From Salinicola halimionae (GTDB lineage: Bacteria; Pseudomonadota; Gammaproteobacteria; Pseudomonadales; Halomonadaceae), in NCBI RefSeq assembly GCF_003206065.1, contig NZ_PZJQ01000004.1, positions 308,864 to 372,863 on the forward strand: a stretch of DNA of 64,000 nucleotides. Reading direction: 5' to 3'. Positions 1-64,000 of the stretch are shown here, one piece after another; the stretch's first letter is position 1, and every line of letters begins with the position of its first letter. Made by a program: the position numbers and the translations under genes. The notes below the pieces were generated by a model. The model was not told the DNA's origin, ran no database searches, and saw nothing but the letters and a program-made list of their open reading frames with translations.

Positions 1-46
1 CGTTCGTGGCTTCTGCCTTGTGGCTATTTGCTTCGCGGCGCAGGGC

Positions 47-1222
47 CTATTCGTTGGGGCGGCTCAGCGCCAGCACGCGCTTGGCCAGGGCAATCATCTC
101 CGGGTCACCGGTATGCTTGTCGGGCACGTCGGATAGCTTGATGACCGGCAACCAGTGTTGGCCTTCCGGCCTGGCCTCGACCATCTTGACGACCATGTTC
201 ATCGGCTCGACGCCGACATCGTTGGTGAAATTGGTGCCGATGCCGAAGGCCATGCCGATCCGATCCTGGCAGAACGACTGGATCCGCTCGACCTTTTCCG
301 GCGTCAATGCGTCGGAGAAGATGATCGTCTTGCTGCGCGGGTCGATTCCCAGCTTCTCGTAGTGGGCAATAGTCGAGGCGGCGAAGTCGATGGGGTCGGC
401 GCTGTCGTGGCGCACGCCATCGAAGAGCTTGGCAAACTTCTTGTCGAAACTTTCGAAGAAGGCCGGGCTGGTAAACGTATCGGTCAAGGCGATGCCGAGA
501 TCACCGCGGTAGACATCGACCCAGTGCTCCAGTGCCAGGCTATTGGCCATCTTGAAGCCGAAACGTGCGCCGTGGAACATGAACCACTCATGCGCGTGGG
601 TACCGATGGGTTTGACCCCATGGCGCATCGCCAGCAGCACGTTGCTGCTGCCGCTGAACGCCTCGCCACCGTGACGGCGCAGCGCGCCGACCACGCGATC
701 ATGGACGTCGAAGGAGAAGCGGCGGCGAGTACCGAATTCGGCGATCTTCAGTCCCATCCGCTGGTACTGTTCGATCTTGGCACGCGTGCGTGCCTCGACC
801 GTTTCGTCGTCATCGCGATCGACTCTACGCAGGCGGTACCAGAGTTCGCTGATCAACGCCATCAACGGAACTTCCCACAGGATTGTGCGATACCACAGCC
901 CATCGATGGTCACTGAGAGCTCGCTGCCCGTCTGTTCGATGATCACCTCGTCCGGGTCGTAGCGGAAGCCCGCCAGAAAATCGAGATAGGTCGGATCGAG
1001 ATAAGGGCAGGTGGTTTGCAGGTACTGCTTTTCCGCCTCGGTCAGCACAAGGCCGCCCATGGCATCCACTTCACGCCGTAGTGCTTCGCCGAAGCCTACG
1101 GGGAATGCATGCTGGCCCCGGTTGATGAAGGCGTATCGTGCCTGCGCATAGGGAAAGCGCTTGATCACGGCGTTCTGCATCGTGATCTTGTAGAAATCGT
1201 TGTCGAGAAGCGAAGTCAGCAT
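47..1222 (-). CDS. pncB: Nicotinate phosphoribosyltransferase
   Basis: This 391-residue cytoplasmic enzyme should convert nicotinate, PRPP and ATP to nicotinate mononucleotide in the Preiss-Handler branch of NAD salvage. The N-terminus (LLDNDFYKITMQ) is the typical NAPRTase opening. Around residues 190-215 the SGSSNVLLA and GTHAHEWFMFHG segments match the family's catalytic histidine region, and GVRHDSADP with the later KTIIFSDAL matches the phosphate-binding half of the barrel. The length fits the family (about 400). A GAAGAG-like ribosome site precedes the ATG. The gene runs leftward and its 3' end lies 46 bases from the window edge. Assignment is confident. Confidence 0.95.
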   Translation of the reverse strand: MLTSLLDNDFYKITMQNAVIKRFPYAQARYAFINRGQHAFPVGFGEALRREVDAMGGLVLTEAEKQYLQTTCPYLDPTYLDFLAGFRYDPDEVIIEQTGSELSVTIDGLWYRTILWEVPLMALISELWYRLRRVDRDDDETVEARTRAKIEQYQRMGLKIAEFGTRRRFSFDVHDRVVGALRRHGGEAFSGSSNVLLAMRHGVKPIGTHAHEWFMFHGARFGFKMANSLALEHWVDVYRGDLGIALTDTFTSPAFFESFDKKFAKLFDGVRHDSADPIDFAASTIAHYEKLGIDPRSKTIIFSDALTPEKVERIQSFCQDRIGMAFGIGTNFTNDVGVEPMNMVVKMVEARPEGQHWLPVIKLSDVPDKHTGDPEMIALAKRVLALSRPNE

Positions 1223-1275
1223 GAAAACTCTTCATCAGCGTGAGCAAAGTTCGCGGTCGTTGACTCCCGCGAGCG

Positions 1276-1330
1276 ATCGTCCATGGGTGCGGTTTTCGTC
1301 CGTCGGTACGGTTTTCGTCCATCGGTACGC
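1276..1330. repeat. Three tandem copies of a 19-base repeat
   Basis: Between pncB and the DUF4190 gene a 19-base unit resembling TTCGTCCRTCGGTACGGTT occurs three times head to tail. The second and third copies are nearly identical and the first is diverged. The array ends at the DUF4190 stop codon. No function can be assigned; slippage-generated repeat or part of a 3' transcript structure are both possible. Confidence 0.6.
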
Positions 1331-1629
1331 TAAAGGAAGGCCATGACACCAAACATTGTCGCGACGAAACCACCGAACAATAAAAGACCGGCCAGCGAGA
1401 GCAAGATCAGCAGATAGCCTAATATCAGACCGGCGAGCGCCCAGCTATCGCCCGACTCCTGCTTCTGGCGAATCTGCCGCCGAGCCAGATGGCCACAGAC
1501 AATGCCGCCCAATGCCGCCGGTGGTACGAAAGTACCCAGCACGCTGAGCGCGAAGGCGGCCAGCGCCATGATATTGGTAGGCCCCGACGACGGGGTGGGT
1601 TGGCCGGGAGGAGAAGAGGCGAATGTCAT
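1330..1629 (-). CDS. DUF4190 family small membrane protein
   Basis: A 99-residue protein starting at MTFASSPPGQ. A proline/serine-rich N-terminal 20 residues leads into two hydrophobic segments (about residues 20-45 and 65-95) separated by the basic stretch HLARRQIRQK. This two-helix pattern with a GGIVCGHLA-type loop is the DUF4190 signature. The open frame extends upstream to 1728, but the residues there are not hydrophobic or family-like, so the internal ATG at 1629 is preferred. Function is unknown. It lies upstream of pncB on the same strand, separated by the tandem repeat. Confidence 0.7.
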   Translation of the reverse strand: MTFASSPPGQPTPSSGPTNIMALAAFALSVLGTFVPPAALGGIVCGHLARRQIRQKQESGDSWALAGLILGYLLILLSLAGLLLFGGFVATMFGVMAFL

Positions 1630-1783
1630 CGTGCTGGGCGTCTCTCGATCATGAGCTAGTGGCAGAGTATCGCACTCTTGCCCGTGGCTCTCGAAGTTTT
1701 CAGCCCAGGATGTTATCCACATTCGCATTCATCTGGCCTGACGGCCCCGGGCCTGGATGGACCGCGTAAAACAGGAGAAGAAC

Positions 1784-2956
1784 ATGGCGTTGCGGGTCGA
1801 GAATATCGGTAGTCTCGCGAATACGAACGCGGCGCTTTGGAATGGCGCCGTCGGTGATTGCTATCCTTTTCTGCGTTATGAGTTTCTGGCGGCTTTGGAA
1901 GCATGTGGTTGCGCTGACGTGGCCACCGGCTGGGAGCCGGATCATCTAGTGGTTTTCGACGATGAGCGAGCCGTGGCAGTCTTGCCTCGCTACGCCAAAT
2001 ATCACTCTCGCGGCGAGTATGTATTCGACTGGGCCTGGGCCGATGCCTGGGAACGCGCCGGCGGCGATTACTACCCTAAATCGTTGTCGGCCATTCCGTT
2101 CACGCCAGCAATGGGGCCGCGACTGGCGGTAGCTGACGACGTCGATCGGCGTGCGGTCATCGCAGCGCTGGCGGCGGTGATTCGTGATTCCGGTCTACAA
2201 AGCTGGCATCTACTGTTCGCCGATAGCGACGAGGTGGACGACTGGCAGGCTGCGTTCGATGCGCCACTGATGGAGCGCAGCGCGGTCCAGTTCGCCTGGC
2301 AGGATGAACAGTTTGGCGACTTCGACGGATTTCTGGCGCGAATGAGTTCACGCAAGCGCAAGGAGATCCGACGGGAGCGTCGCAAGCTCGCCGAGCAGGG
2401 CTTCGTGTTCGACCGACTCACCGGTTCGCAGATCGATGATGACGCTCTGGCGCAGTTCTACCGCTGCTACTGCATGACCTACCTGGAGCGCGGGCAGCGA
2501 CCTTACCTCAGCCTCGAATTCTTCATGCGCCTGCGCGACGGGATGGCTGATGCCCTGATGCTGGTTCGTGCCAGCGTCGGCGAGCGAGCGGTGGCTGCGG
2601 CCCTGTGTTTTGAAGGGCGAGGTCTCGAGGGGCGGGGGGCCGAAGGAGGAGGGACGCTCTATGGCCGCTATTGGGGCAGCGAGGTCGAGGCCGACTTTCT
2701 GCATTTCGAGACCTGTTACTATCAAGGCATCGAACACTGCCTCGAGCGTGGGCTGACTCGGTTCGACCCCGGCACTCAGGGAGAACACAAGCTGACGCGG
2801 GGTTTCGCGCCGGTCATCAGCCGTTCGCTGCACTATCTCGACCATCCGGGGTTTCGTGACGCCGTCGAGGAATTTTGTCATGAAGAGCGGCGTCACGTGC
2901 AGGCCTATTTCGAAGAGTGCCGCCTGCGCTTGCCGTTCAAGACGTGTGCCGTTTGA
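1784..2956 (+). CDS. FemAB/GNAT-like protein (COG3146, DUF482)
   Basis: A 390-residue soluble protein of the GNAT-fold family annotated as peptidoglycan biosynthesis/recognition protein. Family hallmarks are the basic motif SSRKRKEIRRERRKL (about residues 190-205) and the C-terminal FDPGTQGEHKLTRGF motif; TPAMGPR near residue 110 is also typical. AGGAG at 1773-1777 lies six bases before ATG 1784, so this start is preferred over the in-frame ATG at 1757. The biochemical role of this family is not established. An insertion rich in Gly/Glu (around residues 275-290, LEGRGAEGGG) looks like a lineage-specific loop. Confidence 0.8.
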   Translation: MALRVENIGSLANTNAALWNGAVGDCYPFLRYEFLAALEACGCADVATGWEPDHLVVFDDERAVAVLPRYAKYHSRGEYVFDWAWADAWERAGGDYYPKSLSAIPFTPAMGPRLAVADDVDRRAVIAALAAVIRDSGLQSWHLLFADSDEVDDWQAAFDAPLMERSAVQFAWQDEQFGDFDGFLARMSSRKRKEIRRERRKLAEQGFVFDRLTGSQIDDDALAQFYRCYCMTYLERGQRPYLSLEFFMRLRDGMADALMLVRASVGERAVAAALCFEGRGLEGRGAEGGGTLYGRYWGSEVEADFLHFETCYYQGIEHCLERGLTRFDPGTQGEHKLTRGFAPVISRSLHYLDHPGFRDAVEEFCHEERRHVQAYFEECRLRLPFKTCAV

Positions 2957-3050
2957 GCGAACAGCGTGTGCTGTGTGAGCCGACAGAACGCCGTTAGCAG
3001 GATCGACCGCCAATGCCTTGATGTAACGGGGATACGAGGATACGAGGGAG

Positions 3051-4967
3051 ATGGATTTTCTCAATGAAGCGGCTGTGCTGTTGGGCGCAGCCATCATCGC
3101 AGTACCGCTGTTTCAACGCCTTGGCCTGGGATCGATCCTGGGTTATCTGTGCATTGGTTTGCTGGCGGGACCTTCGGTCAGTGGCTTCGTTTCCGAACCG
3201 GAATCCGTCCTGCACTTCTCCGAATTCGGCGTGGTCATGCTGCTGTTCATCATCGGCCTGGAGCTGGAGCCGCGCCGATTGTGGTCGATGCGCAAACGTC
3301 TGCTGGGGCTGGGAAGCTTGCAGATGGCGGGCTGTGCGGCGCTGCTGATGCCGGTCGGATTGCTGCTCGATCTGTCGCCCAGTATCGCCATCTTTCTGGG
3401 GCTGACGCTGGCGCTGTCGTCGACGGCCTTCGCGTTACAGGTGCTCAACGAGCGACGCCAGTTGGCAACGCCGCACGGTCAGAGCGCCTTCGCCATGCTG
3501 CTGTTTCAGGATCTGGCAGTGATACCGCTGCTGGCACTGTTGCCGTTTCTGGCCGGACGCGCCGATGCGGCGCCGGACGACGGCTGGGTCATCGCACGAA
3601 GCATCGGTGTGGTCATCGCCGCCATCGCGTTCGGTCGTCTGGTCTTTCCCCGAGTGCTGGCGCTGATCGCGCGCAGCGACGTGCATGAAATCTTCACCGC
3701 TGCGGCGCTGTTCCTGGTACTGGCGATGGCACTCGTCATGCAGTGGGCCGGTCTGTCGATGGCGCTGGGTGCCTTCCTGGGCGGCGTCATGCTGGCGGAT
3801 ACGCCATATCGTCATGAGCTCGAGGCCAACATCGAGCCGTTCAAGGGGCTGCTGCTGGGGCTGTTCTTCGTGGCGGTAGGGATGTCGGTCAATCTGTCTC
3901 TGGTGCTGGATAATATCTTGCTCGTACTGGGGTTGGCCGTGGCGATGACATTGGCCAAGACCGTGGTGCTGGCAGCCATCGGTCTATTGGTACGGCTGCC
4001 ACGGACCGAAATTCCAAGGCTGGCGACGATCATTTCTCAGGGTGGAGAGTTCGACTTCGTGCTGTTGACCGCGGCGGTGGCCGCCGGTGTCATCGACCAG
4101 CGCATCGCCAGTCTGTGTATCGCTGCGGTCACCCTGAGCATGGCGGCCACCCCATTTCTGTATCAGCTGGGGGAAAAACTCGGCGACCGACTCAAGGAGA
4201 GTCGCCCCTATGAAACCGACTTCGGCGACGATACCCCGCCGGTGATCATCGCGGGGCTGGGCCGCTTCGGACAGATGGTCGGCCGTATGCTGAAGATGCA
4301 GGGCATCAACTTCACCGCGCTGGACCCCAATATCACTCAGGTCGAGTTCATCCGGCGCTTCGGTTCGCGCATCTTCTACGCCGATGCGACCCGGCTGGAT
4401 CTGCTGCGTGCGGCAGGTATCGACAAGGCGAAACTGCTCGTCATCGCGGTGGATAGCGAAAGCGCCGCACTCACCATCGCGCGGCTGGCGAAGACCCATT
4501 TTCCCCATCTCAGCGTTTACGCTCGAGCGCGCAATCGGCATCACGCCTGGCAGTTGATGGAAATCGGCATCGACAGCGTGGTCCGCGAGACCTTCGCTTC
4601 GAGCATGGAAATGAGTGTCGAGGTCCTCAAGGGGCTGGGTTATCCCAGTTCCAATGCCATCAATGCGGTGCGCACGTTCCGCGATTTCGACAATCAGCTA
4701 CTCAAGGATACCTACGCTCATCGCAATGATTCCGAACGGTTGATGGCGACCGAGCAGGCAGCGATGGCCGAACTGCAATCGCTGTTCCAGCAGGCGCTCA
4801 ATAGAGGGCGTGCCAACGATAGACGTGACCCGGAAGGCCCGCTCGACAGCCGCAGTGCCAACGATAGCGATGGCGCCAGTGAGGATGCCGGCGGCGCTGA
4901 TGGTAGCGGCGAGAACGAGGAGAGATCCCATGGCCCAGACTCTGGAACGACGACTCGCGGCGTTTGA
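3051..4967 (+). CDS. CPA2-family cation:proton antiporter (KefB/KefC-like)
   Basis: A 638-residue inner-membrane protein. Residues 1-385 form about 12-13 membrane helices of the Na+/H+ exchanger fold. A TrkA-N Rossmann domain follows from about residue 395, opening with the nucleotide-binding IIAGLGRFGQM motif. The last 60 residues are a charged, low-complexity tail. The architecture matches glutathione-gated KefB/KefC potassium efflux proteins and related antiporters; the transported ion cannot be read from sequence. The start has GGGAG directly before it and AGGA at 3037-3040. The kinase gene downstream overlaps its 3' end by 38 bases, so the two are probably cotranscribed. Confidence 0.88.
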   Translation: MDFLNEAAVLLGAAIIAVPLFQRLGLGSILGYLCIGLLAGPSVSGFVSEPESVLHFSEFGVVMLLFIIGLELEPRRLWSMRKRLLGLGSLQMAGCAALLMPVGLLLDLSPSIAIFLGLTLALSSTAFALQVLNERRQLATPHGQSAFAMLLFQDLAVIPLLALLPFLAGRADAAPDDGWVIARSIGVVIAAIAFGRLVFPRVLALIARSDVHEIFTAAALFLVLAMALVMQWAGLSMALGAFLGGVMLADTPYRHELEANIEPFKGLLLGLFFVAVGMSVNLSLVLDNILLVLGLAVAMTLAKTVVLAAIGLLVRLPRTEIPRLATIISQGGEFDFVLLTAAVAAGVIDQRIASLCIAAVTLSMAATPFLYQLGEKLGDRLKESRPYETDFGDDTPPVIIAGLGRFGQMVGRMLKMQGINFTALDPNITQVEFIRRFGSRIFYADATRLDLLRAAGIDKAKLLVIAVDSESAALTIARLAKTHFPHLSVYARARNRHHAWQLMEIGIDSVVRETFASSMEMSVEVLKGLGYPSSNAINAVRTFRDFDNQLLKDTYAHRNDSERLMATEQAAMAELQSLFQQALNRGRANDRRDPEGPLDSRSANDSDGASEDAGGADGSGENEERSHGPDSGTTTRGV

Positions 4968-5772
4968 TGTGCCAGTAGAAGGAGGTCTGACGCCGCTCTC
5001 CGGCGGTGACAGCGGCGCCGGGCTGTGGCGGGTCGAGGGCGAGACGCCGCATATCGTCAAGCGGGATTCGCCAGAGCGCGTAGCCGGTGAAGCGGACGGC
5101 TTGCGGGCGCTGCAGTCGGCCTGTCGTCTGCTCATCGTGCCCGCGGTGCTGGCGCAGGATGATGACCTGCTGGTCATGCAGGCGCTGGACGACACGGGGA
5201 AGCGCGATGGCGCCGCGCTGGGTGAAGGGCTACGTCAGATGCACCAGGATTCCCGGGATGCCGAGGCGGGCCATGGCTGGCCACGGGACAACGCCTGCGG
5301 GCTGACGCCCCAGCCCAATGCGCCGCTGCAGGATGGCCGGGCTTTCCAGCGCGAACGCAGGCTGTTGCCATTGGTGACGCTCTGTCGCGAACAGGGGGCA
5401 CTGGACGCCCAGCTGGCTGCGCGTATCGAGCGCCTTGCCGAATCGCTGGAAGATTGGTTGCCCGATACGCCGCCCTGTCTGGTCCACGGTGATCTGTGGT
5501 CGGGCAATGTGCTGTTCACGCCCACTGGGCCGGCGATCATCGACCCGGCGGTCTATCGCCACTATCCGGAGGTGGATGTCGCCATGTTGACCCTGTTCGG
5601 CGGGCCGGGAGAGGCCTTTTTCGAGGCCTACTGGGATGGCGATCGCCCCGTGGACTGGGAACGTCGCGAGGCGCTGTTCCAGCTCTATCCGCTACTCAAT
5701 CATCTGTATTTGTTTGGACGGGGTTATCTCGGCGGCGTGACACGAGCGATGGATCGGGTTCTGGTCGGATAA
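4930..5772 (+). CDS. Fructosamine/ketosamine-3-kinase family protein
   Basis: A 280-residue cytoplasmic kinase-fold protein. The brenner-type motif HGDLWSGN (about residues 185-192) and the following AIIDPAVYRHYPEVD metal-binding motif are diagnostic of the fructosamine kinase family, which phosphorylates ketoamines on glycated amines or proteins for deglycation. AGGAGAG at 4918-4924 fixes ATG 4930, which overlaps the antiporter gene by 38 bases; an upstream ATG at 4810 in the same frame has only low-complexity sequence. The true bacterial substrate (glycated protein or small molecule) is unknown. Confidence 0.85.
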   Translation: MAQTLERRLAAFDVPVEGGLTPLSGGDSGAGLWRVEGETPHIVKRDSPERVAGEADGLRALQSACRLLIVPAVLAQDDDLLVMQALDDTGKRDGAALGEGLRQMHQDSRDAEAGHGWPRDNACGLTPQPNAPLQDGRAFQRERRLLPLVTLCREQGALDAQLAARIERLAESLEDWLPDTPPCLVHGDLWSGNVLFTPTGPAIIDPAVYRHYPEVDVAMLTLFGGPGEAFFEAYWDGDRPVDWERREALFQLYPLLNHLYLFGRGYLGGVTRAMDRVLVG

Positions 5773-5829
5773 TGGTGCTCGCCGCGGATGGGTTTTCATC
5801 ATTGCCGATCACTGGCCATCATCTCCGTA

Positions 5830-6783
5830 TTACCGCTGGGGAGCGCGAATATCGGAGGGCGCAACAGGCTCTCCCATGACATCATGGCCTCGGGTGTTGA
5901 TATGCAGCGCGTAGAGCGATGTCGTGGCGCAGATATACAGCCGGTTACGACTAATGCCGCCGAAGCAGACGTTGGCCACGGTCTCCGGGACCGCGATGCG
6001 TCCGAGCCGGGTGCCATCCGGGGCGTAGCAGTGCACGCCATCGCCGGCACTCGTCCACAGATTGCCATCGACGTCGAGACGAAAACCGTCGAAGAGGCCG
6101 CTCGTCGATACGGCAAAAACCTCGCCGCCGGAGAGACGATAATCCGGTTCCACCCGGAATCGACGAATATGATGAGGCCCAGCATCGCGATGGGTGGCGC
6201 CGGTATCCGAGATATAGAGCCACGCATCGTCGGGCGAGAACGCCAGGCCATTGGGCTTTTCGAAATCGTCTGCGACGCGGATCAGTCGATGCTCGGGGGT
6301 GAGGCAGTAGACGTGGCAACCCATTTCGGCATTGCGCAGTCCCCCTTCGTAGTCGCTGTCGATGCCGTAGCTCGGGTCGGTGAACCAGATCGAGCCATCC
6401 GACTTGACGGTGACGTCATTGGGCGAATTTAGCCGGTGACCCTCGAATCGATCGGCTAGCGTGGTGATGCGTCCGTTGTGTTCGGTGCGAGTGACGCTAC
6501 GAGAACCGTGTTCACAGGTAATGAGACGGCCTTGCCGGTCTCGTGCCTGGCCGTTGCCGAAAGCGGCAGGTTGACGAAAAATCGCGACATGGCCATCGCA
6601 CTCGTCGTAACGCAGCGTTCGATCATTGGGGATGTCGGACCACAGCAGGTAACGCCCGGCGGCGTCGTAGACTGGCCCTTCGCACCAGCGTCCTTCACTC
6701 CAGAGACGCTCGAGCTGCGTGTTGGGAAGTATCAGCGACGTAAAACGAATATCCTCGACGATATACCAATCGGGGTAATGCAT
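5830..6783 (-). CDS. SMP-30/gluconolactonase-like hydrolase
   Basis: A 317-residue six-bladed beta-propeller lactonase. Visible metal-site motifs are RWCEGPVYD near residue 33 (Glu ligand), LNSPNDV near residue 120 and the ISDTG strand near residue 195, as in SMP-30/luciferase-like gluconolactonases that open sugar lactones. No signal peptide is evident. A GAGGGTGG ribosome site sits just ahead of the ATG. It is convergent with the fructosamine kinase gene and lies downstream of the acrR-like gene on the same strand. The natural lactone is not predictable. Confidence 0.85.
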   Translation of the reverse strand: MHYPDWYIVEDIRFTSLILPNTQLERLWSEGRWCEGPVYDAAGRYLLWSDIPNDRTLRYDECDGHVAIFRQPAAFGNGQARDRQGRLITCEHGSRSVTRTEHNGRITTLADRFEGHRLNSPNDVTVKSDGSIWFTDPSYGIDSDYEGGLRNAEMGCHVYCLTPEHRLIRVADDFEKPNGLAFSPDDAWLYISDTGATHRDAGPHHIRRFRVEPDYRLSGGEVFAVSTSGLFDGFRLDVDGNLWTSAGDGVHCYAPDGTRLGRIAVPETVANVCFGGISRNRLYICATTSLYALHINTRGHDVMGEPVAPSDIRAPQR

Positions 6784-6886
6784 GCAGCCACCCTCAGAAT
6801 GTAAGACCGACCAGAATGTGGGGTCGACCGGAAATTAGGATCGACACAGTCTTGTCGTTGTGGGGATAGCTGTCATTGCGACGAAA

Positions 6887-6918
6887 GTGTTATCGGCGAA
6901 TAAGGTTGCCGATAACAC
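6887..6918 (-). terminator. Hairpin downstream of the acrR-like gene
   Basis: GTGTTATCGGC and its exact complement GCCGATAACAC are separated by ten bases. Read on the minus strand the hairpin lies about 40 bases past the regulator stop codon and is followed by TTTC. It is a plausible intrinsic terminator separating the regulator from the gluconolactonase-like gene, although the T-tract is short. An operator for the lactonase gene is an alternative. Confidence 0.5.
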
Positions 6919-6958
6919 CGGGCACGGAATATCGCGAGGACCATGCCCAGTGTTGGTT

Positions 6959-7594
6959 TTAACCCGGACGGGGATCGCACGGCATCAGTCTGATGCGTTC
7001 GAAGAGGGTATCGAGCATGCGTGGGCCGATTTCACCGATATCGTAGCGCTCTGGATCCCTCAGCCAGTCGTGCATGAGGCCCAGAAACATCGACATCAAC
7101 ATGCGGCAGGCGATTTCCGGCTCGATGCTTGCGGCCAGGGTGCCGGTGTCGCGCGCATCTTCGAAGCGCTCGAGCATCGTCTCGTAGCAATCGCAGGCCA
7201 ACTGATCCTGCAGGGCAAGTATATCGACGTCGCTGGCGGATTCACTGCAGTGCAGCAAGATGGTATGCACGCGACGAGAGCGTGGACCTTGTAGTCGTTC
7301 GAGAGCGTGAAGCGTAGCGAGCCGCAGGCTTTCCAGCGGTGCGTTGGGCTGGTCGGGATCCTCGACATCATCCAGCAATTGCCGCAGTGGCATCTTGACG
7401 CGGTCGAGCATGGCGTGAAACAGGTCGGACTTGTTCTTGAAATGCCAGTAGACCGCGCCTCGAGTCATGCCGGCTTGGCGTGCTATCTGCTCGAGCGAGG
7501 TGCGTGACACGCCACGCTCGAGAAAAATGACCTCGGCAGCGTCCAGTAACGCTTCGCGGGTTGCCTCGGCTTCGGCCTTGGTGCGTTTGGGCAT
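6959..7594 (-). CDS. acrR: TetR-family repressor of the adjacent RND pump (AcrR/TtgR-like)
   Basis: A 211-residue regulator. Residues 5-65 hold the TetR helix-turn-helix (EQIARQAGMTRGAVYWHFK), followed by an all-helical ligand-binding domain. It is divergent from an acrAB-like pair and an AcrR/TtgR-type palindrome lies between them, so local repression of the pump and of itself is the natural reading. The open frame continues upstream to 7951 but that part is non-homologous and crosses the palindrome; MPKRTKAEAE at 7594 is the family-like start. Confidence 0.88.
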   Translation of the reverse strand: MPKRTKAEAEATREALLDAAEVIFLERGVSRTSLEQIARQAGMTRGAVYWHFKNKSDLFHAMLDRVKMPLRQLLDDVEDPDQPNAPLESLRLATLHALERLQGPRSRRVHTILLHCSESASDVDILALQDQLACDCYETMLERFEDARDTGTLAASIEPEIACRMLMSMFLGLMHDWLRDPERYDIGEIGPRMLDTLFERIRLMPCDPRPG

Positions 7595-7697
7595 GATGGT
7601 GTCGTCGACAGGTGAGTGGGTGCGTGACGTCAGACCGGCATTTGTTATGTTGTGGTTAAAACCGCCGTAACAAGAGCATAACCAATTTTTCTGCAAG

Positions 7698-7724
7698 TTT
7701 ACATTCATGTATGTATGCCTGTAA
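7698..7724. promoter_or_regulatory. Putative AcrR/TtgR-type operator
   Basis: The intergenic region between the TetR gene and acrA contains an imperfect palindrome built from TTTACATTCATG and TGTATGCCTGTAA. It closely resembles known AcrR and TtgR operators, which carry ATGAATGTA half-sites (from memory, not searched). It lies 46 bases upstream of the acrA start and 104 bases upstream of the regulator start, a sensible position for repressing both promoters. Confidence 0.6.
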
Positions 7725-7769
7725 GCTCGCGGGATTAACTTAGGTAGAATCCTTCCAGGATGGAGACTC

Positions 7770-9050
7770 ATGCGCCCTAATTTCATGAATTGCACCCTTG
7801 GCTTCGGTGGGGCGTTGTTGCTGTCGTTGGCATTGGCCGGCTGTGGCGGCGACGACTCGAAAAGTGCTCGGCAAGGTGAGGGGCAACAGCAGAAGCCGCC
7901 GACAAAGGCGGAAGTGATCGAAGTCGAGGCGCACGATGTCTCGCTTTCCAAGGAGTATCCCGCTCAGGTCCGCAGCAATCGTGAGGTCACCGTGATGGGG
8001 CGCGTCGAGGGTATCCTCGAATCGCGCCACTACCGTGAGGGCGGGATGGTCGAGAAAGGCGATAAGCTCTTCACCATCGAGCAAGCGCCTTATGAAGCGA
8101 CCGTCAAGCAACGTCAAGCCGACGTGCAGAGCGCGCAGGCAGAGGTCTATCGTGCCCAGCGTGATTCCACCCGCTATGAAAAGCTGTACAAGCAGAATTC
8201 CATTAGCCAGCAGCAGCGGGATCAGGCCCAGGCCGATCTTCGCACGGCGCAGGCGACCCAGGCTCAAGCCCAGGCGTCGCTGGACAGCGCCAAGATCGAT
8301 CTTAGTTATACCGAGGTCAACGCGCCGGTCAGCGGCATGATCAGCCTGAGTCAGGTCAACGTCGGTAACCTGGTGCAACCGCCTCAGGAACTGGCGACGA
8401 TCACGCCACTGAATCCGATCGAGGTGCGCTTCTCGTTGCCTGCCGATGACGCCTTTTCGCTGCGTCAGCAGCGTCAGCAGGAAGATTCCGGTCAGGCCAA
8501 CGTAGTCACGCTGACCGCCCCGGGCACGGAAAGTGCCTCACACGACGCGCTTCAATTGCGTGGCAAGCTGGACTTCCTTGGCTCCCGGGTCGATGAATCC
8601 ACCAGCACCGTGCAGGCCGAGGCCGTGTTCCAGAATGACGACCAAGTCTTCCTGCCGGGACAGTTCGTCAGGGTCTCGCTACCCAACGTGATGCGTTACG
8701 ACGTCTATGCCGTGCCGGCCATTGCCGTGACTGAGGGGCTCAAGGGACCGCAGGTCTACATCGTCAACAGTGAAGGCAAGGCGGAATCACGCTTCGTGTC
8801 GTTGGGTGAAATCGCCGGTGACTGGCAGATCATCACCGATGGGCTGAAGCCCGGCGACCGTGTCGTGGTATCGGGGATCGGCAGCCTCTCGGCCGGCGAT
8901 GAGATCGATGCACAACCGTTCAGCGGCAAGGTGGCGGAGCCGCAGAACAACGCGGGAGAGAACCCTTCTCAGGAGCCAGACGCGCAAGGTGGTGAGGGTG
9001 TCGAAGGCGCTCATCGTGATGCGCAAGACGGACAGAACGGAGCCAACTGA
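7770..9050 (+). CDS. acrA: RND efflux periplasmic adaptor lipoprotein (AcrA/MexA family)
   Basis: A 426-residue membrane-fusion protein. The N-terminus is a lipoprotein signal ending in LAGC (Cys25), predicting lipid anchoring in the inner membrane and a periplasmic body. The order is beta-barrel/lipoyl strands (VTVMGRVEGILE), a long alpha-helical hairpin rich in Gln/Ala (about residues 105-180), lipoyl return (YTEVNAPVSGMIS), then the beta-barrel and membrane-proximal domains. The C-terminal 40 residues are acidic and Asn/Gln-rich. GGAG precedes the start. Its TGA overlaps the acrB start by one base, so the pair is translationally coupled. Confidence 0.93.
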   Translation: MRPNFMNCTLGFGGALLLSLALAGCGGDDSKSARQGEGQQQKPPTKAEVIEVEAHDVSLSKEYPAQVRSNREVTVMGRVEGILESRHYREGGMVEKGDKLFTIEQAPYEATVKQRQADVQSAQAEVYRAQRDSTRYEKLYKQNSISQQQRDQAQADLRTAQATQAQAQASLDSAKIDLSYTEVNAPVSGMISLSQVNVGNLVQPPQELATITPLNPIEVRFSLPADDAFSLRQQRQQEDSGQANVVTLTAPGTESASHDALQLRGKLDFLGSRVDESTSTVQAEAVFQNDDQVFLPGQFVRVSLPNVMRYDVYAVPAIAVTEGLKGPQVYIVNSEGKAESRFVSLGEIAGDWQIITDGLKPGDRVVVSGIGSLSAGDEIDAQPFSGKVAEPQNNAGENPSQEPDAQGGEGVEGAHRDAQDGQNGAN

Positions 9051-12000
9051 TGAACTTTGCTAGCGTTTTCATCAGGCGCCCGATTTTTGCCACGGTCATC
9101 TCGGTCATCATTACGTTGATCGGCTTGATGGCGATGCGGACGTTGCCGATCGAGCAATATCCTCCCGTGGTACCGCCGACGATCAGCGTCTCCGCGACCT
9201 ACCCCGGCGCCAGCGCCCAGACCGTTTCGGACACCGTCGCTTCCGTCATCGCCCAGGAGATCAACGGCACCGAGGACATGATCTATCTGACCTCGAGCAG
9301 TTCCGACAGCGGTCAGATGTCGATGAGCGTCTATTTCAACATCGGTACCGACCCGCAGACGGCGACGATCAACGTCAACAACCGGGTTCAGCGCGCGCTG
9401 TCGCAGTTGCCCAGCGAGGTACAGTCGCAGGGTGTGACGGTCGAGCAGCGCTCGTCGAGCATTCTGCTGTTCGTCGGTATCACCTCGGACTCCGATGCCT
9501 ACGACTCGCTCTATCTGACCAACTACGCCAACATCAACGTGACGGACGAGCTTTCCCGGCTTCCCGGTGTGGGTCAGGCGGAAGTGCTGGGCAGCCAGGA
9601 ATTCGCCATGCGCGTGTGGCTCAATCCGGACAAACTTTCACAGTATGATTTGACGCCGGCCGAGGTCTCTTCCGCGATTCAGGCTCAGAACGCGGTGGTG
9701 GCGGGCGGTAAGCTTGGCGCCGAGCCTCAGAGCGATCCGACACCCTATACCTATACCATCACCACCCAAGGGCGTTACGAGAACGTCGACCAGTTCCGCG
9801 AGATCGTGCTGCGCACCAATCCGGACGGCTCTTCGCTGCGCCTAAGTGATGTCGCGCGAATCGAGCTGGGCAAGAATAGTTACGGGATACAGGCTTACGT
9901 CAACAACAAGCCGATTGCACCAATCGCGATTTACCTGCAGCCGGGTGCTAACGCGCTGGACGTGGCCAATGAAGTCAAGCAGTCCATGGCGGATCTCAAG
10001 ACGCGTTTCCCGCCGGGGCTCGACTTCGATATTCCCTACGACACCACGCTGTTCATCGATGCGTCCATCGAGTCTGTCGAACACACATTCATCGAGGCTC
10101 TGCTTCTCGTCGCGGTGATCGTGTTCCTATTCCTGCAGAGCTGGCGTTCGACCTTGGTGGCGATGTCGGTGGTGCCGATTTCGGTCGTAGGAACGTTTGC
10201 CGGCATGTATCTGCTCGACTTCTCGATCAATTTGCTGTCGCTGTTTGGCATGATATTGGCGATCGGGATCGTGGTAGATGACGCTATCGTCGTCATCGAA
10301 AACGTCGAACGCATCATGGAAGAGGATGAAGAAGCGACACCGTTCAGCGCTGCGCTCGAGGCCATGAAAGAGGTGTCTGGTGCGGTCATCGCGACGGCCT
10401 TCATCATGTCGGCAGTGTTCGTGCCGGTTGGTTTTATGAGCGGCCTGACCGGCCAGATGTACCAGCAGTTCGCGATCACTATTGCGATCTCGGTGGCGAT
10501 ATCGGCCATCGTGGCCCTGTCTTTCACGCCGGCCATGAGCGCGATCTTCCTCAAGCATCAGGATCGCATGAAGCAGTCCAAGTTCGTGCGCGTCATCCGC
10601 AAGCCGTTCGACTGGTTCAACAAGATCTTCGACAAGATCACAGACTTCTTCATGGCGATCACCAACTTCATCATTCATCAGCTCTGGCTGGTCGTGGTTG
10701 GCCTGGTCGCAGCCGGTGTTGTCTCGTGGATGATCTTTGCCCAGTTGCCAGCGGCGCTGTTGCCTTCCGAGGATCAGGGCGTCGCCTTGGCCGCCGTCAA
10801 CTTGCCGGCGGGATCCTCGGTAGCGCGCACCGATGCTTACGTGCAGGAGCTCAGTCAACGTCTGCGCGACGAGGTACCGGGGATCAATTTTGTCACCGGT
10901 ATCCCGGGGTTCGATATTCTGTCGAGTTCGCCCAATACCGCCAAGGGCACGGTCTTCGTCACCATGAAGCCTTGGTCGGAGCGTGATATCACCATCGATC
11001 AGTTGACCCAGAAGATCATGCAGATCGGCGCGCAGATCCAGGGCGGTAAGACTGTTGCGTTCAACCTGCCGCCGATCCAGGGTCTGTCGCCGACCGGCGG
11101 GTTTACCGGTTACCTCCAGGCATACGGTGGCGATACGTCGCAGCAATTGGCAGAGGCGGCAGGCAAGGTGATGCAGGCGGCAGCCAAACGGCCGGAGCTT
11201 GCGGGTGTCTTCTCGTCACTCGATGTCAACGTGCCGGTTTACAAGGCTGATGTCGATACCGAGAAGGCGCGCAGTCTGGGGGTGGATATCAGCGATTTGA
11301 ATACCACCATGGCGAGTACCTTCGGCAGTGCGTTCGTCAATTATTTCACGAGCTCGGGCCGTAACTTCCAGGTCTATCTTCAATCCGAGGACGACTTCCG
11401 GCGCAACCCGGATGACCTGAGCAAGGTCTACGTGCGTGGCGGCGACGGTCAGCGTATTCCGCTGTCGGAGTTGGTGACCCTGACCCGCGGCAAGGCACCG
11501 TCGGTGCTGCAGCGTTACAATACCTATTCGGCTGCTCAATTTTCCGGCGGCCCGGCACCGGGCTATAGCTCCGGAGAAGCGGTGCAGGCGATGCAGGAAG
11601 TGGTGACCAATACTCTGGGCACCAATTACGGAATGGGTTGGAGCGGCGAGGCCTATCAGCAGGTCAACGTGGGGACGGCAGCGACGTTGGCGTTGTCGTT
11701 CGGCGTGATCATGATGTTCCTGATCCTGGCGGCGCAGTACGAAAGCTGGACCTTGCCCTTGGCGGTGGTTTCCGCGGTGCCGTTCGCCTTCGTCGGCGCG
11801 ATCCTCGCAGTCTATCTGGCGGGCTTGAGTACGAGCGTCTATCTGCAGGTGGGCTTGTTGGTGGTGGTCGGGTTGGCGGCGAAAAACGCCATCCTGATCG
11901 TCGAGTTCGCCGAGCAGCAGCGCAAACATGCGGGGCTATCGGTGGTCGATGCGGCCAAGGTGGCGGCTCGTCAACGTTTCCGTCCCATCGTGATGACCTC

Positions 12001-12241
12001 GCTGGCGTTTATCGGCGGCACCTTGCCGCTGGCGTTGGCGTCGGGTGCCAGCGCGGCGAGTCGTAATCAGATCGGCACGCCGGTGGTGGGCGGCATGATT
12101 TCGATCACGTTGCTGGCCACGATCTTCGTACCGGCGACCTATGTACTGATCATGAAGGTCACGCATGGGTTGCAGTCCAGACTGGGCAAGAATAAGCCCA
12201 GCGAGGATCGACAGTCGTTGGAATCGCGCGAAAGTCATTGA
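9050..12241 (+). CDS. acrB: RND multidrug efflux transporter (AcrB/MexB family)
   Basis: A 1063-residue HAE1-type inner-membrane pump. The N-terminus FIRRPIFATVISVIITLIGLMA is the typical first helix region, and GIVVDDAIVVIENVERI (about residues 402-418) contains the Asp-Asp proton-relay pair of transmembrane helix 4. Two large periplasmic loops and twelve helices are evident from the hydrophobic pattern. It should form a tripartite pump with the AcrA-like adaptor and an outer-membrane TolC-like channel; no TolC gene is in the window. Drug range cannot be predicted. Confidence 0.95.
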   Translation: MNFASVFIRRPIFATVISVIITLIGLMAMRTLPIEQYPPVVPPTISVSATYPGASAQTVSDTVASVIAQEINGTEDMIYLTSSSSDSGQMSMSVYFNIGTDPQTATINVNNRVQRALSQLPSEVQSQGVTVEQRSSSILLFVGITSDSDAYDSLYLTNYANINVTDELSRLPGVGQAEVLGSQEFAMRVWLNPDKLSQYDLTPAEVSSAIQAQNAVVAGGKLGAEPQSDPTPYTYTITTQGRYENVDQFREIVLRTNPDGSSLRLSDVARIELGKNSYGIQAYVNNKPIAPIAIYLQPGANALDVANEVKQSMADLKTRFPPGLDFDIPYDTTLFIDASIESVEHTFIEALLLVAVIVFLFLQSWRSTLVAMSVVPISVVGTFAGMYLLDFSINLLSLFGMILAIGIVVDDAIVVIENVERIMEEDEEATPFSAALEAMKEVSGAVIATAFIMSAVFVPVGFMSGLTGQMYQQFAITIAISVAISAIVALSFTPAMSAIFLKHQDRMKQSKFVRVIRKPFDWFNKIFDKITDFFMAITNFIIHQLWLVVVGLVAAGVVSWMIFAQLPAALLPSEDQGVALAAVNLPAGSSVARTDAYVQELSQRLRDEVPGINFVTGIPGFDILSSSPNTAKGTVFVTMKPWSERDITIDQLTQKIMQIGAQIQGGKTVAFNLPPIQGLSPTGGFTGYLQAYGGDTSQQLAEAAGKVMQAAAKRPELAGVFSSLDVNVPVYKADVDTEKARSLGVDISDLNTTMASTFGSAFVNYFTSSGRNFQVYLQSEDDFRRNPDDLSKVYVRGGDGQRIPLSELVTLTRGKAPSVLQRYNTYSAAQFSGGPAPGYSSGEAVQAMQEVVTNTLGTNYGMGWSGEAYQQVNVGTAATLALSFGVIMMFLILAAQYESWTLPLAVVSAVPFAFVGAILAVYLAGLSTSVYLQVGLLVVVGLAAKNAILIVEFAEQQRKHAGLSVVDAAKVAARQRFRPIVMTSLAFIGGTLPLALASGASAASRNQIGTPVVGGMISITLLATIFVPATYVLIMKVTHGLQSRLGKNKPSEDRQSLESRESH

Positions 12242-12280
12242 TCGGTTCTACTCCGAACGATCGAAAATGCGGTTCCTCGA

Positions 12281-12313
12281 AGGCAACCTCCTATGGGGGT
12301 TGCCTTTTTTATT
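12281..12313 (+). terminator. Intrinsic terminator after acrB
   Basis: AGGCAACC at 12281-12288 pairs with GGTTGCCT at 12298-12305, a perfect eight-base stem with a nine-base loop, immediately followed by a run of T. It lies 40 bases after the acrB stop and closes the acrAB transcript. Confidence 0.9.
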
Positions 12314-12608
12314 TGCCGTCATCCTTACCGTTCCAACTGTTATTGAAACAGGCTTTGACGCTTCCTGAGCAGTGGCATATATCTGTAGGCAGCGGCATCA
12401 GCCCGTGAATGGAGCGGGGGCCGACGCGCCGAGGCGCCTGTCAGCCCGCAACTCATATCTCATTCTTTATCCCCAGGAGGATCATCATTACAGCCGTTGG
12501 CCCGCTGCTTAACGCCGGTTATCGTCGTTGAGTGTCATTGGCGCGCACGATAAAGGGTCGACGCTGGTTAGTACCGACTGGTGGACCGGATGTTCGGGGA
12601 GGCTGAAC
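12314..12608 (+). promoter_or_regulatory. Leader/promoter region of the glucan-trehalose operon
   Basis: About 295 bases between the acrB terminator and the preferred glgA start. The only AT-rich patch is CATATATCTG near 12374, which could serve as a -10-like element. There is a stray AGGAGG-like site (CCAGGAGGATC near 12475) not followed by a convincing reading frame. No known operator was recognised. The promoter of the operon is expected here, but it cannot be placed precisely. Confidence 0.4.
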
Positions 12609-14216
12609 ATGACGCAGGCCGTAGTTCATGGAAAGAACCGTCAGACGGTAGCGAGAAGTGGGGAGGCGGCACGCTGGCTCGCGCCGATGTCTGGAAAAGG
12701 AGCGGCAAACGCTTCCAGAAGTGCCTTGTCGCGCCCCATTCCATCGGCGCCGGAACGTCACCGGCGTGTATTGTTCGTAACGACCGAGATTGCCGATTTC
12801 ATCAAGGCTGGCGGATTGGGTGATGTATCTGCCGCACTGCCACGCGCATTGAGGCCCAACTACGACGTGCGCGTATTGATGCCTGGTTATCGCCAGTTAT
12901 TGACCGCCGGACGGCCGATCGTCCATGTCGCCAGTCTTCCTGCTAGCCACGATCTGCCAGCCTGCGAAATCGGCCGTCTGCTTTGTGAAGATGGCTTGAT
13001 CGTTTACGTGGTGCTGTGCCCCGAACTTTACGATCGGGTCGGCAATGCCTACGGCGACGAGCTGGGCGTGGGCTGGGCCGATAACGATGTTCGCTTCGCT
13101 CGGTTGGCGATGGCAGCTGCCGAGATCGTCAACGATGCCTCTCTGCTCGATTGGCAGGTCGATTTGCTACATCTCAATGATTGGGCCACCGGGCTGACGG
13201 CGGGATACGTGCGTTGGCTCGGCAGGCGTTATGTCCCCTCGGTCTACACCATTCACAATCTTGCCTATCAGGGTGTTTTCCCGGTCGAGCGCTTGGCGGC
13301 GTTGGGCATTCCGAAAACTGCTTTTCATATCGACGGCGTCGAATTCCATGGTCAGCTCTCGTTCATGAAGGCGGGGCTCTCCTATGCCTCCCATGTCACT
13401 ACCGTCAGCGGCAACTATGCCGTCGAGATCACCACGCCAGCGTTGGGTTGCGGCCTTGAGGGGTTGCTGAAGAAGCGTGCGCTGGAGGGCCGTCTAAGCG
13501 GTTTGCTCAACGGTATCGACGATCACTGGGATCCGCGTACCGATTCGCATCTGGCGCCCAATTTCGGCATCAACGACTGGCACGGCAAGCGTGCCAACAC
13601 TCAGCGTGTGCGTCGAATGTTCGGGCTGGCGCCCAGCGGCGGCCCGCTGTTCGCGGTGGTCTCGCGGTTAGTCGCGCAGAAAGGGCTTGATCTGACCATC
13701 GATGTGACCGATGCCATCGTGCGAGCCGGTGGCCAACTGGTGGTGATCGGTCAGGGTGAACATGCTATCGAGCAAGAGCTGGTCGAGATGGCGGCGCTCT
13801 ACCCGGGTCAGGTTGGTGTCAATATCGGCTTCGACGAGGGCGAGGCGCGTCAAATCTATGCCGGTAGCGACTTTCTACTGATGCCGTCGCGTTTCGAGCC
13901 TTGCGGGCTCAGCCAGCTCTATGCGCAGCGCTTCGGCTCGCTGCCGATCGCTCATCGAACCGGAGGGCTCGCGGACACGATTCAGGATGGCATCAATGGC
14001 CTGCTGTTTGACGATATGAACCTGGAAAACTATCGCGCCACCGTGCTGAGAGCCTTCGATCTGTTCCGGGCGACCGATCTGTTCTACGCCATGCGTCGGG
14101 CGGCAATGGCGGGGCGGCTGCATTGGCGCCAAGCCGTGATTCCCTATCGCCGGCTCTATGCCGATCTGCTGACGGAGGCGACCGTTCGATCCGACGATGT
14201 CGCGGCAAGACGATGA
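12609..14216 (+). CDS. glgA: Glycogen/starch synthase (GT5 family)
   Basis: A 535-residue retaining glycosyltransferase that extends alpha-1,4-glucan from ADP-glucose. After a 50-residue non-conserved extension comes VLFVTTEIADFIKAGGLGDV, the GlgA N-terminal nucleotide-sugar motif with its Lys-Gly-Gly-Leu. The C-terminal FEPCGLSQLYAQRFGSLPI segment carries the retaining GT-B E-x7-E-like region. GGGGAGG at 12596-12602 is six bases before ATG 12609, so this is preferred over the in-frame ATG at 12528. It is the first gene of the glucan-trehalose operon and its TGA overlaps the next start (ATGA). No glgC is visible nearby. Confidence 0.93.
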   Translation: MTQAVVHGKNRQTVARSGEAARWLAPMSGKGAANASRSALSRPIPSAPERHRRVLFVTTEIADFIKAGGLGDVSAALPRALRPNYDVRVLMPGYRQLLTAGRPIVHVASLPASHDLPACEIGRLLCEDGLIVYVVLCPELYDRVGNAYGDELGVGWADNDVRFARLAMAAAEIVNDASLLDWQVDLLHLNDWATGLTAGYVRWLGRRYVPSVYTIHNLAYQGVFPVERLAALGIPKTAFHIDGVEFHGQLSFMKAGLSYASHVTTVSGNYAVEITTPALGCGLEGLLKKRALEGRLSGLLNGIDDHWDPRTDSHLAPNFGINDWHGKRANTQRVRRMFGLAPSGGPLFAVVSRLVAQKGLDLTIDVTDAIVRAGGQLVVIGQGEHAIEQELVEMAALYPGQVGVNIGFDEGEARQIYAGSDFLLMPSRFEPCGLSQLYAQRFGSLPIAHRTGGLADTIQDGINGLLFDDMNLENYRATVLRAFDLFRATDLFYAMRRAAMAGRLHWRQAVIPYRRLYADLLTEATVRSDDVAARR

Positions 14217-15577
14217 CGGATTCCAGCGAAGAGGGTACCGATGGCGAGAGTGCCAGTGAAAAGGGCGCTTCGAGACACTCGGAAACTCCGGGTATAGGTA
14301 CGGGCTCCGTCGCGGTGCGGCGCGTCATGGCCAGCCCCAGCCAGGGTGGCAAGATGAGAACTAGCGAGTGGCTGGGCATCTGGTCCTGGGACGATGGTGA
14401 CTGGATGCGCGCCAGGCCTGGGCGACATGGGGGAGAAATGCCTCTGGCGTTTTATCGTCTGTGTGCACTGGACTGGTATCTATCCCGCCTGCCCCTGCCA
14501 TTGAACTGGAATCGTCTCGCCGAGGAGCTAGTGCCCTATGTGGCCGACCTGGGCTTCACACATATCGTTCTCGATGAAGCGCTGATCAGTCAACCGCATA
14601 GCGTCGTCTGCCAGTTCATCGAAACCTGCCATATTGCCGGTGTCGGCGTAGTCGTCGTCTATCCGTCCACCCCGACCATGAATCAGGCGCAATTTCTGGC
14701 GTGGTGCGAACGCTGTCATATCGATGGTTTCGAGGAGGTGAGTGATCACTTAACAGAAAGCCTAGGTGCCAAATGCCGATTGTTTCTGAGTGCTACCACT
14801 CAGCCGGCATTGGAACTCGAACGTCGGCCGGAGTGGCGTAACGCTAGTGCCGACTATCTGGCGCTGACGCCTGCCGAGCGCAGTCAGCATCACGCCACCT
14901 GGGTTTCTTCGCTGACCCCTCGCGAGCGTAGTCGCGGCTTACTGGAGCAAGTTCCCGATGAAACGCGTGCGTTGGGGCGGTGGCGACAACGTGTCCATGG
15001 CGATGACTGGCAGCGTTTTGCAGCGTTCAGGGCATGTCTGGCATTGATGTGGGCGCTACCCGGCGACAAGCAGGTCGCGATGGGGGTCGAGCTCGGCCAG
15101 GTTCTGGCAGAACCCCATGAAGCTGGCCTGCACTGGCCGCTGCTCTTTGAGAGTCGTCATGCGGGGATGCTGCGCCTGGTGGCCGATCTCAACCGTCTTT
15201 ACGTCAACGAACCGGCGCTGCAGGTTCGCGGCGAGGATCGCCTGGGGTTCGAGTGGCTGGTCGATGACGATAGCGACAACTGCGTGATCGTCTTTGCCCG
15301 CCATGGTGAAAGTGGCCATGCCAGCCTGATCTGCCTGTGTAACTTTCAGGCCTGCGTTCATTATCGCTACCGGTTGGGCGTACCCAGTGCCGGATGGTGG
15401 CATGAGACCCTGAATAGCGACAGCGTCTTCTACGGTGGCAGCAATGTGGGTAACGGCCGCGGGGCAACGACGGAGCCGATACCCAGCCATGGTCATGCTC
15501 AGTCGCTTGCCGTCACGGTGCCACCGATGGCGACCCTGTTTCTGCGCCACGAAAATTGGTATGAGGATGCCCCATGA
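14213..15577 (+). CDS. GlgB-like pseudo-enzyme (catalytically degenerate branching-enzyme paralogue)
   Basis: A 454-residue GH13-like protein coupled by ATGA overlaps to glgA upstream and treZ downstream. Its C-terminal 130 residues ([36 protein letters not shown]) and barrel pieces (LAEELVPYVADLGFTHI, FIETCHIAGVGVVV, LALMWALPGDK) align segment by segment with the GlgB encoded at 30799-33036. It lacks the CBM48-containing N-terminal half. The branching-enzyme nucleophile motif ALRVDAV is replaced by GFEEVSD, IAEES by LFLSAT, and ISHDE by LTPRE, so all three catalytic acids appear lost. A later start at ATG 14354 (MRTSEWLG), exactly where GlgB homology begins, is an alternative. The intact frame and overlaps suggest a maintained glucan-binding or scaffolding role; this is inference. 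Confidence 0.8.
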   Translation: MTDSSEEGTDGESASEKGASRHSETPGIGTGSVAVRRVMASPSQGGKMRTSEWLGIWSWDDGDWMRARPGRHGGEMPLAFYRLCALDWYLSRLPLPLNWNRLAEELVPYVADLGFTHIVLDEALISQPHSVVCQFIETCHIAGVGVVVVYPSTPTMNQAQFLAWCERCHIDGFEEVSDHLTESLGAKCRLFLSATTQPALELERRPEWRNASADYLALTPAERSQHHATWVSSLTPRERSRGLLEQVPDETRALGRWRQRVHGDDWQRFAAFRACLALMWALPGDKQVAMGVELGQVLAEPHEAGLHWPLLFESRHAGMLRLVADLNRLYVNEPALQVRGEDRLGFEWLVDDDSDNCVIVFARHGESGHASLICLCNFQACVHYRYRLGVPSAGWWHETLNSDSVFYGGSNVGNGRGATTEPIPSHGHAQSLAVTVPPMATLFLRHENWYEDAP

Positions 15578-17451
15578 ATGCGACATCTCAAGCGGGTGAG
15601 TCGAATGTGACCACCGCGCAATCCGGCAAGTCGAGGGAGGCAACCTGGGCGCCTTTCTATGGCGCGTCGCCTGTCGCCAATGGGCATGTTCGTTTTCGTC
15701 TGTGGGCCCCGAGTGCACTGCGGGTCGATTTGGAGTGCGAGGGAATGGCTCCGCGAGCGATGGTGCCCGTGGCGGACGGACATTTCGAACTCGAACTCGA
15801 CTTCGACCGCGAGAGCCAGCCTCGCATTGCCTATCGCTACCGAGTCTTTGTCGAAGGTGATGACGAAGGTATTGCGGTTCCCGATCCCGCTTCGAGAGCC
15901 TTGCGCGACGGCGTCGATGGCTGGACCTGCGTTGTCGACCCGAATCGCTACACCTGGCGACAGACAGAATGGCGTGGCCGGCCGTGGGAAGAGACGGTCA
16001 TCTACGAGGTCCATCTGAGTGCCTGCGGAGGAATCGACGGTTTGCGTCGTCGGTTGCCGGCGCTGGTAGAACTGGGAATTACCGCGATCGAACTGATGCC
16101 GGTCGCCGAATGTCCGGGACGTCGCAACTGGGGCTATGACGGCGTTCAACCCTACGCCGTCGCCGCCTATTACGGTACTCCGGAAGCGCTCAAGGCGCTG
16201 ATCGACGAGGCTCACGGGCACGGATTGATGGTCTTCCTCGACGTGGTCTATAACCATTTCGGGCCGGACGGCAATTATCTTCCGCACTACGCCAAGCCAT
16301 TCTTTCGCGACGACTTGCAGACGCCATGGGGCGATGCGATCGATTTTCGACTGCCTCAGGTGCGGCGTTTCTTCACAGACAATGCGCTGATGTGGTTGCT
16401 CGAATACCGTTTCGACGGGCTCAGATTCGATGCCGTTCACGCCATCAGCGAGCGTGATTTTCTGGTCGAGCTTGGGGAAACCCTGAGGGATCGAGTCGGT
16501 CGCGAGCGGTACTGCCATTTGATTCTGGAAAACGAGCACAATCAGTCCAGCTTGCTGAGCCCCGAACTTTACGATGCGCAGTGGGCGGACGATTGGCACA
16601 ACGTGATGCATGTTCTTTTGACCGACGAGCGTGAGGGCTACTACGCCGACTTCGTCGAAGACGCCACGGAAAAACTCTCGACGGCGCTTGGCGAAGGCTT
16701 CATCTATCAGGGCCAACCGTCGCGCAAGGGCGAAGCGCGTGGGGAGCCTAGCGGTCATCTGCCGCCCACCGCGTTCGTCAATTTTCTACAGAACCATGAC
16801 CAGATCGGTAACCGCGCGCTGGGCGATCGTCTACCACATCTGACCGAGCCGAATGCGCTCGACGCGGCGATGCTGCTATTGCTGCTTTCGCCGGCCATTC
16901 CGTTGCTGTTCATGGGTGAGGAATGGGGTTCGACGCGCCCTTTTCTGTTCTTCACCGATCATCGTGATGCCTTGGCGGATGCGGTACGGGAAGGGCGACG
17001 CCGCGAGTTCGCGGAATTTAGTGCGTTCGAGGATCCGGCTCAGCGGGAACGTATTCCCGACCCCAATGCCCTGTCCACGTTCGAAGCATCCTGTCTTGAT
17101 GACGCCGAAGCCGATGCACCCGAGCATCGCCGCGTTCGCGAACGCTTTCGCCGCTGGCTGGCGCTGCGGCATCAGTACATCATCCCCGGTCTCGAGGGCT
17201 GTCGCGCCGTCGGTTCTCGCGTCGTTGCCGCCAAGGCGGTGGAAGCCCGCTGGCAGTTGGGAAATGGGCAGATGCTAACCATTGCCCTCAATCTCTCCGG
17301 GCAGGAAATCGTCTACAACCGGCAGCCGTTGCCGCTTGTCGTCTCGCGGGAGGAGATCGTCGATCAGCTCGACGAGGGCCGGCTTCCGGCGCAGAGCAGC
17401 GCAGTCTGGCTTCAGCCAACCGATACCGCGGCGGGAGCGACACCAGCATGA
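15574..17451 (+). CDS. treZ: Malto-oligosyltrehalose trehalohydrolase
   Basis: A 625-residue GH13 enzyme that cleaves the alpha-1,4 bond next to the trehalosyl end made by TreY, releasing trehalose. An N-terminal carbohydrate-binding beta domain (VRFRLWAPSALRVDLE) precedes the barrel. Catalytic residues seen are Asp286 in LRFDAVHAI, Glu319 in LILENEHNQ and Asp409 in QNHDQIGNRA; the NRA-type sequence after the third Asp and NWGYDGVQPYAV are typical of TreZ. The ATGA overlaps on both sides give coupling to the GlgB-like gene and malQ. Confident assignment. Confidence 0.95.
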   Translation: MNATSQAGESNVTTAQSGKSREATWAPFYGASPVANGHVRFRLWAPSALRVDLECEGMAPRAMVPVADGHFELELDFDRESQPRIAYRYRVFVEGDDEGIAVPDPASRALRDGVDGWTCVVDPNRYTWRQTEWRGRPWEETVIYEVHLSACGGIDGLRRRLPALVELGITAIELMPVAECPGRRNWGYDGVQPYAVAAYYGTPEALKALIDEAHGHGLMVFLDVVYNHFGPDGNYLPHYAKPFFRDDLQTPWGDAIDFRLPQVRRFFTDNALMWLLEYRFDGLRFDAVHAISERDFLVELGETLRDRVGRERYCHLILENEHNQSSLLSPELYDAQWADDWHNVMHVLLTDEREGYYADFVEDATEKLSTALGEGFIYQGQPSRKGEARGEPSGHLPPTAFVNFLQNHDQIGNRALGDRLPHLTEPNALDAAMLLLLLSPAIPLLFMGEEWGSTRPFLFFTDHRDALADAVREGRRREFAEFSAFEDPAQRERIPDPNALSTFEASCLDDAEADAPEHRRVRERFRRWLALRHQYIIPGLEGCRAVGSRVVAAKAVEARWQLGNGQMLTIALNLSGQEIVYNRQPLPLVVSREEIVDQLDEGRLPAQSSAVWLQPTDTAAGATPA

Positions 17452-19595
17452 CGACCGTCGATGAGAATCTGCGTGAATCCGCGGGCGGGCGAGATACCCC
17501 GCTGCGTGAGCTGGCCGATGCGGTAGGCCTGTTGGTTGAGTGGACGGGTAGCGACGATGAGCCTCAGTCGCTTCCAGAAGCACGTCAGCGCACGATGCTG
17601 GCACGGCTCGGTTGGCCGGCCGACGATGATAAGGAAATCGCCGCCAGTCTGGCTCGCTGGCGAGCACGCCACCAGCCAGCGACATTGGCACAGCTCCCCC
17701 CGATGCTGGTTGCCGATCAGGGCTCGCCTTGCCACGTTCCGGTGGCTGCTGGTAACGGCTGCGCCTTCGACATTCGTCTCGAAAGTGGAGAGACGCTCGA
17801 CGGCCATCTCGACGCCGGCGGATGTCTGCCCGCGATTCAGGAGGCGGGTTATCACCGCGTGAGTTTTCTCACCGAGCGGGGCGACCAGAGCGTGACACGG
17901 GTGTTGGCCGTGGCGCCGTTGCGCTGCTTCACTCTTGAGGATATCGCTCGCGGGCAGCATCAGGCCCGGCCAAGCTACTGGGGCGTGGCGGTACAGTTAT
18001 ACGCGCTTCGACGTGACGGAGACGGCGGCATCGGCGACCTGCAGGCGCTCTCCGAACTGTGCGCGACTATTGCAGAGTCGGGGGCCGATGCGATCGCCAT
18101 CAGCCCGTTGCATGCGCTGTTTGCCGCGCATCCCGAGCGGTTCAGCCCCTACTCGCCATCCAGCCGGCTTTTCTACAACGTCTGGCACGCCTCGCCGGAG
18201 TGCGTGTTCGATGAAGAGACATTGTCACGCGCGCGTGCCCCGTTCAGCGAGGCCATGGCGCAACAGGCAACGCTCGAGTTGATCGACTGGCCGGTCAGCG
18301 CTCGGCTCAAGCTCGCGATGCTGGAACGGCTGTTTGTGCAGGTGCAGCGTGACAAGAGTGCCCTGGACTGGCGTTCGCAGCTCATCGCGTTTCGTCGTGA
18401 TGGCGGCGATAGTCTGGAACGCCACTGTCGTTTCGAAGTGCTACAGGCGCATGCCGAGCAGGCTGACTGGCGTCAGTGGCCCGAAGCATGGCGCGATGCC
18501 GGTAGCGCCGAGATCGAAGCGTTTGCCGAAACGCATCGAGAAGAGATCACATTTTCCGCGTTCCTGCAGTGGCTGGTCGCCGCCGGACTGGATCGCGTCC
18601 AGGCCGATACGCATCGAGCCGGAATGGCGGTCGGGCTGATCGCCGATCTGGCCGTGGGCGTCGATCCGGCGGGGAGCCAGGCCTGGAGTGATCCGGCCGA
18701 GTTTTTCCCGGGGCTGAGCGTGGGTTCACCCCCGGATGCCTTCAACGCTCACGGCCAAAGCTGGGGCGTGGCGGCATTCTCGCCCGAGGGATTGGTCGAC
18801 TCTGGCTATCACGGCTTCCTTGCCATGCTACGAGCCAGTCTGGCGCACGCCGGAGGACTGAGAATCGACCATGTTCTAGGACTGTCACGACTATGGCTGG
18901 TGCCGGAGGGCGCGTCGGCGCAGCAGGGCGCCTATCTGCGCTATCCACTGGATGATCTGCTGCGCCTGGTGTCTCTGGAATCCTGGCGTCATCGCGCCAT
19001 CGTCATCGGCGAGGATCTGGGAACGGTTGAAGCCGGGCTGCGCGACACTCTGGCGGCGCGCGGCGTGCTCGGCATGAGCGTGATGTGGTTCGAACGGCAG
19101 GACGAGGATTTCATGCTGGCTGAAGCATGGCGCGAAACGACCATGGCGACGACTAGCACTCACGATCTGCCGACCGTGGCGGGCTGGTGGCTCGGGAACG
19201 ATCTGATATGGCGTGATCGGCTGGGGCTACTGTCCGAAGACGAAGTGCTGACCGAGCTCAGCGAGCAGCGGCGGCAGGAGCGTCGGCGGCTGGCCAGCGT
19301 CTGCGGGCTCGACGCGATTGCCCATGACGATGGCCTCTCGAACGACAGCGTGGATTTGAACGATGTCATCGATTCCGTGCTGGTCCACGTGGCATCGACG
19401 CCGACGCCGTTGGCATTGTTCCCTCTGGAGGATCTGCTGGGGCTGAAAGAGCAGGCCAATTTGCCCGGCACGTTCGATGAACACCCTAACTGGCGTCGGC
19501 GATTACCGCTGCCTGCGCCCCAGGCGCTGGAAGATCCGCGGGTGCGGCAGCGCCTGACTCGATTAGATCGCGCACGCCGGGAGCGCCGCACATGA
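17448..19595 (+). CDS. malQ: 4-alpha-glucanotransferase (amylomaltase)
   Basis: A 715-residue GH77 enzyme that disproportionates maltodextrins, here probably recycling the short glucans left after TreY/TreZ and GlgX action. Catalytic residues are Asp474 in LRIDHVLGL, Glu522 in VIGEDLGTV and Asp573 in TSTHDLPTV. The length, with a roughly 140-residue N-terminal extension before WGVAVQLYALR, resembles enterobacterial and pseudomonad MalQ. It overlaps treZ and treY by four bases each. Confidence 0.95.
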   Translation: MTTVDENLRESAGGRDTPLRELADAVGLLVEWTGSDDEPQSLPEARQRTMLARLGWPADDDKEIAASLARWRARHQPATLAQLPPMLVADQGSPCHVPVAAGNGCAFDIRLESGETLDGHLDAGGCLPAIQEAGYHRVSFLTERGDQSVTRVLAVAPLRCFTLEDIARGQHQARPSYWGVAVQLYALRRDGDGGIGDLQALSELCATIAESGADAIAISPLHALFAAHPERFSPYSPSSRLFYNVWHASPECVFDEETLSRARAPFSEAMAQQATLELIDWPVSARLKLAMLERLFVQVQRDKSALDWRSQLIAFRRDGGDSLERHCRFEVLQAHAEQADWRQWPEAWRDAGSAEIEAFAETHREEITFSAFLQWLVAAGLDRVQADTHRAGMAVGLIADLAVGVDPAGSQAWSDPAEFFPGLSVGSPPDAFNAHGQSWGVAAFSPEGLVDSGYHGFLAMLRASLAHAGGLRIDHVLGLSRLWLVPEGASAQQGAYLRYPLDDLLRLVSLESWRHRAIVIGEDLGTVEAGLRDTLAARGVLGMSVMWFERQDEDFMLAEAWRETTMATTSTHDLPTVAGWWLGNDLIWRDRLGLLSEDEVLTELSEQRRQERRRLASVCGLDAIAHDDGLSNDSVDLNDVIDSVLVHVASTPTPLALFPLEDLLGLKEQANLPGTFDEHPNWRRRLPLPAPQALEDPRVRQRLTRLDRARRERRT

Positions 19596-22240
19596 GACCG
19601 ATCCGCGCCACCGTTCGTCTGCAGCTGCATGCAGAGTTCACCTTCGACGATGCCTGCCAGCAAGTCGGCTACTACGCCGCACTCGGCATCAGTCACTTTT
19701 ATCTTTCCCCCTTTCTCGCCTCGAGATCGGGATCGACGCACGGTTACGACGGCGTCGATCCGACTGGGATCGATCCGGAATTGGGCGGGGAAGCCGGATT
19801 GGGACGTCTGGTGGAAGCGCTGCACGCCGCCGATATGGGTATTCTGGCCGATATCGTACCCAACCACCTGGCCGTCGGCGCCGAAAACCCCTGGTGGCAG
19901 GACGTTCTGGCTCACGGTCGCGACAGCGACTACGCCGGCTGCTTCGATATCGACTGGGAGCAGCCCGGTGCCGATGGCAAGCTGCTGCTGCCGTTTCTCG
20001 GCGATCGCTACGTCCAGGTACTCGCCAATGCGGAGCTGGCGCTGGCATGGGATGAGACCCGCGAAGTCTTTTTCATCGCCTACCATGAGCACCGCTTTCC
20101 GCTCAGTCCGGTGCATGTCGCCGAGCTGCTCGATGCCAGGTCCGGCGACTCGGCGATTGCCGCCATTTTGGCACGCCACGATGCCACGACTGTCGAGGGC
20201 CGAACGCGGCTGCATGCATTGTTGGAGCGGCAGGCCTATCGGCTGGCGTACTGGCGTACCGCCAACGATGCGCTCAACTGGCGACGCTTTTTCGATATCA
20301 CGGAGCTGGTCGGCGTAAGGGTCGAGGACGAAAGCGTGTTCGATCTCTCCCACGCGACCGTGCTGTCGCTGGTCGAACGTGGCTGGGTCGAGGGTCTGCG
20401 TATCGATCATATCGACGGCCTGGCGGATCCTCGTGGCTATGCGCTGCGCCTCCGCGGCCGGCTCGATGCGATCGCCGAACGGCGTGGTGAGAGTGCCGAG
20501 AAGACGTCACATTTACCGATCTACGTCGAAAAGATTCTCGGCGATGGCGAGCAGCTACATACCGACTGGGGCGTAGACGGGACGACCGGTTACGAGTTTC
20601 TCGATCTGGTCTCGGGCCTTCAACACGATCCGGAGGGGTACGAGTCACTCGATCGGCTCTGGTGCGACGTCAGTGGTCGCTCGGGAAATTTCGCCAAAGA
20701 GGTAGAAGCGGCGCGAGGTGAGATGCTTCACGGATCGCTGACCGTGGAATTCGAGCGCTGCATCGGCGCGATTGCTGCAGTGGCCCGCCTGAGTCCAGCC
20801 ACGCGCGAATTCAGTCTGCCGGCGATCCGTCGCGTCGTGGGCGCGTTGGCAATCGGCTACCCGGTCTATCGGAGCTATACTGATCGACGCGGCCGCCCTC
20901 AAGCCGATGCCGAGGCCTTCGCGCAGGCCGTGCGTGCTGCGCAATCACGCCTTACCGCGGCCGATGCCGGATGGCTTTCACTGCTCGATGATTGGCTCGG
21001 TGGCGAAGCGCCGGACGCCTTCGACACTCCCGAACGGGACCTTCGCCTTGTCGCGGTAACGCGGTTTCAACAGCTGACATCGCCATTGGCCGCGAAGGCG
21101 GTTGAGGATACTGCCGGCTACCGGTCGGCGGTGTTGCTGTCACGCAATGATGTCGGCTGCGAGGGCGCGCATTTCTCCTATGCGCCTAGACGTCTTCACG
21201 ACGCGAACATGACGCGGCTGGCCCGATTCCCTCGCTCGATGCTGACCACCGCGACCCATGATCACAAGCGTGGCGAAGACGTGCGAGCTCGGCTGGCCGC
21301 CATCAGCGAGCTGACCGACGTGCTGGTGCCGAAGATGTATGCCTGGGCAGCGGATCAGCGACTGTACGACAGCCCCGAAACGCCCAGCGGCGGTGATCGC
21401 CTTATGCTGCTGCAGTTGGTGCTGGCGGCATGGCCTCTGGGAACGAGATTCGAGCCGGGAGTGGACGAGCATCTTCGGGAGTCGCTTGATGCCTTCGCTG
21501 ACCGCTTGGTCGCCTGGCAGCAGAAGGCCATGCGCGAAGCCAAGCTGGGAAGCCACTGGCTGGCCCCCGACGAGACCTATGAGCAGGCCGGCGAAGACGT
21601 TGTACGACGCGCGCTGGCCGGAGACGAATTGACCCATGAATTGGCCGAGGCTGCGGCATTGCTGAATCTGCCTGGTGCCATCAATGGGCTGGCGCAGACG
21701 GTACTGCGACTGTGTTCGCCCGGCGTACCCGATCTCTATCAGGGCACAGAATTCTGGGATCAATCGCTGGTCGATCCCGACAATCGGCGGCCGGTCGACA
21801 TGGCCGCACGCCGGGAGTCGCTGGACGACGCCGAAAAGCCCTTTGCGGCCTGGTCGCACTGGCAGGACGGCGCCGTCAAGCAGGCGGTCATCCAGCGGCT
21901 GCTGGCGTTACGCCAGAAGTACCCCCGGCTGTTCAGTGAAGGTGAATACGTGGCTCTGGAAGCCACCGGCGCCCGGGCCGATCACGTCGTTGCGTTCGCT
22001 CGGCGCACGCCGGATTCGACGCTGCTGGTCGTGGTGCCGAGATTGTCGGCCGGACTCTTGCGGGATACGAGCGATAACCGGCTGCAATGGTTGGATACCA
22101 CGCTGTCGCTGGCACCGCTGGCACTGAACGGTATCGGCGAAGCCTGGTTGACATCATCGCCGGTAGAAACCCCCGATACGCTGTCACTACAGCGACATTC
22201 GTCGGAATTTCCCTGCGGGGTCTGGGTATGGCGCTCATGA
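19592..22240 (+). CDS. treY: Malto-oligosyltrehalose synthase
   Basis: An 882-residue GH13 intramolecular transglucosylase that turns the reducing end of a maltodextrin into a trehalosyl unit, the substrate of TreZ. The opening TVRLQLHAEFTFDDA, GSTHGYDGVDP, Asp272 in LRIDHIDGL, Glu313 in IYVEKILGDGE and Asp557 in TATHDHKRGED match the family, and the length is usual for TreY. It overlaps malQ by ATGA. A 129-base gap with a direct repeat follows before the DUF2934 gene. Confidence 0.95.
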   Translation: MRPIRATVRLQLHAEFTFDDACQQVGYYAALGISHFYLSPFLASRSGSTHGYDGVDPTGIDPELGGEAGLGRLVEALHAADMGILADIVPNHLAVGAENPWWQDVLAHGRDSDYAGCFDIDWEQPGADGKLLLPFLGDRYVQVLANAELALAWDETREVFFIAYHEHRFPLSPVHVAELLDARSGDSAIAAILARHDATTVEGRTRLHALLERQAYRLAYWRTANDALNWRRFFDITELVGVRVEDESVFDLSHATVLSLVERGWVEGLRIDHIDGLADPRGYALRLRGRLDAIAERRGESAEKTSHLPIYVEKILGDGEQLHTDWGVDGTTGYEFLDLVSGLQHDPEGYESLDRLWCDVSGRSGNFAKEVEAARGEMLHGSLTVEFERCIGAIAAVARLSPATREFSLPAIRRVVGALAIGYPVYRSYTDRRGRPQADAEAFAQAVRAAQSRLTAADAGWLSLLDDWLGGEAPDAFDTPERDLRLVAVTRFQQLTSPLAAKAVEDTAGYRSAVLLSRNDVGCEGAHFSYAPRRLHDANMTRLARFPRSMLTTATHDHKRGEDVRARLAAISELTDVLVPKMYAWAADQRLYDSPETPSGGDRLMLLQLVLAAWPLGTRFEPGVDEHLRESLDAFADRLVAWQQKAMREAKLGSHWLAPDETYEQAGEDVVRRALAGDELTHELAEAAALLNLPGAINGLAQTVLRLCSPGVPDLYQGTEFWDQSLVDPDNRRPVDMAARRESLDDAEKPFAAWSHWQDGAVKQAVIQRLLALRQKYPRLFSEGEYVALEATGARADHVVAFARRTPDSTLLVVVPRLSAGLLRDTSDNRLQWLDTTLSLAPLALNGIGEAWLTSSPVETPDTLSLQRHSSEFPCGVWVWRS

Positions 22241-22261
22241 ACCCGCTACTTTGAAGTTGAG

Positions 22262-22298
22262 GCATCGATGACGCTGGAAAGCGATGCATCGATGACGC
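22262..22298 (+). repeat. Direct repeat in the treY-DUF2934 gap
   Basis: GCATCGATGACGC occurs at 22262-22274 and exactly again at 22286-22298, spaced by 24 bases start to start. It lies in one of the few non-overlapping junctions of the operon, upstream of the DUF2934 gene. It could be a regulator site or a simple duplication; no binding protein can be named. Confidence 0.45.
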
Positions 22299-22369
22299 CA
22301 ACGTTGGTCTCAAATGAATTCGGCGGGCAAGGATGACCTCGCCACGCAACGTGAGAGTAAGGAGGCATC

Positions 22370-22918
22370 ATGATGACCGGTCGCGAGCAACGGGTAAGAA
22401 TGCTGGCTTATCGCCTGTGGGAATCGGAAGGCCGTCCGGAGGATCAGGAGGCTCGGCATTGGGAAATGGCCGAGCGTATCGTCGAGGCCGAGAACGCCCG
22501 TGAGGAAGAGCACGAGTGGCTGGAAGCGTCGGACGAGCCGTCTCCGCTGGAAGGCGAGGATCCCCCGGCGGAGCTAGACGAGCTGGGCATCGACGAGCAG
22601 CGACTGCCACTGGATGATCCCGAAACAGAGGCGCGCAAGGAAGAGGACACTGGTGTCGAGGTGGAGACGTCGCCGAACGAGTCGCGCTCGATCGCTACGC
22701 CGAAGCGGGCCGCAGCGACAACGGCGTCCAAAACCGCCAAGCCTGCGACGGCTCGACGGGCCTCGACGCGAGCCACTGACAGCGAGAAGAAAGAGAAGGA
22801 GACTCGATCGACCAAGTCGAAAGCGAGCTCTCGCAAGGCCCCCACTGCCAAGGATGAGGCGAGCACTGGCGCAAAGCCGGCTAGCAAGCCGCGTACGACG
22901 CGCAACAAGAGCGAGTAA
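22370..22918 (+). CDS. DUF2934 protein with lysine/alanine-rich H1-like tail
   Basis: A 182-residue protein. Residues 5-40 (RVRMLAYRLWESEGRPEDQE) form the DUF2934 helical domain, commonly found in glycogen/trehalose operons of pseudomonads and rhizobia. Residues 40-100 are very acidic, and residues 105-182 are a Lys/Ala/Ser/Thr-rich, strongly basic tail (motifs such as ASKTAKPATARR) resembling histone H1-like bacterial proteins. AAGGAGG at 22359-22365 supports the start at 22370 or the adjacent ATG at 22373. Function is unknown; the charge split suggests binding a polyanion or self-association. Confidence 0.75.
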   Translation: MMTGREQRVRMLAYRLWESEGRPEDQEARHWEMAERIVEAENAREEEHEWLEASDEPSPLEGEDPPAELDELGIDEQRLPLDDPETEARKEEDTGVEVETSPNESRSIATPKRAAATTASKTAKPATARRASTRATDSEKKEKETRSTKSKASSRKAPTAKDEASTGAKPASKPRTTRNKSE

Positions 22919-22998
22919 GGCGACGCTCACGAGAGTGAATCGTCGTTCAACCAGCGTTGAGGAACCCGGACCTTGTCCGGTTTTCGACGGAGCGAAAC

Positions 22999-25188
22999 AT
23001 GACCGAGCGGCACGAATTCGACACGGATAGTGAAATGACCGTTCAGGGCGGCGTGGTACAGCCGTCGCGCATCAGTGAAGGATTGCCCTATCCGCTGGGG
23101 GCGACCTGGGATGGGCTGGGAGTCAACTTTGCGCTGTTTTCCGCCACTGCCACGATGGTCGAGCTTTGCCTGTTCGACGAGAGCGGTGAGCAGGAGATCG
23201 AGCGTATCGCATTACCGGAGTACACCGACGAGGTGTGGCACGGTTACCTGCCCGATGCCCGGCCGGGCCAGCTCTACGGCTATCGGGTGCATGGGCCGTA
23301 TGAACCCGAAGCGGGGCATCGCTTCAACCCCAATAAGTTGCTGATCGATCCCTACGCCAAGCAACTGGTCGGCGAGTTGATCTGGGACGATGCGCTGTAC
23401 GGCTACACCATCGGCCACGAGAACGGTGATCTCAGCTTCGATGAACGTGACAGTGCGCCCTTCATGCCACGTTGTCGGGTGATCGATCCGGCGTTCACCT
23501 GGGGACGTTCGGCCGAGATCATGGTGCCGTGGAGCGACACCGTCATCTACGAGACGCACGTGCGCGGTTTCACCATGCGCCATCCGGCCATTCCGGAGGA
23601 CCTGCGCGGCACGTTCTCGGGACTCGCGGCTCCCGAGATCATCGATTACCTGAAGCGGCTCGGCATTTCATCCTTGGAGCTCATGCCGATTCATGCTTTT
23701 GCCGACGACCGTCATCTGCAGGAAAAGGGGCTACACAACTACTGGGGTTACAACACCCTGGCGTTCTTCGTGCCTCATCCACGCTATATGGCGACCAATA
23801 GCATCAGTGAATTCAAGCAGATGGTGGCGCGTTACCATTCGGCCGGCATCGAAGTGCTGCTCGACGTGGTCTACAACCATACTGCAGAAGGCAACGAGAT
23901 GGGTCCAACGTTGTCTTTGAAGGGAATCGATAACGCCTCGTACTACCGCCTGATGCCGGAAGAGCCCCGCTTTTATATTAACGACACCGGCACCGGTAAC
24001 ACGCTGAATCTATCGCATCCCCGGGTGTTGCAGCTGGTCACGGATTCCCTGCGTTACTGGGCTTCCGAGATGCGTATCGACGGGTTCCGCTTCGATCTGG
24101 CGACGATTCTGGGCCGTGAGGCCGACGGTTTCGACGAGGGCGGCGGGTTTCTCGACTCCTGCCGTCAGGACCCGCTGCTGTCGCAGTGCAAGCTGATCGC
24201 CGAGCCCTGGGACTGTGGCCCGGGCGGCTATCAGGTGGGCAAGTTCCCCCCTGGCTGGGCGGAGTGGAACGATCGCTTTCGTGACGATATGCGCGCCTTC
24301 TGGCGCGGCGACGAGGGCAAGCTGCCCGCTTTCGCCAATCGTCTGACAGCCTCGGCCGATCTCTTCAACCACCGTGGCCGCAAGGCGTTCTCGTCGATCA
24401 ATTTCATCACCGCTCACGACGGCTTCACGCTGCGCGATCTAGTCAGCTACAACGACAAGCACAACGAGGCCAACGGCGAGGACAACCAGGACGGTAGCGA
24501 TGACAACATTTCCTGGAACCACGGGGTCGAGGGCGAGACCGACGACGGCGAGATCCGGGCGTTGCGCATGCGCCAGATGCGTAACCTGCTGGCCACGTTG
24601 ATGCTGTCTCAGGGCACACCGATGTTGCTGGCGGGGGATGAGTTCGCGCGCTCCCAGAATGGCAACAATAATGCCTATTGTCAGGACAGCGAGATCGGCT
24701 GGGTCGACTGGGATCTGTCCGACGAGGGGCGTGAGCTGCTGGCATTCACGCAGCGGCTGATTCGACTGCGGCGCCAATATCCGATTCTCGAGCGTGGTCG
24801 CTTCATGACCGGCGATCTGATCGAGGAATTGGGCATCAAGGACGTGACCTGGCTCAATACCGATGCCACCGAAATGGAGGACGGCGACTGGCATGAAGGC
24901 GGCGTCAAGGCGATCGGCGTCGTTCTCGACGGTCATGCCCAGCCTACTGGCATACGCGCCCCCGGCAACGATGTCACGGTACTGCTGGCCATCAACGCGG
25001 GCGAGGCGCGCGTCACGTTCGTGCTGCCGAAGGTTCCGGGCGGTAACCAATGGGTTCGCCGCGTCGATACCTTCGACCCGACCGTCGATGATGTTCGTGT
25101 CGATATGCACAGCGAGTACGGGGTCGAAGCGCGGAGTCTGGCGCTTTTCGAACTCGTCGAAAGACAGGGCGGAGCTCCCCATGCGTAG
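22999..25188 (+). CDS. glgX: Glycogen debranching enzyme (isoamylase type)
   Basis: A 729-residue GH13 enzyme hydrolysing alpha-1,6 branches. A CBM48-like N-domain (YPLGATWDGLGVNFALFS) precedes the barrel, with Asp366 in GFRFDLATILG, Glu402 in LIAEPWDCG and Asp474 in TAHDGFTLRD. The YNDKHNEANGEDNQDG segment is typical of GlgX. GGAG at 22989-22992 sits seven bases ahead of ATG 22999, which is preferred over 22957. It should feed debranched chains to TreY and MalQ. Confidence 0.95.
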   Translation: MTERHEFDTDSEMTVQGGVVQPSRISEGLPYPLGATWDGLGVNFALFSATATMVELCLFDESGEQEIERIALPEYTDEVWHGYLPDARPGQLYGYRVHGPYEPEAGHRFNPNKLLIDPYAKQLVGELIWDDALYGYTIGHENGDLSFDERDSAPFMPRCRVIDPAFTWGRSAEIMVPWSDTVIYETHVRGFTMRHPAIPEDLRGTFSGLAAPEIIDYLKRLGISSLELMPIHAFADDRHLQEKGLHNYWGYNTLAFFVPHPRYMATNSISEFKQMVARYHSAGIEVLLDVVYNHTAEGNEMGPTLSLKGIDNASYYRLMPEEPRFYINDTGTGNTLNLSHPRVLQLVTDSLRYWASEMRIDGFRFDLATILGREADGFDEGGGFLDSCRQDPLLSQCKLIAEPWDCGPGGYQVGKFPPGWAEWNDRFRDDMRAFWRGDEGKLPAFANRLTASADLFNHRGRKAFSSINFITAHDGFTLRDLVSYNDKHNEANGEDNQDGSDDNISWNHGVEGETDDGEIRALRMRQMRNLLATLMLSQGTPMLLAGDEFARSQNGNNNAYCQDSEIGWVDWDLSDEGRELLAFTQRLIRLRRQYPILERGRFMTGDLIEELGIKDVTWLNTDATEMEDGDWHEGGVKAIGVVLDGHAQPTGIRAPGNDVTVLLAINAGEARVTFVLPKVPGGNQWVRRVDTFDPTVDDVRVDMHSEYGVEARSLALFELVERQGGAPHA

Positions 25189-25381
25189 TGCGAGCCATAG
25201 TACGAGCCATGCGTCTGCCGAGATGCTCTCGACGACGGTCATCGCCTGATGGAACGCTCGCTGGCGGTGCTGAAACGCTTTCAGGATTCTGCTGCGCCGT
25301 AATCGGCATGCCGCGCGAACGGTTTGCGCGGCAAGCGTTGGACAGACTGCAACTCCACCTCATGGATGGAAGGAGACGCCA

Positions 25382-25385
<4 letters not shown>
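25188..25385 (+). CDS. Possible 65-codon bridging ORF between glgX and glgE
   Basis: A GTG-initiated frame starts on the last base of the glgX stop codon and ends in a TGA that overlaps the glgE GTG start, so it fills the 193-base gap exactly. The product is Arg-rich (LPRCSRRRSS at the start, MPRERFARQALDRLQLH near the end) and resembles nothing I recognise. There is no good Shine-Dalgarno for the GTG; an internal ATG at 25308 would give a 25-residue leader. It may be a coupling leader or chance. Confidence 0.25.
25309..25333 (+). promoter_or_regulatory. Hairpin upstream of glgE
   Basis: TGCCGCGC pairs exactly with GCGCGGCA across a nine-base loop, about 50 bases before the glgE start. There is no T-run after it, so it is more likely an RNA-processing, stabilising or attenuating hairpin than a full terminator. 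It could set glgE-treS-glgB expression apart from the upstream genes. Confidence 0.35.
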
Positions 25386-27415
<2,030 letters not shown>

Positions 27416-27436
27416 TCAGTCAAGGAGGAAGGCACC

Positions 27437-30798
<3,362 letters not shown>

Positions 30799-30802
<4 letters not shown>

Positions 30803-33036
30803 CTGATCTGAACGTCAATTCCGTCAAGGACGAGGCCCTCTGGTTGTCTGCCGATGACGCCGAAGCGCTGGCGCGTGGCACGCACGGCAATCCGTTTTCC
30901 ATACTTGGCGTGCATGCCTGTGGCGAGGAAGGCGCGGAAGCACGTCAGTTGCGCGTCTATCTGCCCGGCGCACTGGGCGTGGACGTGCTCGACCGCGATA
31001 GCGGCGAACGGCGCTGCAGCTTGACCGGCATCCAGATCCCGGGACTGTTCGCGGGCCGTTTGCCGCATGTCGCGCCCTACACGCTGCGCATTCGTTGGTC
31101 GGGCGGTGAGCAGGAAACCGAGGATCCCTATTCCTTCGGTCTGCTGCTTGGCGAGACGGATCTGTACCTGTTCGGCGAGGGCAATCACCGTAACCTGGGG
31201 CATTGCCTGGGTGCCCAGCCGATGGAAATCGACGGGGTGCCCGGGGTGCGCTTCGCCGTTTGGGCGCCGAATGCTCGACGTGTTTCGGTAGTCGGCAATT
31301 TCAACGCCTGGGACGGACGCCGCCATGTGATGCGTCTGCGCCATCCGGCCGGAGTCTGGGAGCTATTCATCCCACGGGTGGGGCCGGGCGAATCCTACAA
31401 GTACGAATTGCTCGACGCGCACGACACCCTTGCGCTCAAGGCCGACCCGGTAGCGCTGGCTACCGAAACGCCGCCTCACACGTCATCGGTGGTTGCCGAC
31501 ACCGCGCCTTTCACCTGGCATGACGCCGAGTGGATCGCTCAGCGCGGCGAGCGACAGGCGCCCGACCGCCCGATCTCCGCCTACGAAGTGCATGCTGCCT
31601 CGTGGCGCAAGCATGGCGGACACGACGGGATCACCTACAGCTGGCGTGATCTGGCCGAGCATCTGATTCCCTACGTGCTCGAGATGGGCTTCACCCATGT
31701 CGAACTACTGCCGATCATGGAGCATCCCTTCGGCGGCTCCTGGGGCTACCAGCCACTGAGTCAGTTCGCGCCCAGCGGGCGCTTTGGCAAGCCCGAGGAT
31801 TTCGCCTACTTCGTGGATACCTGCCACCAGGCCGGGCTGGGCGTCATCCTCGACTGGGTGCCAGCGCACTTTCCCACCGATGCACATGGCCTGGCGCGCT
31901 TCGACGGCACGGCGCTCTATGAGTACGAGCACCCGTTCGAGGGCTTCCATCAGGACTGGGACACCTATATCTACAATCTGGGGCGCCGCGAGGTGCATGG
32001 CTTCATGCTGGCTTCGGCACTGCATTGGCTACGTCACTATCATGTCGATGCGCTGCGCGTCGATGCCGTGGCGTCGATGCTGTACCGCAACTATTCGCGC
32101 AAGGAAGGGGAGTGGATCCCCAACCAGTACGGCGGGCAGGAGAATCTGGAGGCGATCGAGTTTTTGCGCCACCTGAATGACGTGGTCGCCGAGGAGGTGC
32201 CGGGTGCTTCGGTGATTGCCGAGGAGTCCACCGCCTGGCCGGGTGTCACCCAGCCGACCTCGGAAGGCGGCTTGGGCTTTGCCTATAAATGGAACATGGG
32301 TTGGATGCACGACACCCTGGAGTACGTCGCCAAGGATCCGGTCTATCGCTCGTATGCCCACCACGAGTTGACCTTTCCGATGGTTTACGCATTCTCCGAG
32401 AGGTACGTGCTGCCGATCTCGCATGACGAGGTGGTGCACGGCAAGGGTTCGCTGATCGGCAAGATGCCGGGCGACGAGTGGCAGCAGTACGCCAATCTGC
32501 GTGCCTATCTCTCGATCATGTGGACTCAGCCCGGCAAGAAACTGCTGTTCATGGGCTGCGAGTTCGGTCAGTGGCGCGAATGGAGTCACGACCGTGAACT
32601 CGACTGGTCGCTGCTTGGCGAGGCCCATCATGCCGGGGTCCAGCGTCTGGTCGGCGATCTCAACCGGCTCTATCAGCGGGAGACGCCACTGCATCAGCGT
32701 GACACCGAGCCGGAGGGTTTCGCCTGGGTGGTCGGCGACGACAGCACCAATAGCGTATTCGCCTGGCTACGCTGGAACTCGCTTGGCGAGCCGCTGCTAG
32801 TGGTGGCGAACATGACCCCGCTTTCGCGCTACGACTACCGACTCGGCGTGCCGGTCATGGGACGTTGGGAAGAGATCTTCAATAGCGATGCACAGTGCTA
32901 CGGCGGATCGAACGTGGGCAATATGGGGCAGATCCAGGCGCTCGATACGCCGCTGCACGGGCAGATGGCCAGTATTTCGCTGACGCTGCCGCCGTTGGGG
33001 GTGGTGTTATTGTCTCCCGGCGCGCTGGGCGAGTAG
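30799..33036 (+). CDS. glgB: 1,4-alpha-glucan branching enzyme
   Basis: A 745-residue GH13_9 enzyme with an N1 domain (about 1-120), CBM48 (about 125-225, [19 protein letters not shown]) and the barrel. The catalytic triad is intact: Asp422 in ALRVDAVAS, Glu475 in IAEESTAWP and Asp543 in ISHDEVVHG, with spacings equal to E. coli GlgB. The C-domain has YGGSNVGN. It is the last gene of the operon. Its final 30 bases overlap the 3' end of the convergent trehalase gene, so no dedicated terminator exists between them. It is the intact counterpart of the degenerate gene at 14213. Confidence 0.96.
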
Positions 33037-34563
33037 CGCCCGCGTCACGCCATTAGTCCAGCCGAATCCGTCCTGCAGGGGATATTCACCGCCGCGGGCG
33101 AAGTCTGCACCGGGGTAGAGCACGTACTTCTCTACCAGTTTGTGCTCGCGCCGGTAGAGATCTTCTACCAGGTCCAGCCAGCGGTCGGCGATGTCGTTTG
33201 CCAGCTTGGTAAAGCCGTAGTTTCGCAGACCTTCTATCGCCATCCACTGCAGTGGCGCCCAGCCATTGGGATGATCCCACTGCTGCTGGCTATCGGTGAT
33301 CTCCGTGCTGACGAGCCCTCCGGGTGCCACGAGTCGATTGGCGACGATATTGGCGACCCGCTCCGCCTGCGCCTCGGAGGCGACGCCGACGAACAGCGGC
33401 ACGACACACGCGGCCGTCAGGTGGACGCTGAGCTGGTCATGCACGAAATCGTAGTCGTAGTAGGTACCCCGGGCGTCGTTCCAGAGGTAAGCGTCTATCG
33501 CTTTCTGTCGACGGATGGCACGACGGCGAAAATCAGCGGCCTTGGCGTCATCGCCCACAGCCCCGTTAAGACGGCTCAACGTCTGTTCGAGATGAAACAG
33601 CAGCGCGTTGAGTTCCGGCGTAACGAAGTCGGTCGTATGAATCGTGCTCAAATCCGTGACGTCGTCCAGCCAGCGTCCGCTGAAATCCCAACCACTTTCC
33701 GCGCCGGCGCGAAGCTCGCGAAACAGCGTCTCGGCGGGGCGGCTGCATCGCTTTGCGATCTCCGTATCCTCCCGGAACGACTCCTCGCGTGGCGTCGCCC
33801 GGTCGTCCCAATGGCGATTCAGGTAGTGCTCTTCGCTGAGACGAACGCAGCGGCGATGGCTTTCTCCCGGCGCGAGGTTTTTTTCTCCTGCCATCCAGAA
33901 CGCGTACTCCTGCTCCAGCTGGGGCAGGTAGTGGGTGGCTTTGCGTAACCCCTGGCGCTCGGTCAGTTCGACCATCATCGAAAACAACGGCGGTTGAGAA
34001 CGACTCAGATAGTAGCTGCGGTTACCGTTGGGCATATGACCGTAGCGCATGATCAAGTCGGCGCAGTTATCGGTAACGGCACATACCAGATCGTTTTCGC
34101 CGCTGGCGGCCAGACCCAGCATGGTGAAATAGGAGTCCCAATAGTAGTACTCGCGAAATCGCCCGCCCGGCACGACGTAGTCGTGACGGAGTTTCAGCAG
34201 TGATGAGCCGCGTGGGTGTCGGCGGGAGTTGCGCGTCAGCACCGGCCACAGATTGTCGATGTGAGTGACCAGGTCGTGCTCGGGCCGAGATTCGTAGCCC
34301 TTGCAGGAGACCAGATCACTGTAGAAATGGTCAGCCACGAAGGCACCGAGATCGAACCCGATCTGGTGGCGCTGCTGTGCGTAGGCTTCCATGATCTGCG
34401 CGGGTGGTTGCCGGGGGACGGAATCGGCGAACGTCTTGGAATCCTCGAAGATATGGGCGAGCGCAACGGCCTCGAACAGTTCGCCGTAGCAGTCGTGAGG
34501 CGTCGTCGCGGCTTCTTCTTGCATTTCGACGCTTTCAGACATCGTCTGCGGACTATCGAGCAT
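33007..34563 (-). CDS. treF: Trehalase (GH37), cytoplasmic type
   Basis: A 518-residue enzyme hydrolysing trehalose to two glucose. Both family signatures are present: [14 protein letters not shown] and [12 protein letters not shown]. The [10 protein letters not shown] motif carries the catalytic Asp, and [12 protein letters not shown] the Glu. There is no signal peptide, consistent with a cytoplasmic TreF. AGGA eight bases ahead favours ATG 34563; an in-frame ATG at 34626, overlapping the upstream SDR stop, has no ribosome site. It should be cotranscribed with the SDR and opposes accumulation of trehalose from the facing operon. Confidence 0.93.
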
Positions 34564-34615
34564 GCCGGTTTTCCTGCGTAACGGAGCGTAGGTCGGTGAC
34601 AGGACCGCACTGGAG

Positions 34616-35380
34616 TTATTCTTCATACTGCCAGAGCAGACCGCCGTCTACCGGCAGCGAGGTGCCGGTCATGTAGGCGGCATCATCGGATGCCAGAAAC
34701 TCGACCACGCCGGCCACGTCCTCGGGCCGGCCCAGCCGATTGAGCGGGATATTGCCAAGCAGATGACGCAGCTTTTCCGGATCGTCGTCGAGTGCCGAGT
34801 TGATCGGTGTCTTGATGGCCCCGGGCGCTACGCTGTTGACGGTAATGCCCAGTGGTGCGAGTTCGATCGCCAGGTTGCGCGTCAGCATGCGCATGCCGCC
34901 CTTGCTCATGCAGTAGCTGGTGAATCCGGGGAAAGGCAGGTCCTCGTGGACCGAGCTCATGTTGATTACTCGGCCGCCACGGCCCTCATCGCGCAAATAG
35001 CTGACGAACGCCTGCGTGGTGAAGAAGACGCCTTTCAGATTGGTCTGCATGACCTGGTCGTAGTCGTCTTCGCTGACATCGAGGAAGGGGGAGTCGATCT
35101 CGATACCGGCGTTGTTGACCAGTATATCCAGTCGCCCCATGACTTCGACGCTCTCCCGGATCAAGCGGCGATTGGTCTCGACATCGGCAATGTCGCCGGT
35201 AACGATCGCGACTCGCCGTCCATGGGCTCGTACGAGCGCTGCCGTTTCCTCGGCACGATCGGAAGGGCGACTACCGCTGACGACGATATCGGCCCCGGCC
35301 TGGGCCAGACGCTCGGCGATCGCACGGCCAATGCCTTGCGTACTACCGGTAACCAGAGCGACTTTGCCGGAAAGGCGCAT
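34616..35380 (-). CDS. SDR-family oxidoreductase, possibly glucose 1-dehydrogenase
   Basis: A 254-residue classical short-chain dehydrogenase with TGSTQGIG cofactor motif, NNAG, catalytic Ser and Tyr-x3-Lys (SSVHE then YCMSK), and the C-terminal TGTSLPVDGG typical of glucose-1-dehydrogenase-like SDRs. AAGGAGAGAG immediately before ATG 35380 fixes the start; the longer frame to 35467 is not family-like. It lies upstream of treF on the same strand with stop and start nearly touching, so oxidising the glucose released by trehalase is an attractive but unproven role. Confidence 0.85.
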   Translation of the reverse strand: MRLSGKVALVTGSTQGIGRAIAERLAQAGADIVVSGSRPSDRAEETAALVRAHGRRVAIVTGDIADVETNRRLIRESVEVMGRLDILVNNAGIEIDSPFLDVSEDDYDQVMQTNLKGVFFTTQAFVSYLRDEGRGGRVINMSSVHEDLPFPGFTSYCMSKGGMRMLTRNLAIELAPLGITVNSVAPGAIKTPINSALDDDPEKLRHLLGNIPLNRLGRPEDVAGVVEFLASDDAAYMTGTSLPVDGGLLWQYEE

Positions 35381-35740
35381 ATCTCTCTCCTTGAGTGGAT
35401 GATTCGGTGGCGGTGAACCGGTCCCGGGGATCTTCTCCCTTGGAGAACGCATCGCCTTCGACAACACATCGGATGAGCATCACGTCATGAGACATACGTC
35501 CTGGTAGGGATGATGGACTCAGACTGGGCTTAGCATGAAACCGATCTGCATTGCGCGTTCGCTTGAAAAGCGTATGTCTTGAACGCCGTTTCGAAGCGTG
35601 TTCATCAAGGCGAATCTGCAGAAGACAGGGTAGCTTCGTCCTTAGACCAAAGTATCGCAACGTTGTTCTAGTGTCTCGTGGATAGCATGATGTCGGCCAC
35701 GCGCCCTCGATGGCACGAAGGAATGCAGACAGGAGTCACT
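35381..35740. promoter_or_regulatory. Divergent promoter region between SDR-treF and the MscS-like gene
   Basis: These 360 bases separate two divergent genes and hold no convincing gene. They contain a widely spaced perfect inverted repeat, AGACATACG at 35490-35498 and CGTATGTCT at 35571-35579, 72 bases apart. This spacing could allow a dimeric regulator to loop DNA over both promoters. No -10/-35 pair could be fixed with confidence. Confidence 0.4.
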
Positions 35741-37969
35741 GTGATTGGATTGAGAAAGTTGGGGTGGATGCTGTTGCTGGCGCTGACATTGGCGATCAGT
35801 GTCCCTGCCTCGGCGCAGTCGTTGACCTCGCTGATGGGCAGCAGCCATACCGGCGAATCGAGCTCGGTGCCGTCGCCCTCGCCGCAAGAGCTGCGCGCTT
35901 CGCTCGATCAGATCATCGCCACGCTCGACGATGGCGACCGGCGTCAGGCGCTGCTGGATAATCTCAAGCAGTTACGTGACGCCACGGCGGCGGATGCCAA
36001 GAAGAAGAGTGGCTCTGGTGGCCTGTTGGGCGCTCTAGCCCAATCTTTTTCGTCGCTGGAGACGGACGGGCTCGATAACCCGGTGCACTACTGGTCCAGG
36101 CGCGCAGACCAGGCGGGTAACGACATCTCCGAGTTGATGAGCAACCACGCACAGTGGCCGCGCATCCTGCTGGACCTGCTGTGGGTCTCGGCATTATGGG
36201 TCGGTGTCACCGTTATCCTCGCCTTATTGTGGCGCTGGGCCGTCAGGCAACTGGGTTTGCCATGGCACCTGCCTTCCGAGCCCACGACCTGGATGCTGGT
36301 GCGGCATATCGTCCGGCGTGTGGTGCCGCTGGGGATCGGCTTTAGCGTGGCGTTGACCACGGTTCACCAAGTGGCGACGGGGTCCATCGGCGTCGCGCTG
36401 GCCATGGTAACCGCCTACGCGACGCTATGCGGCGCCGTGTTCGCGTCGGTTTGTGAAATCGTCTTCTCCCTGTTCGGGAGCGGCCACCGTCACACCGCGC
36501 TGCGCATTTTGCGTCAACACGGGGTTCGCTGGCTTTTCGCGCTGGGGGCACTGGTCGCTCTCGGTGATGCCGCTCATGCCGAGGCTCTGGTGGGACCGCT
36601 CGGCGAGGGCCTGACGACGTTTCTGTCCGTGATCGCCAATGGTTTTGCCGCACTGCTGCTGGGTGCCTTTGTACAGGTATTCCGGCGCCCTATCCGCCAT
36701 TTGATTCGCAACCGTCCCTACGCGCTACGCCAGAAGCAACCCGCGACGACCGAGTTCATCCGCGTGTTCAGTCGGATCTGGCATATCCCGATTCTGATCA
36801 TGGTCGGCGTCTCGCTGATAGCAATGATCATGTCGGCAGAAGATTCGCGCAGCGCTTTCTTCCGCGCGGTAGTGACCGCGGGCCTAATGATCGCCACGTT
36901 GGTCATCACCGGGCTGATCCATCGACGCAGCGAGAATGCCCGCGAGAAGCGGGCTTCCGAATACTGGTCGCGGCTGGTGAGGTTCGGCTTCACGCTGGCG
37001 CATCTGGTGAGCTGGCTGATCTTCGCCGAACTGGCGATGCGGGTCTGGGGCTCGTCGCTATGGGCCGTGGGTAGCTCGGCGGGGATCAGTCAGCAGATTG
37101 CCAAGGGCGTGATCGGCCTGGGGGTGACGTTCCTGATCGCCTGGTTGGTGTGGATTCTGGCGGATACCGCGATCAAGCACGCTTTGCTGCGCAGCAGTCG
37201 TCGTCATGGCCGGCGGGTCAACGCTAGCGCCCGCGCGCAGACCATCACGCCGCTGCTGCGCAATACCGTGTTCGTGACCATCGCGGTGATCGCTGTGATC
37301 ATCGCGCTGGCCAACCTGGGCGTGAACGTGACGCCGTTATTGGCGGGTGCCGGTGTCATCGGCCTGGCGGTGGGTTTCGGCGCGCAGACGCTGGTTCAGG
37401 ATCTCATCACCGGTCTGTTCATTCTGATCGAGGACTCTCTGGCGATCGACGACTTCGTCAACCTGGGCTCGCATATGGGAACGGTCGAGGCATTGAGCAT
37501 TCGGACCGTAAAATTGCGGGATCTGGACGGCATCGTGCACATCATCCCGTTCAGTCAGATCCAGGGGATTCAGAACTATTCCCGTGAGTTCGGCATCGCC
37601 TTGTTGCGGATTCGGATCGCGCATCACATGAAGATCGATGACGCCATCGAAATCGTGCGTGAAATCGCCGACGGTCTACGTAATGACCCGATGATGCGTC
37701 ACCACATCTGGTCGGCGCTAGAGGTTCAGGGCATCGAGAGTTTCGATGCCGGTGCGGCGATCCTGCGGGTACGAATGCGCACGGCGCCAATCATGCAGTG
37801 GGACGTTGCGAGGGCATTCAACCTGCGTCTCAAGCAGCGCTTCGATCAGGATGGGCTGGACCTGGCCATGCCGCGGATGAGCGTGGTGATGGAAAAGGCC
37901 CCGGTGCCGTCTGGCGGCGGAGACTCTCCCGAGCCGATAACGGCGCCGGGCGCACCGGACCCCCAGTAA
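35741..37969 (+). CDS. ybiO: Mechanosensitive channel, MscS superfamily, YbiO-like
   Basis: A 742-residue inner-membrane protein that should open on membrane tension in hypo-osmotic shock. The GTG start at 35741 is chosen because AGGAG lies at 35731-35735 and it yields a clean signal peptide ending ASA-Q. A periplasmic segment of about 100 residues and many helices follow. The MscS core is at about residues 505-720, with the glycine/alanine-rich pore helix AGAGVIGLAVGFGAQ and FSQIQ. Size and signal peptide match E. coli YbiO (741). A solute-release channel fits a neighbourhood devoted to compatible solutes. Confidence 0.88.
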   Translation: MIGLRKLGWMLLLALTLAISVPASAQSLTSLMGSSHTGESSSVPSPSPQELRASLDQIIATLDDGDRRQALLDNLKQLRDATAADAKKKSGSGGLLGALAQSFSSLETDGLDNPVHYWSRRADQAGNDISELMSNHAQWPRILLDLLWVSALWVGVTVILALLWRWAVRQLGLPWHLPSEPTTWMLVRHIVRRVVPLGIGFSVALTTVHQVATGSIGVALAMVTAYATLCGAVFASVCEIVFSLFGSGHRHTALRILRQHGVRWLFALGALVALGDAAHAEALVGPLGEGLTTFLSVIANGFAALLLGAFVQVFRRPIRHLIRNRPYALRQKQPATTEFIRVFSRIWHIPILIMVGVSLIAMIMSAEDSRSAFFRAVVTAGLMIATLVITGLIHRRSENAREKRASEYWSRLVRFGFTLAHLVSWLIFAELAMRVWGSSLWAVGSSAGISQQIAKGVIGLGVTFLIAWLVWILADTAIKHALLRSSRRHGRRVNASARAQTITPLLRNTVFVTIAVIAVIIALANLGVNVTPLLAGAGVIGLAVGFGAQTLVQDLITGLFILIEDSLAIDDFVNLGSHMGTVEALSIRTVKLRDLDGIVHIIPFSQIQGIQNYSREFGIALLRIRIAHHMKIDDAIEIVREIADGLRNDPMMRHHIWSALEVQGIESFDAGAAILRVRMRTAPIMQWDVARAFNLRLKQRFDQDGLDLAMPRMSVVMEKAPVPSGGGDSPEPITAPGAPDPQ

Positions 37970-38498
37970 TTCTGTTAGACAGAAATCCGGGTTATACGGC
38001 CAGGCATTATCGGAGTCGGGAGCACGGGTCGCTACCCATCCAGCTTGCGTCAGCATGAGAGGTATCAGGTTTGTCCTTGCCATCCGTCTCGCCATACTGC
38101 CGTTTGGCGCCATCATTACGAGCGGTTATCGCTTGCGCGTCGCACCACTAGGGCGCGCCTCTCGCGGATCCCTATAGCCATTGGTCTGGCCCACCAATCG
38201 CTAATGGTCGATCAGAGGTCGTTAATTTATAATTTGTGTTATTAGGTAAGCAAAAAGTATTAATTGCTTTTTTGTGAATCTAATTGTAAATTTATTGTGT
38301 GTTCTTGAAGCGTAATGCTGACAAACCAAGCGTTGGTCAAGACGCTCCAAACCCGAACCGCAGAACCAAAAGTGACGTCCGATCGATTCACAGCGGCGTC
38401 GACAAAACCGGATAGCGGACATCGAGTCTGTAAACGTTGAATCCAAGAACGTTGCGGTCCAGCCCGGTAGATAATGATTTTGATACGTGGGGTGCGTA
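37970..38498. other. Gene-free stretch with AT-rich island
   Basis: 529 bases without a convincing gene. From about 38220 to 38310 the sequence turns strikingly AT-rich (runs such as TTAATTTATAATTTG and AATTGTAAATTTATTG) in an otherwise GC-rich segment. A weak terminator-like hairpin lies inside it. An opposite-strand open frame (38222-38635) exists but looks like a shadow. The island may hold a promoter, a nucleoid-protein binding site or transferred DNA. Confidence 0.5.
38248..38273 (+). terminator. Possible weak intrinsic terminator
   Basis: AAGCAA at 38248-38253 pairs with TTGCTT at 38264-38269 and is followed by a T-run to 38273. The stem is short and AT-rich and lies 280 bases past the channel gene, so termination here is only possible. 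Confidence 0.3.
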
Positions 38499-38651
38499 AT
38501 GAGTCTATTCAGTTTGGGTTGTATCATCGTCGGTTTTGTCGCCCTGGGCCTCTTCGTGGCTCTTCGCCTTTGCAATAGCGACAAGGCGCCGCCTGAAGCG
38601 CTTGATCGGGCGGGTGAGCCTAACCGGGCAGACATCGGTCATCGCGCCTGA
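38499..38651 (+). CDS. Putative 50-residue single-pass membrane microprotein
   Basis: ATG at 38499 to TGA at 38651 encodes 50 residues. Residues 4-24 form one hydrophobic helix (LFSLGCIIVGFVALGLF), followed by a charged, soluble tail rich in Asp, Glu, Arg and Pro. GTGGGG at 38487-38492 is a weak ribosome site. A strong hairpin lies 29 bases after the stop, as expected for a real monocistronic transcript. No family was recognised. Confidence 0.5.
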   Translation: MSLFSLGCIIVGFVALGLFVALRLCNSDKAPPEALDRAGEPNRADIGHRA

Positions 38652-39368
38652 TCAAGAGTCGCCGTTGGGATGGGATGACTGAAAGCCGGCAGCGTTAGCG
38701 CTGCCGGCTTTCGTGTATGTTGTACCTGTCACTTCCTTTCTGTTCCCGGCTCGCGCTAGCCTTCCCCTATGCTCGGCTAAATTCCCTGATTGGATCTCGT
38801 TATTGGGCTAAGCGAAGCTTTGGTCTAAGGGAAACATGGAATCAAGCCAGTGCATCCTCTGTGACAGTAAACCGAGCAGGCTCTGCCGCCTTGCGAGGCG
38901 TGTACTGCGGTACATCTCTGACGTAAGCGCGGATCACCCATGCCAGTGGTGCGAACTCAGGGCCAAAGGCATTGAAGCATCCCCAGCGCATGGCGACGAA
39001 TGGGCGCAAGAAAAAGGGCAGACGACGGTGCGCACGCAGGCATCGGATACGTTTGGTTCGCGCGACCAGCAAGTCGACCCGCCGGCTTTCCCGAGAGGAG
39101 AGCGCTTGAAACTGGGTTGTGATCGTCGCGGAAGGAATTTGTCCCCTAGCAGGATCGCAAGGCTCCAATATTAGGCGTGCTAGCTGTTTGACGGCGTGAT
39201 GTGTCATCCGTGTTCCAGACTGTGGTGTTTGTGTAATTTACCTTAAAGTTTTCCACGTTACGATGCGGGTCAAACTGACGAATAGCTCGGGACTTTTCAC
39301 TCAGTTCACGAGACGACGTCGTTCCAGTGTGGCATGGTCCTGATTTACCTCCTTTCCGAGGAAATACC
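38652..39368. other. 717-base stretch without a confident gene
   Basis: After the hairpin at 38681-38712 no feature is certain. Two overlapping open frames compete. A rightward one at 38836-39174 (112 codons) is preceded by AAGGGA and begins with two Cys-x2-Cys pairs (CILC, CQWC). A leftward one at 38842-39207 (121 codons) is basic and has a hydrophobic-aromatic middle (FFLRPFVAMRWG). Neither resembles a family I know, and one must be the other's shadow. The last 50 bases should include the cupin promoter. Confidence 0.35.
38681..38712 (+). terminator. Strong hairpin after the microprotein ORF
   Basis: GAAAGCCGGCAGCG and its exact complement CGCTGCCGGCTTTC form a perfect 14-base stem with a TTAG tetraloop. 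Only a short T-stretch (inside the stem's end, TTTCG) is present. It likely ends the microprotein transcript. Confidence 0.7.
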
Positions 39369-39698
39369 ATGCAACTCAGCGATATCCCGTTTGGCACCAC
39401 CGACTGGGCCGAGATCGCCCCCTCCGAGCATCCTGGAGAGTCTGGCGAGGCGTTTTGGCGAACCCGACACTTTGGCGATATCCGTGCGCGGATGGTCGAA
39501 TACACGGCGGGATATCTGGCGGACCACTGGTGCTCGAAAGGCCATATTCTGCTGTGTCTTGAAGGCGAACTGGTCACGGAGCTGGATGATGGACGCGTCT
39601 TTCGGCTGACACCGGGACAGAGCTATCAGGTTGCCGATCAGGCGGAAGCGCATCGTTCGTCGACCGAAGTGGGCGCAAAGTTGTTTATCGTCGATTGA
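39369..39698 (+). CDS. DHCW-motif cupin-fold protein
   Basis: A 109-residue single-domain cupin. ADHWCSKGH (about residues 52-60) is the defining DHCW motif, followed by ILLCLEGEL and TPGQSYQVADQ, the two halves of a small beta barrel. The FGTTDWAEI opening is also typical of this family. GAGGA at 39357-39361 places the start at 39369 rather than 39327. Function is unknown; members are suspected metal- or small-ligand-binding proteins. It is convergent with the LysR gene. Confidence 0.85.
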   Translation: MQLSDIPFGTTDWAEIAPSEHPGESGEAFWRTRHFGDIRARMVEYTAGYLADHWCSKGHILLCLEGELVTELDDGRVFRLTPGQSYQVADQAEAHRSSTEVGAKLFIVD

Positions 39699-39744
39699 GC
39701 GTTTTAGGACGTGGATTATTGACTGCTGCGGGCTGGCTTGACGC

Positions 39745-40650
39745 TCAGCCCAGCACCCACTCGTGGAACGCGCGCATCGGTTCGGTGAGATGTCGATGCC
39801 GCGGCGTCAGCAGTGATAAGCGACCGCGGCTGGGCAGTGTCTCTGGCATCGCGAAGACCAGATTGCCTTGTTCCAACTCGGCGGCCAGCAGGCGAGTCCA
39901 GCCAAGCGTTACGCCTTGGCCGGCGAGTGTCGCGTTCATCAACAGCTGAAAGCTGTTGGCACGAAGGGAGTGAATCGGCGGCTGCCAGTCGAGCCCGAGT
40001 GCGCGATACCAAAGCTCCCAGGTGAGCCAGTCGTGGTAGTGATCCTCGACCACCATCAGCGTATGTCGCGCCAACAGTTCCTGAGGATTAGTGATGCCGC
40101 CGTGGCGCTCGAGATAGACCGGGCTGCACACGGCGGCGACATCTTCCTGCTCGAAGATGGCATTTGCGATCAATCCTGGCGGATCGACTTCTCCGGGAAC
40201 GTGATAGTAGATGCCGAGATCGAATTCGGCCAGATCGAGGCGGTGAGGATCTTCGACGGTGAGGATGCGGATCTCGATATCGGGGTGGGCGCGCTGGAAG
40301 TCGGGCAGTTGGCGTGCCAGCCAGATCGAGGCGATGGTCGGGCTGGAGGCTAGCGTCAGCTGACGGTCGTCGCCACGACGGCGCAGGCGGGCAGTTTCAT
40401 CACGCAGCTCGCGCAACAGACGTTGCACCACACGGAAGTAATGTTCACCGGCCGGTGTCAGGCGCAGACCATCGTAATGGCGCTCGAACAGGGGGCGTCC
40501 GAGATCATCTTCGAGCCGCTTGATCTGGCGGCTGACGGCGCTCTGGGTCAGGCTGAGCTCGCTGCCTGCCTGGGTAAAACTGCCGTGGCGGGCCGCCGCT
40601 TCGAAAGCGCGCAGGCAGGGGAGGGGTGGCAGGGCATCGCGCGTTGACAT
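39745..40650 (-). CDS. LysR-family transcriptional regulator (GcvA-like)
   Basis: A 301-residue regulator with an N-terminal winged helix (PLPCLRAFEAAARHGSFTQA, then LSLTQSAVSRQIKRLED) and a periplasmic-binding-like effector domain. The helix-turn-helix resembles the GcvA/AmpR subgroup. ATG 40650 gives a family-like start; frames further upstream do not. It is the last of three leftward genes (BCCT transporter, hydrolase, LysR) and a perfect 26-base dyad sits eight bases before its start codon. It likely controls the transporter-hydrolase pair; effector unknown. Confidence 0.87.
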   Translation of the reverse strand: MSTRDALPPLPCLRAFEAAARHGSFTQAGSELSLTQSAVSRQIKRLEDDLGRPLFERHYDGLRLTPAGEHYFRVVQRLLRELRDETARLRRRGDDRQLTLASSPTIASIWLARQLPDFQRAHPDIEIRILTVEDPHRLDLAEFDLGIYYHVPGEVDPPGLIANAIFEQEDVAAVCSPVYLERHGGITNPQELLARHTLMVVEDHYHDWLTWELWYRALGLDWQPPIHSLRANSFQLLMNATLAGQGVTLGWTRLLAAELEQGNLVFAMPETLPSRGRLSLLTPRHRHLTEPMRAFHEWVLG

Positions 40651-40658
40651 GACAGCAT

Positions 40659-40684
40659 CCGCAACCGTGGTATCACGGTTGCGG
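40659..40684 (-). promoter_or_regulatory. Perfect dyad immediately upstream of the LysR start
   Basis: CCGCAACCGTG and CACGGTTGCGG form an exact 11-base inverted repeat with a GTAT spacer. It ends eight bases before the LysR start codon and lies in the gap after the hydrolase stop. No T-run follows on the minus strand. As RNA it would fold over the ribosome-binding area; as DNA it could be an autoregulatory operator. Confidence 0.55.
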
Positions 40685-40777
40685 AGCATAACACGCGAGG
40701 TCCGTTCGCTGGTTCCGTTCACCATTTCTGGGCGAAATGCCATGGCGATGTGACAGAGGCGATGTGAAAGGGATGCG

Positions 40778-42802
40778 TCAGATCGCCGTACGCGGAATCT
40801 CTCTCTCCCAGTTTTTCCGACTCACCTCAGTCTTTCCTTCGTGAGCGATTTGCTCGGCGGTCAGGTAGAAAGTCGTTTCATCGCAGTGCAAGTGGTAGCG
40901 GCTGGTCACTTCAACCGCGAATTGGCCTTCACCGGCGTCGCGGCTGGCGCGATAGACCCACTCGATATCGGCGCGAGTACGGGTGGCGTCTGTCGGATGG
41001 CTCGAATAGACCTCTTTCGCGCGTTGTTCGACGCGCAGACCGTGGTCGGAGAAGCGAACATCGCCCATGTCGTCTTCGACGGTAACGGTGACTTCGCCGT
41101 TGCCGACGTCTTCACTGATCGTGCGTTTGGGTTGGCCGGCGCGCAGCGTCTCGATCCGGCATGGCGTGGCGCTCTCCGGCGGTTCGAACGGCATTGGGAT
41201 ATAACCGGCTTTGGATAGCGGTAGTTCCAGCGTGGGGCTGCCAGCCTTGAGCGTCAGATCGGCGCGCTTCCTGGGTGACCAGACCAGCGGGAAACTGGCA
41301 CTGGAGAGCGCAATGCGCAGGCGATGCCCCCTGGGCAGACGATAGCCGATCAGATCCAGCGGCAGCCGAATATCCATCGGTTCACCGGGGATCGGAGGAG
41401 CGATCGTGCCCGGGTCGTCACGGAGATTGAGATTGAGGGTGCCGTAGGTGATCAGCGCGCTTTCGCCGCTTGGCGCAACGTCGCACAGACGCACGTGCAG
41501 TTGGCCGCAATCTTCGCTGCTTTCCAGTGCCACCGACAGCGTCGGCTGGCCGAGGATATCGAGGCCGTCCGCGTAAGGGACGGTGTCGAACGTCAGTGAC
41601 AGGCCGTCGTCACGGCGCTGATCCGGCGGGAAGTCGGCGCCAAACCACAACGGAATGTATTCGCCCTGCAGCGAGCCGGTGGTCAGCGGCGAGGCGATCA
41701 GCCGATCGGCGCTCAATCGTCCGCCGGATTCCAGGCCACGGTCGCCAAGATTGAGCATGATGGTCTCGATCTCTTCGGCTGGCGCAGGCCAGCCGTGGAT
41801 GCGTACCCATTGGCCTGGTCGTTCGAGATACTTGGGCGCCGGCGGCACGCCATCCTGCAAATAGAAGGTGCAGGGTGGCTCCGCCATGATGCCGGTGTCG
41901 ATGCCCTTGAGCCAATGATCCCACCAGCGCAGCGCTTCCTGCAGAAAGCCGATCGCCGGGTCGGGGATCGCGAAGTGCGGATACTTGTGCATCCACGGCC
42001 CCAGCAGCGCTTTTTTCGGACAGGAGAGGTTCTCCATCATGCGGGGAATGGTATCGATGTACGAATCTCCCCAGCCGCTGATCATGTAAACCGCGGCTTC
42101 GATATCGGCATAGTTTTCGCCAATGGAGCCATGCTTCCAGTAATCGTCGCGATGCTGGTGTTCGACCCAGGTCTCGGCCAGCAGCGGCATGTTGTCGAGG
42201 CGGTGTTTCCACATCTCGCGCCAGCGCTCGCCGACCAGGGCCGGATCGGGCACGGCGGCGGAGAAACTCAGCATGGTGGCGGCCCAGCCGAGGTTCTCGA
42301 GCAGCATGTTGCCGCCCTTGTAGTGGATATCGTCGGCGTAACGGTCATCGGTGGAGCAGAGCGTGATGATCGCCTTGAGCGGCGCGGGTCTGAGCGCGGC
42401 AACCTGCAGGCCGTTGAAGCCGCCCCAGGAGATGCCCATCATCCCCAGCTTCCCATCGCACCAGGGTTGCTTCGCAATCCAGTCGATCACTTCCAGCGCG
42501 TCGGCCTGTTCCTGCGGCGCGTACTCGTCTTCCATCAGGCCGTCGGACTCGCCGTTGCCGCGCATATCCACCCGGATGCAGGCATAGCCATGACCGGCGA
42601 AATAGGGATGGGTCAGCTCGTCCCGCACCGCCGTGCCATCGCGTTTGCGATAGGGCAGATACTCGAGGATCGCCGGCACTGGGTTCGATTCGGCATCGGT
42701 CGGCAGCCAGATTCGCGCGGCCAACCGGGTGCCATCGGATAGTTCGATCCACTGGTTTTCGATTTCACGTACTCGCTGCGGAAAGTCCTGTTTGATCTTC
42801 AT
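40778..42802 (-). CDS. CocE/NonD (X-Pro dipeptidyl-peptidase, S15) family hydrolase
   Basis: A 674-residue alpha/beta hydrolase. GISWGG with nucleophile Ser125 follows the strand YACIRVDMRGNGESDG, and the C-terminal third is a jelly-roll X-Pro peptidase domain (DIRLPLDLIGYRLPRGHRLR). Known members cleave esters, amides or X-Pro peptides (cocaine esterase, alpha-amino-acid ester hydrolase). There is no signal peptide, so the substrate is probably imported. Its start overlaps the BCCT transporter stop by ATGA, implying that the transported compound is its substrate. Confidence 0.85.
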   Translation of the reverse strand: MKIKQDFPQRVREIENQWIELSDGTRLAARIWLPTDAESNPVPAILEYLPYRKRDGTAVRDELTHPYFAGHGYACIRVDMRGNGESDGLMEDEYAPQEQADALEVIDWIAKQPWCDGKLGMMGISWGGFNGLQVAALRPAPLKAIITLCSTDDRYADDIHYKGGNMLLENLGWAATMLSFSAAVPDPALVGERWREMWKHRLDNMPLLAETWVEHQHRDDYWKHGSIGENYADIEAAVYMISGWGDSYIDTIPRMMENLSCPKKALLGPWMHKYPHFAIPDPAIGFLQEALRWWDHWLKGIDTGIMAEPPCTFYLQDGVPPAPKYLERPGQWVRIHGWPAPAEEIETIMLNLGDRGLESGGRLSADRLIASPLTTGSLQGEYIPLWFGADFPPDQRRDDGLSLTFDTVPYADGLDILGQPTLSVALESSEDCGQLHVRLCDVAPSGESALITYGTLNLNLRDDPGTIAPPIPGEPMDIRLPLDLIGYRLPRGHRLRIALSSASFPLVWSPRKRADLTLKAGSPTLELPLSKAGYIPMPFEPPESATPCRIETLRAGQPKRTISEDVGNGEVTVTVEDDMGDVRFSDHGLRVEQRAKEVYSSHPTDATRTRADIEWVYRASRDAGEGQFAVEVTSRYHLHCDETTFYLTAEQIAHEGKTEVSRKNWEREIPRTAI

Positions 42803-44370
42803 GCGTCATCCTTGGCTGCGCTTGAGTGAGTCGCTCCTGCCTGCGCGGTATCGAGCCGTTCGGGATGCTTGAGCCAGACCCACAGCGACCCGGTTGCCAG
42901 CAGTACGATCAGCATGGCGGGCAACCCGCCGAGATTGGAGAGCATCTTGATGCCGTCGATGCCCACGAAACTGACCATGACCCACGAAACTACGCCGACG
43001 ATCACGCCCCAGATCACTTTCATCGGGACCCCGGCGTTGAGATCGGAGTCGGCGGTCAGACCGCGGGTGCAGAGGTTGCCGATGGCGTCGGTTTGCGAAT
43101 CCGCCGCAGTGACGTATGAGATGTAGGCGATGAACAGCAGCAGCGGAATCCACACCTGCGAGAACGGCAGTTGACGAAAGAGTTCATAGAGCACGTTCTC
43201 CACGCCGCGATCATTGAGAACGGCATAGAGATCGGCACCGCCGGTCGTATCGAGGTGTGACTGAAAGTAGAGTGCCGTACCGGAGAAGATCAGGATCCAC
43301 ACGCTGGCAAATAGCGCCGGGTAGAGCAGATTGACGCGCAGAAATTCACGCACGGTGTAGCCCAAAGAGATCTTGCCCAGAAACAGCGCCGCCACCGGCG
43401 CCCAGGCGAACCACACTGCCCAGTAGAAGATCGACCACCACTGCGGCCACTGGTCGTTGCCCGCGGCGCCGGTGAACAGGCTCTTGGTGAAGAAGTGGTC
43501 GAGATAGACACCAAACGACTCGACGCCCAGTGCCAGACAGAACACCGTCGGACCGATGATGAACATGAAGACCCCGAGAATCAGCAGCAAAATGGCGTTC
43601 AGTGAGGATAGCCGGGCGATCCCCTTCTGCAGGCCGCTGGCGGCGGAAATCACGAAAGTCACCACGATGATGGCGATGATCACGCCGAGCCGCAGCGGGC
43701 TGGTTTCGCCGCCGAGATATTGGCCTGCGCCGCCGGCCAGCGTCAAAGCGCCGGTGCCAAGGGATGAAGCCATCCCGGCGACCAGCGCATAGAGCGAGAT
43801 AGCATCGATCAGGCCACCGAAATGCCTTACCCGGGCCCCGAAGATTGGCTCCAGCATACTCGAGATAGAAAAGCGCAGGCGCAGGTTATAAAAGGCGAGC
43901 GCGAAGATCAGCGCGGGGACGGCATAGATGGCATAGGGCGTGAACGACCAGTGCAGGAACATGGTCGACATGGCGAACAGCATGGCATCGCTCGAACCGG
44001 CCTCCAGGCCGCTGGAAGCGGGTGGCCCCATGTAGTGGTAGAGCGGCTCGGCGGTAGTCCAGAACAGTACGCCGACGGCTAGAGTGGTACACAGCGTAAT
44101 CGAGAACCAGCGCAGCCGTGACAGCAGCGGTTTGGCCTCCGGCCCGCCGATTCGAATATTACCCAGCGGTGAGAAATAGACGATTACCGCCATTATCAGC
44201 AGATAAAGGCTGCCAAGGCTGAATAGCCAAGAGAAATTGGTCAGAACGGCATCGTTGAGTGCGCTGGCGGTGGCCAGAAACGCATCCAGATCGACATAGC
44301 TGGCGATCACCGCGGCCTGCAGGATCAGAAAGGTCGGCCAGAATACCAGCGGCCGAAGCGAGGTTTGCAT
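42799..44370 (-). CDS. BCCT-family transporter
   Basis: A 523-residue inner-membrane protein with twelve predicted helices. The BCCT signature is visible in the middle (WWSIFYWAVWFAWAP then LGKISLGYTVREF). Family members carry betaine, carnitine, choline or related quaternary amines by sodium or proton symport or exchange. Here the gene is coupled to a CocE/NonD hydrolase rather than to a betaine or choline enzyme, so an ester- or amide-linked substrate is suspected. The Trp box of classical BetP (four Trp in helix 4) was not evident to me. Confidence 0.9.
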   Translation of the reverse strand: MQTSLRPLVFWPTFLILQAAVIASYVDLDAFLATASALNDAVLTNFSWLFSLGSLYLLIMAVIVYFSPLGNIRIGGPEAKPLLSRLRWFSITLCTTLAVGVLFWTTAEPLYHYMGPPASSGLEAGSSDAMLFAMSTMFLHWSFTPYAIYAVPALIFALAFYNLRLRFSISSMLEPIFGARVRHFGGLIDAISLYALVAGMASSLGTGALTLAGGAGQYLGGETSPLRLGVIIAIIVVTFVISAASGLQKGIARLSSLNAILLLILGVFMFIIGPTVFCLALGVESFGVYLDHFFTKSLFTGAAGNDQWPQWWSIFYWAVWFAWAPVAALFLGKISLGYTVREFLRVNLLYPALFASVWILIFSGTALYFQSHLDTTGGADLYAVLNDRGVENVLYELFRQLPFSQVWIPLLLFIAYISYVTAADSQTDAIGNLCTRGLTADSDLNAGVPMKVIWGVIVGVVSWVMVSFVGIDGIKMLSNLGGLPAMLIVLLATGSLWVWLKHPERLDTAQAGATHSSAAKDDA

Positions 44371-44562
44371 ACCTGTCTCCCGTTATCGTTATCGTAGGCG
44401 CCGATGCGCCGCGCTCATGGCGATATAACCTAACGCCTTTCATGCCCCCAGGGGCAAACGGTGTCTGGGAATGAGGGCATGCGTGCAGTGCATGGTAAGC
44501 AGGAGTGGGCGCAATCGATGCGCGGTGTAGAATGATGCGGCGATTTTACGAGAGGAGGCGGG

Positions 44563-44769
44563 ATGGAGCCCGAAGATCTGAAGAAATTGGTCACCCGAAA
44601 GATGCCTTTCGGCAAATATGAAGGTTGGCTGATCGCCGATCTTCCCGGGCCCTACCTCAACTGGTTTGCCCGGGAAGGCTTTCCCAACGGCGAAATCGGG
44701 CATCTGCTGGCGCTGATGCAGGAGATCGACCATAACGGACTGAGTCCATTGCTAGAGCCGCTGCGCTGA
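44563..44769 (+). CDS. DUF3820 family protein
   Basis: A 68-residue protein with the family core MPFGKYEGWLIADLPGPYLNWF, whose members have been described as putative quorum-sensing-regulated or exonuclease-associated factors. AGGAGG at 44553-44558 precedes the ATG. It stands alone between the BCCT operon and the J-domain pair; function not established. Confidence 0.88.
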   Translation: MEPEDLKKLVTRKMPFGKYEGWLIADLPGPYLNWFAREGFPNGEIGHLLALMQEIDHNGLSPLLEPLR

Positions 44770-44814
44770 AGCTTTTGCTCATGGTGCAGACTGAAATATC
44801 CGGCCGGAAGACTA

Positions 44815-45222
44815 CTAGCTCATCCAACGCCCCGCGAGATGCGCGGCGACCAACCCGATCACGATGACCAAGGCAAGCCAGCACCGGCGGCGCCAGCGCG
44901 TCTGATGGCGACCCAGCGCCATCTCCAGCTGCCGCGTCATCAGTTCCTGGCGAACCACGATGCGTTGTGGGGAGACGGAAAAGTCATTGGCGACGTCGCC
45001 TTGCCAGTGAGGTGCGTGAGTCATGCCCAGATTTGCTCGCAACCTGCCGAGTTCGTTCAGCACGCCATGCAGATCGTCATAGGCTTCGCGATGCACCGTG
45101 TTTCCAAGCGTACTTATCGCGTCGACCTTCAGCGTGCGATTGCCGCAGCGCTCTGCGGCCCGAATGATGGTGTCGGAAGTTGCGTTCTTGCTGACGCCGA
45201 GTCGGCGATAGAGATCTCGCAT
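44815..45222 (-). CDS. Tail-anchored J-like protein lacking HPD
   Basis: A 135-residue protein. Residues 3-55 read like a DnaJ domain: DLYRRLGVSKNAT at the start and HREAYDDLHGVL at the end fit helices I and IV, but the segment between is short and the HPD tripeptide that activates Hsp70 is missing. Residues 110-130 form a C-terminal hydrophobic helix (CWLALVIVIGLVAAHLAG), suggesting a tail anchor. The gene starts 20 bases after the HPD-containing J-protein gene on the same strand. No strong ribosome site is seen. Role unknown; possibly a membrane partner of its neighbour. Confidence 0.65.
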   Translation of the reverse strand: MRDLYRRLGVSKNATSDTIIRAAERCGNRTLKVDAISTLGNTVHREAYDDLHGVLNELGRLRANLGMTHAPHWQGDVANDFSVSPQRIVVRQELMTRQLEMALGRHQTRWRRRCWLALVIVIGLVAAHLAGRWMS

Positions 45223-45242
45223 AGCGTATCAGGCCGTCATCA

Positions 45243-46328
45243 TCAGGTAGTTGTCATCAGATAGTCGTAGGCATTCTTGATTCGCTGAAACCGCTGCGAG
45301 GCCAGCGAGACTCGTAGATCCCCCTGCCCGTGAAAGCGATCGGGATGATGGCGCTGCGCCAGTCGCCGATAGGCCCGCTTGATCTCGATCGATGAGGCGG
45401 GCTCGTCGAGTTCCAGAACCTGCAGCGCCAGACGGACTCGGTAATGGGTCTGAGGCCCCCCCGTTGCCTGCTGCCACTGTTGTCGACGCCACTGCTCCCG
45501 ACGATGAGCTTCTTCCTGGCGCGCTTGTTCCCGACGTTGTTCTTCGGCCTGGCGTTGCTGTTCCTGGCGCCTGGCATCCGCTTGGCGCGCCTGCTCCTGA
45601 CGCAGGCCTTCGGCCTGGCGTTCCCGCTCTTGCCGTTCTTCCTGCTGGCGTCGGCTTTTCGCCTGCTGACGCAAGCGGGTTCGTTCCAGGCGCATCCGAC
45701 GCCACCGCGCCTGGGCGGCATTGGTTTGAATCCACCAGCGCTGCCAGCGACGAGTCTTCAGCGGTCTCTGGTCGGTGGCTTTCCTGTTTCCTTCGGCTGC
45801 TGTCTCTTTCCCGGTCGCCGTCTCTTCTTCGGTTACTGTCTCGGCTCTCTCGTCTGGCTGCCAGTAGTCCTGCCGACTGGGATCGCCGGGTGGCATCAGC
45901 TGCCGGCCGGTCACTTCGCGAAACAGCAGAGCGAAGGCGCCGGGGGTGATGCCCGAAAGATCGGAGAGAAAGCGCAGAATATGGTGATTGCGCAAGCTTG
46001 GTTCGCCCTCGCTCGTAGCGAGTCCGATGGCGCGACGCAGAAAGGGGTGCGACTGCTCGTCGACGCGTTCGCGTAGCACTATTTCGGCGGCCAGTTGGAT
46101 GGCCGTCAGATCGGTTCTGGCGATCGCCGACAGCGTATCGAGATCGTCGGAATGGCGATAGCCGTTGGCCAGCGCTTCGAGATAATGCTGGTCCTCGGCG
46201 AGCGCAACGCGCTTGTTGACGTAGATCCACGTCAGCAGCAACAGGGACGCGGTATCCGGCGGGTAACGACTTTTCAGCAGCAGGAGCTCGAAAGCGGAAA
46301 AGCGCGCTGGGGCCATCGATGAATCCAA
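45243..46328 (-). CDS. J-domain protein with long Gln/Arg coiled coil
   Basis: A 361-residue protein. The N-terminal 165 residues are helical and may be TerB-like, as in DjlA. About residues 215-285 form a Gln/Arg/Glu-rich coiled coil (repeats of RQEQARQADAR type). The C-terminal 65 residues are a J-domain with LELDEPASSIEIKRAYRRLA and an intact HPD (RHHPDRF). It should recruit and stimulate DnaK. A second in-frame ATG at 46316 is an alternative start, preceded by GGAT. A long open frame in another register overlaps it but is low-complexity shadow. Confidence 0.75.
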   Translation of the reverse strand: MDSSMAPARFSAFELLLLKSRYPPDTASLLLLTWIYVNKRVALAEDQHYLEALANGYRHSDDLDTLSAIARTDLTAIQLAAEIVLRERVDEQSHPFLRRAIGLATSEGEPSLRNHHILRFLSDLSGITPGAFALLFREVTGRQLMPPGDPSRQDYWQPDERAETVTEEETATGKETAAEGNRKATDQRPLKTRRWQRWWIQTNAAQARWRRMRLERTRLRQQAKSRRQQEERQERERQAEGLRQEQARQADARRQEQQRQAEEQRREQARQEEAHRREQWRRQQWQQATGGPQTHYRVRLALQVLELDEPASSIEIKRAYRRLAQRHHPDRFHGQGDLRVSLASQRFQRIKNAYDYLMTTT

Positions 46329-46439
46329 GCGAAGAAAGGGTTGTTGTCATCGTTTATGGGAACCGAGTATACCCAATCTCGCCGCCGAGTCTTCACTTGT
46401 GCGCTTTTCCTTCACGTCCATAGAGAGGGCTGAATGTCA

Positions 46440-46883
46440 CTACGTTGCCGCCATCCCCGAGGTCTTGCTCAGATTCTCCGGGCCGAAGGAGTCGGGCAGC
46501 AGTTCGTCCATGGTGTAGTGCTTGAGCGGAGCGCCGTTGCCATCGAGCACGACGATTTCGGTCTGCGGCGTGGCGAACTCACGGATGCGCTGTCGGCAGT
46601 CGCCGCAGGGCGTGCACAGATGCTCGCCGGGGCCGATGACGTAGATCTTGCGAATCTGCCGCTCGCCGCTGGAAACCAGCCCGGCGATCGCGCTGCCTTC
46701 GGCACACAAGCCCTTGTAGTTGGCACTCTCGACGTTACAGCCAACGTATTGCGTCCCGCTTTCACTGATCAGGACGGCCCCAACCGGGTGATCGGAGTAG
46801 GGTACGTAGGCGTTGTCACGCACGGCAAGCGCCGCCTGGCGGATCGAATCGGGTACGTCGCCTGAGGGCGTCATGGCGGTCAT
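46440..46883 (-). CDS. cdd: Cytidine deaminase
   Basis: A 147-residue homotetrameric-type enzyme that converts cytidine and deoxycytidine to uridine and deoxyuridine. The zinc site is seen as GLCAEGSAI (Cys and catalytic Glu) and PCGDCRQ (two Cys). It is the last gene of the leftward deoxynucleoside operon and its start overlaps the deoD stop by four bases. Confidence 0.95.
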
Positions 46884-47608
46884 TGCGATATCTCTTGATC
46901 GTCTCTGAGCAATCCATCGAGCGTGATTGTCATCATTTCGGAAAAGCCGGTCTGACGGGCCTGCGAGTCGAGCGCCTCACCCTTGAGAATATGGTCGGAG
47001 ACGGTGCAGACCGTCAGCGCGCGGGCGCCGAATTCGGCGGCGACACCGTAGAGCCCGGCCGCTTCCATCTCCACGCCGAGAATGCCATGGCGCTTCATGG
47101 TCTGGAAGAATTCGCCATCCGGTGTGTAGAACAGGTCCGCCGAGAACAGGTTGCCGACCTTAACGGGAGTGCCGCGTTCGCGAGCGGCATCGGCGGCGTG
47201 GCGAGTGAGATCGAAGTCGGCGATGGCGGCGAAGTCGTGACCGCCGAACCGAGTGCGATTGACGCCGGAATCGGTGCAGGCGCCCATGCCGATGACAATA
47301 TCGTTGACCGCGACATCATCGCGCACCGCGCCGCAGGAACCGACGCGTACCAGCCGCTTGACCCCGTACTCGGTGATCAGCTCCTTGGCATAGATGGATA
47401 GCGATGGAATCCCCATGCCGCTGCCCATGACCGAGATCCTGCGGCCCTGATAGGTGCCGGTAAAGCCGAGCATGTTACGCACGCGATTGACGCACTCGAC
47501 GTCTTCAAGAAACGTCTCGGCGATGAACTCGGCGCGCAACGGGTCGCCGGGCATCAAAACGGTATCGGCAAAATCGCCCGGTCGGGCGTCGATATGCGGG
47601 GTTGGCAT
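46880..47608 (-). CDS. deoD: Purine nucleoside phosphorylase, DeoD type
   Basis: A 242-residue cytoplasmic phosphorylase giving free base and (deoxy)ribose-1-phosphate. [34 protein letters not shown] and [11 protein letters not shown] are the DeoD signature segments; the Glu in the last contacts the ribose. It supplies deoxyribose-1-phosphate to DeoB encoded just upstream in the same transcript. It overlaps cdd by ATGA. Confidence 0.96.
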
Positions 47609-47625
47609 TAGTGGTCTCTCTCTGA

Positions 47626-47655
47626 CTATCAGGGCTTTGTCTATCAGGGCTTTGG
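47626..47655. repeat. 15-base tandem duplication over the deoB stop codon
   Basis: CTATCAGGGCTTTGT (47626-47640) is followed directly by CTATCAGGGCTTTGG (47641-47655). The second unit includes the deoB stop codon and last codons, and the first is an untranslated copy of it in the deoB-deoD gap. It looks like a recent slippage or duplication event. Confidence 0.6.
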
Positions 47656-48858
47656 CGATTCTTTGAGTAGCGAGCGGCCATGATCCATGGCGTCGAGTCC
47701 GAAGTGATCGGCCAGCGTCTGGCCGATATCGGCGTAGGTGTCGCGACGGCCATAGCTGCCAGGGGCCAGCACGTCACCGGCGATCAATACCGGCACCTGC
47801 TCGCGGGTGTGGTCGGTACCACGCCAGGTCGGATCATTGCCGTGATCGGCGGTCAGGATCAGCAGGTCGCCCGGCTCGAGTTTGGCGAGCACTTCCGGCA
47901 GGCGTCGGTCGAACGCTTCCAGCGCGCTGGCGTAACCGTCCGGATCGCGGCGATGGCCGTAGAGCGTGTCGAAGTCGACGAAGTTGGTCATGACCAGTGT
48001 TTGATCGCCTGCGTCAGCGATGGCGTTCAACGTGGCATCGAACAGATCATCATGGCCGTGGGCCTTGATCACTTTCGTGACGCCGCAGTGAGCGTATATA
48101 TCGCCGATCTTGCCCACGCCAAGCACCGTCCCATCGCTGTCATGCAGTTTCTGCAGCACCGTGGGTGTGGGCGGTTCGATGGCATAGTCGCGTCGATTGC
48201 CGGTGCGTTCGAAGGTTTGCGGCGTCTCGCCGATAAAAGGGCGGGCGATGACCCTGCCGATGTTGTAGGGCATCAGCAGCTCGCGGGCGATCTCGCAGAG
48301 CGCATAAAGTCGTTCGAGCCCGTAATGGGTCTCGTGAGCGGCGATCTGAAACACGGAATCCGCCGAGGTGTAGACGATCGGCTTGCCACTTCGAATATGT
48401 TCTTCGCCCAGTGCTTCGAGTATCGGCATGCCGGAAGCCTGGCAGTTGCCGAGTAAGCCGGGAAGATCGGCTTGCTCGGTCAGCGCTTCGAGTAGCTCAG
48501 GCGGGAAACTATTTTCCTTGTCAGTGAAGTAGCCCCATTCGAACAGCGCCGGTACGCCGGCGATCTCCCAATGGCCGGAGGGCGTGTCCTTACCCGAGGA
48601 AATTTCGCTCGCGCAGGCCCAGGCGCCATCGATGGTGTCCGGCAGCGCAACGCCAGCCGCTGGCTCACCGGTGCTGAGCCGATGGGCATGATAGAGGCCG
48701 AGCCGAGCCAGATTGGGCAATTCGAGTGGGCGCCCGGCATCGGCACGAAAGCGGGCGATATGACCGAGCGTGTCCGAACCGGCATCGCCGAAGTCGGCGG
48801 CATCCGGAGCGTTGCCGATGCCGAAGGAGTCGAGCACCAGCAGGAAGGCGCGGTTCAT
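47644..48858 (-). CDS. deoB: Phosphopentomutase
   Basis: A 404-residue alkaline-phosphatase-fold enzyme interconverting (deoxy)ribose-1-phosphate and -5-phosphate. The start [20 protein letters not shown] contains the metal-ligand Asp of [21 protein letters not shown] and [20 protein letters not shown] carry the other metal ligands. GAGGA precedes ATG 48858, preferred over 48891, which overlaps deoA. It feeds DeoC. Confidence 0.96.
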
Positions 48859-48887
48859 GTTGGTTCCTCGTTCTGTCCTTTCCTCAG

Positions 48888-50249
48888 TCATGGCAGGTCC
48901 TCCTGACGCAGCGTGGCGTGGACGAGGGGAGGGATTGCGACGTCGCTCGTCTCGCTCAAGCTGAAGGCGTGACGTAGACGCTGGGCGACGGCCTCGGCCT
49001 CGGCGCGGTCGGCGGCGTGGATGCGCAGCAGCGGCTGGCCCGGTTCGATGCGTTGCCCGAGCGCAGCGATATGCGACAGACCGACGCGGTGGTCGATGGC
49101 ATCACCGGCATTGCGCCGGCCACCGCCCAGCTCGACCACGCCTAGGCCGAGCGTTCGGGTGTCGATGGCGCTGATGAATCCCGCCCGGTCGGCGTCGAGA
49201 TCGATCGTGACCGGCGCAGTAGGAAGGTGATGTTTGGCATGCTCTGCCAGATCGCCGGGACCGCCGAGGCCATGGACCATGCGCGAGAAGCGCTCCAGTG
49301 CCTCGCCGGAATCGAGGGCCTGGTCCAAACGCCTTTCGGCGTCGTTGGCGTCACTCGCCAGACCGGATTGGAGCAGCATTTCCGTTGCCAGTGGTCGCGT
49401 GACCCGGTAGAGCCGACTCTCCTTGCCTTCCCCTCGCACCTCTTCATTGCGCCCGTCCCCGCGCAACAACCGCAGCGCCTCGAAGACCTCCAGCGAATTG
49501 CCGGCGCAGTCTGCCAGAGGCTGGTTCATGTCGGTCAGCAGTACGCTGGTCTGTGTTCCCGCACCGCAACCGATGGCGACGATCGCTTCGGCCAGCTCAC
49601 GGGAGGCTTGCAGTGTCGGCATGAAGGCGCCGCTGCCGACCTTGACGTCCATCACCAGGGTATCGAGGCCGCAGGCGAGCTTCTTGCCCAGGATCGAAGC
49701 CACGATTAGCGGAATCGATTCCACCGTGGCGGTGACGTCGCGCACGCCGTAGAGGCGCTTGTCGGCCGGCGCCAGCGCCCCGGTCTGGCCGATGATCGCG
49801 ACGCCGACCTCCTTGACCAGACGTCGGAAGGTGTCGTTGCTTGGCGTGACGTCGTAACCGGGGATCGATTCGAGCTTGTCCAGCGTGCCGCCGGTATGAC
49901 CCAGGCCACGCCCGGAGACCATCGGCACATGGCCGCCACAGGCGGCGATCCAAGGCCCCAGCACCAACGAGACCAGATCTCCGACGCCGCCGGTGGAGTG
50001 CTTGTCGAGCACCGGGCCCTGCAGATCGAGGGCATCCCATTGCATGACCTGACCGGAATCCCGGATCGATTCGGTCAGCGCCACGGCTTCCTCTTGGTTC
50101 ATGCCGTTGAGGTAGACGGCCATGGCGAAAGCGCCGATCTGCGCGTCGCCCATACTCTCATCGGCGATGCCCCGCATGACCAGATCGAGCATCCTGCGAT
50201 TGAGCGTCTGGCCATCGCGCTTACGGCGAATGATTTCCTGCGTCAGCAT
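48888..50249 (-). CDS. deoA: Thymidine phosphorylase
   Basis: A 453-residue enzyme that phosphorolyses thymidine and deoxyuridine. KHSTGGVGD (phosphate binding), [18 protein letters not shown] and [11 protein letters not shown] are classic signatures of pyrimidine nucleoside phosphorylases. It lies 35 bases after deoC and 29 bases before deoB on the same strand. Confidence 0.96.
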
Positions 50250-50284
50250 GGCGTTGTTCTCCGCCTTGGATCGATCGAGTCCAC

Positions 50285-51058
50285 TCAGTAACCGCTGGTT
50301 GCGGGAGAGGCATCGTTGCCGGCAAGCGTTGCGAGTAGCGCATCCAGCAGTCCGGATGCGCCGAAGCGGAAGTGTGCGGGCGTCAACCAGGCCTGGCCCA
50401 TGATCCCCGCAGCCAGATCCAGATAGGCCTTGGCATCCTCGGCGGAGCGAATACCGCCGGCCGCCTTGAAGCCCACGTCGCGACCACTATCGCGAATGGC
50501 GGTGAGCAGAGTTTCGGCGGCTTCCAGCGTCGCGTTGACCGCCACCTTGCCTGTAGAGGTCTTGAGGAAGTCGGCGCCGCCCTCGAGGGCGATGTCCGCG
50601 GCCTGGCGAATCAGCGCGGGATTCTTGAGTTCACCGGTTTCCAGTATCACCTTGAGCAGGCGATCGCCGCAGGCCTCGCGACAGGCCTGAACCAGGGCGC
50701 GACCCGACTCGGCATCACCGCCGATCAACGCCTTGTAGGGGAATACCACATCGACTTCATCGGCGCCTGCGGTTACCGCTGCACGGGTTTCGCGGCTGGC
50801 ACGTTCGACGTTGACGCAGCCACCAGGAAAGTTGGTGACAGTGGCGATTCGTACGCGCTCGCGCATTCCCATGTCGATCAATTCACGATTCGCCGTCGCG
50901 ATGAAGGCAGGATAGATGCAAACCGCGGCGGGGGCGCCATGCGGCGTGTCAGTCCGCCGACACAGCGCCTGAATGCCGGCGTCGTTATCGTCGTCGTTGA
51001 GTGAGGTGAGATCCATCATCGCCAACGCCTGGCTGGCAGCGTGCTCAAGTGTCGTCAT
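50285..51058 (-). CDS. deoC: Deoxyribose-phosphate aldolase
   Basis: A 257-residue class-I aldolase splitting deoxyribose-5-phosphate to acetaldehyde and glyceraldehyde-3-phosphate. DEVDVVFPYKAL, LKVILETGEL and DFLKTSTGKVAVNAT (Schiff-base Lys) and GFKAAGGIRSAED are the family motifs. GGAGAC precedes the start. It follows nupC after a 211-base gap holding a hairpin. Confidence 0.96.
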   Translation of the reverse strand: MTTLEHAASQALAMMDLTSLNDDDNDAGIQALCRRTDTPHGAPAAVCIYPAFIATANRELIDMGMRERVRIATVTNFPGGCVNVERASRETRAAVTAGADEVDVVFPYKALIGGDAESGRALVQACREACGDRLLKVILETGELKNPALIRQAADIALEGGADFLKTSTGKVAVNATLEAAETLLTAIRDSGRDVGFKAAGGIRSAEDAKAYLDLAAGIMGQAWLTPAHFRFGASGLLDALLATLAGNDASPATSGY

Positions 51059-51209
51059 TCTGTCGTCTCCTTGGGTGCTCCCGCAAAACGTCGATCTTGA
51101 ACGTCACCCTGGAAGAATTCGTGACGGCACGACGATGCGGATAACACCACGGTTCGGAATCGCTCGGCATCCATGCCGGCGGGGTTGCCATGGCCCGGCC
51201 ACCGTGACG

Positions 51210-51235
51210 GCAACGCCTGAACTCATGGGCGTTGC
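51210..51235 (-). promoter_or_regulatory. Hairpin in the nupC-deoC gap
   Basis: GCAACGCC and GGCGTTGC form a perfect eight-base stem with a ten-base loop, about 35 bases after the nupC stop. There is no T-run. It may stabilise the nupC mRNA end or attenuate read-through into deoC. The rest of the 211-base gap holds no gene. Confidence 0.35.
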
Positions 51236-51269
51236 TGTCGGACTGCCGGACCGTTGTGTCGATCTGGCG

Positions 51270-52541
51270 TCAGGCGGTACCGGCAAGCGAGAGAAAGATC
51301 CCCGCCAGGGTGGCCGACATCAGATTGGAGAGCGTGCCGGCGAGTACGGCCTTGAGACCGTAACGAGCGATCTCCGGGCGACGGCTGGGAGCCAGCGTGC
51401 CGAGACCACCCAACAGAATCGCGATCGAGGAGAGGTTGGCGAACCCGCACAGTGCGAATGACAGGATCGCGGCAGTGTGGGCCGTCATCGCCTGTCCGGT
51501 CGACGCCACGATCGTATCGCCGCTGATGTACGGAGCCAGATTGATGTACGCCACGAACTCGTTGACCACCAGCTTTTGACCGATGAACGAGCCGGCCAGG
51601 GTGGCTTCATGCCAGGGGATGCCGAGCACGAACGCCAGCGGCGAGAACAGCCAGCCGAGAATCATCGACAGACTCAACGAGTCCATGCCGAACCAGCCGC
51701 CGACACCACCCAGAATGCCGTCGATCATCGCGATCAGACCGATGAACGCCAGCAGCATGGCACCCACGTTGGCGGCCAGCATCAGACCCGACGAGGCGCC
51801 GGACGCGGCGGCGTCGAGCACGTTGGCCGGCTTGTCCTCGGCTTTCAATACGTTCTTGGCCTGACGCGTGTCGTCATCGGGGTTTTCCGTCTCCGGCATC
51901 AGAATCTTGGCGAACAGCAGGCCGCCGGGCGCCGCCATGAACGAGGCGGCGATCAGGTATTCCATGGGAATGCCGAGCTCGGCGTAACCGGCGAGAACGG
52001 AACCGGCAACCGAGGCAAGTCCGCCACACATGACCGCGAACAGCTCGGACCGGGTCATGCTGGCCAGGAACGGGCGGACCACCAGCGGGGCCTCGGTCTG
52101 GCCGACGAAGATATTGGCGGTGGCGGACAGCGACTCGGTGCGCGAGGTGCCCAGCACTTTCTGCAATGCACCACCCAGAATTCGCACGACCCATTGCATG
52201 ATGCCCAGGTAATAGAGCACGGCCGTCAGCGAAGAGAAGAAGATGATGATCGGCAGCACCTTGATCGCGAACACGAAGCCGACGTTGGTCGGATCGGCGA
52301 GGTTGCCGAACAGAAAGCCGATACCGTCGTTGGCATAGCTGATGACCTGGCTGACGGCACTGGAAACGGATCCCAGCACGGTTTGACCGACAGGCACATA
52401 CAGCACGAAAGCCCCGATGCCGGCCTGAATGGCAAAGGCGCCGATGACGGTGCGCAGGCTGATCGCCTTGCGGTTGCTCGAAAAGATCAGCGCGATCAGC
52501 AGTAGCACGATGACGCCGACCAGACCCATGAGGAGTGTCAT
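51270..52541 (-). CDS. nupC: Concentrative nucleoside transporter
   Basis: A 423-residue CNT-family inner-membrane symporter for nucleosides. Motifs [13 protein letters not shown] and the later [20 protein letters not shown] are the substrate and ion-binding helical hairpins of this family. AAGGA eight bases upstream supports ATG 52541; the frame upstream to 52595 is not family-like. It heads the leftward deo operon and is divergent from tsx, so outer- and inner-membrane nucleoside uptake share one control region. Confidence 0.93.
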
Positions 52542-52636
52542 GTTGTTGTCCTTGGTGTTGGCCTTAGTGGGTAGAAAAGCATTTCGACATTGCACTTTCT
52601 TGAGGTGGTTTTAACATTTTTTGGTTTTCCCCGTCA

Positions 52637-52659
52637 CTTGTTGTTTTTATGTTCACAAG
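52637..52659. promoter_or_regulatory. Imperfect dyad near the nupC promoter
   Basis: CTTGTTGTT at 52637 and TTCACAAG ending at 52659 make a dyad with outer arms CTTGT/ACAAG, about 95 bases upstream of nupC. It also contains TTGTTGT, the complement of the ACAACAA core in the tsx-side repeats. Likely an operator, protein unknown. Confidence 0.4.
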
Positions 52660-52808
52660 CTCATAGAGTAGTTTTGGGCGGAAAATGGGGCCATATGTAG
52701 TAATTCATGAGCCAGGCGAGCGATCACGTCGGACTCTCAAACGTTCGACACGGTCTGCTGCAGAGATGAAAAAATAGTCACAAAATCAGGCGCGGTGCGT
52801 GATAACGG

Positions 52809-52853
52809 TGCCACAACAAACTGACGTCATAGCAAACAGATGCCACAACAAAC
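52809..52853. promoter_or_regulatory. Direct repeat TGCCACAACAAAC upstream of tsx
   Basis: TGCCACAACAAAC occurs at 52809-52821 and identically at 52841-52853. The 32-base spacing is close to three helical turns, so both copies face the same side of the helix. They end 17 bases before the tsx start, overlapping the expected promoter/leader; this is a plausible repressor site, perhaps for the DeoR-type protein. Confidence 0.5.
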
Positions 52854-52870
52854 AAAAGTAGGGGGATGGC

Positions 52871-53878
52871 ATGGTAGTAAGACTCGTACGGTCGACGGTC
52901 GGAACTGAAAGATCGGCTGGCAAGGGCTCCCGTCACCCGGCCCTGTCGGTATCTCTGGGATTGGGGGCAATGATGCTGGTGGCGTCTCCAGCGTGGGCAG
53001 CCGATGACCAGGGCGAGGCACCGGTCATCGAGCAGGAAACGCCCGACCAAGGGCCAACGTCAGAAGGGCAGGTGGCCGACGGTCCCTATCTTTCCGACTG
53101 GTATCACCAGAACCTTACCGTCATTGGCAGCAAGAACATTCGCTTCGGACCGCAGCAGGTCGACGACATCTATCTGGAATATGAGTTCTTCGGTCGCAAG
53201 GGGCCGTTGGATCTCTACGGCTATATCGATTTTCCGAAGTTCTTCGGTACCGGTAACGCCGCAGATAGCGGCATCTTCGACAAGGGCTCGCCGGTCTTCA
53301 TGGAGCTGGAGCCCCGCCTGTCGATCGACGACATGACCGGCCAGGATCTGAGCTTCGGGCCGTTCAAGGAGTGGTTCGTCGCCTTCGACTACATCTTCGA
53401 TTGGGGGCACACTACGGAAAGCCGCCAGAACACGCTTTATGCGGGCCTGGGAACCGATATCGATACAGGTTCGCCGCTGGGGCTGTCGTTCAACTTCTAC
53501 AAACGTCGCCAGTGGGAAAACTATGGCGCCGCGAACGAGAATTCCTGGGACGGTTATCGCGCACAGTTGAACTATTCCTACCCGCTGGGCAGTTTCGATA
53601 ACGGTGCCTCCTTGGTCTATGTCGGTTTCACCAATCACGACTTCGGTTCGGACCTGGGCGACAACGATCCGACGCGTACCAATGAGTCGACCGTAGCGAC
53701 CAACGTGCTGCTGTATCAGTTCACCCATCTGCGGTTCATGGCGGTAGCCCGTTACTTTCATAACGGTGGCCAGTGGAATGACGGTGAAATGGCGCCGTTC
53801 CCCAATAGCCATGGCGATAGCTTCGAATTGCGCTCGACCGGTTGGGGTTATTACTTCGGTGTCGGCTGGCAGTTCTGA
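52871..53878 (+). CDS. tsx: Tsx-like nucleoside-specific outer-membrane channel
   Basis: A 335-residue precursor. The signal peptide ends SPAWA-A near residue 43, and the mature protein is a 12-strand beta barrel ending in Phe, as expected for BamA-inserted proteins. SDWYHQNLTVIGSKNIRFGP and the DLYGYIDFPKFF segments are characteristic of Tsx. GGGGGATGG precedes the ATG. Being divergent from nupC and close to deoR, it provides outer-membrane nucleoside entry for the deo pathway. The pre-mature leader and acidic spacer (residues 44-70) are longer than in E. coli. Confidence 0.92.
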   Translation: MVVRLVRSTVGTERSAGKGSRHPALSVSLGLGAMMLVASPAWAADDQGEAPVIEQETPDQGPTSEGQVADGPYLSDWYHQNLTVIGSKNIRFGPQQVDDIYLEYEFFGRKGPLDLYGYIDFPKFFGTGNAADSGIFDKGSPVFMELEPRLSIDDMTGQDLSFGPFKEWFVAFDYIFDWGHTTESRQNTLYAGLGTDIDTGSPLGLSFNFYKRRQWENYGAANENSWDGYRAQLNYSYPLGSFDNGASLVYVGFTNHDFGSDLGDNDPTRTNESTVATNVLLYQFTHLRFMAVARYFHNGGQWNDGEMAPFPNSHGDSFELRSTGWGYYFGVGWQF

Positions 53879-53903
53879 TCCGAAAATCAGTGGGTTCGTG
53901 GAC

Positions 53904-53923
53904 GGGGAGCCTCAGGGCTCCTC
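53904..53923 (+). terminator. Possible tsx terminator hairpin
   Basis: GGGGAGCC pairs with GGCTCCTC (one G-T pair) across a TCAG loop 25 bases past the tsx stop. The following GTTGCGTTT is only moderately T-rich, so termination strength is uncertain. Confidence 0.45.
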
Positions 53924-53937
53924 GTTGCGTTTCAAAA

Positions 53938-53985
53938 CGAGATCGAGGATAAGATCGGGTGCGAGATCGAGAGTAAGATCGGTTT
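53938..53985. repeat. 24-base tandem repeat upstream of deoR
   Basis: CGAGATCGAGGATAAGATCG and CGAGATCGAGAGTAAGATCG open two adjacent 24-base units in the tsx-deoR gap. They lie about 100 bases before the deoR start, and the matching face of the helix is only roughly kept (24 bases). Possible autoregulatory sites or a simple duplication. Confidence 0.5.
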
Positions 53986-54086
53986 TCGGTGATGACGTCG
54001 CGTGATTCGGTGGTGACCACCGAATGCCGGCGTAATTCATGAGGCGGCGGCGTAACACTGTGACCAGACAACAGCAGGAGACAGCC

Positions 54087-54863
54087 ATGAATGGCCGCAG
54101 CGCCGTACGGCTCGAAAGGCTTCGTGAAGCGATCAAGCGAAACGGTACCCTGCCATTGGCTGAGGCGGCGACGCTGTGCGGCGTCTCCGAGATGACGGTG
54201 AGGCGAGACATTGCCGCCAGCAACGGTGCCATCGTCTCCTTCGGCGGCCACCTGATAATGGCCGACAACCCCCAGTTTGGCGCCGCCTACAATCTCGATG
54301 CGCAGAAAGACCGCTACGCCAAGGCCAAGCAGCGTCTTTGCGAGGCGGTTTCATCGATGATCGAAGAGGGCGATACGGTGTTCGTCGACTGCGGTACCAC
54401 GCTGATGCCGTTGTGTACGTTGCTGCCGCGCGAAATGAACGTGACGATCGTCACCTATGCGCTCAACGTGGCCAATGCGTTCAGCCAGCGCGAGATGCCC
54501 AATATGCGGCTCGTGGTGCTGGGCGGGCTCTATTACGCCGCTTCGGAATCCTTCGGCGGGCAGGACGTTACCACGGCGATCCGCCGGCTCGGCATCAACA
54601 AGGCGCTGATTTCCGCCGCAGGCGTTCATGCCGACAAGGGGGCTAGCTGCTTCCATTTCCATGAGGTGGCACCCAAGCAGGCCGCCATCGAACATGCGGA
54701 GCGGCGTATCCTCGTCGCCGACGAGAGCAAGCTCGGCGTGATGAGAGCGGCATTTTTCGCCGATCTTTCCGACTTCGACACATTAGTCACCAGCGGCGAT
54801 CCGGGCCGAGAGTGGCGAGCGAGAATGAAGGACAGCGACGCCTCGAAGGTCGAAGTGGTTTGA
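54087..54863 (+). CDS. deoR: DeoR-family regulator of deoxynucleoside catabolism
   Basis: A 258-residue repressor. Residues 8-60 hold the DeoR helix-turn-helix (LPLAEAATLCGVSEMTVRRD), and the C-terminal sugar-phosphate-sensing domain shows VFVDCGTTLMPLC, VVTYALN-like strands and ILVADESKLG. AGGAG at 54076-54080 fixes ATG 54087. Length and motifs match E. coli DeoR, whose inducer is deoxyribose-5-phosphate. Its position next to tsx and the nupC-deo operon supports control of that regulon. Confidence 0.9.
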   Translation: MNGRSAVRLERLREAIKRNGTLPLAEAATLCGVSEMTVRRDIAASNGAIVSFGGHLIMADNPQFGAAYNLDAQKDRYAKAKQRLCEAVSSMIEEGDTVFVDCGTTLMPLCTLLPREMNVTIVTYALNVANAFSQREMPNMRLVVLGGLYYAASESFGGQDVTTAIRRLGINKALISAAGVHADKGASCFHFHEVAPKQAAIEHAERRILVADESKLGVMRAAFFADLSDFDTLVTSGDPGREWRARMKDSDASKVEVV

Positions 54864-54911
54864 ATTATCCTTGTTTCGATAGGTTTTCAGAGCGGCAAAA
54901 TCCTGCTTTAT

Positions 54912-54960
54912 GTAGGAAGTATTCATCTTGTCACGCAGGTAGGATGGCTGGACTTCCTAC
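54912..54960. promoter_or_regulatory. Inverted repeat upstream of the aldehyde dehydrogenase gene
   Basis: GTAGGAAGT at 54912-54920 and its exact complement ACTTCCTAC at 54952-54960 flank the promoter region, with a third half-like GTAGGA at 54939. The pattern lies 24 bases before the dehydrogenase start and is a candidate site for the PucR-type regulator encoded downstream. Confidence 0.45.
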
Positions 54961-54983
54961 TTTCCGAACAGGTGACTGGATCG

Positions 54984-56468
54984 ATGTCTTTCTCATCATC
55001 GTCTCTTCAGAGTCAATTCGCATCGCTCAAAGCGCCCGCTGACGGCGCTTACTATCCCGCCGCGATCGTTGGTTTCGATTCCAATGATACGGGCCGTTAC
55101 GCCTTGCGCTCTCCCGCCACTGGCGAAGTCATCGCCGAGGTAGCCGATTGTGGTGTCGAACAGGCCAAGCTCGCCGCCGACAACGCCCAGCGTGGCTTCG
55201 AGACATGGCGCAAGACCACCGCGTTCGAGCGGGCGGCGCTGCTCAAGGCATGGCACCAGGCGATGCTGGATGCCAAGGAAGTCCTTGCCGTCACCATGGC
55301 GCGGGAAATGGGCAAGCCGATCCGCGAGGCGCGAGGCGAAGTCGACTATGCCGCCAGCTTTCTGGAGTGGTATGCCGAACAGGCCAAGCGCATCGACGGC
55401 GATATTCTCCCCAGCCAGCATCCGGACAAGCGACTTGCCGTGCTGCGTCAGCCGGTTGGTCCGGTGCTCGCGATCACGCCGTGGAACTTTCCGGCGGCGA
55501 TGATCACCCGCAAGGTGGCGCCGGGGCTGGCGGCCGGCTGTTCGGTGATCGTCAAGCCGGCGGAACAGACCCCGGTCACGGCAATCCTGCTGGCCCAGCT
55601 CTGGCAGCAGGCCGGCGGGCCGGCGGAGGTGTTTCAGGTCATCACGGCCGAGCGCCCGGCGGCAATCAGCGATCTGCTGATGGAAGATCGGCGGATTCGC
55701 AAGGTGACCTTCACCGGCAGCACGCCGGTCGGCAAGCATCTCTACGCCAAGTCGGCCGCAACCATGAAGCGAATGTCGCTGGAGCTGGGCGGCCACGCGC
55801 CGTTTCTGGTCTTCGACGATGCCGACATCGATGCCGCCGTGACCGAAGTGATGGCGAGCAAGTTCCGCAACGGTGGCCAGACCTGTGTCTGCGCCAACCG
55901 CATCTATGTGCAGCGTGGCATTCTCGAGACGTTCTCCGCACGCCTGACCGCGGCGGTCGACGAGCTGCGTATCGGCCAGCCGGAAGACGAGTCGACCCAG
56001 ATCGGGCCCTTGGTCAGCCAGGCCGGACGCGACAAGGCGCAGTCCCACATCGACGATGCGCTGGCCAAGGGCGCCCGGCGCCTGACGGCCGCGCGTGATG
56101 TCGAGGGGTTCTTCGTGGCGCCGACGGTGTTGGCGGATGTGACCAACGACATGCAGATCATGCAGGAAGAGACTTTCGGCCCCGTGGCACCGCTGATCGC
56201 CTTCGACAGTGAAGAAGAGGCGATCATGGCTGCCAATGCCACGCCGTTCGGACTCGCCGCATATCTGTGGACGCGAAATCTGGGGCGGGCGGCGCGAGTC
56301 TCCGAGGCGTTGGATTACGGTATCGTCGGGGTCAACGACGGTGCGCCGTCCGTGCCGCAGGCGCCGTTCGGTGGGGTCAAGGATAGCGGTCTCGGTCGCG
56401 AGGGCGGTCGCTACGGCATCGACGAATATCTCGACACCAAGTTCGTCTCGACGCGACTGGACGGCTGA
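54984..56468 (+). CDS. NAD(P)-dependent aldehyde dehydrogenase, succinate-semialdehyde type
   Basis: A 494-residue ALDH-fold enzyme. Glu267 in LELGGHAP and Cys301 in GGQTCVC have the usual 34-residue spacing; ITPWNFPAAMITRKVAPGLAAG and TGSTPVGK are cofactor motifs. Sequence style is closest to GabD-like succinate-semialdehyde dehydrogenases, but neighbours give no GABA gene, so the aldehyde is open. A GTG at 54972 is an alternative start; ATG 54984 has AGGTG upstream. It is followed five bases later by the pucR-type gene. Confidence 0.88.
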   Translation: MSFSSSSLQSQFASLKAPADGAYYPAAIVGFDSNDTGRYALRSPATGEVIAEVADCGVEQAKLAADNAQRGFETWRKTTAFERAALLKAWHQAMLDAKEVLAVTMAREMGKPIREARGEVDYAASFLEWYAEQAKRIDGDILPSQHPDKRLAVLRQPVGPVLAITPWNFPAAMITRKVAPGLAAGCSVIVKPAEQTPVTAILLAQLWQQAGGPAEVFQVITAERPAAISDLLMEDRRIRKVTFTGSTPVGKHLYAKSAATMKRMSLELGGHAPFLVFDDADIDAAVTEVMASKFRNGGQTCVCANRIYVQRGILETFSARLTAAVDELRIGQPEDESTQIGPLVSQAGRDKAQSHIDDALAKGARRLTAARDVEGFFVAPTVLADVTNDMQIMQEETFGPVAPLIAFDSEEEAIMAANATPFGLAAYLWTRNLGRAARVSEALDYGIVGVNDGAPSVPQAPFGGVKDSGLGREGGRYGIDEYLDTKFVSTRLDG

Positions 56469-56473
56469 TAACG

Positions 56474-58063
56474 ATGCGGGATGACGCAACATTCGCTGCA
56501 CGGCTGCCGGTGGAGCTCGACCTCGCGACGGCGCTACGCGAGACCAACCTTCGCCATGCCCGCGTGGTGGCCGGTGAGCGCTCGCTGGGCCGACCGCTGC
56601 GCTGGGTGCACATGGTCGATCATCCCGACATCATTGCCTGGGTTCGTGAAGGCCAGTTGTTGCTGACCACCGGTTATCACTGGCCCGACGAGCCGGCCGC
56701 CGAGCGGGCGCTGATCGAGGCGCTGGTCGATAAAGGATTGGCCGGCGTCGCGTTGGCCGTGCCGCGATTTCTCACCGCATTCCCGGAGACCAGTCGGCGT
56801 GTAGCGGAATCGCTCGACTTCCCGCTGCTGGAAATCCCCTGGGATGTGCCGTTCAGCCAGATCACCGAGGAGGTTCACGCCTGGTTGATCGCCCGCCAGG
56901 GGCAACAGATCGCGCGGGCGGAGCGCATTCACCGCGATCTCACGCGGTCGGCGTTGACGGCGCGCAGCCTGGGCGATATCGCCACGGCCCTGAGCCTGCT
57001 GCTCGAGCGCGACGTGCTCTTCACCGGGCTTGACGGCGAATGGCTGGGTGGCAGTGCCGACCACGAGGTAATGCGTCTACCCACGACGACCATGCTGAGC
57101 GAGGCCCAGTTTCTGACTGCAGCTACGGCCCGTTCGCTGAGTGGCCCGGGCGACATGACTGACGGGCGAATGCTGGCCTGTCCGGTCCGAATTCAGGAGG
57201 CGCCGGTCGCCACGCTGTGGATCGACGAGACCGCCTCTCCGATCAGCGAACTCGAGCAGCGCGCTGCCGAGCAGGCCGCGCTGATCTCGGCGCTGCATCT
57301 GTCCCATCAGCGAGCACTGCAATCGCAGGAGATCCGGCTCGGCTACGCCTTCGTCGACTCGCTGCTCGAGGGGCGCTTCGTGGCCACGCCGGCGGCGCTG
57401 GAACGGGCGTCGCTGCAAGGGTGGGATCCTCACGCCGCCTATTACGTCTGCGCCATTCTACTCAACGAGCCGGTGCCGTTGAGCCGGGAAGGGCTGCAGA
57501 GGCGGGAGCGATGGGAGCGCCGCCTGGGCGATCGTCTCGAAGCGCTCGGCTTGCCACGATTGGTCTCGGTCTCGCTCAACCAGCTGCTTTTCCTGGTTCG
57601 CGCCGACATTTCGACCCAATCGCTGTGGCGCGAGTTGAGCGATGGCGAAGCCGCCCTGGCGGTTAGTCGTGAGGTGAAAGGGGCGCCTGCCATCGTTCAG
57701 GGGGCGGACGATGTGGCCCGCCTGCTGCCCTCGCTCAAGGCCGGCGAACGGCGGGATTTCGAAACCTTGTTGTTCACCCGAGTGCTGGAAGGCGATGACG
57801 AGGCGCGAAGGCTGTTTCTGGGGCGCATTTCCAACGCACTGGGTGAAGGCGCAAGACGCCATAACCCCTTCGAGACGCTATCGGCGCTGGCCGAGAGCGG
57901 GTTCCAGCTCGCGCAGACAGCGCGAGCGCTCGAGATCCATATCAGCACCCTGCGTTATCGCATCGAACGGTTGGAGACAGCGCTGGGCATGAATCTGAAC
58001 GACGCCGACACCCGGTTGCAGTTGCAAGTGGCGATGCGGCTGCTCAACGCCGATTCCGATTGA
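56474..58063 (+). CDS. PucR-family transcriptional regulator
   Basis: A 529-residue activator. Residues 15-130 form the PucR N-terminal domain (LGRPLRWVHMVDHPDIIAWV, LLLTTGYHWP), the middle is a GGDEF-like sensory region, and the C-terminus carries the PucR helix-turn-helix (QTARALEIHISTLRYRIERLE). Family members regulate purine, amino-acid and amine catabolism. The start lies five bases after the dehydrogenase stop, so it is probably cotranscribed and regulates the dehydrogenase and HAD genes. Confidence 0.88.
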   Translation: MRDDATFAARLPVELDLATALRETNLRHARVVAGERSLGRPLRWVHMVDHPDIIAWVREGQLLLTTGYHWPDEPAAERALIEALVDKGLAGVALAVPRFLTAFPETSRRVAESLDFPLLEIPWDVPFSQITEEVHAWLIARQGQQIARAERIHRDLTRSALTARSLGDIATALSLLLERDVLFTGLDGEWLGGSADHEVMRLPTTTMLSEAQFLTAATARSLSGPGDMTDGRMLACPVRIQEAPVATLWIDETASPISELEQRAAEQAALISALHLSHQRALQSQEIRLGYAFVDSLLEGRFVATPAALERASLQGWDPHAAYYVCAILLNEPVPLSREGLQRRERWERRLGDRLEALGLPRLVSVSLNQLLFLVRADISTQSLWRELSDGEAALAVSREVKGAPAIVQGADDVARLLPSLKAGERRDFETLLFTRVLEGDDEARRLFLGRISNALGEGARRHNPFETLSALAESGFQLAQTARALEIHISTLRYRIERLETALGMNLNDADTRLQLQVAMRLLNADSD

Positions 58064-58150
58064 GGGCCGAACCCGGCCTCGGTCAATCACCGCCTGATCA
58101 TTTCGATACGCTTTCGTGAAAACACATTGACCCCGACCAGAGAGCCCCTC

Positions 58151-58867
58151 ATGCAACTGACGGATTTCACTACCCTGACCTTCGATGTCTACGGCACCCT
58201 GATCGACTGGGAGAGCGGCATGGTCGCCGGGCTGCAGCCACTGCTACAACGTACCGATTGGAGCCTGAATCGGGATCAGATTCTCGAGGCGCACGCGCGG
58301 CATGAATCCACGCAACAGCGCTACACGCCGCATTTGCAGTATCGGCTGCTGCTGGCGGTGGTCTACAAGCGTCTGGCGGAGGAGTGGGGCGTGACGGTGA
58401 GCCACGATGAATGCCTGGCTTACGGCTATTTCGTCAAACAGTGGCCGGCTTTCGCCGATACGGCCCAGGCGCTGGCCTATCTCAAGCAGCACTACAAGCT
58501 GGTCGTGCTCTCCAACGTGGATAACGAGAGTTTTGCCTACAGCCAGCGCAAGCTCGGCGTCGAGTTCGATGCGGTCTATACCGCCGAAGACATCGGTTCC
58601 TACAAGCCGGCCCAGCGCAACTTCGACTACATGCTGGAGAAGCTCGGCGAGCGTGGTATCGACAAGGTGCAGATCCTGCATACCGCCGAGAGCATGTTCC
58701 ACGATCATCAGCCGGCCAACCGCAATGGCCTAGCCAACTGCTGGATCTATCGCCGCCACGACAAGGAAGGGTTCGGCGCGACGATGAATCCGGGTGACAT
58801 GCCCACCGTTGATTTCCGTTTCAACAGCATGGCGGAGCTGGCTGAGGCGCATCGGCAGTTGGTTTGA
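58151..58867 (+). CDS. HAD hydrolase, haloacid dehalogenase type II family
   Basis: A 238-residue HAD-fold enzyme. Asp12 in FDVYGTLIDWESG is the nucleophile; VVLSNVDN supplies motif II and YKPAQRNFDYML motif III Lys. The sequence groups with type II (S)-2-haloacid dehalogenases, yet many such proteins are phosphatases, so the substrate is open. ATG 58151 has AGAGAG upstream; the TTG at 58127 is less likely. It lies 87 bases after the PucR gene on the same strand. Confidence 0.85.
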   Translation: MQLTDFTTLTFDVYGTLIDWESGMVAGLQPLLQRTDWSLNRDQILEAHARHESTQQRYTPHLQYRLLLAVVYKRLAEEWGVTVSHDECLAYGYFVKQWPAFADTAQALAYLKQHYKLVVLSNVDNESFAYSQRKLGVEFDAVYTAEDIGSYKPAQRNFDYMLEKLGERGIDKVQILHTAESMFHDHQPANRNGLANCWIYRRHDKEGFGATMNPGDMPTVDFRFNSMAELAEAHRQLV

Positions 58868-58873
58868 TGGTGT

Positions 58874-59443
58874 TTAACGAGGCCCTGCCCAAATCTGCGC
58901 TTCACTAATCCCCAGTGCCGCGAACTCCTCCTGTCGTAGCGGCGCTTCATCGAGCATGAAGAATTCGTCGAGCTGAGGCGGGGCGACGTCGGTCTCCGAG
59001 AGCATGGCGTGAACCTGCCCACGATGATGGGTCTGGTGCACGAACAGGTGAGCCAGCACGCGATGCGCCGGTTCGAGCTGCTGCCGGTCGGCACGCTCGA
59101 GCATCACGTCGGCATCAAGCGAAGACGCGCCGAGGTCTTCGCCGAAGTTCTCGCAGATGGCAATCAGGCGCCTGTCCAGCGCTTCCTGAGCCGGCCACAA
59201 AGTGGCGATCGCTGCGTGAGGCAGCTCGTCGTCGAAAGCTTGCTGACCCAGCGTGCCACCTTCGAGCGCGTCGATATAGTAGGCGTCGACGATCAGGATA
59301 TGGTTGAGCGTGGCGTGAATCGACGGAAAGAAGCTGCTGCGTTTGGCATGGAAGGCCTGCTCGGATAAGCGGGCGCATGCGGTCAACAGCCGATAATTCG
59401 ACCACAGGTTGCAGTAGGCTTGTTGGCGAAAATGCTCGATCAT
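58874..59443 (-). CDS. DinB/YfiT-like four-helix protein
   Basis: A 189-residue protein with the DinB metal-binding histidines: LNHILIVDAYY near residue 45 and HQTHHRGQVHAML near residue 140. The family includes DNA-damage-inducible proteins and thiol-dependent hydrolases such as mycothiol or bacillithiol transferases; function here is unknown. ATG 59443 (MIEHFRQQAY) with GGAT upstream is preferred over 59476. It is divergent from the LysE gene. Confidence 0.85.
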   Translation of the reverse strand: MIEHFRQQAYCNLWSNYRLLTACARLSEQAFHAKRSSFFPSIHATLNHILIVDAYYIDALEGGTLGQQAFDDELPHAAIATLWPAQEALDRRLIAICENFGEDLGASSLDADVMLERADRQQLEPAHRVLAHLFVHQTHHRGQVHAMLSETDVAPPQLDEFFMLDEAPLRQEEFAALGISEAQIWAGPR

Positions 59444-59516
59444 GATCGGTTCATCCGGAAGGGGCGCGCGGGGCACGTGGCGTGCCTATCGTCTCTCCAG
59501 CATCGCAGGGATCGTC

Positions 59517-60149
59517 ATGGAAATGCTACACGGCTTGATTGTCATTACCTTCGTGCATCTACTGGCGGCAGCCTCGCCGGGCCCCGACTTCGTGCTGGTG
59601 ACCCAGCAGACGCTCAATCACGGTAAGCGCATCGGCTTGCTGTGCAGCCTCGGCATCGCGCTGGGGCTGTCGATTCATATCGTCTATTCGGCCTTCGGGC
59701 TGGCCGCGGTGATCGCCAACTCCGCGGAGGCGTTGTGGGCGATCAAGCTGATCGGCGGTGCGTATCTGCTCTATCTAGGGATCTCGGGATTGCGTTCGCG
59801 GCCAGTGGCAGCCAATGCGCCCGCACGAGCGGAAGACATTGTGCCGCCGCGCTCGGCGCTGCGCACGATCGGCACAGGCTTCCTCTGCAATGCGCTCAAT
59901 CCCAAGGCACCGATCTATTTCGTTTCGCTGTTCACCATCGTGTTGTCGCCCGATATGCCGCTGTATCAGGTCGCGATCTATGGCGTATGGATCATGTTGA
60001 TTCAACTGGGCTGGTTCTCGGCGGTGGCACTGCTGCTCTCCACGCCGCCGATTCACCGCGCTTTCAAGCGCTTCAGCCACTGGATCGATCGGGTGCTGGG
60101 CGTGGCGATGATTGCCTTGGGCATCAAGGTGCTGACGACGCGGATGTAA
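59517..60149 (+). CDS. LysE/RhtB-family amino-acid exporter
   Basis: A 210-residue inner-membrane protein with five to six helices. AAASPGPDFVLVTQQTLNHG (residues 16-35) is the classic N-terminal signature and FLCNALNPKAPIYF the central one. AGGG at 59507-59510 supports ATG 59517 instead of 59442. Probably exports an amino acid or homoserine-lactone-like compound; the substrate is unknown. It is followed 72 bases later by the deaminase gene. Confidence 0.9.
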   Translation: MEMLHGLIVITFVHLLAAASPGPDFVLVTQQTLNHGKRIGLLCSLGIALGLSIHIVYSAFGLAAVIANSAEALWAIKLIGGAYLLYLGISGLRSRPVAANAPARAEDIVPPRSALRTIGTGFLCNALNPKAPIYFVSLFTIVLSPDMPLYQVAIYGVWIMLIQLGWFSAVALLLSTPPIHRAFKRFSHWIDRVLGVAMIALGIKVLTTRM

Positions 60150-60221
60150 GCCTTGTGGCTTTCCTCCCCGAACCATTTTCGGCATCCTGAGACGCATCCA
60201 CTCAACTGGCGAGGAGCGCTC

Positions 60222-61214
60222 GTGAAGACTTGGCTGCGTGAATTACCCAAGGTCGAACTGCACTTACATATCGAGGGTTCGCTGGAGCCGGAGCTGATGT
60301 TCTCGCTGGCGGCGCGCAACAACGTGTCGTTGCCCTACGCAACGGTGGATGAGGTGCGTGCCGCCTATGATTTCAGCGACCTGCAGTCGTTCCTGAATCT
60401 CTATTATCAAGGGATGCGGGTGTTACGCACCGAGCAGGATTTTTATGACCTGGCGATGGATTATCTGGAGCGGGCGCAGAAAGAGGGCGTGGTGCATGTC
60501 GAGCTGTCGTTCGACCCTCAGGCGCATCTGAGTCGCGGTGTCGAGCTGGCAATCCCGTTCGAAGGGTTGCGTCATGCCATGCGCGATGCGGAGCGCCGGT
60601 GGGGGATGACGACGGCACTGATCATGAGCTTCCTGCGCGATCGTGATGCGAATGAAGCGATGGAGGTGCTGGAGAAAGCGGCACCCTATTACGAGGTGAT
60701 CGACGCCGTCGGTCTCGATAGCGCCGAGATGGGCAATCCGCCTATCAAGTTTGCAGCCGTGTTCGAACGGGCCAAGGCCCTGGGCATTCCACGCGTGGCG
60801 CATGCGGGAGAAGAGGGCCCTGCGGCTTATATCACCGAAGCGCTGGATGTGCTCGATATCTGCCGGATCGACCATGGTGTCGCCTGCCTGCAGGACGCCG
60901 ATCTTTTGGAAAGGTTACGGGAATCGCAGATTCCGTTGACGGTCTGCCCGCTTTCCAACGTTCGCTTGAAGGTCGTTCAGACGATGACCGATCACCCGTT
61001 GCCGGCCATGCTCGAGCAGGGCGTGAAAGTCACGCTCAATTCCGACGATCCGGCCTATTTCGGCGGCGGCGTGCTGGAGAACTACATTGCGTGTTTCGAA
61101 GCGTTCGATTGGGATCGGGACCTTTTCAAACAGTTGGCGGGCAACGCGATCGACGTCGCGTTCATGCCGGAAGAGCGCCGCAGCGAGCTATTGCAGCATC
61201 TGTCGGCCTGCTGA
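60222..61214 (+). CDS. Adenine/adenosine deaminase family protein (probably adenine deaminase)
   Basis: A 330-residue TIM-barrel metal hydrolase. His14 and His16 in VELHLHIEGSL and the HAGEEG motif supply the metal and catalytic Glu, and NSDDPAYFGG carries the last Asp. That NSDDPAYF motif resembles the adenine deaminases of pseudomonads (PA0148 type) and yeast more than classical adenosine deaminase, so adenine is the likelier substrate. GAGGAG at 60211-60216 identifies the GTG start. The role is purine salvage, complementary to the deo genes. Confidence 0.85.
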   Translation: MKTWLRELPKVELHLHIEGSLEPELMFSLAARNNVSLPYATVDEVRAAYDFSDLQSFLNLYYQGMRVLRTEQDFYDLAMDYLERAQKEGVVHVELSFDPQAHLSRGVELAIPFEGLRHAMRDAERRWGMTTALIMSFLRDRDANEAMEVLEKAAPYYEVIDAVGLDSAEMGNPPIKFAAVFERAKALGIPRVAHAGEEGPAAYITEALDVLDICRIDHGVACLQDADLLERLRESQIPLTVCPLSNVRLKVVQTMTDHPLPAMLEQGVKVTLNSDDPAYFGGGVLENYIACFEAFDWDRDLFKQLAGNAIDVAFMPEERRSELLQHLSAC

Positions 61215-61249
61215 GACCCTCGTTGAACTGCCGAACGATAGCGATTCTC

Positions 61250-61291
61250 GAACGACGATTGCCCGGCCAGCGCGCCGGGCAATCGTCGTTC
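61250..61291. terminator. Perfect 18-base hairpin between convergent genes
   Basis: GAACGACGATTGCCCGGC is matched exactly by GCCGGGCAATCGTCGTTC with a six-base loop (CAGCGC). It lies 36 bases after the deaminase stop and 31 bases after the aminotransferase stop on the other strand. There is no flanking T-run, yet stem length and position point to a bidirectional transcript-end structure. Confidence 0.75.
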
Positions 61292-61321
61292 AGGGCGGCA
61301 ACTATTTGTCCAGAGCTGTGA

Positions 61322-62575
61322 CTAGACGGTGGCACCTTGGGGTGAGTCGGCCATTGCGGTCAGAAACGGTACCAGTCGGGCGAGCGCTTCCTTGGCAAGT
61401 GCGGGATCGATGGCGAAACAGATTCGAAGATAGTCTTCCCCCTCCGGGCCGAAGGCGCTCCCCGGCGCCACGCCGACCTTGGCTTCCCGCAGGATCCGCT
61501 TGGCGGTATCCAGGCTCGATCCGTTCAGTCCATGCACCTTGAAAAAGAGATAGAAGGTGCCTTGTGGAGAGAATACGGTCACGTTGTCCAGCGCGGCCAG
61601 ACCTGCGACCAGGACGTCCCGCGATGCCTGGCAGCGTTCCACCTGATGGCGGATGAATTCGTCGCCATTCTCTAGCGCCGCGATACAAGCCCGCTGGACG
61701 AAGGGTGCCACGCCGGTGGTATTGTACTGGCATAATCTGGCGAACAGCTGATCCATGCCTTGCGGGAACGTGATCCAACCGGCGCGCCATCCGGTCATGC
61801 ACCAGTTCTTGGAAAACGTGTTGGTCACCAGCAGTTTGTCGCCCGGCTCGCAGATCTGCAGAAAGGATTCCGCCGGACCGTCTCCACTCAGGTGCTGCCG
61901 GCCGTCATGCCCCGCATCGTTATAAACGAAGTGGTTGTAGACCTCGTCGGCCACGATCCAGAGCCCTTTTTCCCGGCAGAAGTCTCTCAATCGCCGCATG
62001 TCTTGGAGCGGCATGCGCCAGCCCGTGGGGTTGGACGGTGAGTTGATGAAAACGGCGCGGGTGCGATCGGTCACTTTTGCGAACAGCTTGTCCAGATCGA
62101 GCTCGATATTGCCATCCGGATGGAAATCGAAAGGCGTCGATACGTTGATCCCGCCGACGATCTCGATCATCTGTCGGGCGTTGGGCCATGCCGGTGTCGG
62201 CATGATCACTTCGCTGCCTTCGTCGAGAATCGCCTGAAGCGCCATGGTCACGGCGTTCATGCCGCCGATCGAAAGACAGAACCGCTCGGCGGCAACATCG
62301 ACCTGCCAATGGCGGCGGTGATAGTCGGAGAGCGCCTGGCGCAGTTCGGGCAGGCCCTGAGAATAGCTGTAGCGAGTATCGTCCTGTCCCAGTGCATCCA
62401 CTGCCGCCTGCTTTATATAGGCAGGCGTCGCCAGATCACCCTCACCAATCCATAGCCGAACGACCGAGGCGTCATGCCGGGCAAGATCCGCGACGGCGAC
62501 GATTTGGTTGTCAGGCATTTCCTGAACTCGGGAGGAGCAGTAAGGGCGAAGGCTGTGGGGAATGACATCGGACAT
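61322..62575 (-). CDS. Class I/II PLP-dependent aminotransferase
   Basis: A 417-residue fold-type-I aminotransferase. SPSNPTGW, VADEVYNHF and the PLP-Lys motif TFSKNWCMTGWRAGW are diagnostic; the C-terminal RICFAIDP contains the substrate-carboxylate Arg. The specific amino donor is unknown. ATG 62575 (MSDVIPHSLRPY) is the family-like start; an upstream ATG at 62644 has AAAGGA nine bases ahead and cannot be excluded. It runs leftward, convergent with the deaminase gene. Confidence 0.9.
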   Translation of the reverse strand: MSDVIPHSLRPYCSSRVQEMPDNQIVAVADLARHDASVVRLWIGEGDLATPAYIKQAAVDALGQDDTRYSYSQGLPELRQALSDYHRRHWQVDVAAERFCLSIGGMNAVTMALQAILDEGSEVIMPTPAWPNARQMIEIVGGINVSTPFDFHPDGNIELDLDKLFAKVTDRTRAVFINSPSNPTGWRMPLQDMRRLRDFCREKGLWIVADEVYNHFVYNDAGHDGRQHLSGDGPAESFLQICEPGDKLLVTNTFSKNWCMTGWRAGWITFPQGMDQLFARLCQYNTTGVAPFVQRACIAALENGDEFIRHQVERCQASRDVLVAGLAALDNVTVFSPQGTFYLFFKVHGLNGSSLDTAKRILREAKVGVAPGSAFGPEGEDYLRICFAIDPALAKEALARLVPFLTAMADSPQGATV

Positions 62576-62743
62576 GAAAGGGCTCGCTGGATCGAGAGAA
62601 GGGACGAGGGTTTTCCGAATCATATAACGCACGCTAGTTGGCATGCTAATCGTTCCTTTGAGACACTGAAATCCCTTCAGATCTCGAGCGCTTCAGCGAT
62701 CTGCCAGGTCGACTGCCTCAGGAGCGAGTGCGGATTGAACAAG

Positions 62744-63076
62744 ATGATACGGAGATTCAAAGACATGTTTTCATCGACTCCCATCGAACGTTCTGCCGAG
62801 GCGCAGGCCGATATCGATAGTGCCTGCCGGCATCTGGCGCTTTATCACTTCATGAACTGCCCCTTCTGTCAGCGTGTCCGCAGCCAGATTCAAAGGCTGG
62901 CACTGCCTATCGAACTACGTGATACCCAGCGTGATCCCAGACATCGTCAGGATCTGATGGAAGGCGGCGGGAGGACGATGGTGCCGTGCCTGCGCATCGA
63001 GAAAGCGGATGGCTCGGTGGAGTGGATGTATGAATCGGCCGACATCAATCGTTATCTCGAGCGGCGCTTCGGCTGA
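62744..63076 (+). CDS. Glutaredoxin-like / GST N-terminal-domain protein
   Basis: A 110-residue thioredoxin-fold protein. The redox motif CPFC is in LYHFMNCPFCQRVR at about residues 40-43 and is followed by the cis-Pro segment MVPCLRIE and YESADINRYLERRFG. This small family (glutaredoxin with GST-N annotation) is common in gammaproteobacteria. ATG 62744 gives an N-terminal helix; ATG 62765 is an alternative, both with modest ribosome sites. Likely glutathione-dependent disulfide exchange. Confidence 0.8.
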   Translation: MIRRFKDMFSSTPIERSAEAQADIDSACRHLALYHFMNCPFCQRVRSQIQRLALPIELRDTQRDPRHRQDLMEGGGRTMVPCLRIEKADGSVEWMYESADINRYLERRFG

Positions 63077-63201
63077 TCCGAGGGTAACGGATTCGGCACC
63101 GGCCCCATGTGGAAGCGATCGAATCGATTGTCGGTGACGTCGGCAGGGCGGATTTCGTAGAATGCCCGCTCCCCCATTGATCAAGACTCAGGAGTGAAGT
63201 C

Positions 63202-63480
63202 ATGGCACAGGCCAGCGCCCGCCACATTCTCGTCGACAGCGAGCAGAAATGTCTCGAACTCAAGCAGCAGATCGAAGCCGGTAGTGATTTCGCCGAAGTG
63301 GCACGTCAGCATTCCAGCTGCCCCTCAGGGCGTCAGGGCGGTGAGCTGGGAACTTTCGGCCGTGGCCAGATGGTCAAGGAGTTCGATGAGGTCGTCTTCA
63401 ATGGCGCCGTCAACGAAGTACACGGCCCGGTCAAGACCCAGTTCGGCTACCATCTGCTGGAAGTGACCTCGCGCACTTGA
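63202..63480 (+). CDS. ppiC: Small parvulin peptidyl-prolyl isomerase
   Basis: A 92-residue single-domain parvulin with ASARHILVDSEQK at the start, the catalytic SGRQGGELGTFGRGQMV and VKTQFGYHLLEV at the end. It matches cytoplasmic PpiC (Par10) of E. coli in length. AGGAG at 63190-63194 precedes the ATG. Confidence 0.95.
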   Translation: MAQASARHILVDSEQKCLELKQQIEAGSDFAEVARQHSSCPSGRQGGELGTFGRGQMVKEFDEVVFNGAVNEVHGPVKTQFGYHLLEVTSRT

Positions 63481-63489
63481 TAGCCTGTC

Positions 63490-63513
63490 GAGCCGCTCGC
63501 CTCCGGGCGGCTC
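63490..63513 (+). terminator. Possible ppiC terminator hairpin
   Basis: GAGCCGC at 63490-63496 pairs with GCGGCTC at 63507-63513, ten bases after the ppiC stop, with further pairing inside the loop. There is no T-run, so termination is only likely. The remainder of the 296-base gap to the CsbD gene holds no convincing gene. Confidence 0.4.
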
Positions 63514-63776
63514 TCGTTGACCCACCGTGTTACCTCTGCTTGCCTCGACGGTTATCGCTTCGGTCATAATCTCTTCGACCGATGGCCCCTCGATCATCTC
63601 CCGTCGTTCGTCTTTCGATAGACGGCTCGCTGCCCAAGAACAAATCGTTACCAATCTCCCATTTCGGCTTTCCTGCGACCAACTACTCTGAATGAACGTT
63701 CGTCGTTGTCGGTGTGATCAGCATGAGAGAAGACGACGGGCGGATAAGGATATCCACGGAAAGCGAGGTAGTACCC

Positions 63777-63965
63777 ATGACTACGCATTCAAAGTCAGAC
63801 AAGACGGAAGGCAAGGTCGACAAGGCCGCCGGTAAGGTCAAGGAAGCCGCCGGCAAGATGACCAAAGACCACGAACTCGAAGGTAAAGGTAGAGCCCAAC
63901 AGGCCAAGGGGGATGCCAAGACCGCCAAGGGCAACCTGAAGGACGCCACCAAACCACGCCACTAG
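63777..63965 (+). CDS. CsbD-family stress-response protein
   Basis: A 62-residue, Lys/Ala/Gly-rich hydrophilic protein composed of CsbD-type repeats (KTEGKVDKAAGKVKEAAGKM, LEGKGRAQQAKGDAK). Such proteins are made under general stress and osmotic shock; a molecular role is not established. GAGG at 63764-63767 favours ATG 63777 over the longer frame from 63714. Confidence 0.88.
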   Translation: MTTHSKSDKTEGKVDKAAGKVKEAAGKMTKDHELEGKGRAQQAKGDAKTAKGNLKDATKPRH

Positions 63966-64000
63966 TTCTTGCTGAATATCAGTACATCGAGTCTTTAGGC

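Follow-up and report, generated by a model that had tools for sequence, protein, structure and literature searches.

The window analyzed in this study, a 64,000-nucleotide stretch of the Salinicola halimionae genome, contains a tandem gene pair on the minus strand, referred to here as genes A and B (Table 1). Both open reading frames were confirmed, and B starts 20 bases after the A stop codon, in line with the original prediction of tandem J-domain genes. Gene A could alternatively start from a TTG at position 46328 (45243-46328, 361 aa); the ATG at 46316 is its most likely start because the Met of many relatives precedes an (A/G)RFS(A/P)FE-like motif, and the majority of relatives begin at this ATG position. 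The pair is bordered by a cytidine deaminase gene (46440-46883) on one side and by a small convergent gene (44563-44769) matching Pfam PF12843 (E 6e-30) on the other. The PF12843 label, carried by the gene that adjoins B, is putative quorum-sensing-regulated virulence factor. A promoter and terminator scan found none that would show A-B as one transcript. The closest named relative of B was that of S. salarius (79% identity).

Table 1. Features of the A-B gene pair, with coordinates in the window.
Feature	Coordinates	Strand	Basis
Gene A, TerB-J protein, 357 aa from ATG 46316	45243..46316	-	ORF, Pfam DnaJ
TerB-like helical domain of A, residues 8-137	45906..46295	-	Pfam TerB at family level, structure model
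Gln/Arg-rich linker of A	45432..45854	-	Sequence; median dN/dS 0.27
J domain of A, C-terminal, residues 299-355 of 357	45252..45422	-	Pfam DnaJ; median dN/dS 0.054
HPD motif of A	45339..45347	-	Sequence
A-B gap, 20 bases, A stop to B start	45223..45242	-	Sequence
Gene B, 135-aa J-like protein lacking HPD, hydrophobic helix at the C-terminus	44815..45222	-	ORF
B residues 1-58, J-like domain with deletion of the HPD loop	45049..45222	-	Profile matches, model, VIA
Conserved block LGxLRxxLG(L/M)THxxHWxxxxAxDFS of B, residues 59-82	44977..45048	-	Invariant columns
Likely tail anchor of B, a hydrophobic helix at the C-terminus (residues ~113-131)	44830..44886	-	Model, hydropathy

The protein encoded by gene A had been described as ending in a J domain with HPD after a Gln/Arg stretch, and this was borne out by a Pfam DnaJ match (E about 5.3e-11 to 5.5e-11) containing the HPD motif. 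Pfam DnaJ matched four places in the source genome, A included. The HPD motif was kept in 53/53 A proteins of alignment A4, the members of which were picked for having HPD. Pfam TerB gave no match with the window's own A, and 23 of the 53 A members matched it at E<=0.1 (best 2.7e-7). A model of A residues 1-150 (42 sequences) was obtained with a pLDDT of 88.6 and a pTM of 0.85. VIA, in which Z values of ~7 to 8 may be no more than average for helical domains, ranked the tellurite resistance protein 2ou3 first for this TerB model (Z 8.1, rmsd 4.9 over 118), followed by 2h5n (Z 7.8, rmsd 4.8 over 115) and a third row at Z 5.1. The title of 2h5n states unknown function, and we take this protein to be TerB kin. 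Foldseek returned no match at E<=0.001 for either the A TerB model or the B model. Based on the Pfam TerB matches at the family level and the TerB-type VIA matches, A is read as a TerB-linker-J protein, with the domain order of DjlA and no membrane helix. This DjlA-like nature of A had been missed by the original prediction. Elsewhere in the source genome, a single protein (L003) matched both TerB (E 2.5e-13) and DnaJ (E 1.5e-11); it is the DjlA proper of this genome, and its N-terminus is hydrophobic by eye. The TerB profile of A aligned weakly with this genome's own DjlA (E 0.046, probability 1.2%).

Gene B was predicted to encode a J-like protein lacking HPD, and the family profile, the structure model, and VIA all agreed with that description. 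Alone, the B of the window matched Pfam DnaJ at E 0.054 over residues 3-22, a value under the cut-off that serves as a hint only. At the family level, 40 of 69 B members matched Pfam DnaJ at E<=1 (best 1.2e-4), and the next family was matched by 7. The B profile gave 27 matches at E<=10 to PDB sequences, and 27/27 were J-domain or DnaJ-named chains (best single E 0.021). In these alignments, helix I to helix IV of DnaJ were matched with B 16 residues shorter over the HPD loop (48 vs 64), and two motifs were aligned in order, namely D-Y-x-x-L-G-V-x-x-x-A-x-x-x-E-I-x-x-A and then A-x-x-V-L-x-x-x-x-x-R-x-x-Y-D. The positions invariant among the 69 B sequences (MxDLYxRL, A22, C26, L31, R45, Y48, L61, R62, L65, G66, W73, D80, and F81) form a pattern that matches the start of helices I/II and the end of helices III/IV of the J domain. 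When B was used as a single sequence, phmmer found three weak mandelate dehydrogenase hits and no J chain among PDB sequences; it was the family profile that resolved B.

The B model (mean pLDDT 82.1, pTM 0.56) consisted of helices at residues 4-8, 16-25, 29-39, and 42-64 and a long helix at residues 85-134. The best VIA match was the CbpA J domain, which covered residues 1-58 of B (rmsd 1.4 over 56 residues) at a Z of 7.2, again in the range that can be middling for helical domains. Rows 1-22 were all J-domain chains, and rank 23 (9grx_U) was not identified as a J chain. The best Foldseek E was 0.035. Among the matches listed, the structural matches of B by Foldseek and VIA were J domains. 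In addition, a B profile built from two lineages (see below) hit the source genome (E 2.6e-5) at one of the places matched by Pfam DnaJ. The possibility that the J-likeness of B arose by chance was rejected on the family Pfam matches, the PDB profile, the loop alignment, VIA, and the two-lineage profile, with no single PDB hit being significant. The absence of a J fold from the 135-residue protein had been named as one outcome that would speak against the original prediction; instead, the PDB profile, the model, and VIA were all of J type.

HPD was absent from all 80 B relatives checked. The mean net charge was +3.9 over the 16 residues before HPD in A and -0.8 over residues 15-30 of B. B is without the HPD loop and without the basic part of helix II; because of these two features, B should not stimulate DnaK. 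A hydrophobic segment was defined as a 19-residue Kyte-Doolittle mean >=1.6 with <=1 charged residue. By this rule, the hydrophobic tail foreseen for B was found in 67/69 Halomonad B proteins, whereas 0/53 A proteins contained such a segment. Median dN/dS was calculated over five Salinicola sequences (10 pairs, or 8 pairs for the short B block). The J domain was the most constrained part of A (Table 1), the TerB part had a median of 0.16, and B had a median of 0.21, with 0.079 at residues 59-85 (8 pairs). By these ratios, both A and B are under purifying selection.

To describe the distribution of the pair, relatives of both proteins were searched in genomes of increasing taxonomic distance. 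B was present in 16/18 genomes of the genus and had relatives in 109/201 genomes of the family Halomonadaceae. Relatives of the TerB part of A were also found in 109/201 family genomes, and the two genome lists, compared by eye, were identical. In a set of named loci (80 kept of 84 confirmed), an HPD-containing J frame of >150 codons, with HPD near its end, lay directly upstream of B at 78/80 loci, HPD being required by the parse behind this count; the A-B gap at these 78 loci ranged from -17 to +192 bases. One of the two exceptions (L113) has an HPD J fragment upstream of B that was missed by the parse. In Salinicola tamaricis F01 (L044, 4814-6001), the TerB part is present, the A frame is broken, either by a sequencing error or by real decay, and the adjoining B is intact. 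Among the 78 loci, L114 has the TerB part of A split over two frames. L113 and L114 lie outside Halomonadaceae, and at both of these MAG loci A looks broken, short or split over frames. The two MAGs (L113:6001-6573 and L114:6001-6945) are labelled Candidatus Binatota and Gammaproteobacteria. Their B proteins run far past the membrane helix, to 191 aa at the contig end and to 314 aa, respectively.

Two genomes of the same genus lack the pair. In one of them (G008), the cytidine deaminase gene is 91 bases away from the PF12843-type gene (L194:1339-2221); A-B is therefore absent as a unit here, leaving an empty site. In the other (G007), the neighbourhood is rearranged and shows no clean empty site. 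In summary, A and B come and go together, which suggests from their genomic occurrence that they function as a single membrane-docked unit.

In wider samples, B was matched in 8/293 genomes of the order sample, all in the same family, and the Halomonad B profile matched 30/369 of the class sample at E<=0.01. Among the class-sample matches beyond the known family, L125 represented a second lineage and L126 looked unrelated; the remaining matches were judged by frame length only, and most were of DnaJ/CbpA size. A profile of the second-lineage B matched 7/369 genomes of the class sample, two of them in that lineage's order. The two-lineage B profile matched 273/398 genomes of the phylum sample; of the listed matches that ranked lower than those of Halomonadaceae, most were DnaJ-size frames, as judged by length. 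Because at most 12 to 14 first-look candidates were scored per genome, diverged B genes may be missed in these wide samples.

The gene neighbourhood pointed to no pathway. At the 80 named loci (L035-L114), a convergent gene of one cluster was found downstream of B in 59/80, and the one member tested, in L050, is a mechanosensitive channel; a second downstream cluster, of amidoligase type (amidoligase in L050), occurred at 45/80 loci. The surroundings of A-B differ between genera. This variation would fit an arrangement in which A and B are transcribed together and belong to one pathway without touching each other, B acting on another membrane protein. However, the all-or-none occurrence of the pair and the anchor swap described below are hard to explain without contact, and we consider this arrangement quite improbable.

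The second lineage, reached through L125, belongs to another gammaproteobacterial order, in which 22/48 genomes have a B relative. The B proteins of the two lineages were homologous (hhalign probability 97, E 8.3e-11, 77 columns), as were the TerB-J proteins (hhalign 99.2, E 1.7e-19, 217 columns); TerB alone gave E 1.6e-10 between lineages, and an unrelated control pair gave E 0.52. At the 20 second-lineage loci, A was readable in 19 and B in 18, and most of the gene pairs overlap by 4 bases. The hydropathy rule gave the reverse of the Halomonad result, with a hydrophobic segment in 0/18 second-lineage B proteins and in 15/19 A pieces, which were limited to about 500 residues. Of the four pieces that failed, L144 passes on a longer stretch (L163), and 6/6 of the longer stretches have a hydrophobic segment upstream of TerB when the charge rule is not applied. 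From these counts, the membrane helix resides in one partner or the other, in B of Halomonadaceae and in A of the second lineage. This anchor swap is the best evidence, indirect in kind, that A and B work jointly at the membrane.

In the same second-lineage proteins (L163-L168), a long, likely periplasmic N-terminal region precedes the membrane helix of the TerB-J protein and contains repeats of a Cys motif (about ...C...AYRxC). Three of these proteins gave a weak Pfam DnaJ match or none, and no other family. In L163 (6017-7912) and in the neighbours in L164-L167, the next gene after the pair is on the same strand and encodes hydrophobic helices; the L163 copy had no convincing Pfam match.

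The HPD position is variable in the second lineage, being HPD in 6/19, HPE in 1/19, and degenerate in 12/19 A proteins. DnaK recruitment can therefore not be the common function there, and this decay leaves room for a reading in which pairing is a further role of the J and J-like domains. Taken further, the pair would form a TerB-centred membrane scaffold whose J and J-like domains mainly pair with each other, DnaK being optional. A B gene still follows in the lineage in which 12/19 TerB-J proteins are without HPD or HPE, and the homology between lineages spans TerB as well as J, as such a scaffold would predict. In contrast, Halomonadaceae have HPD at the 78 parsed loci (a parse that required HPD), and the J domain of A is strongly conserved. 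We consider the scaffold reading improbable.

The reading that we prefer, with confidence evenly balanced for and against, is that A and B form one membrane-docked co-chaperone in which B docks A and A recruits DnaK. The C-terminal helix would hold B in the inner membrane, the J-like domain of B would face the cytoplasm, and B would bind A. A combines a TerB-like domain with a predicted working J domain and is without an anchor of its own; it would thereby be placed at the membrane, where its J domain would bring and presumably stimulate DnaK. In addition, B may restrict the times at which the J domain of A is free. In effect, this would be a DjlA split into two chains, with a degenerate J domain providing the anchor in trans. 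The available text of PMC11709261 places E. coli DjlA in the cytoplasmic membrane with TerB between the helix and the J domain, and describes a soluble form that gives no Rcs activation and an inactive H233Q form. According to the same text, MalF membrane segments fused to DjlA restore Rcs activation, so the anchor is exchangeable. Based on these E. coli anchor data (PMC11709261), we propose that B gives A its membrane place.

Docking agrees with the identical genome lists (109/201), the 78/80 loci, the absence of the unit from G008, the anchor swap, the charge contrast, and purifying selection. A working pair, which the original prediction had considered conceivable, likewise fits the conservation of the pair, its absence as a unit from G008, and the anchor swap. 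Against docking, the co-occurrence of adjacent genes can arise from shared gain and loss alone. Further points against it are the loss of HPD in the second lineage, the 2/69 B proteins under the hydropathy threshold, the window's A without Pfam TerB, the weak alignment of the A TerB part with DjlA, the negative promoter/terminator scan, and the broken or short A at both MAG loci.

Alternatively, B might mainly be an inhibitor that masks the J domain of A with its J-like domain or conserved block and so blocks DnaK until a membrane signal releases it. The order of the genes is that of cbpA and CbpM. According to PMC8215388, the CbpM gene lies downstream of cbpA within one operon, and CbpM binds the J domain of CbpA and shuts out DnaK. 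A Pam16-Pam18 pair with reduced stimulation is likewise described in PMC5773037, and the J domain of A is its most constrained part (dN/dS 0.054). However, the membrane helix and the anchor swap are not explained by inhibition alone, and B persists in the second lineage beside HPD-less J domains that need no restraint. In addition, yeast does not critically depend on Pam16 restraining Pam18, according to PMC13254874. Inhibition as the main role of B is rather unlikely in our judgment.

Returning to the docked co-chaperone, a broader and more tentative proposal, which we consider less likely than not, is that Gammaproteobacteria have a heterodimer of a J and an HPD-less J-like protein, independent of Pam18-Pam16, that holds a TerB-J protein at the membrane. 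Its anchor would have moved between the partners across lineages, and the J partner of one lineage would be losing HPD to become part of a DnaK-free J:J-like scaffold. The parts are of known kinds; among the matches listed, neither a description of this A-B gene pair nor the combination with an anchor swap was found in the literature. A 2026 review (PMC13254874) describes the Pam16-Pam18 tandem as still enigmatic in its mechanism and the function of pseudo-J-domain proteins without HPD as not elucidated. A bacterial two-gene pair with a natural anchor swap and a series of HPD losses would make the pseudo-J question testable, with non-essential genes, cultivable and harmless marine bacteria, and purified proteins. 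Such a pair would in addition illustrate how a DjlA-type co-chaperone can have its anchor moved to a separate subunit.

Compared with known systems, A resembles DjlA in its domain order, a TerB-like domain first and an HPD-containing J domain at the C-terminus, and in the involvement of the membrane. Unlike DjlA, A has no N-terminal membrane helix (0/53 pass the hydropathy rule), contains a long Gln/Arg linker, and is accompanied by B. The NCBIfam DjlA model scored only 50.7 bits against A (cut-off 162), over the J region alone (residues 265-358), and a separate TerB and J protein (L003) exists in the same genome. The pair also resembles Pam16/Tim16-Pam18/Tim14 of the mitochondrial import motor, in which an HPD-less J-like protein is paired with a J protein at a membrane. 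This analogy, drawn in the original prediction, is reasonable as a mode of action. The architecture differs, in that A is DjlA-like and the anchor is on the J-like partner B rather than on the J protein A. To our knowledge, Pam18 has no TerB domain. The Pam16 family was absent from the 25 listed of the 33 Pfam families touched by B members, and Pam16 was absent from the 27 PDB rows matched by the B profile. The HPD loop is deleted in B, whereas in Pam16 it is substituted, being DKE in yeast according to the text available from PMC13254874. Restraint of Pam18 by Pam16 is proposed in the accessible parts of PMC5773037 and PMC13254874. Like CbpM, B is small, and its gene comes right after that of a J protein, in the same orientation; the title of PMC4063869 places CbpM among relatives of transcriptional regulators, whereas B is itself J-like. 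Finally, B shares with type IV or pseudo-J-domain proteins a recognisable J domain without a working HPD, at the family level and weakly for the single B. It differs from them in that the loop is absent rather than replaced, in its predicted tail anchor, and in being encoded together with a fixed J partner.
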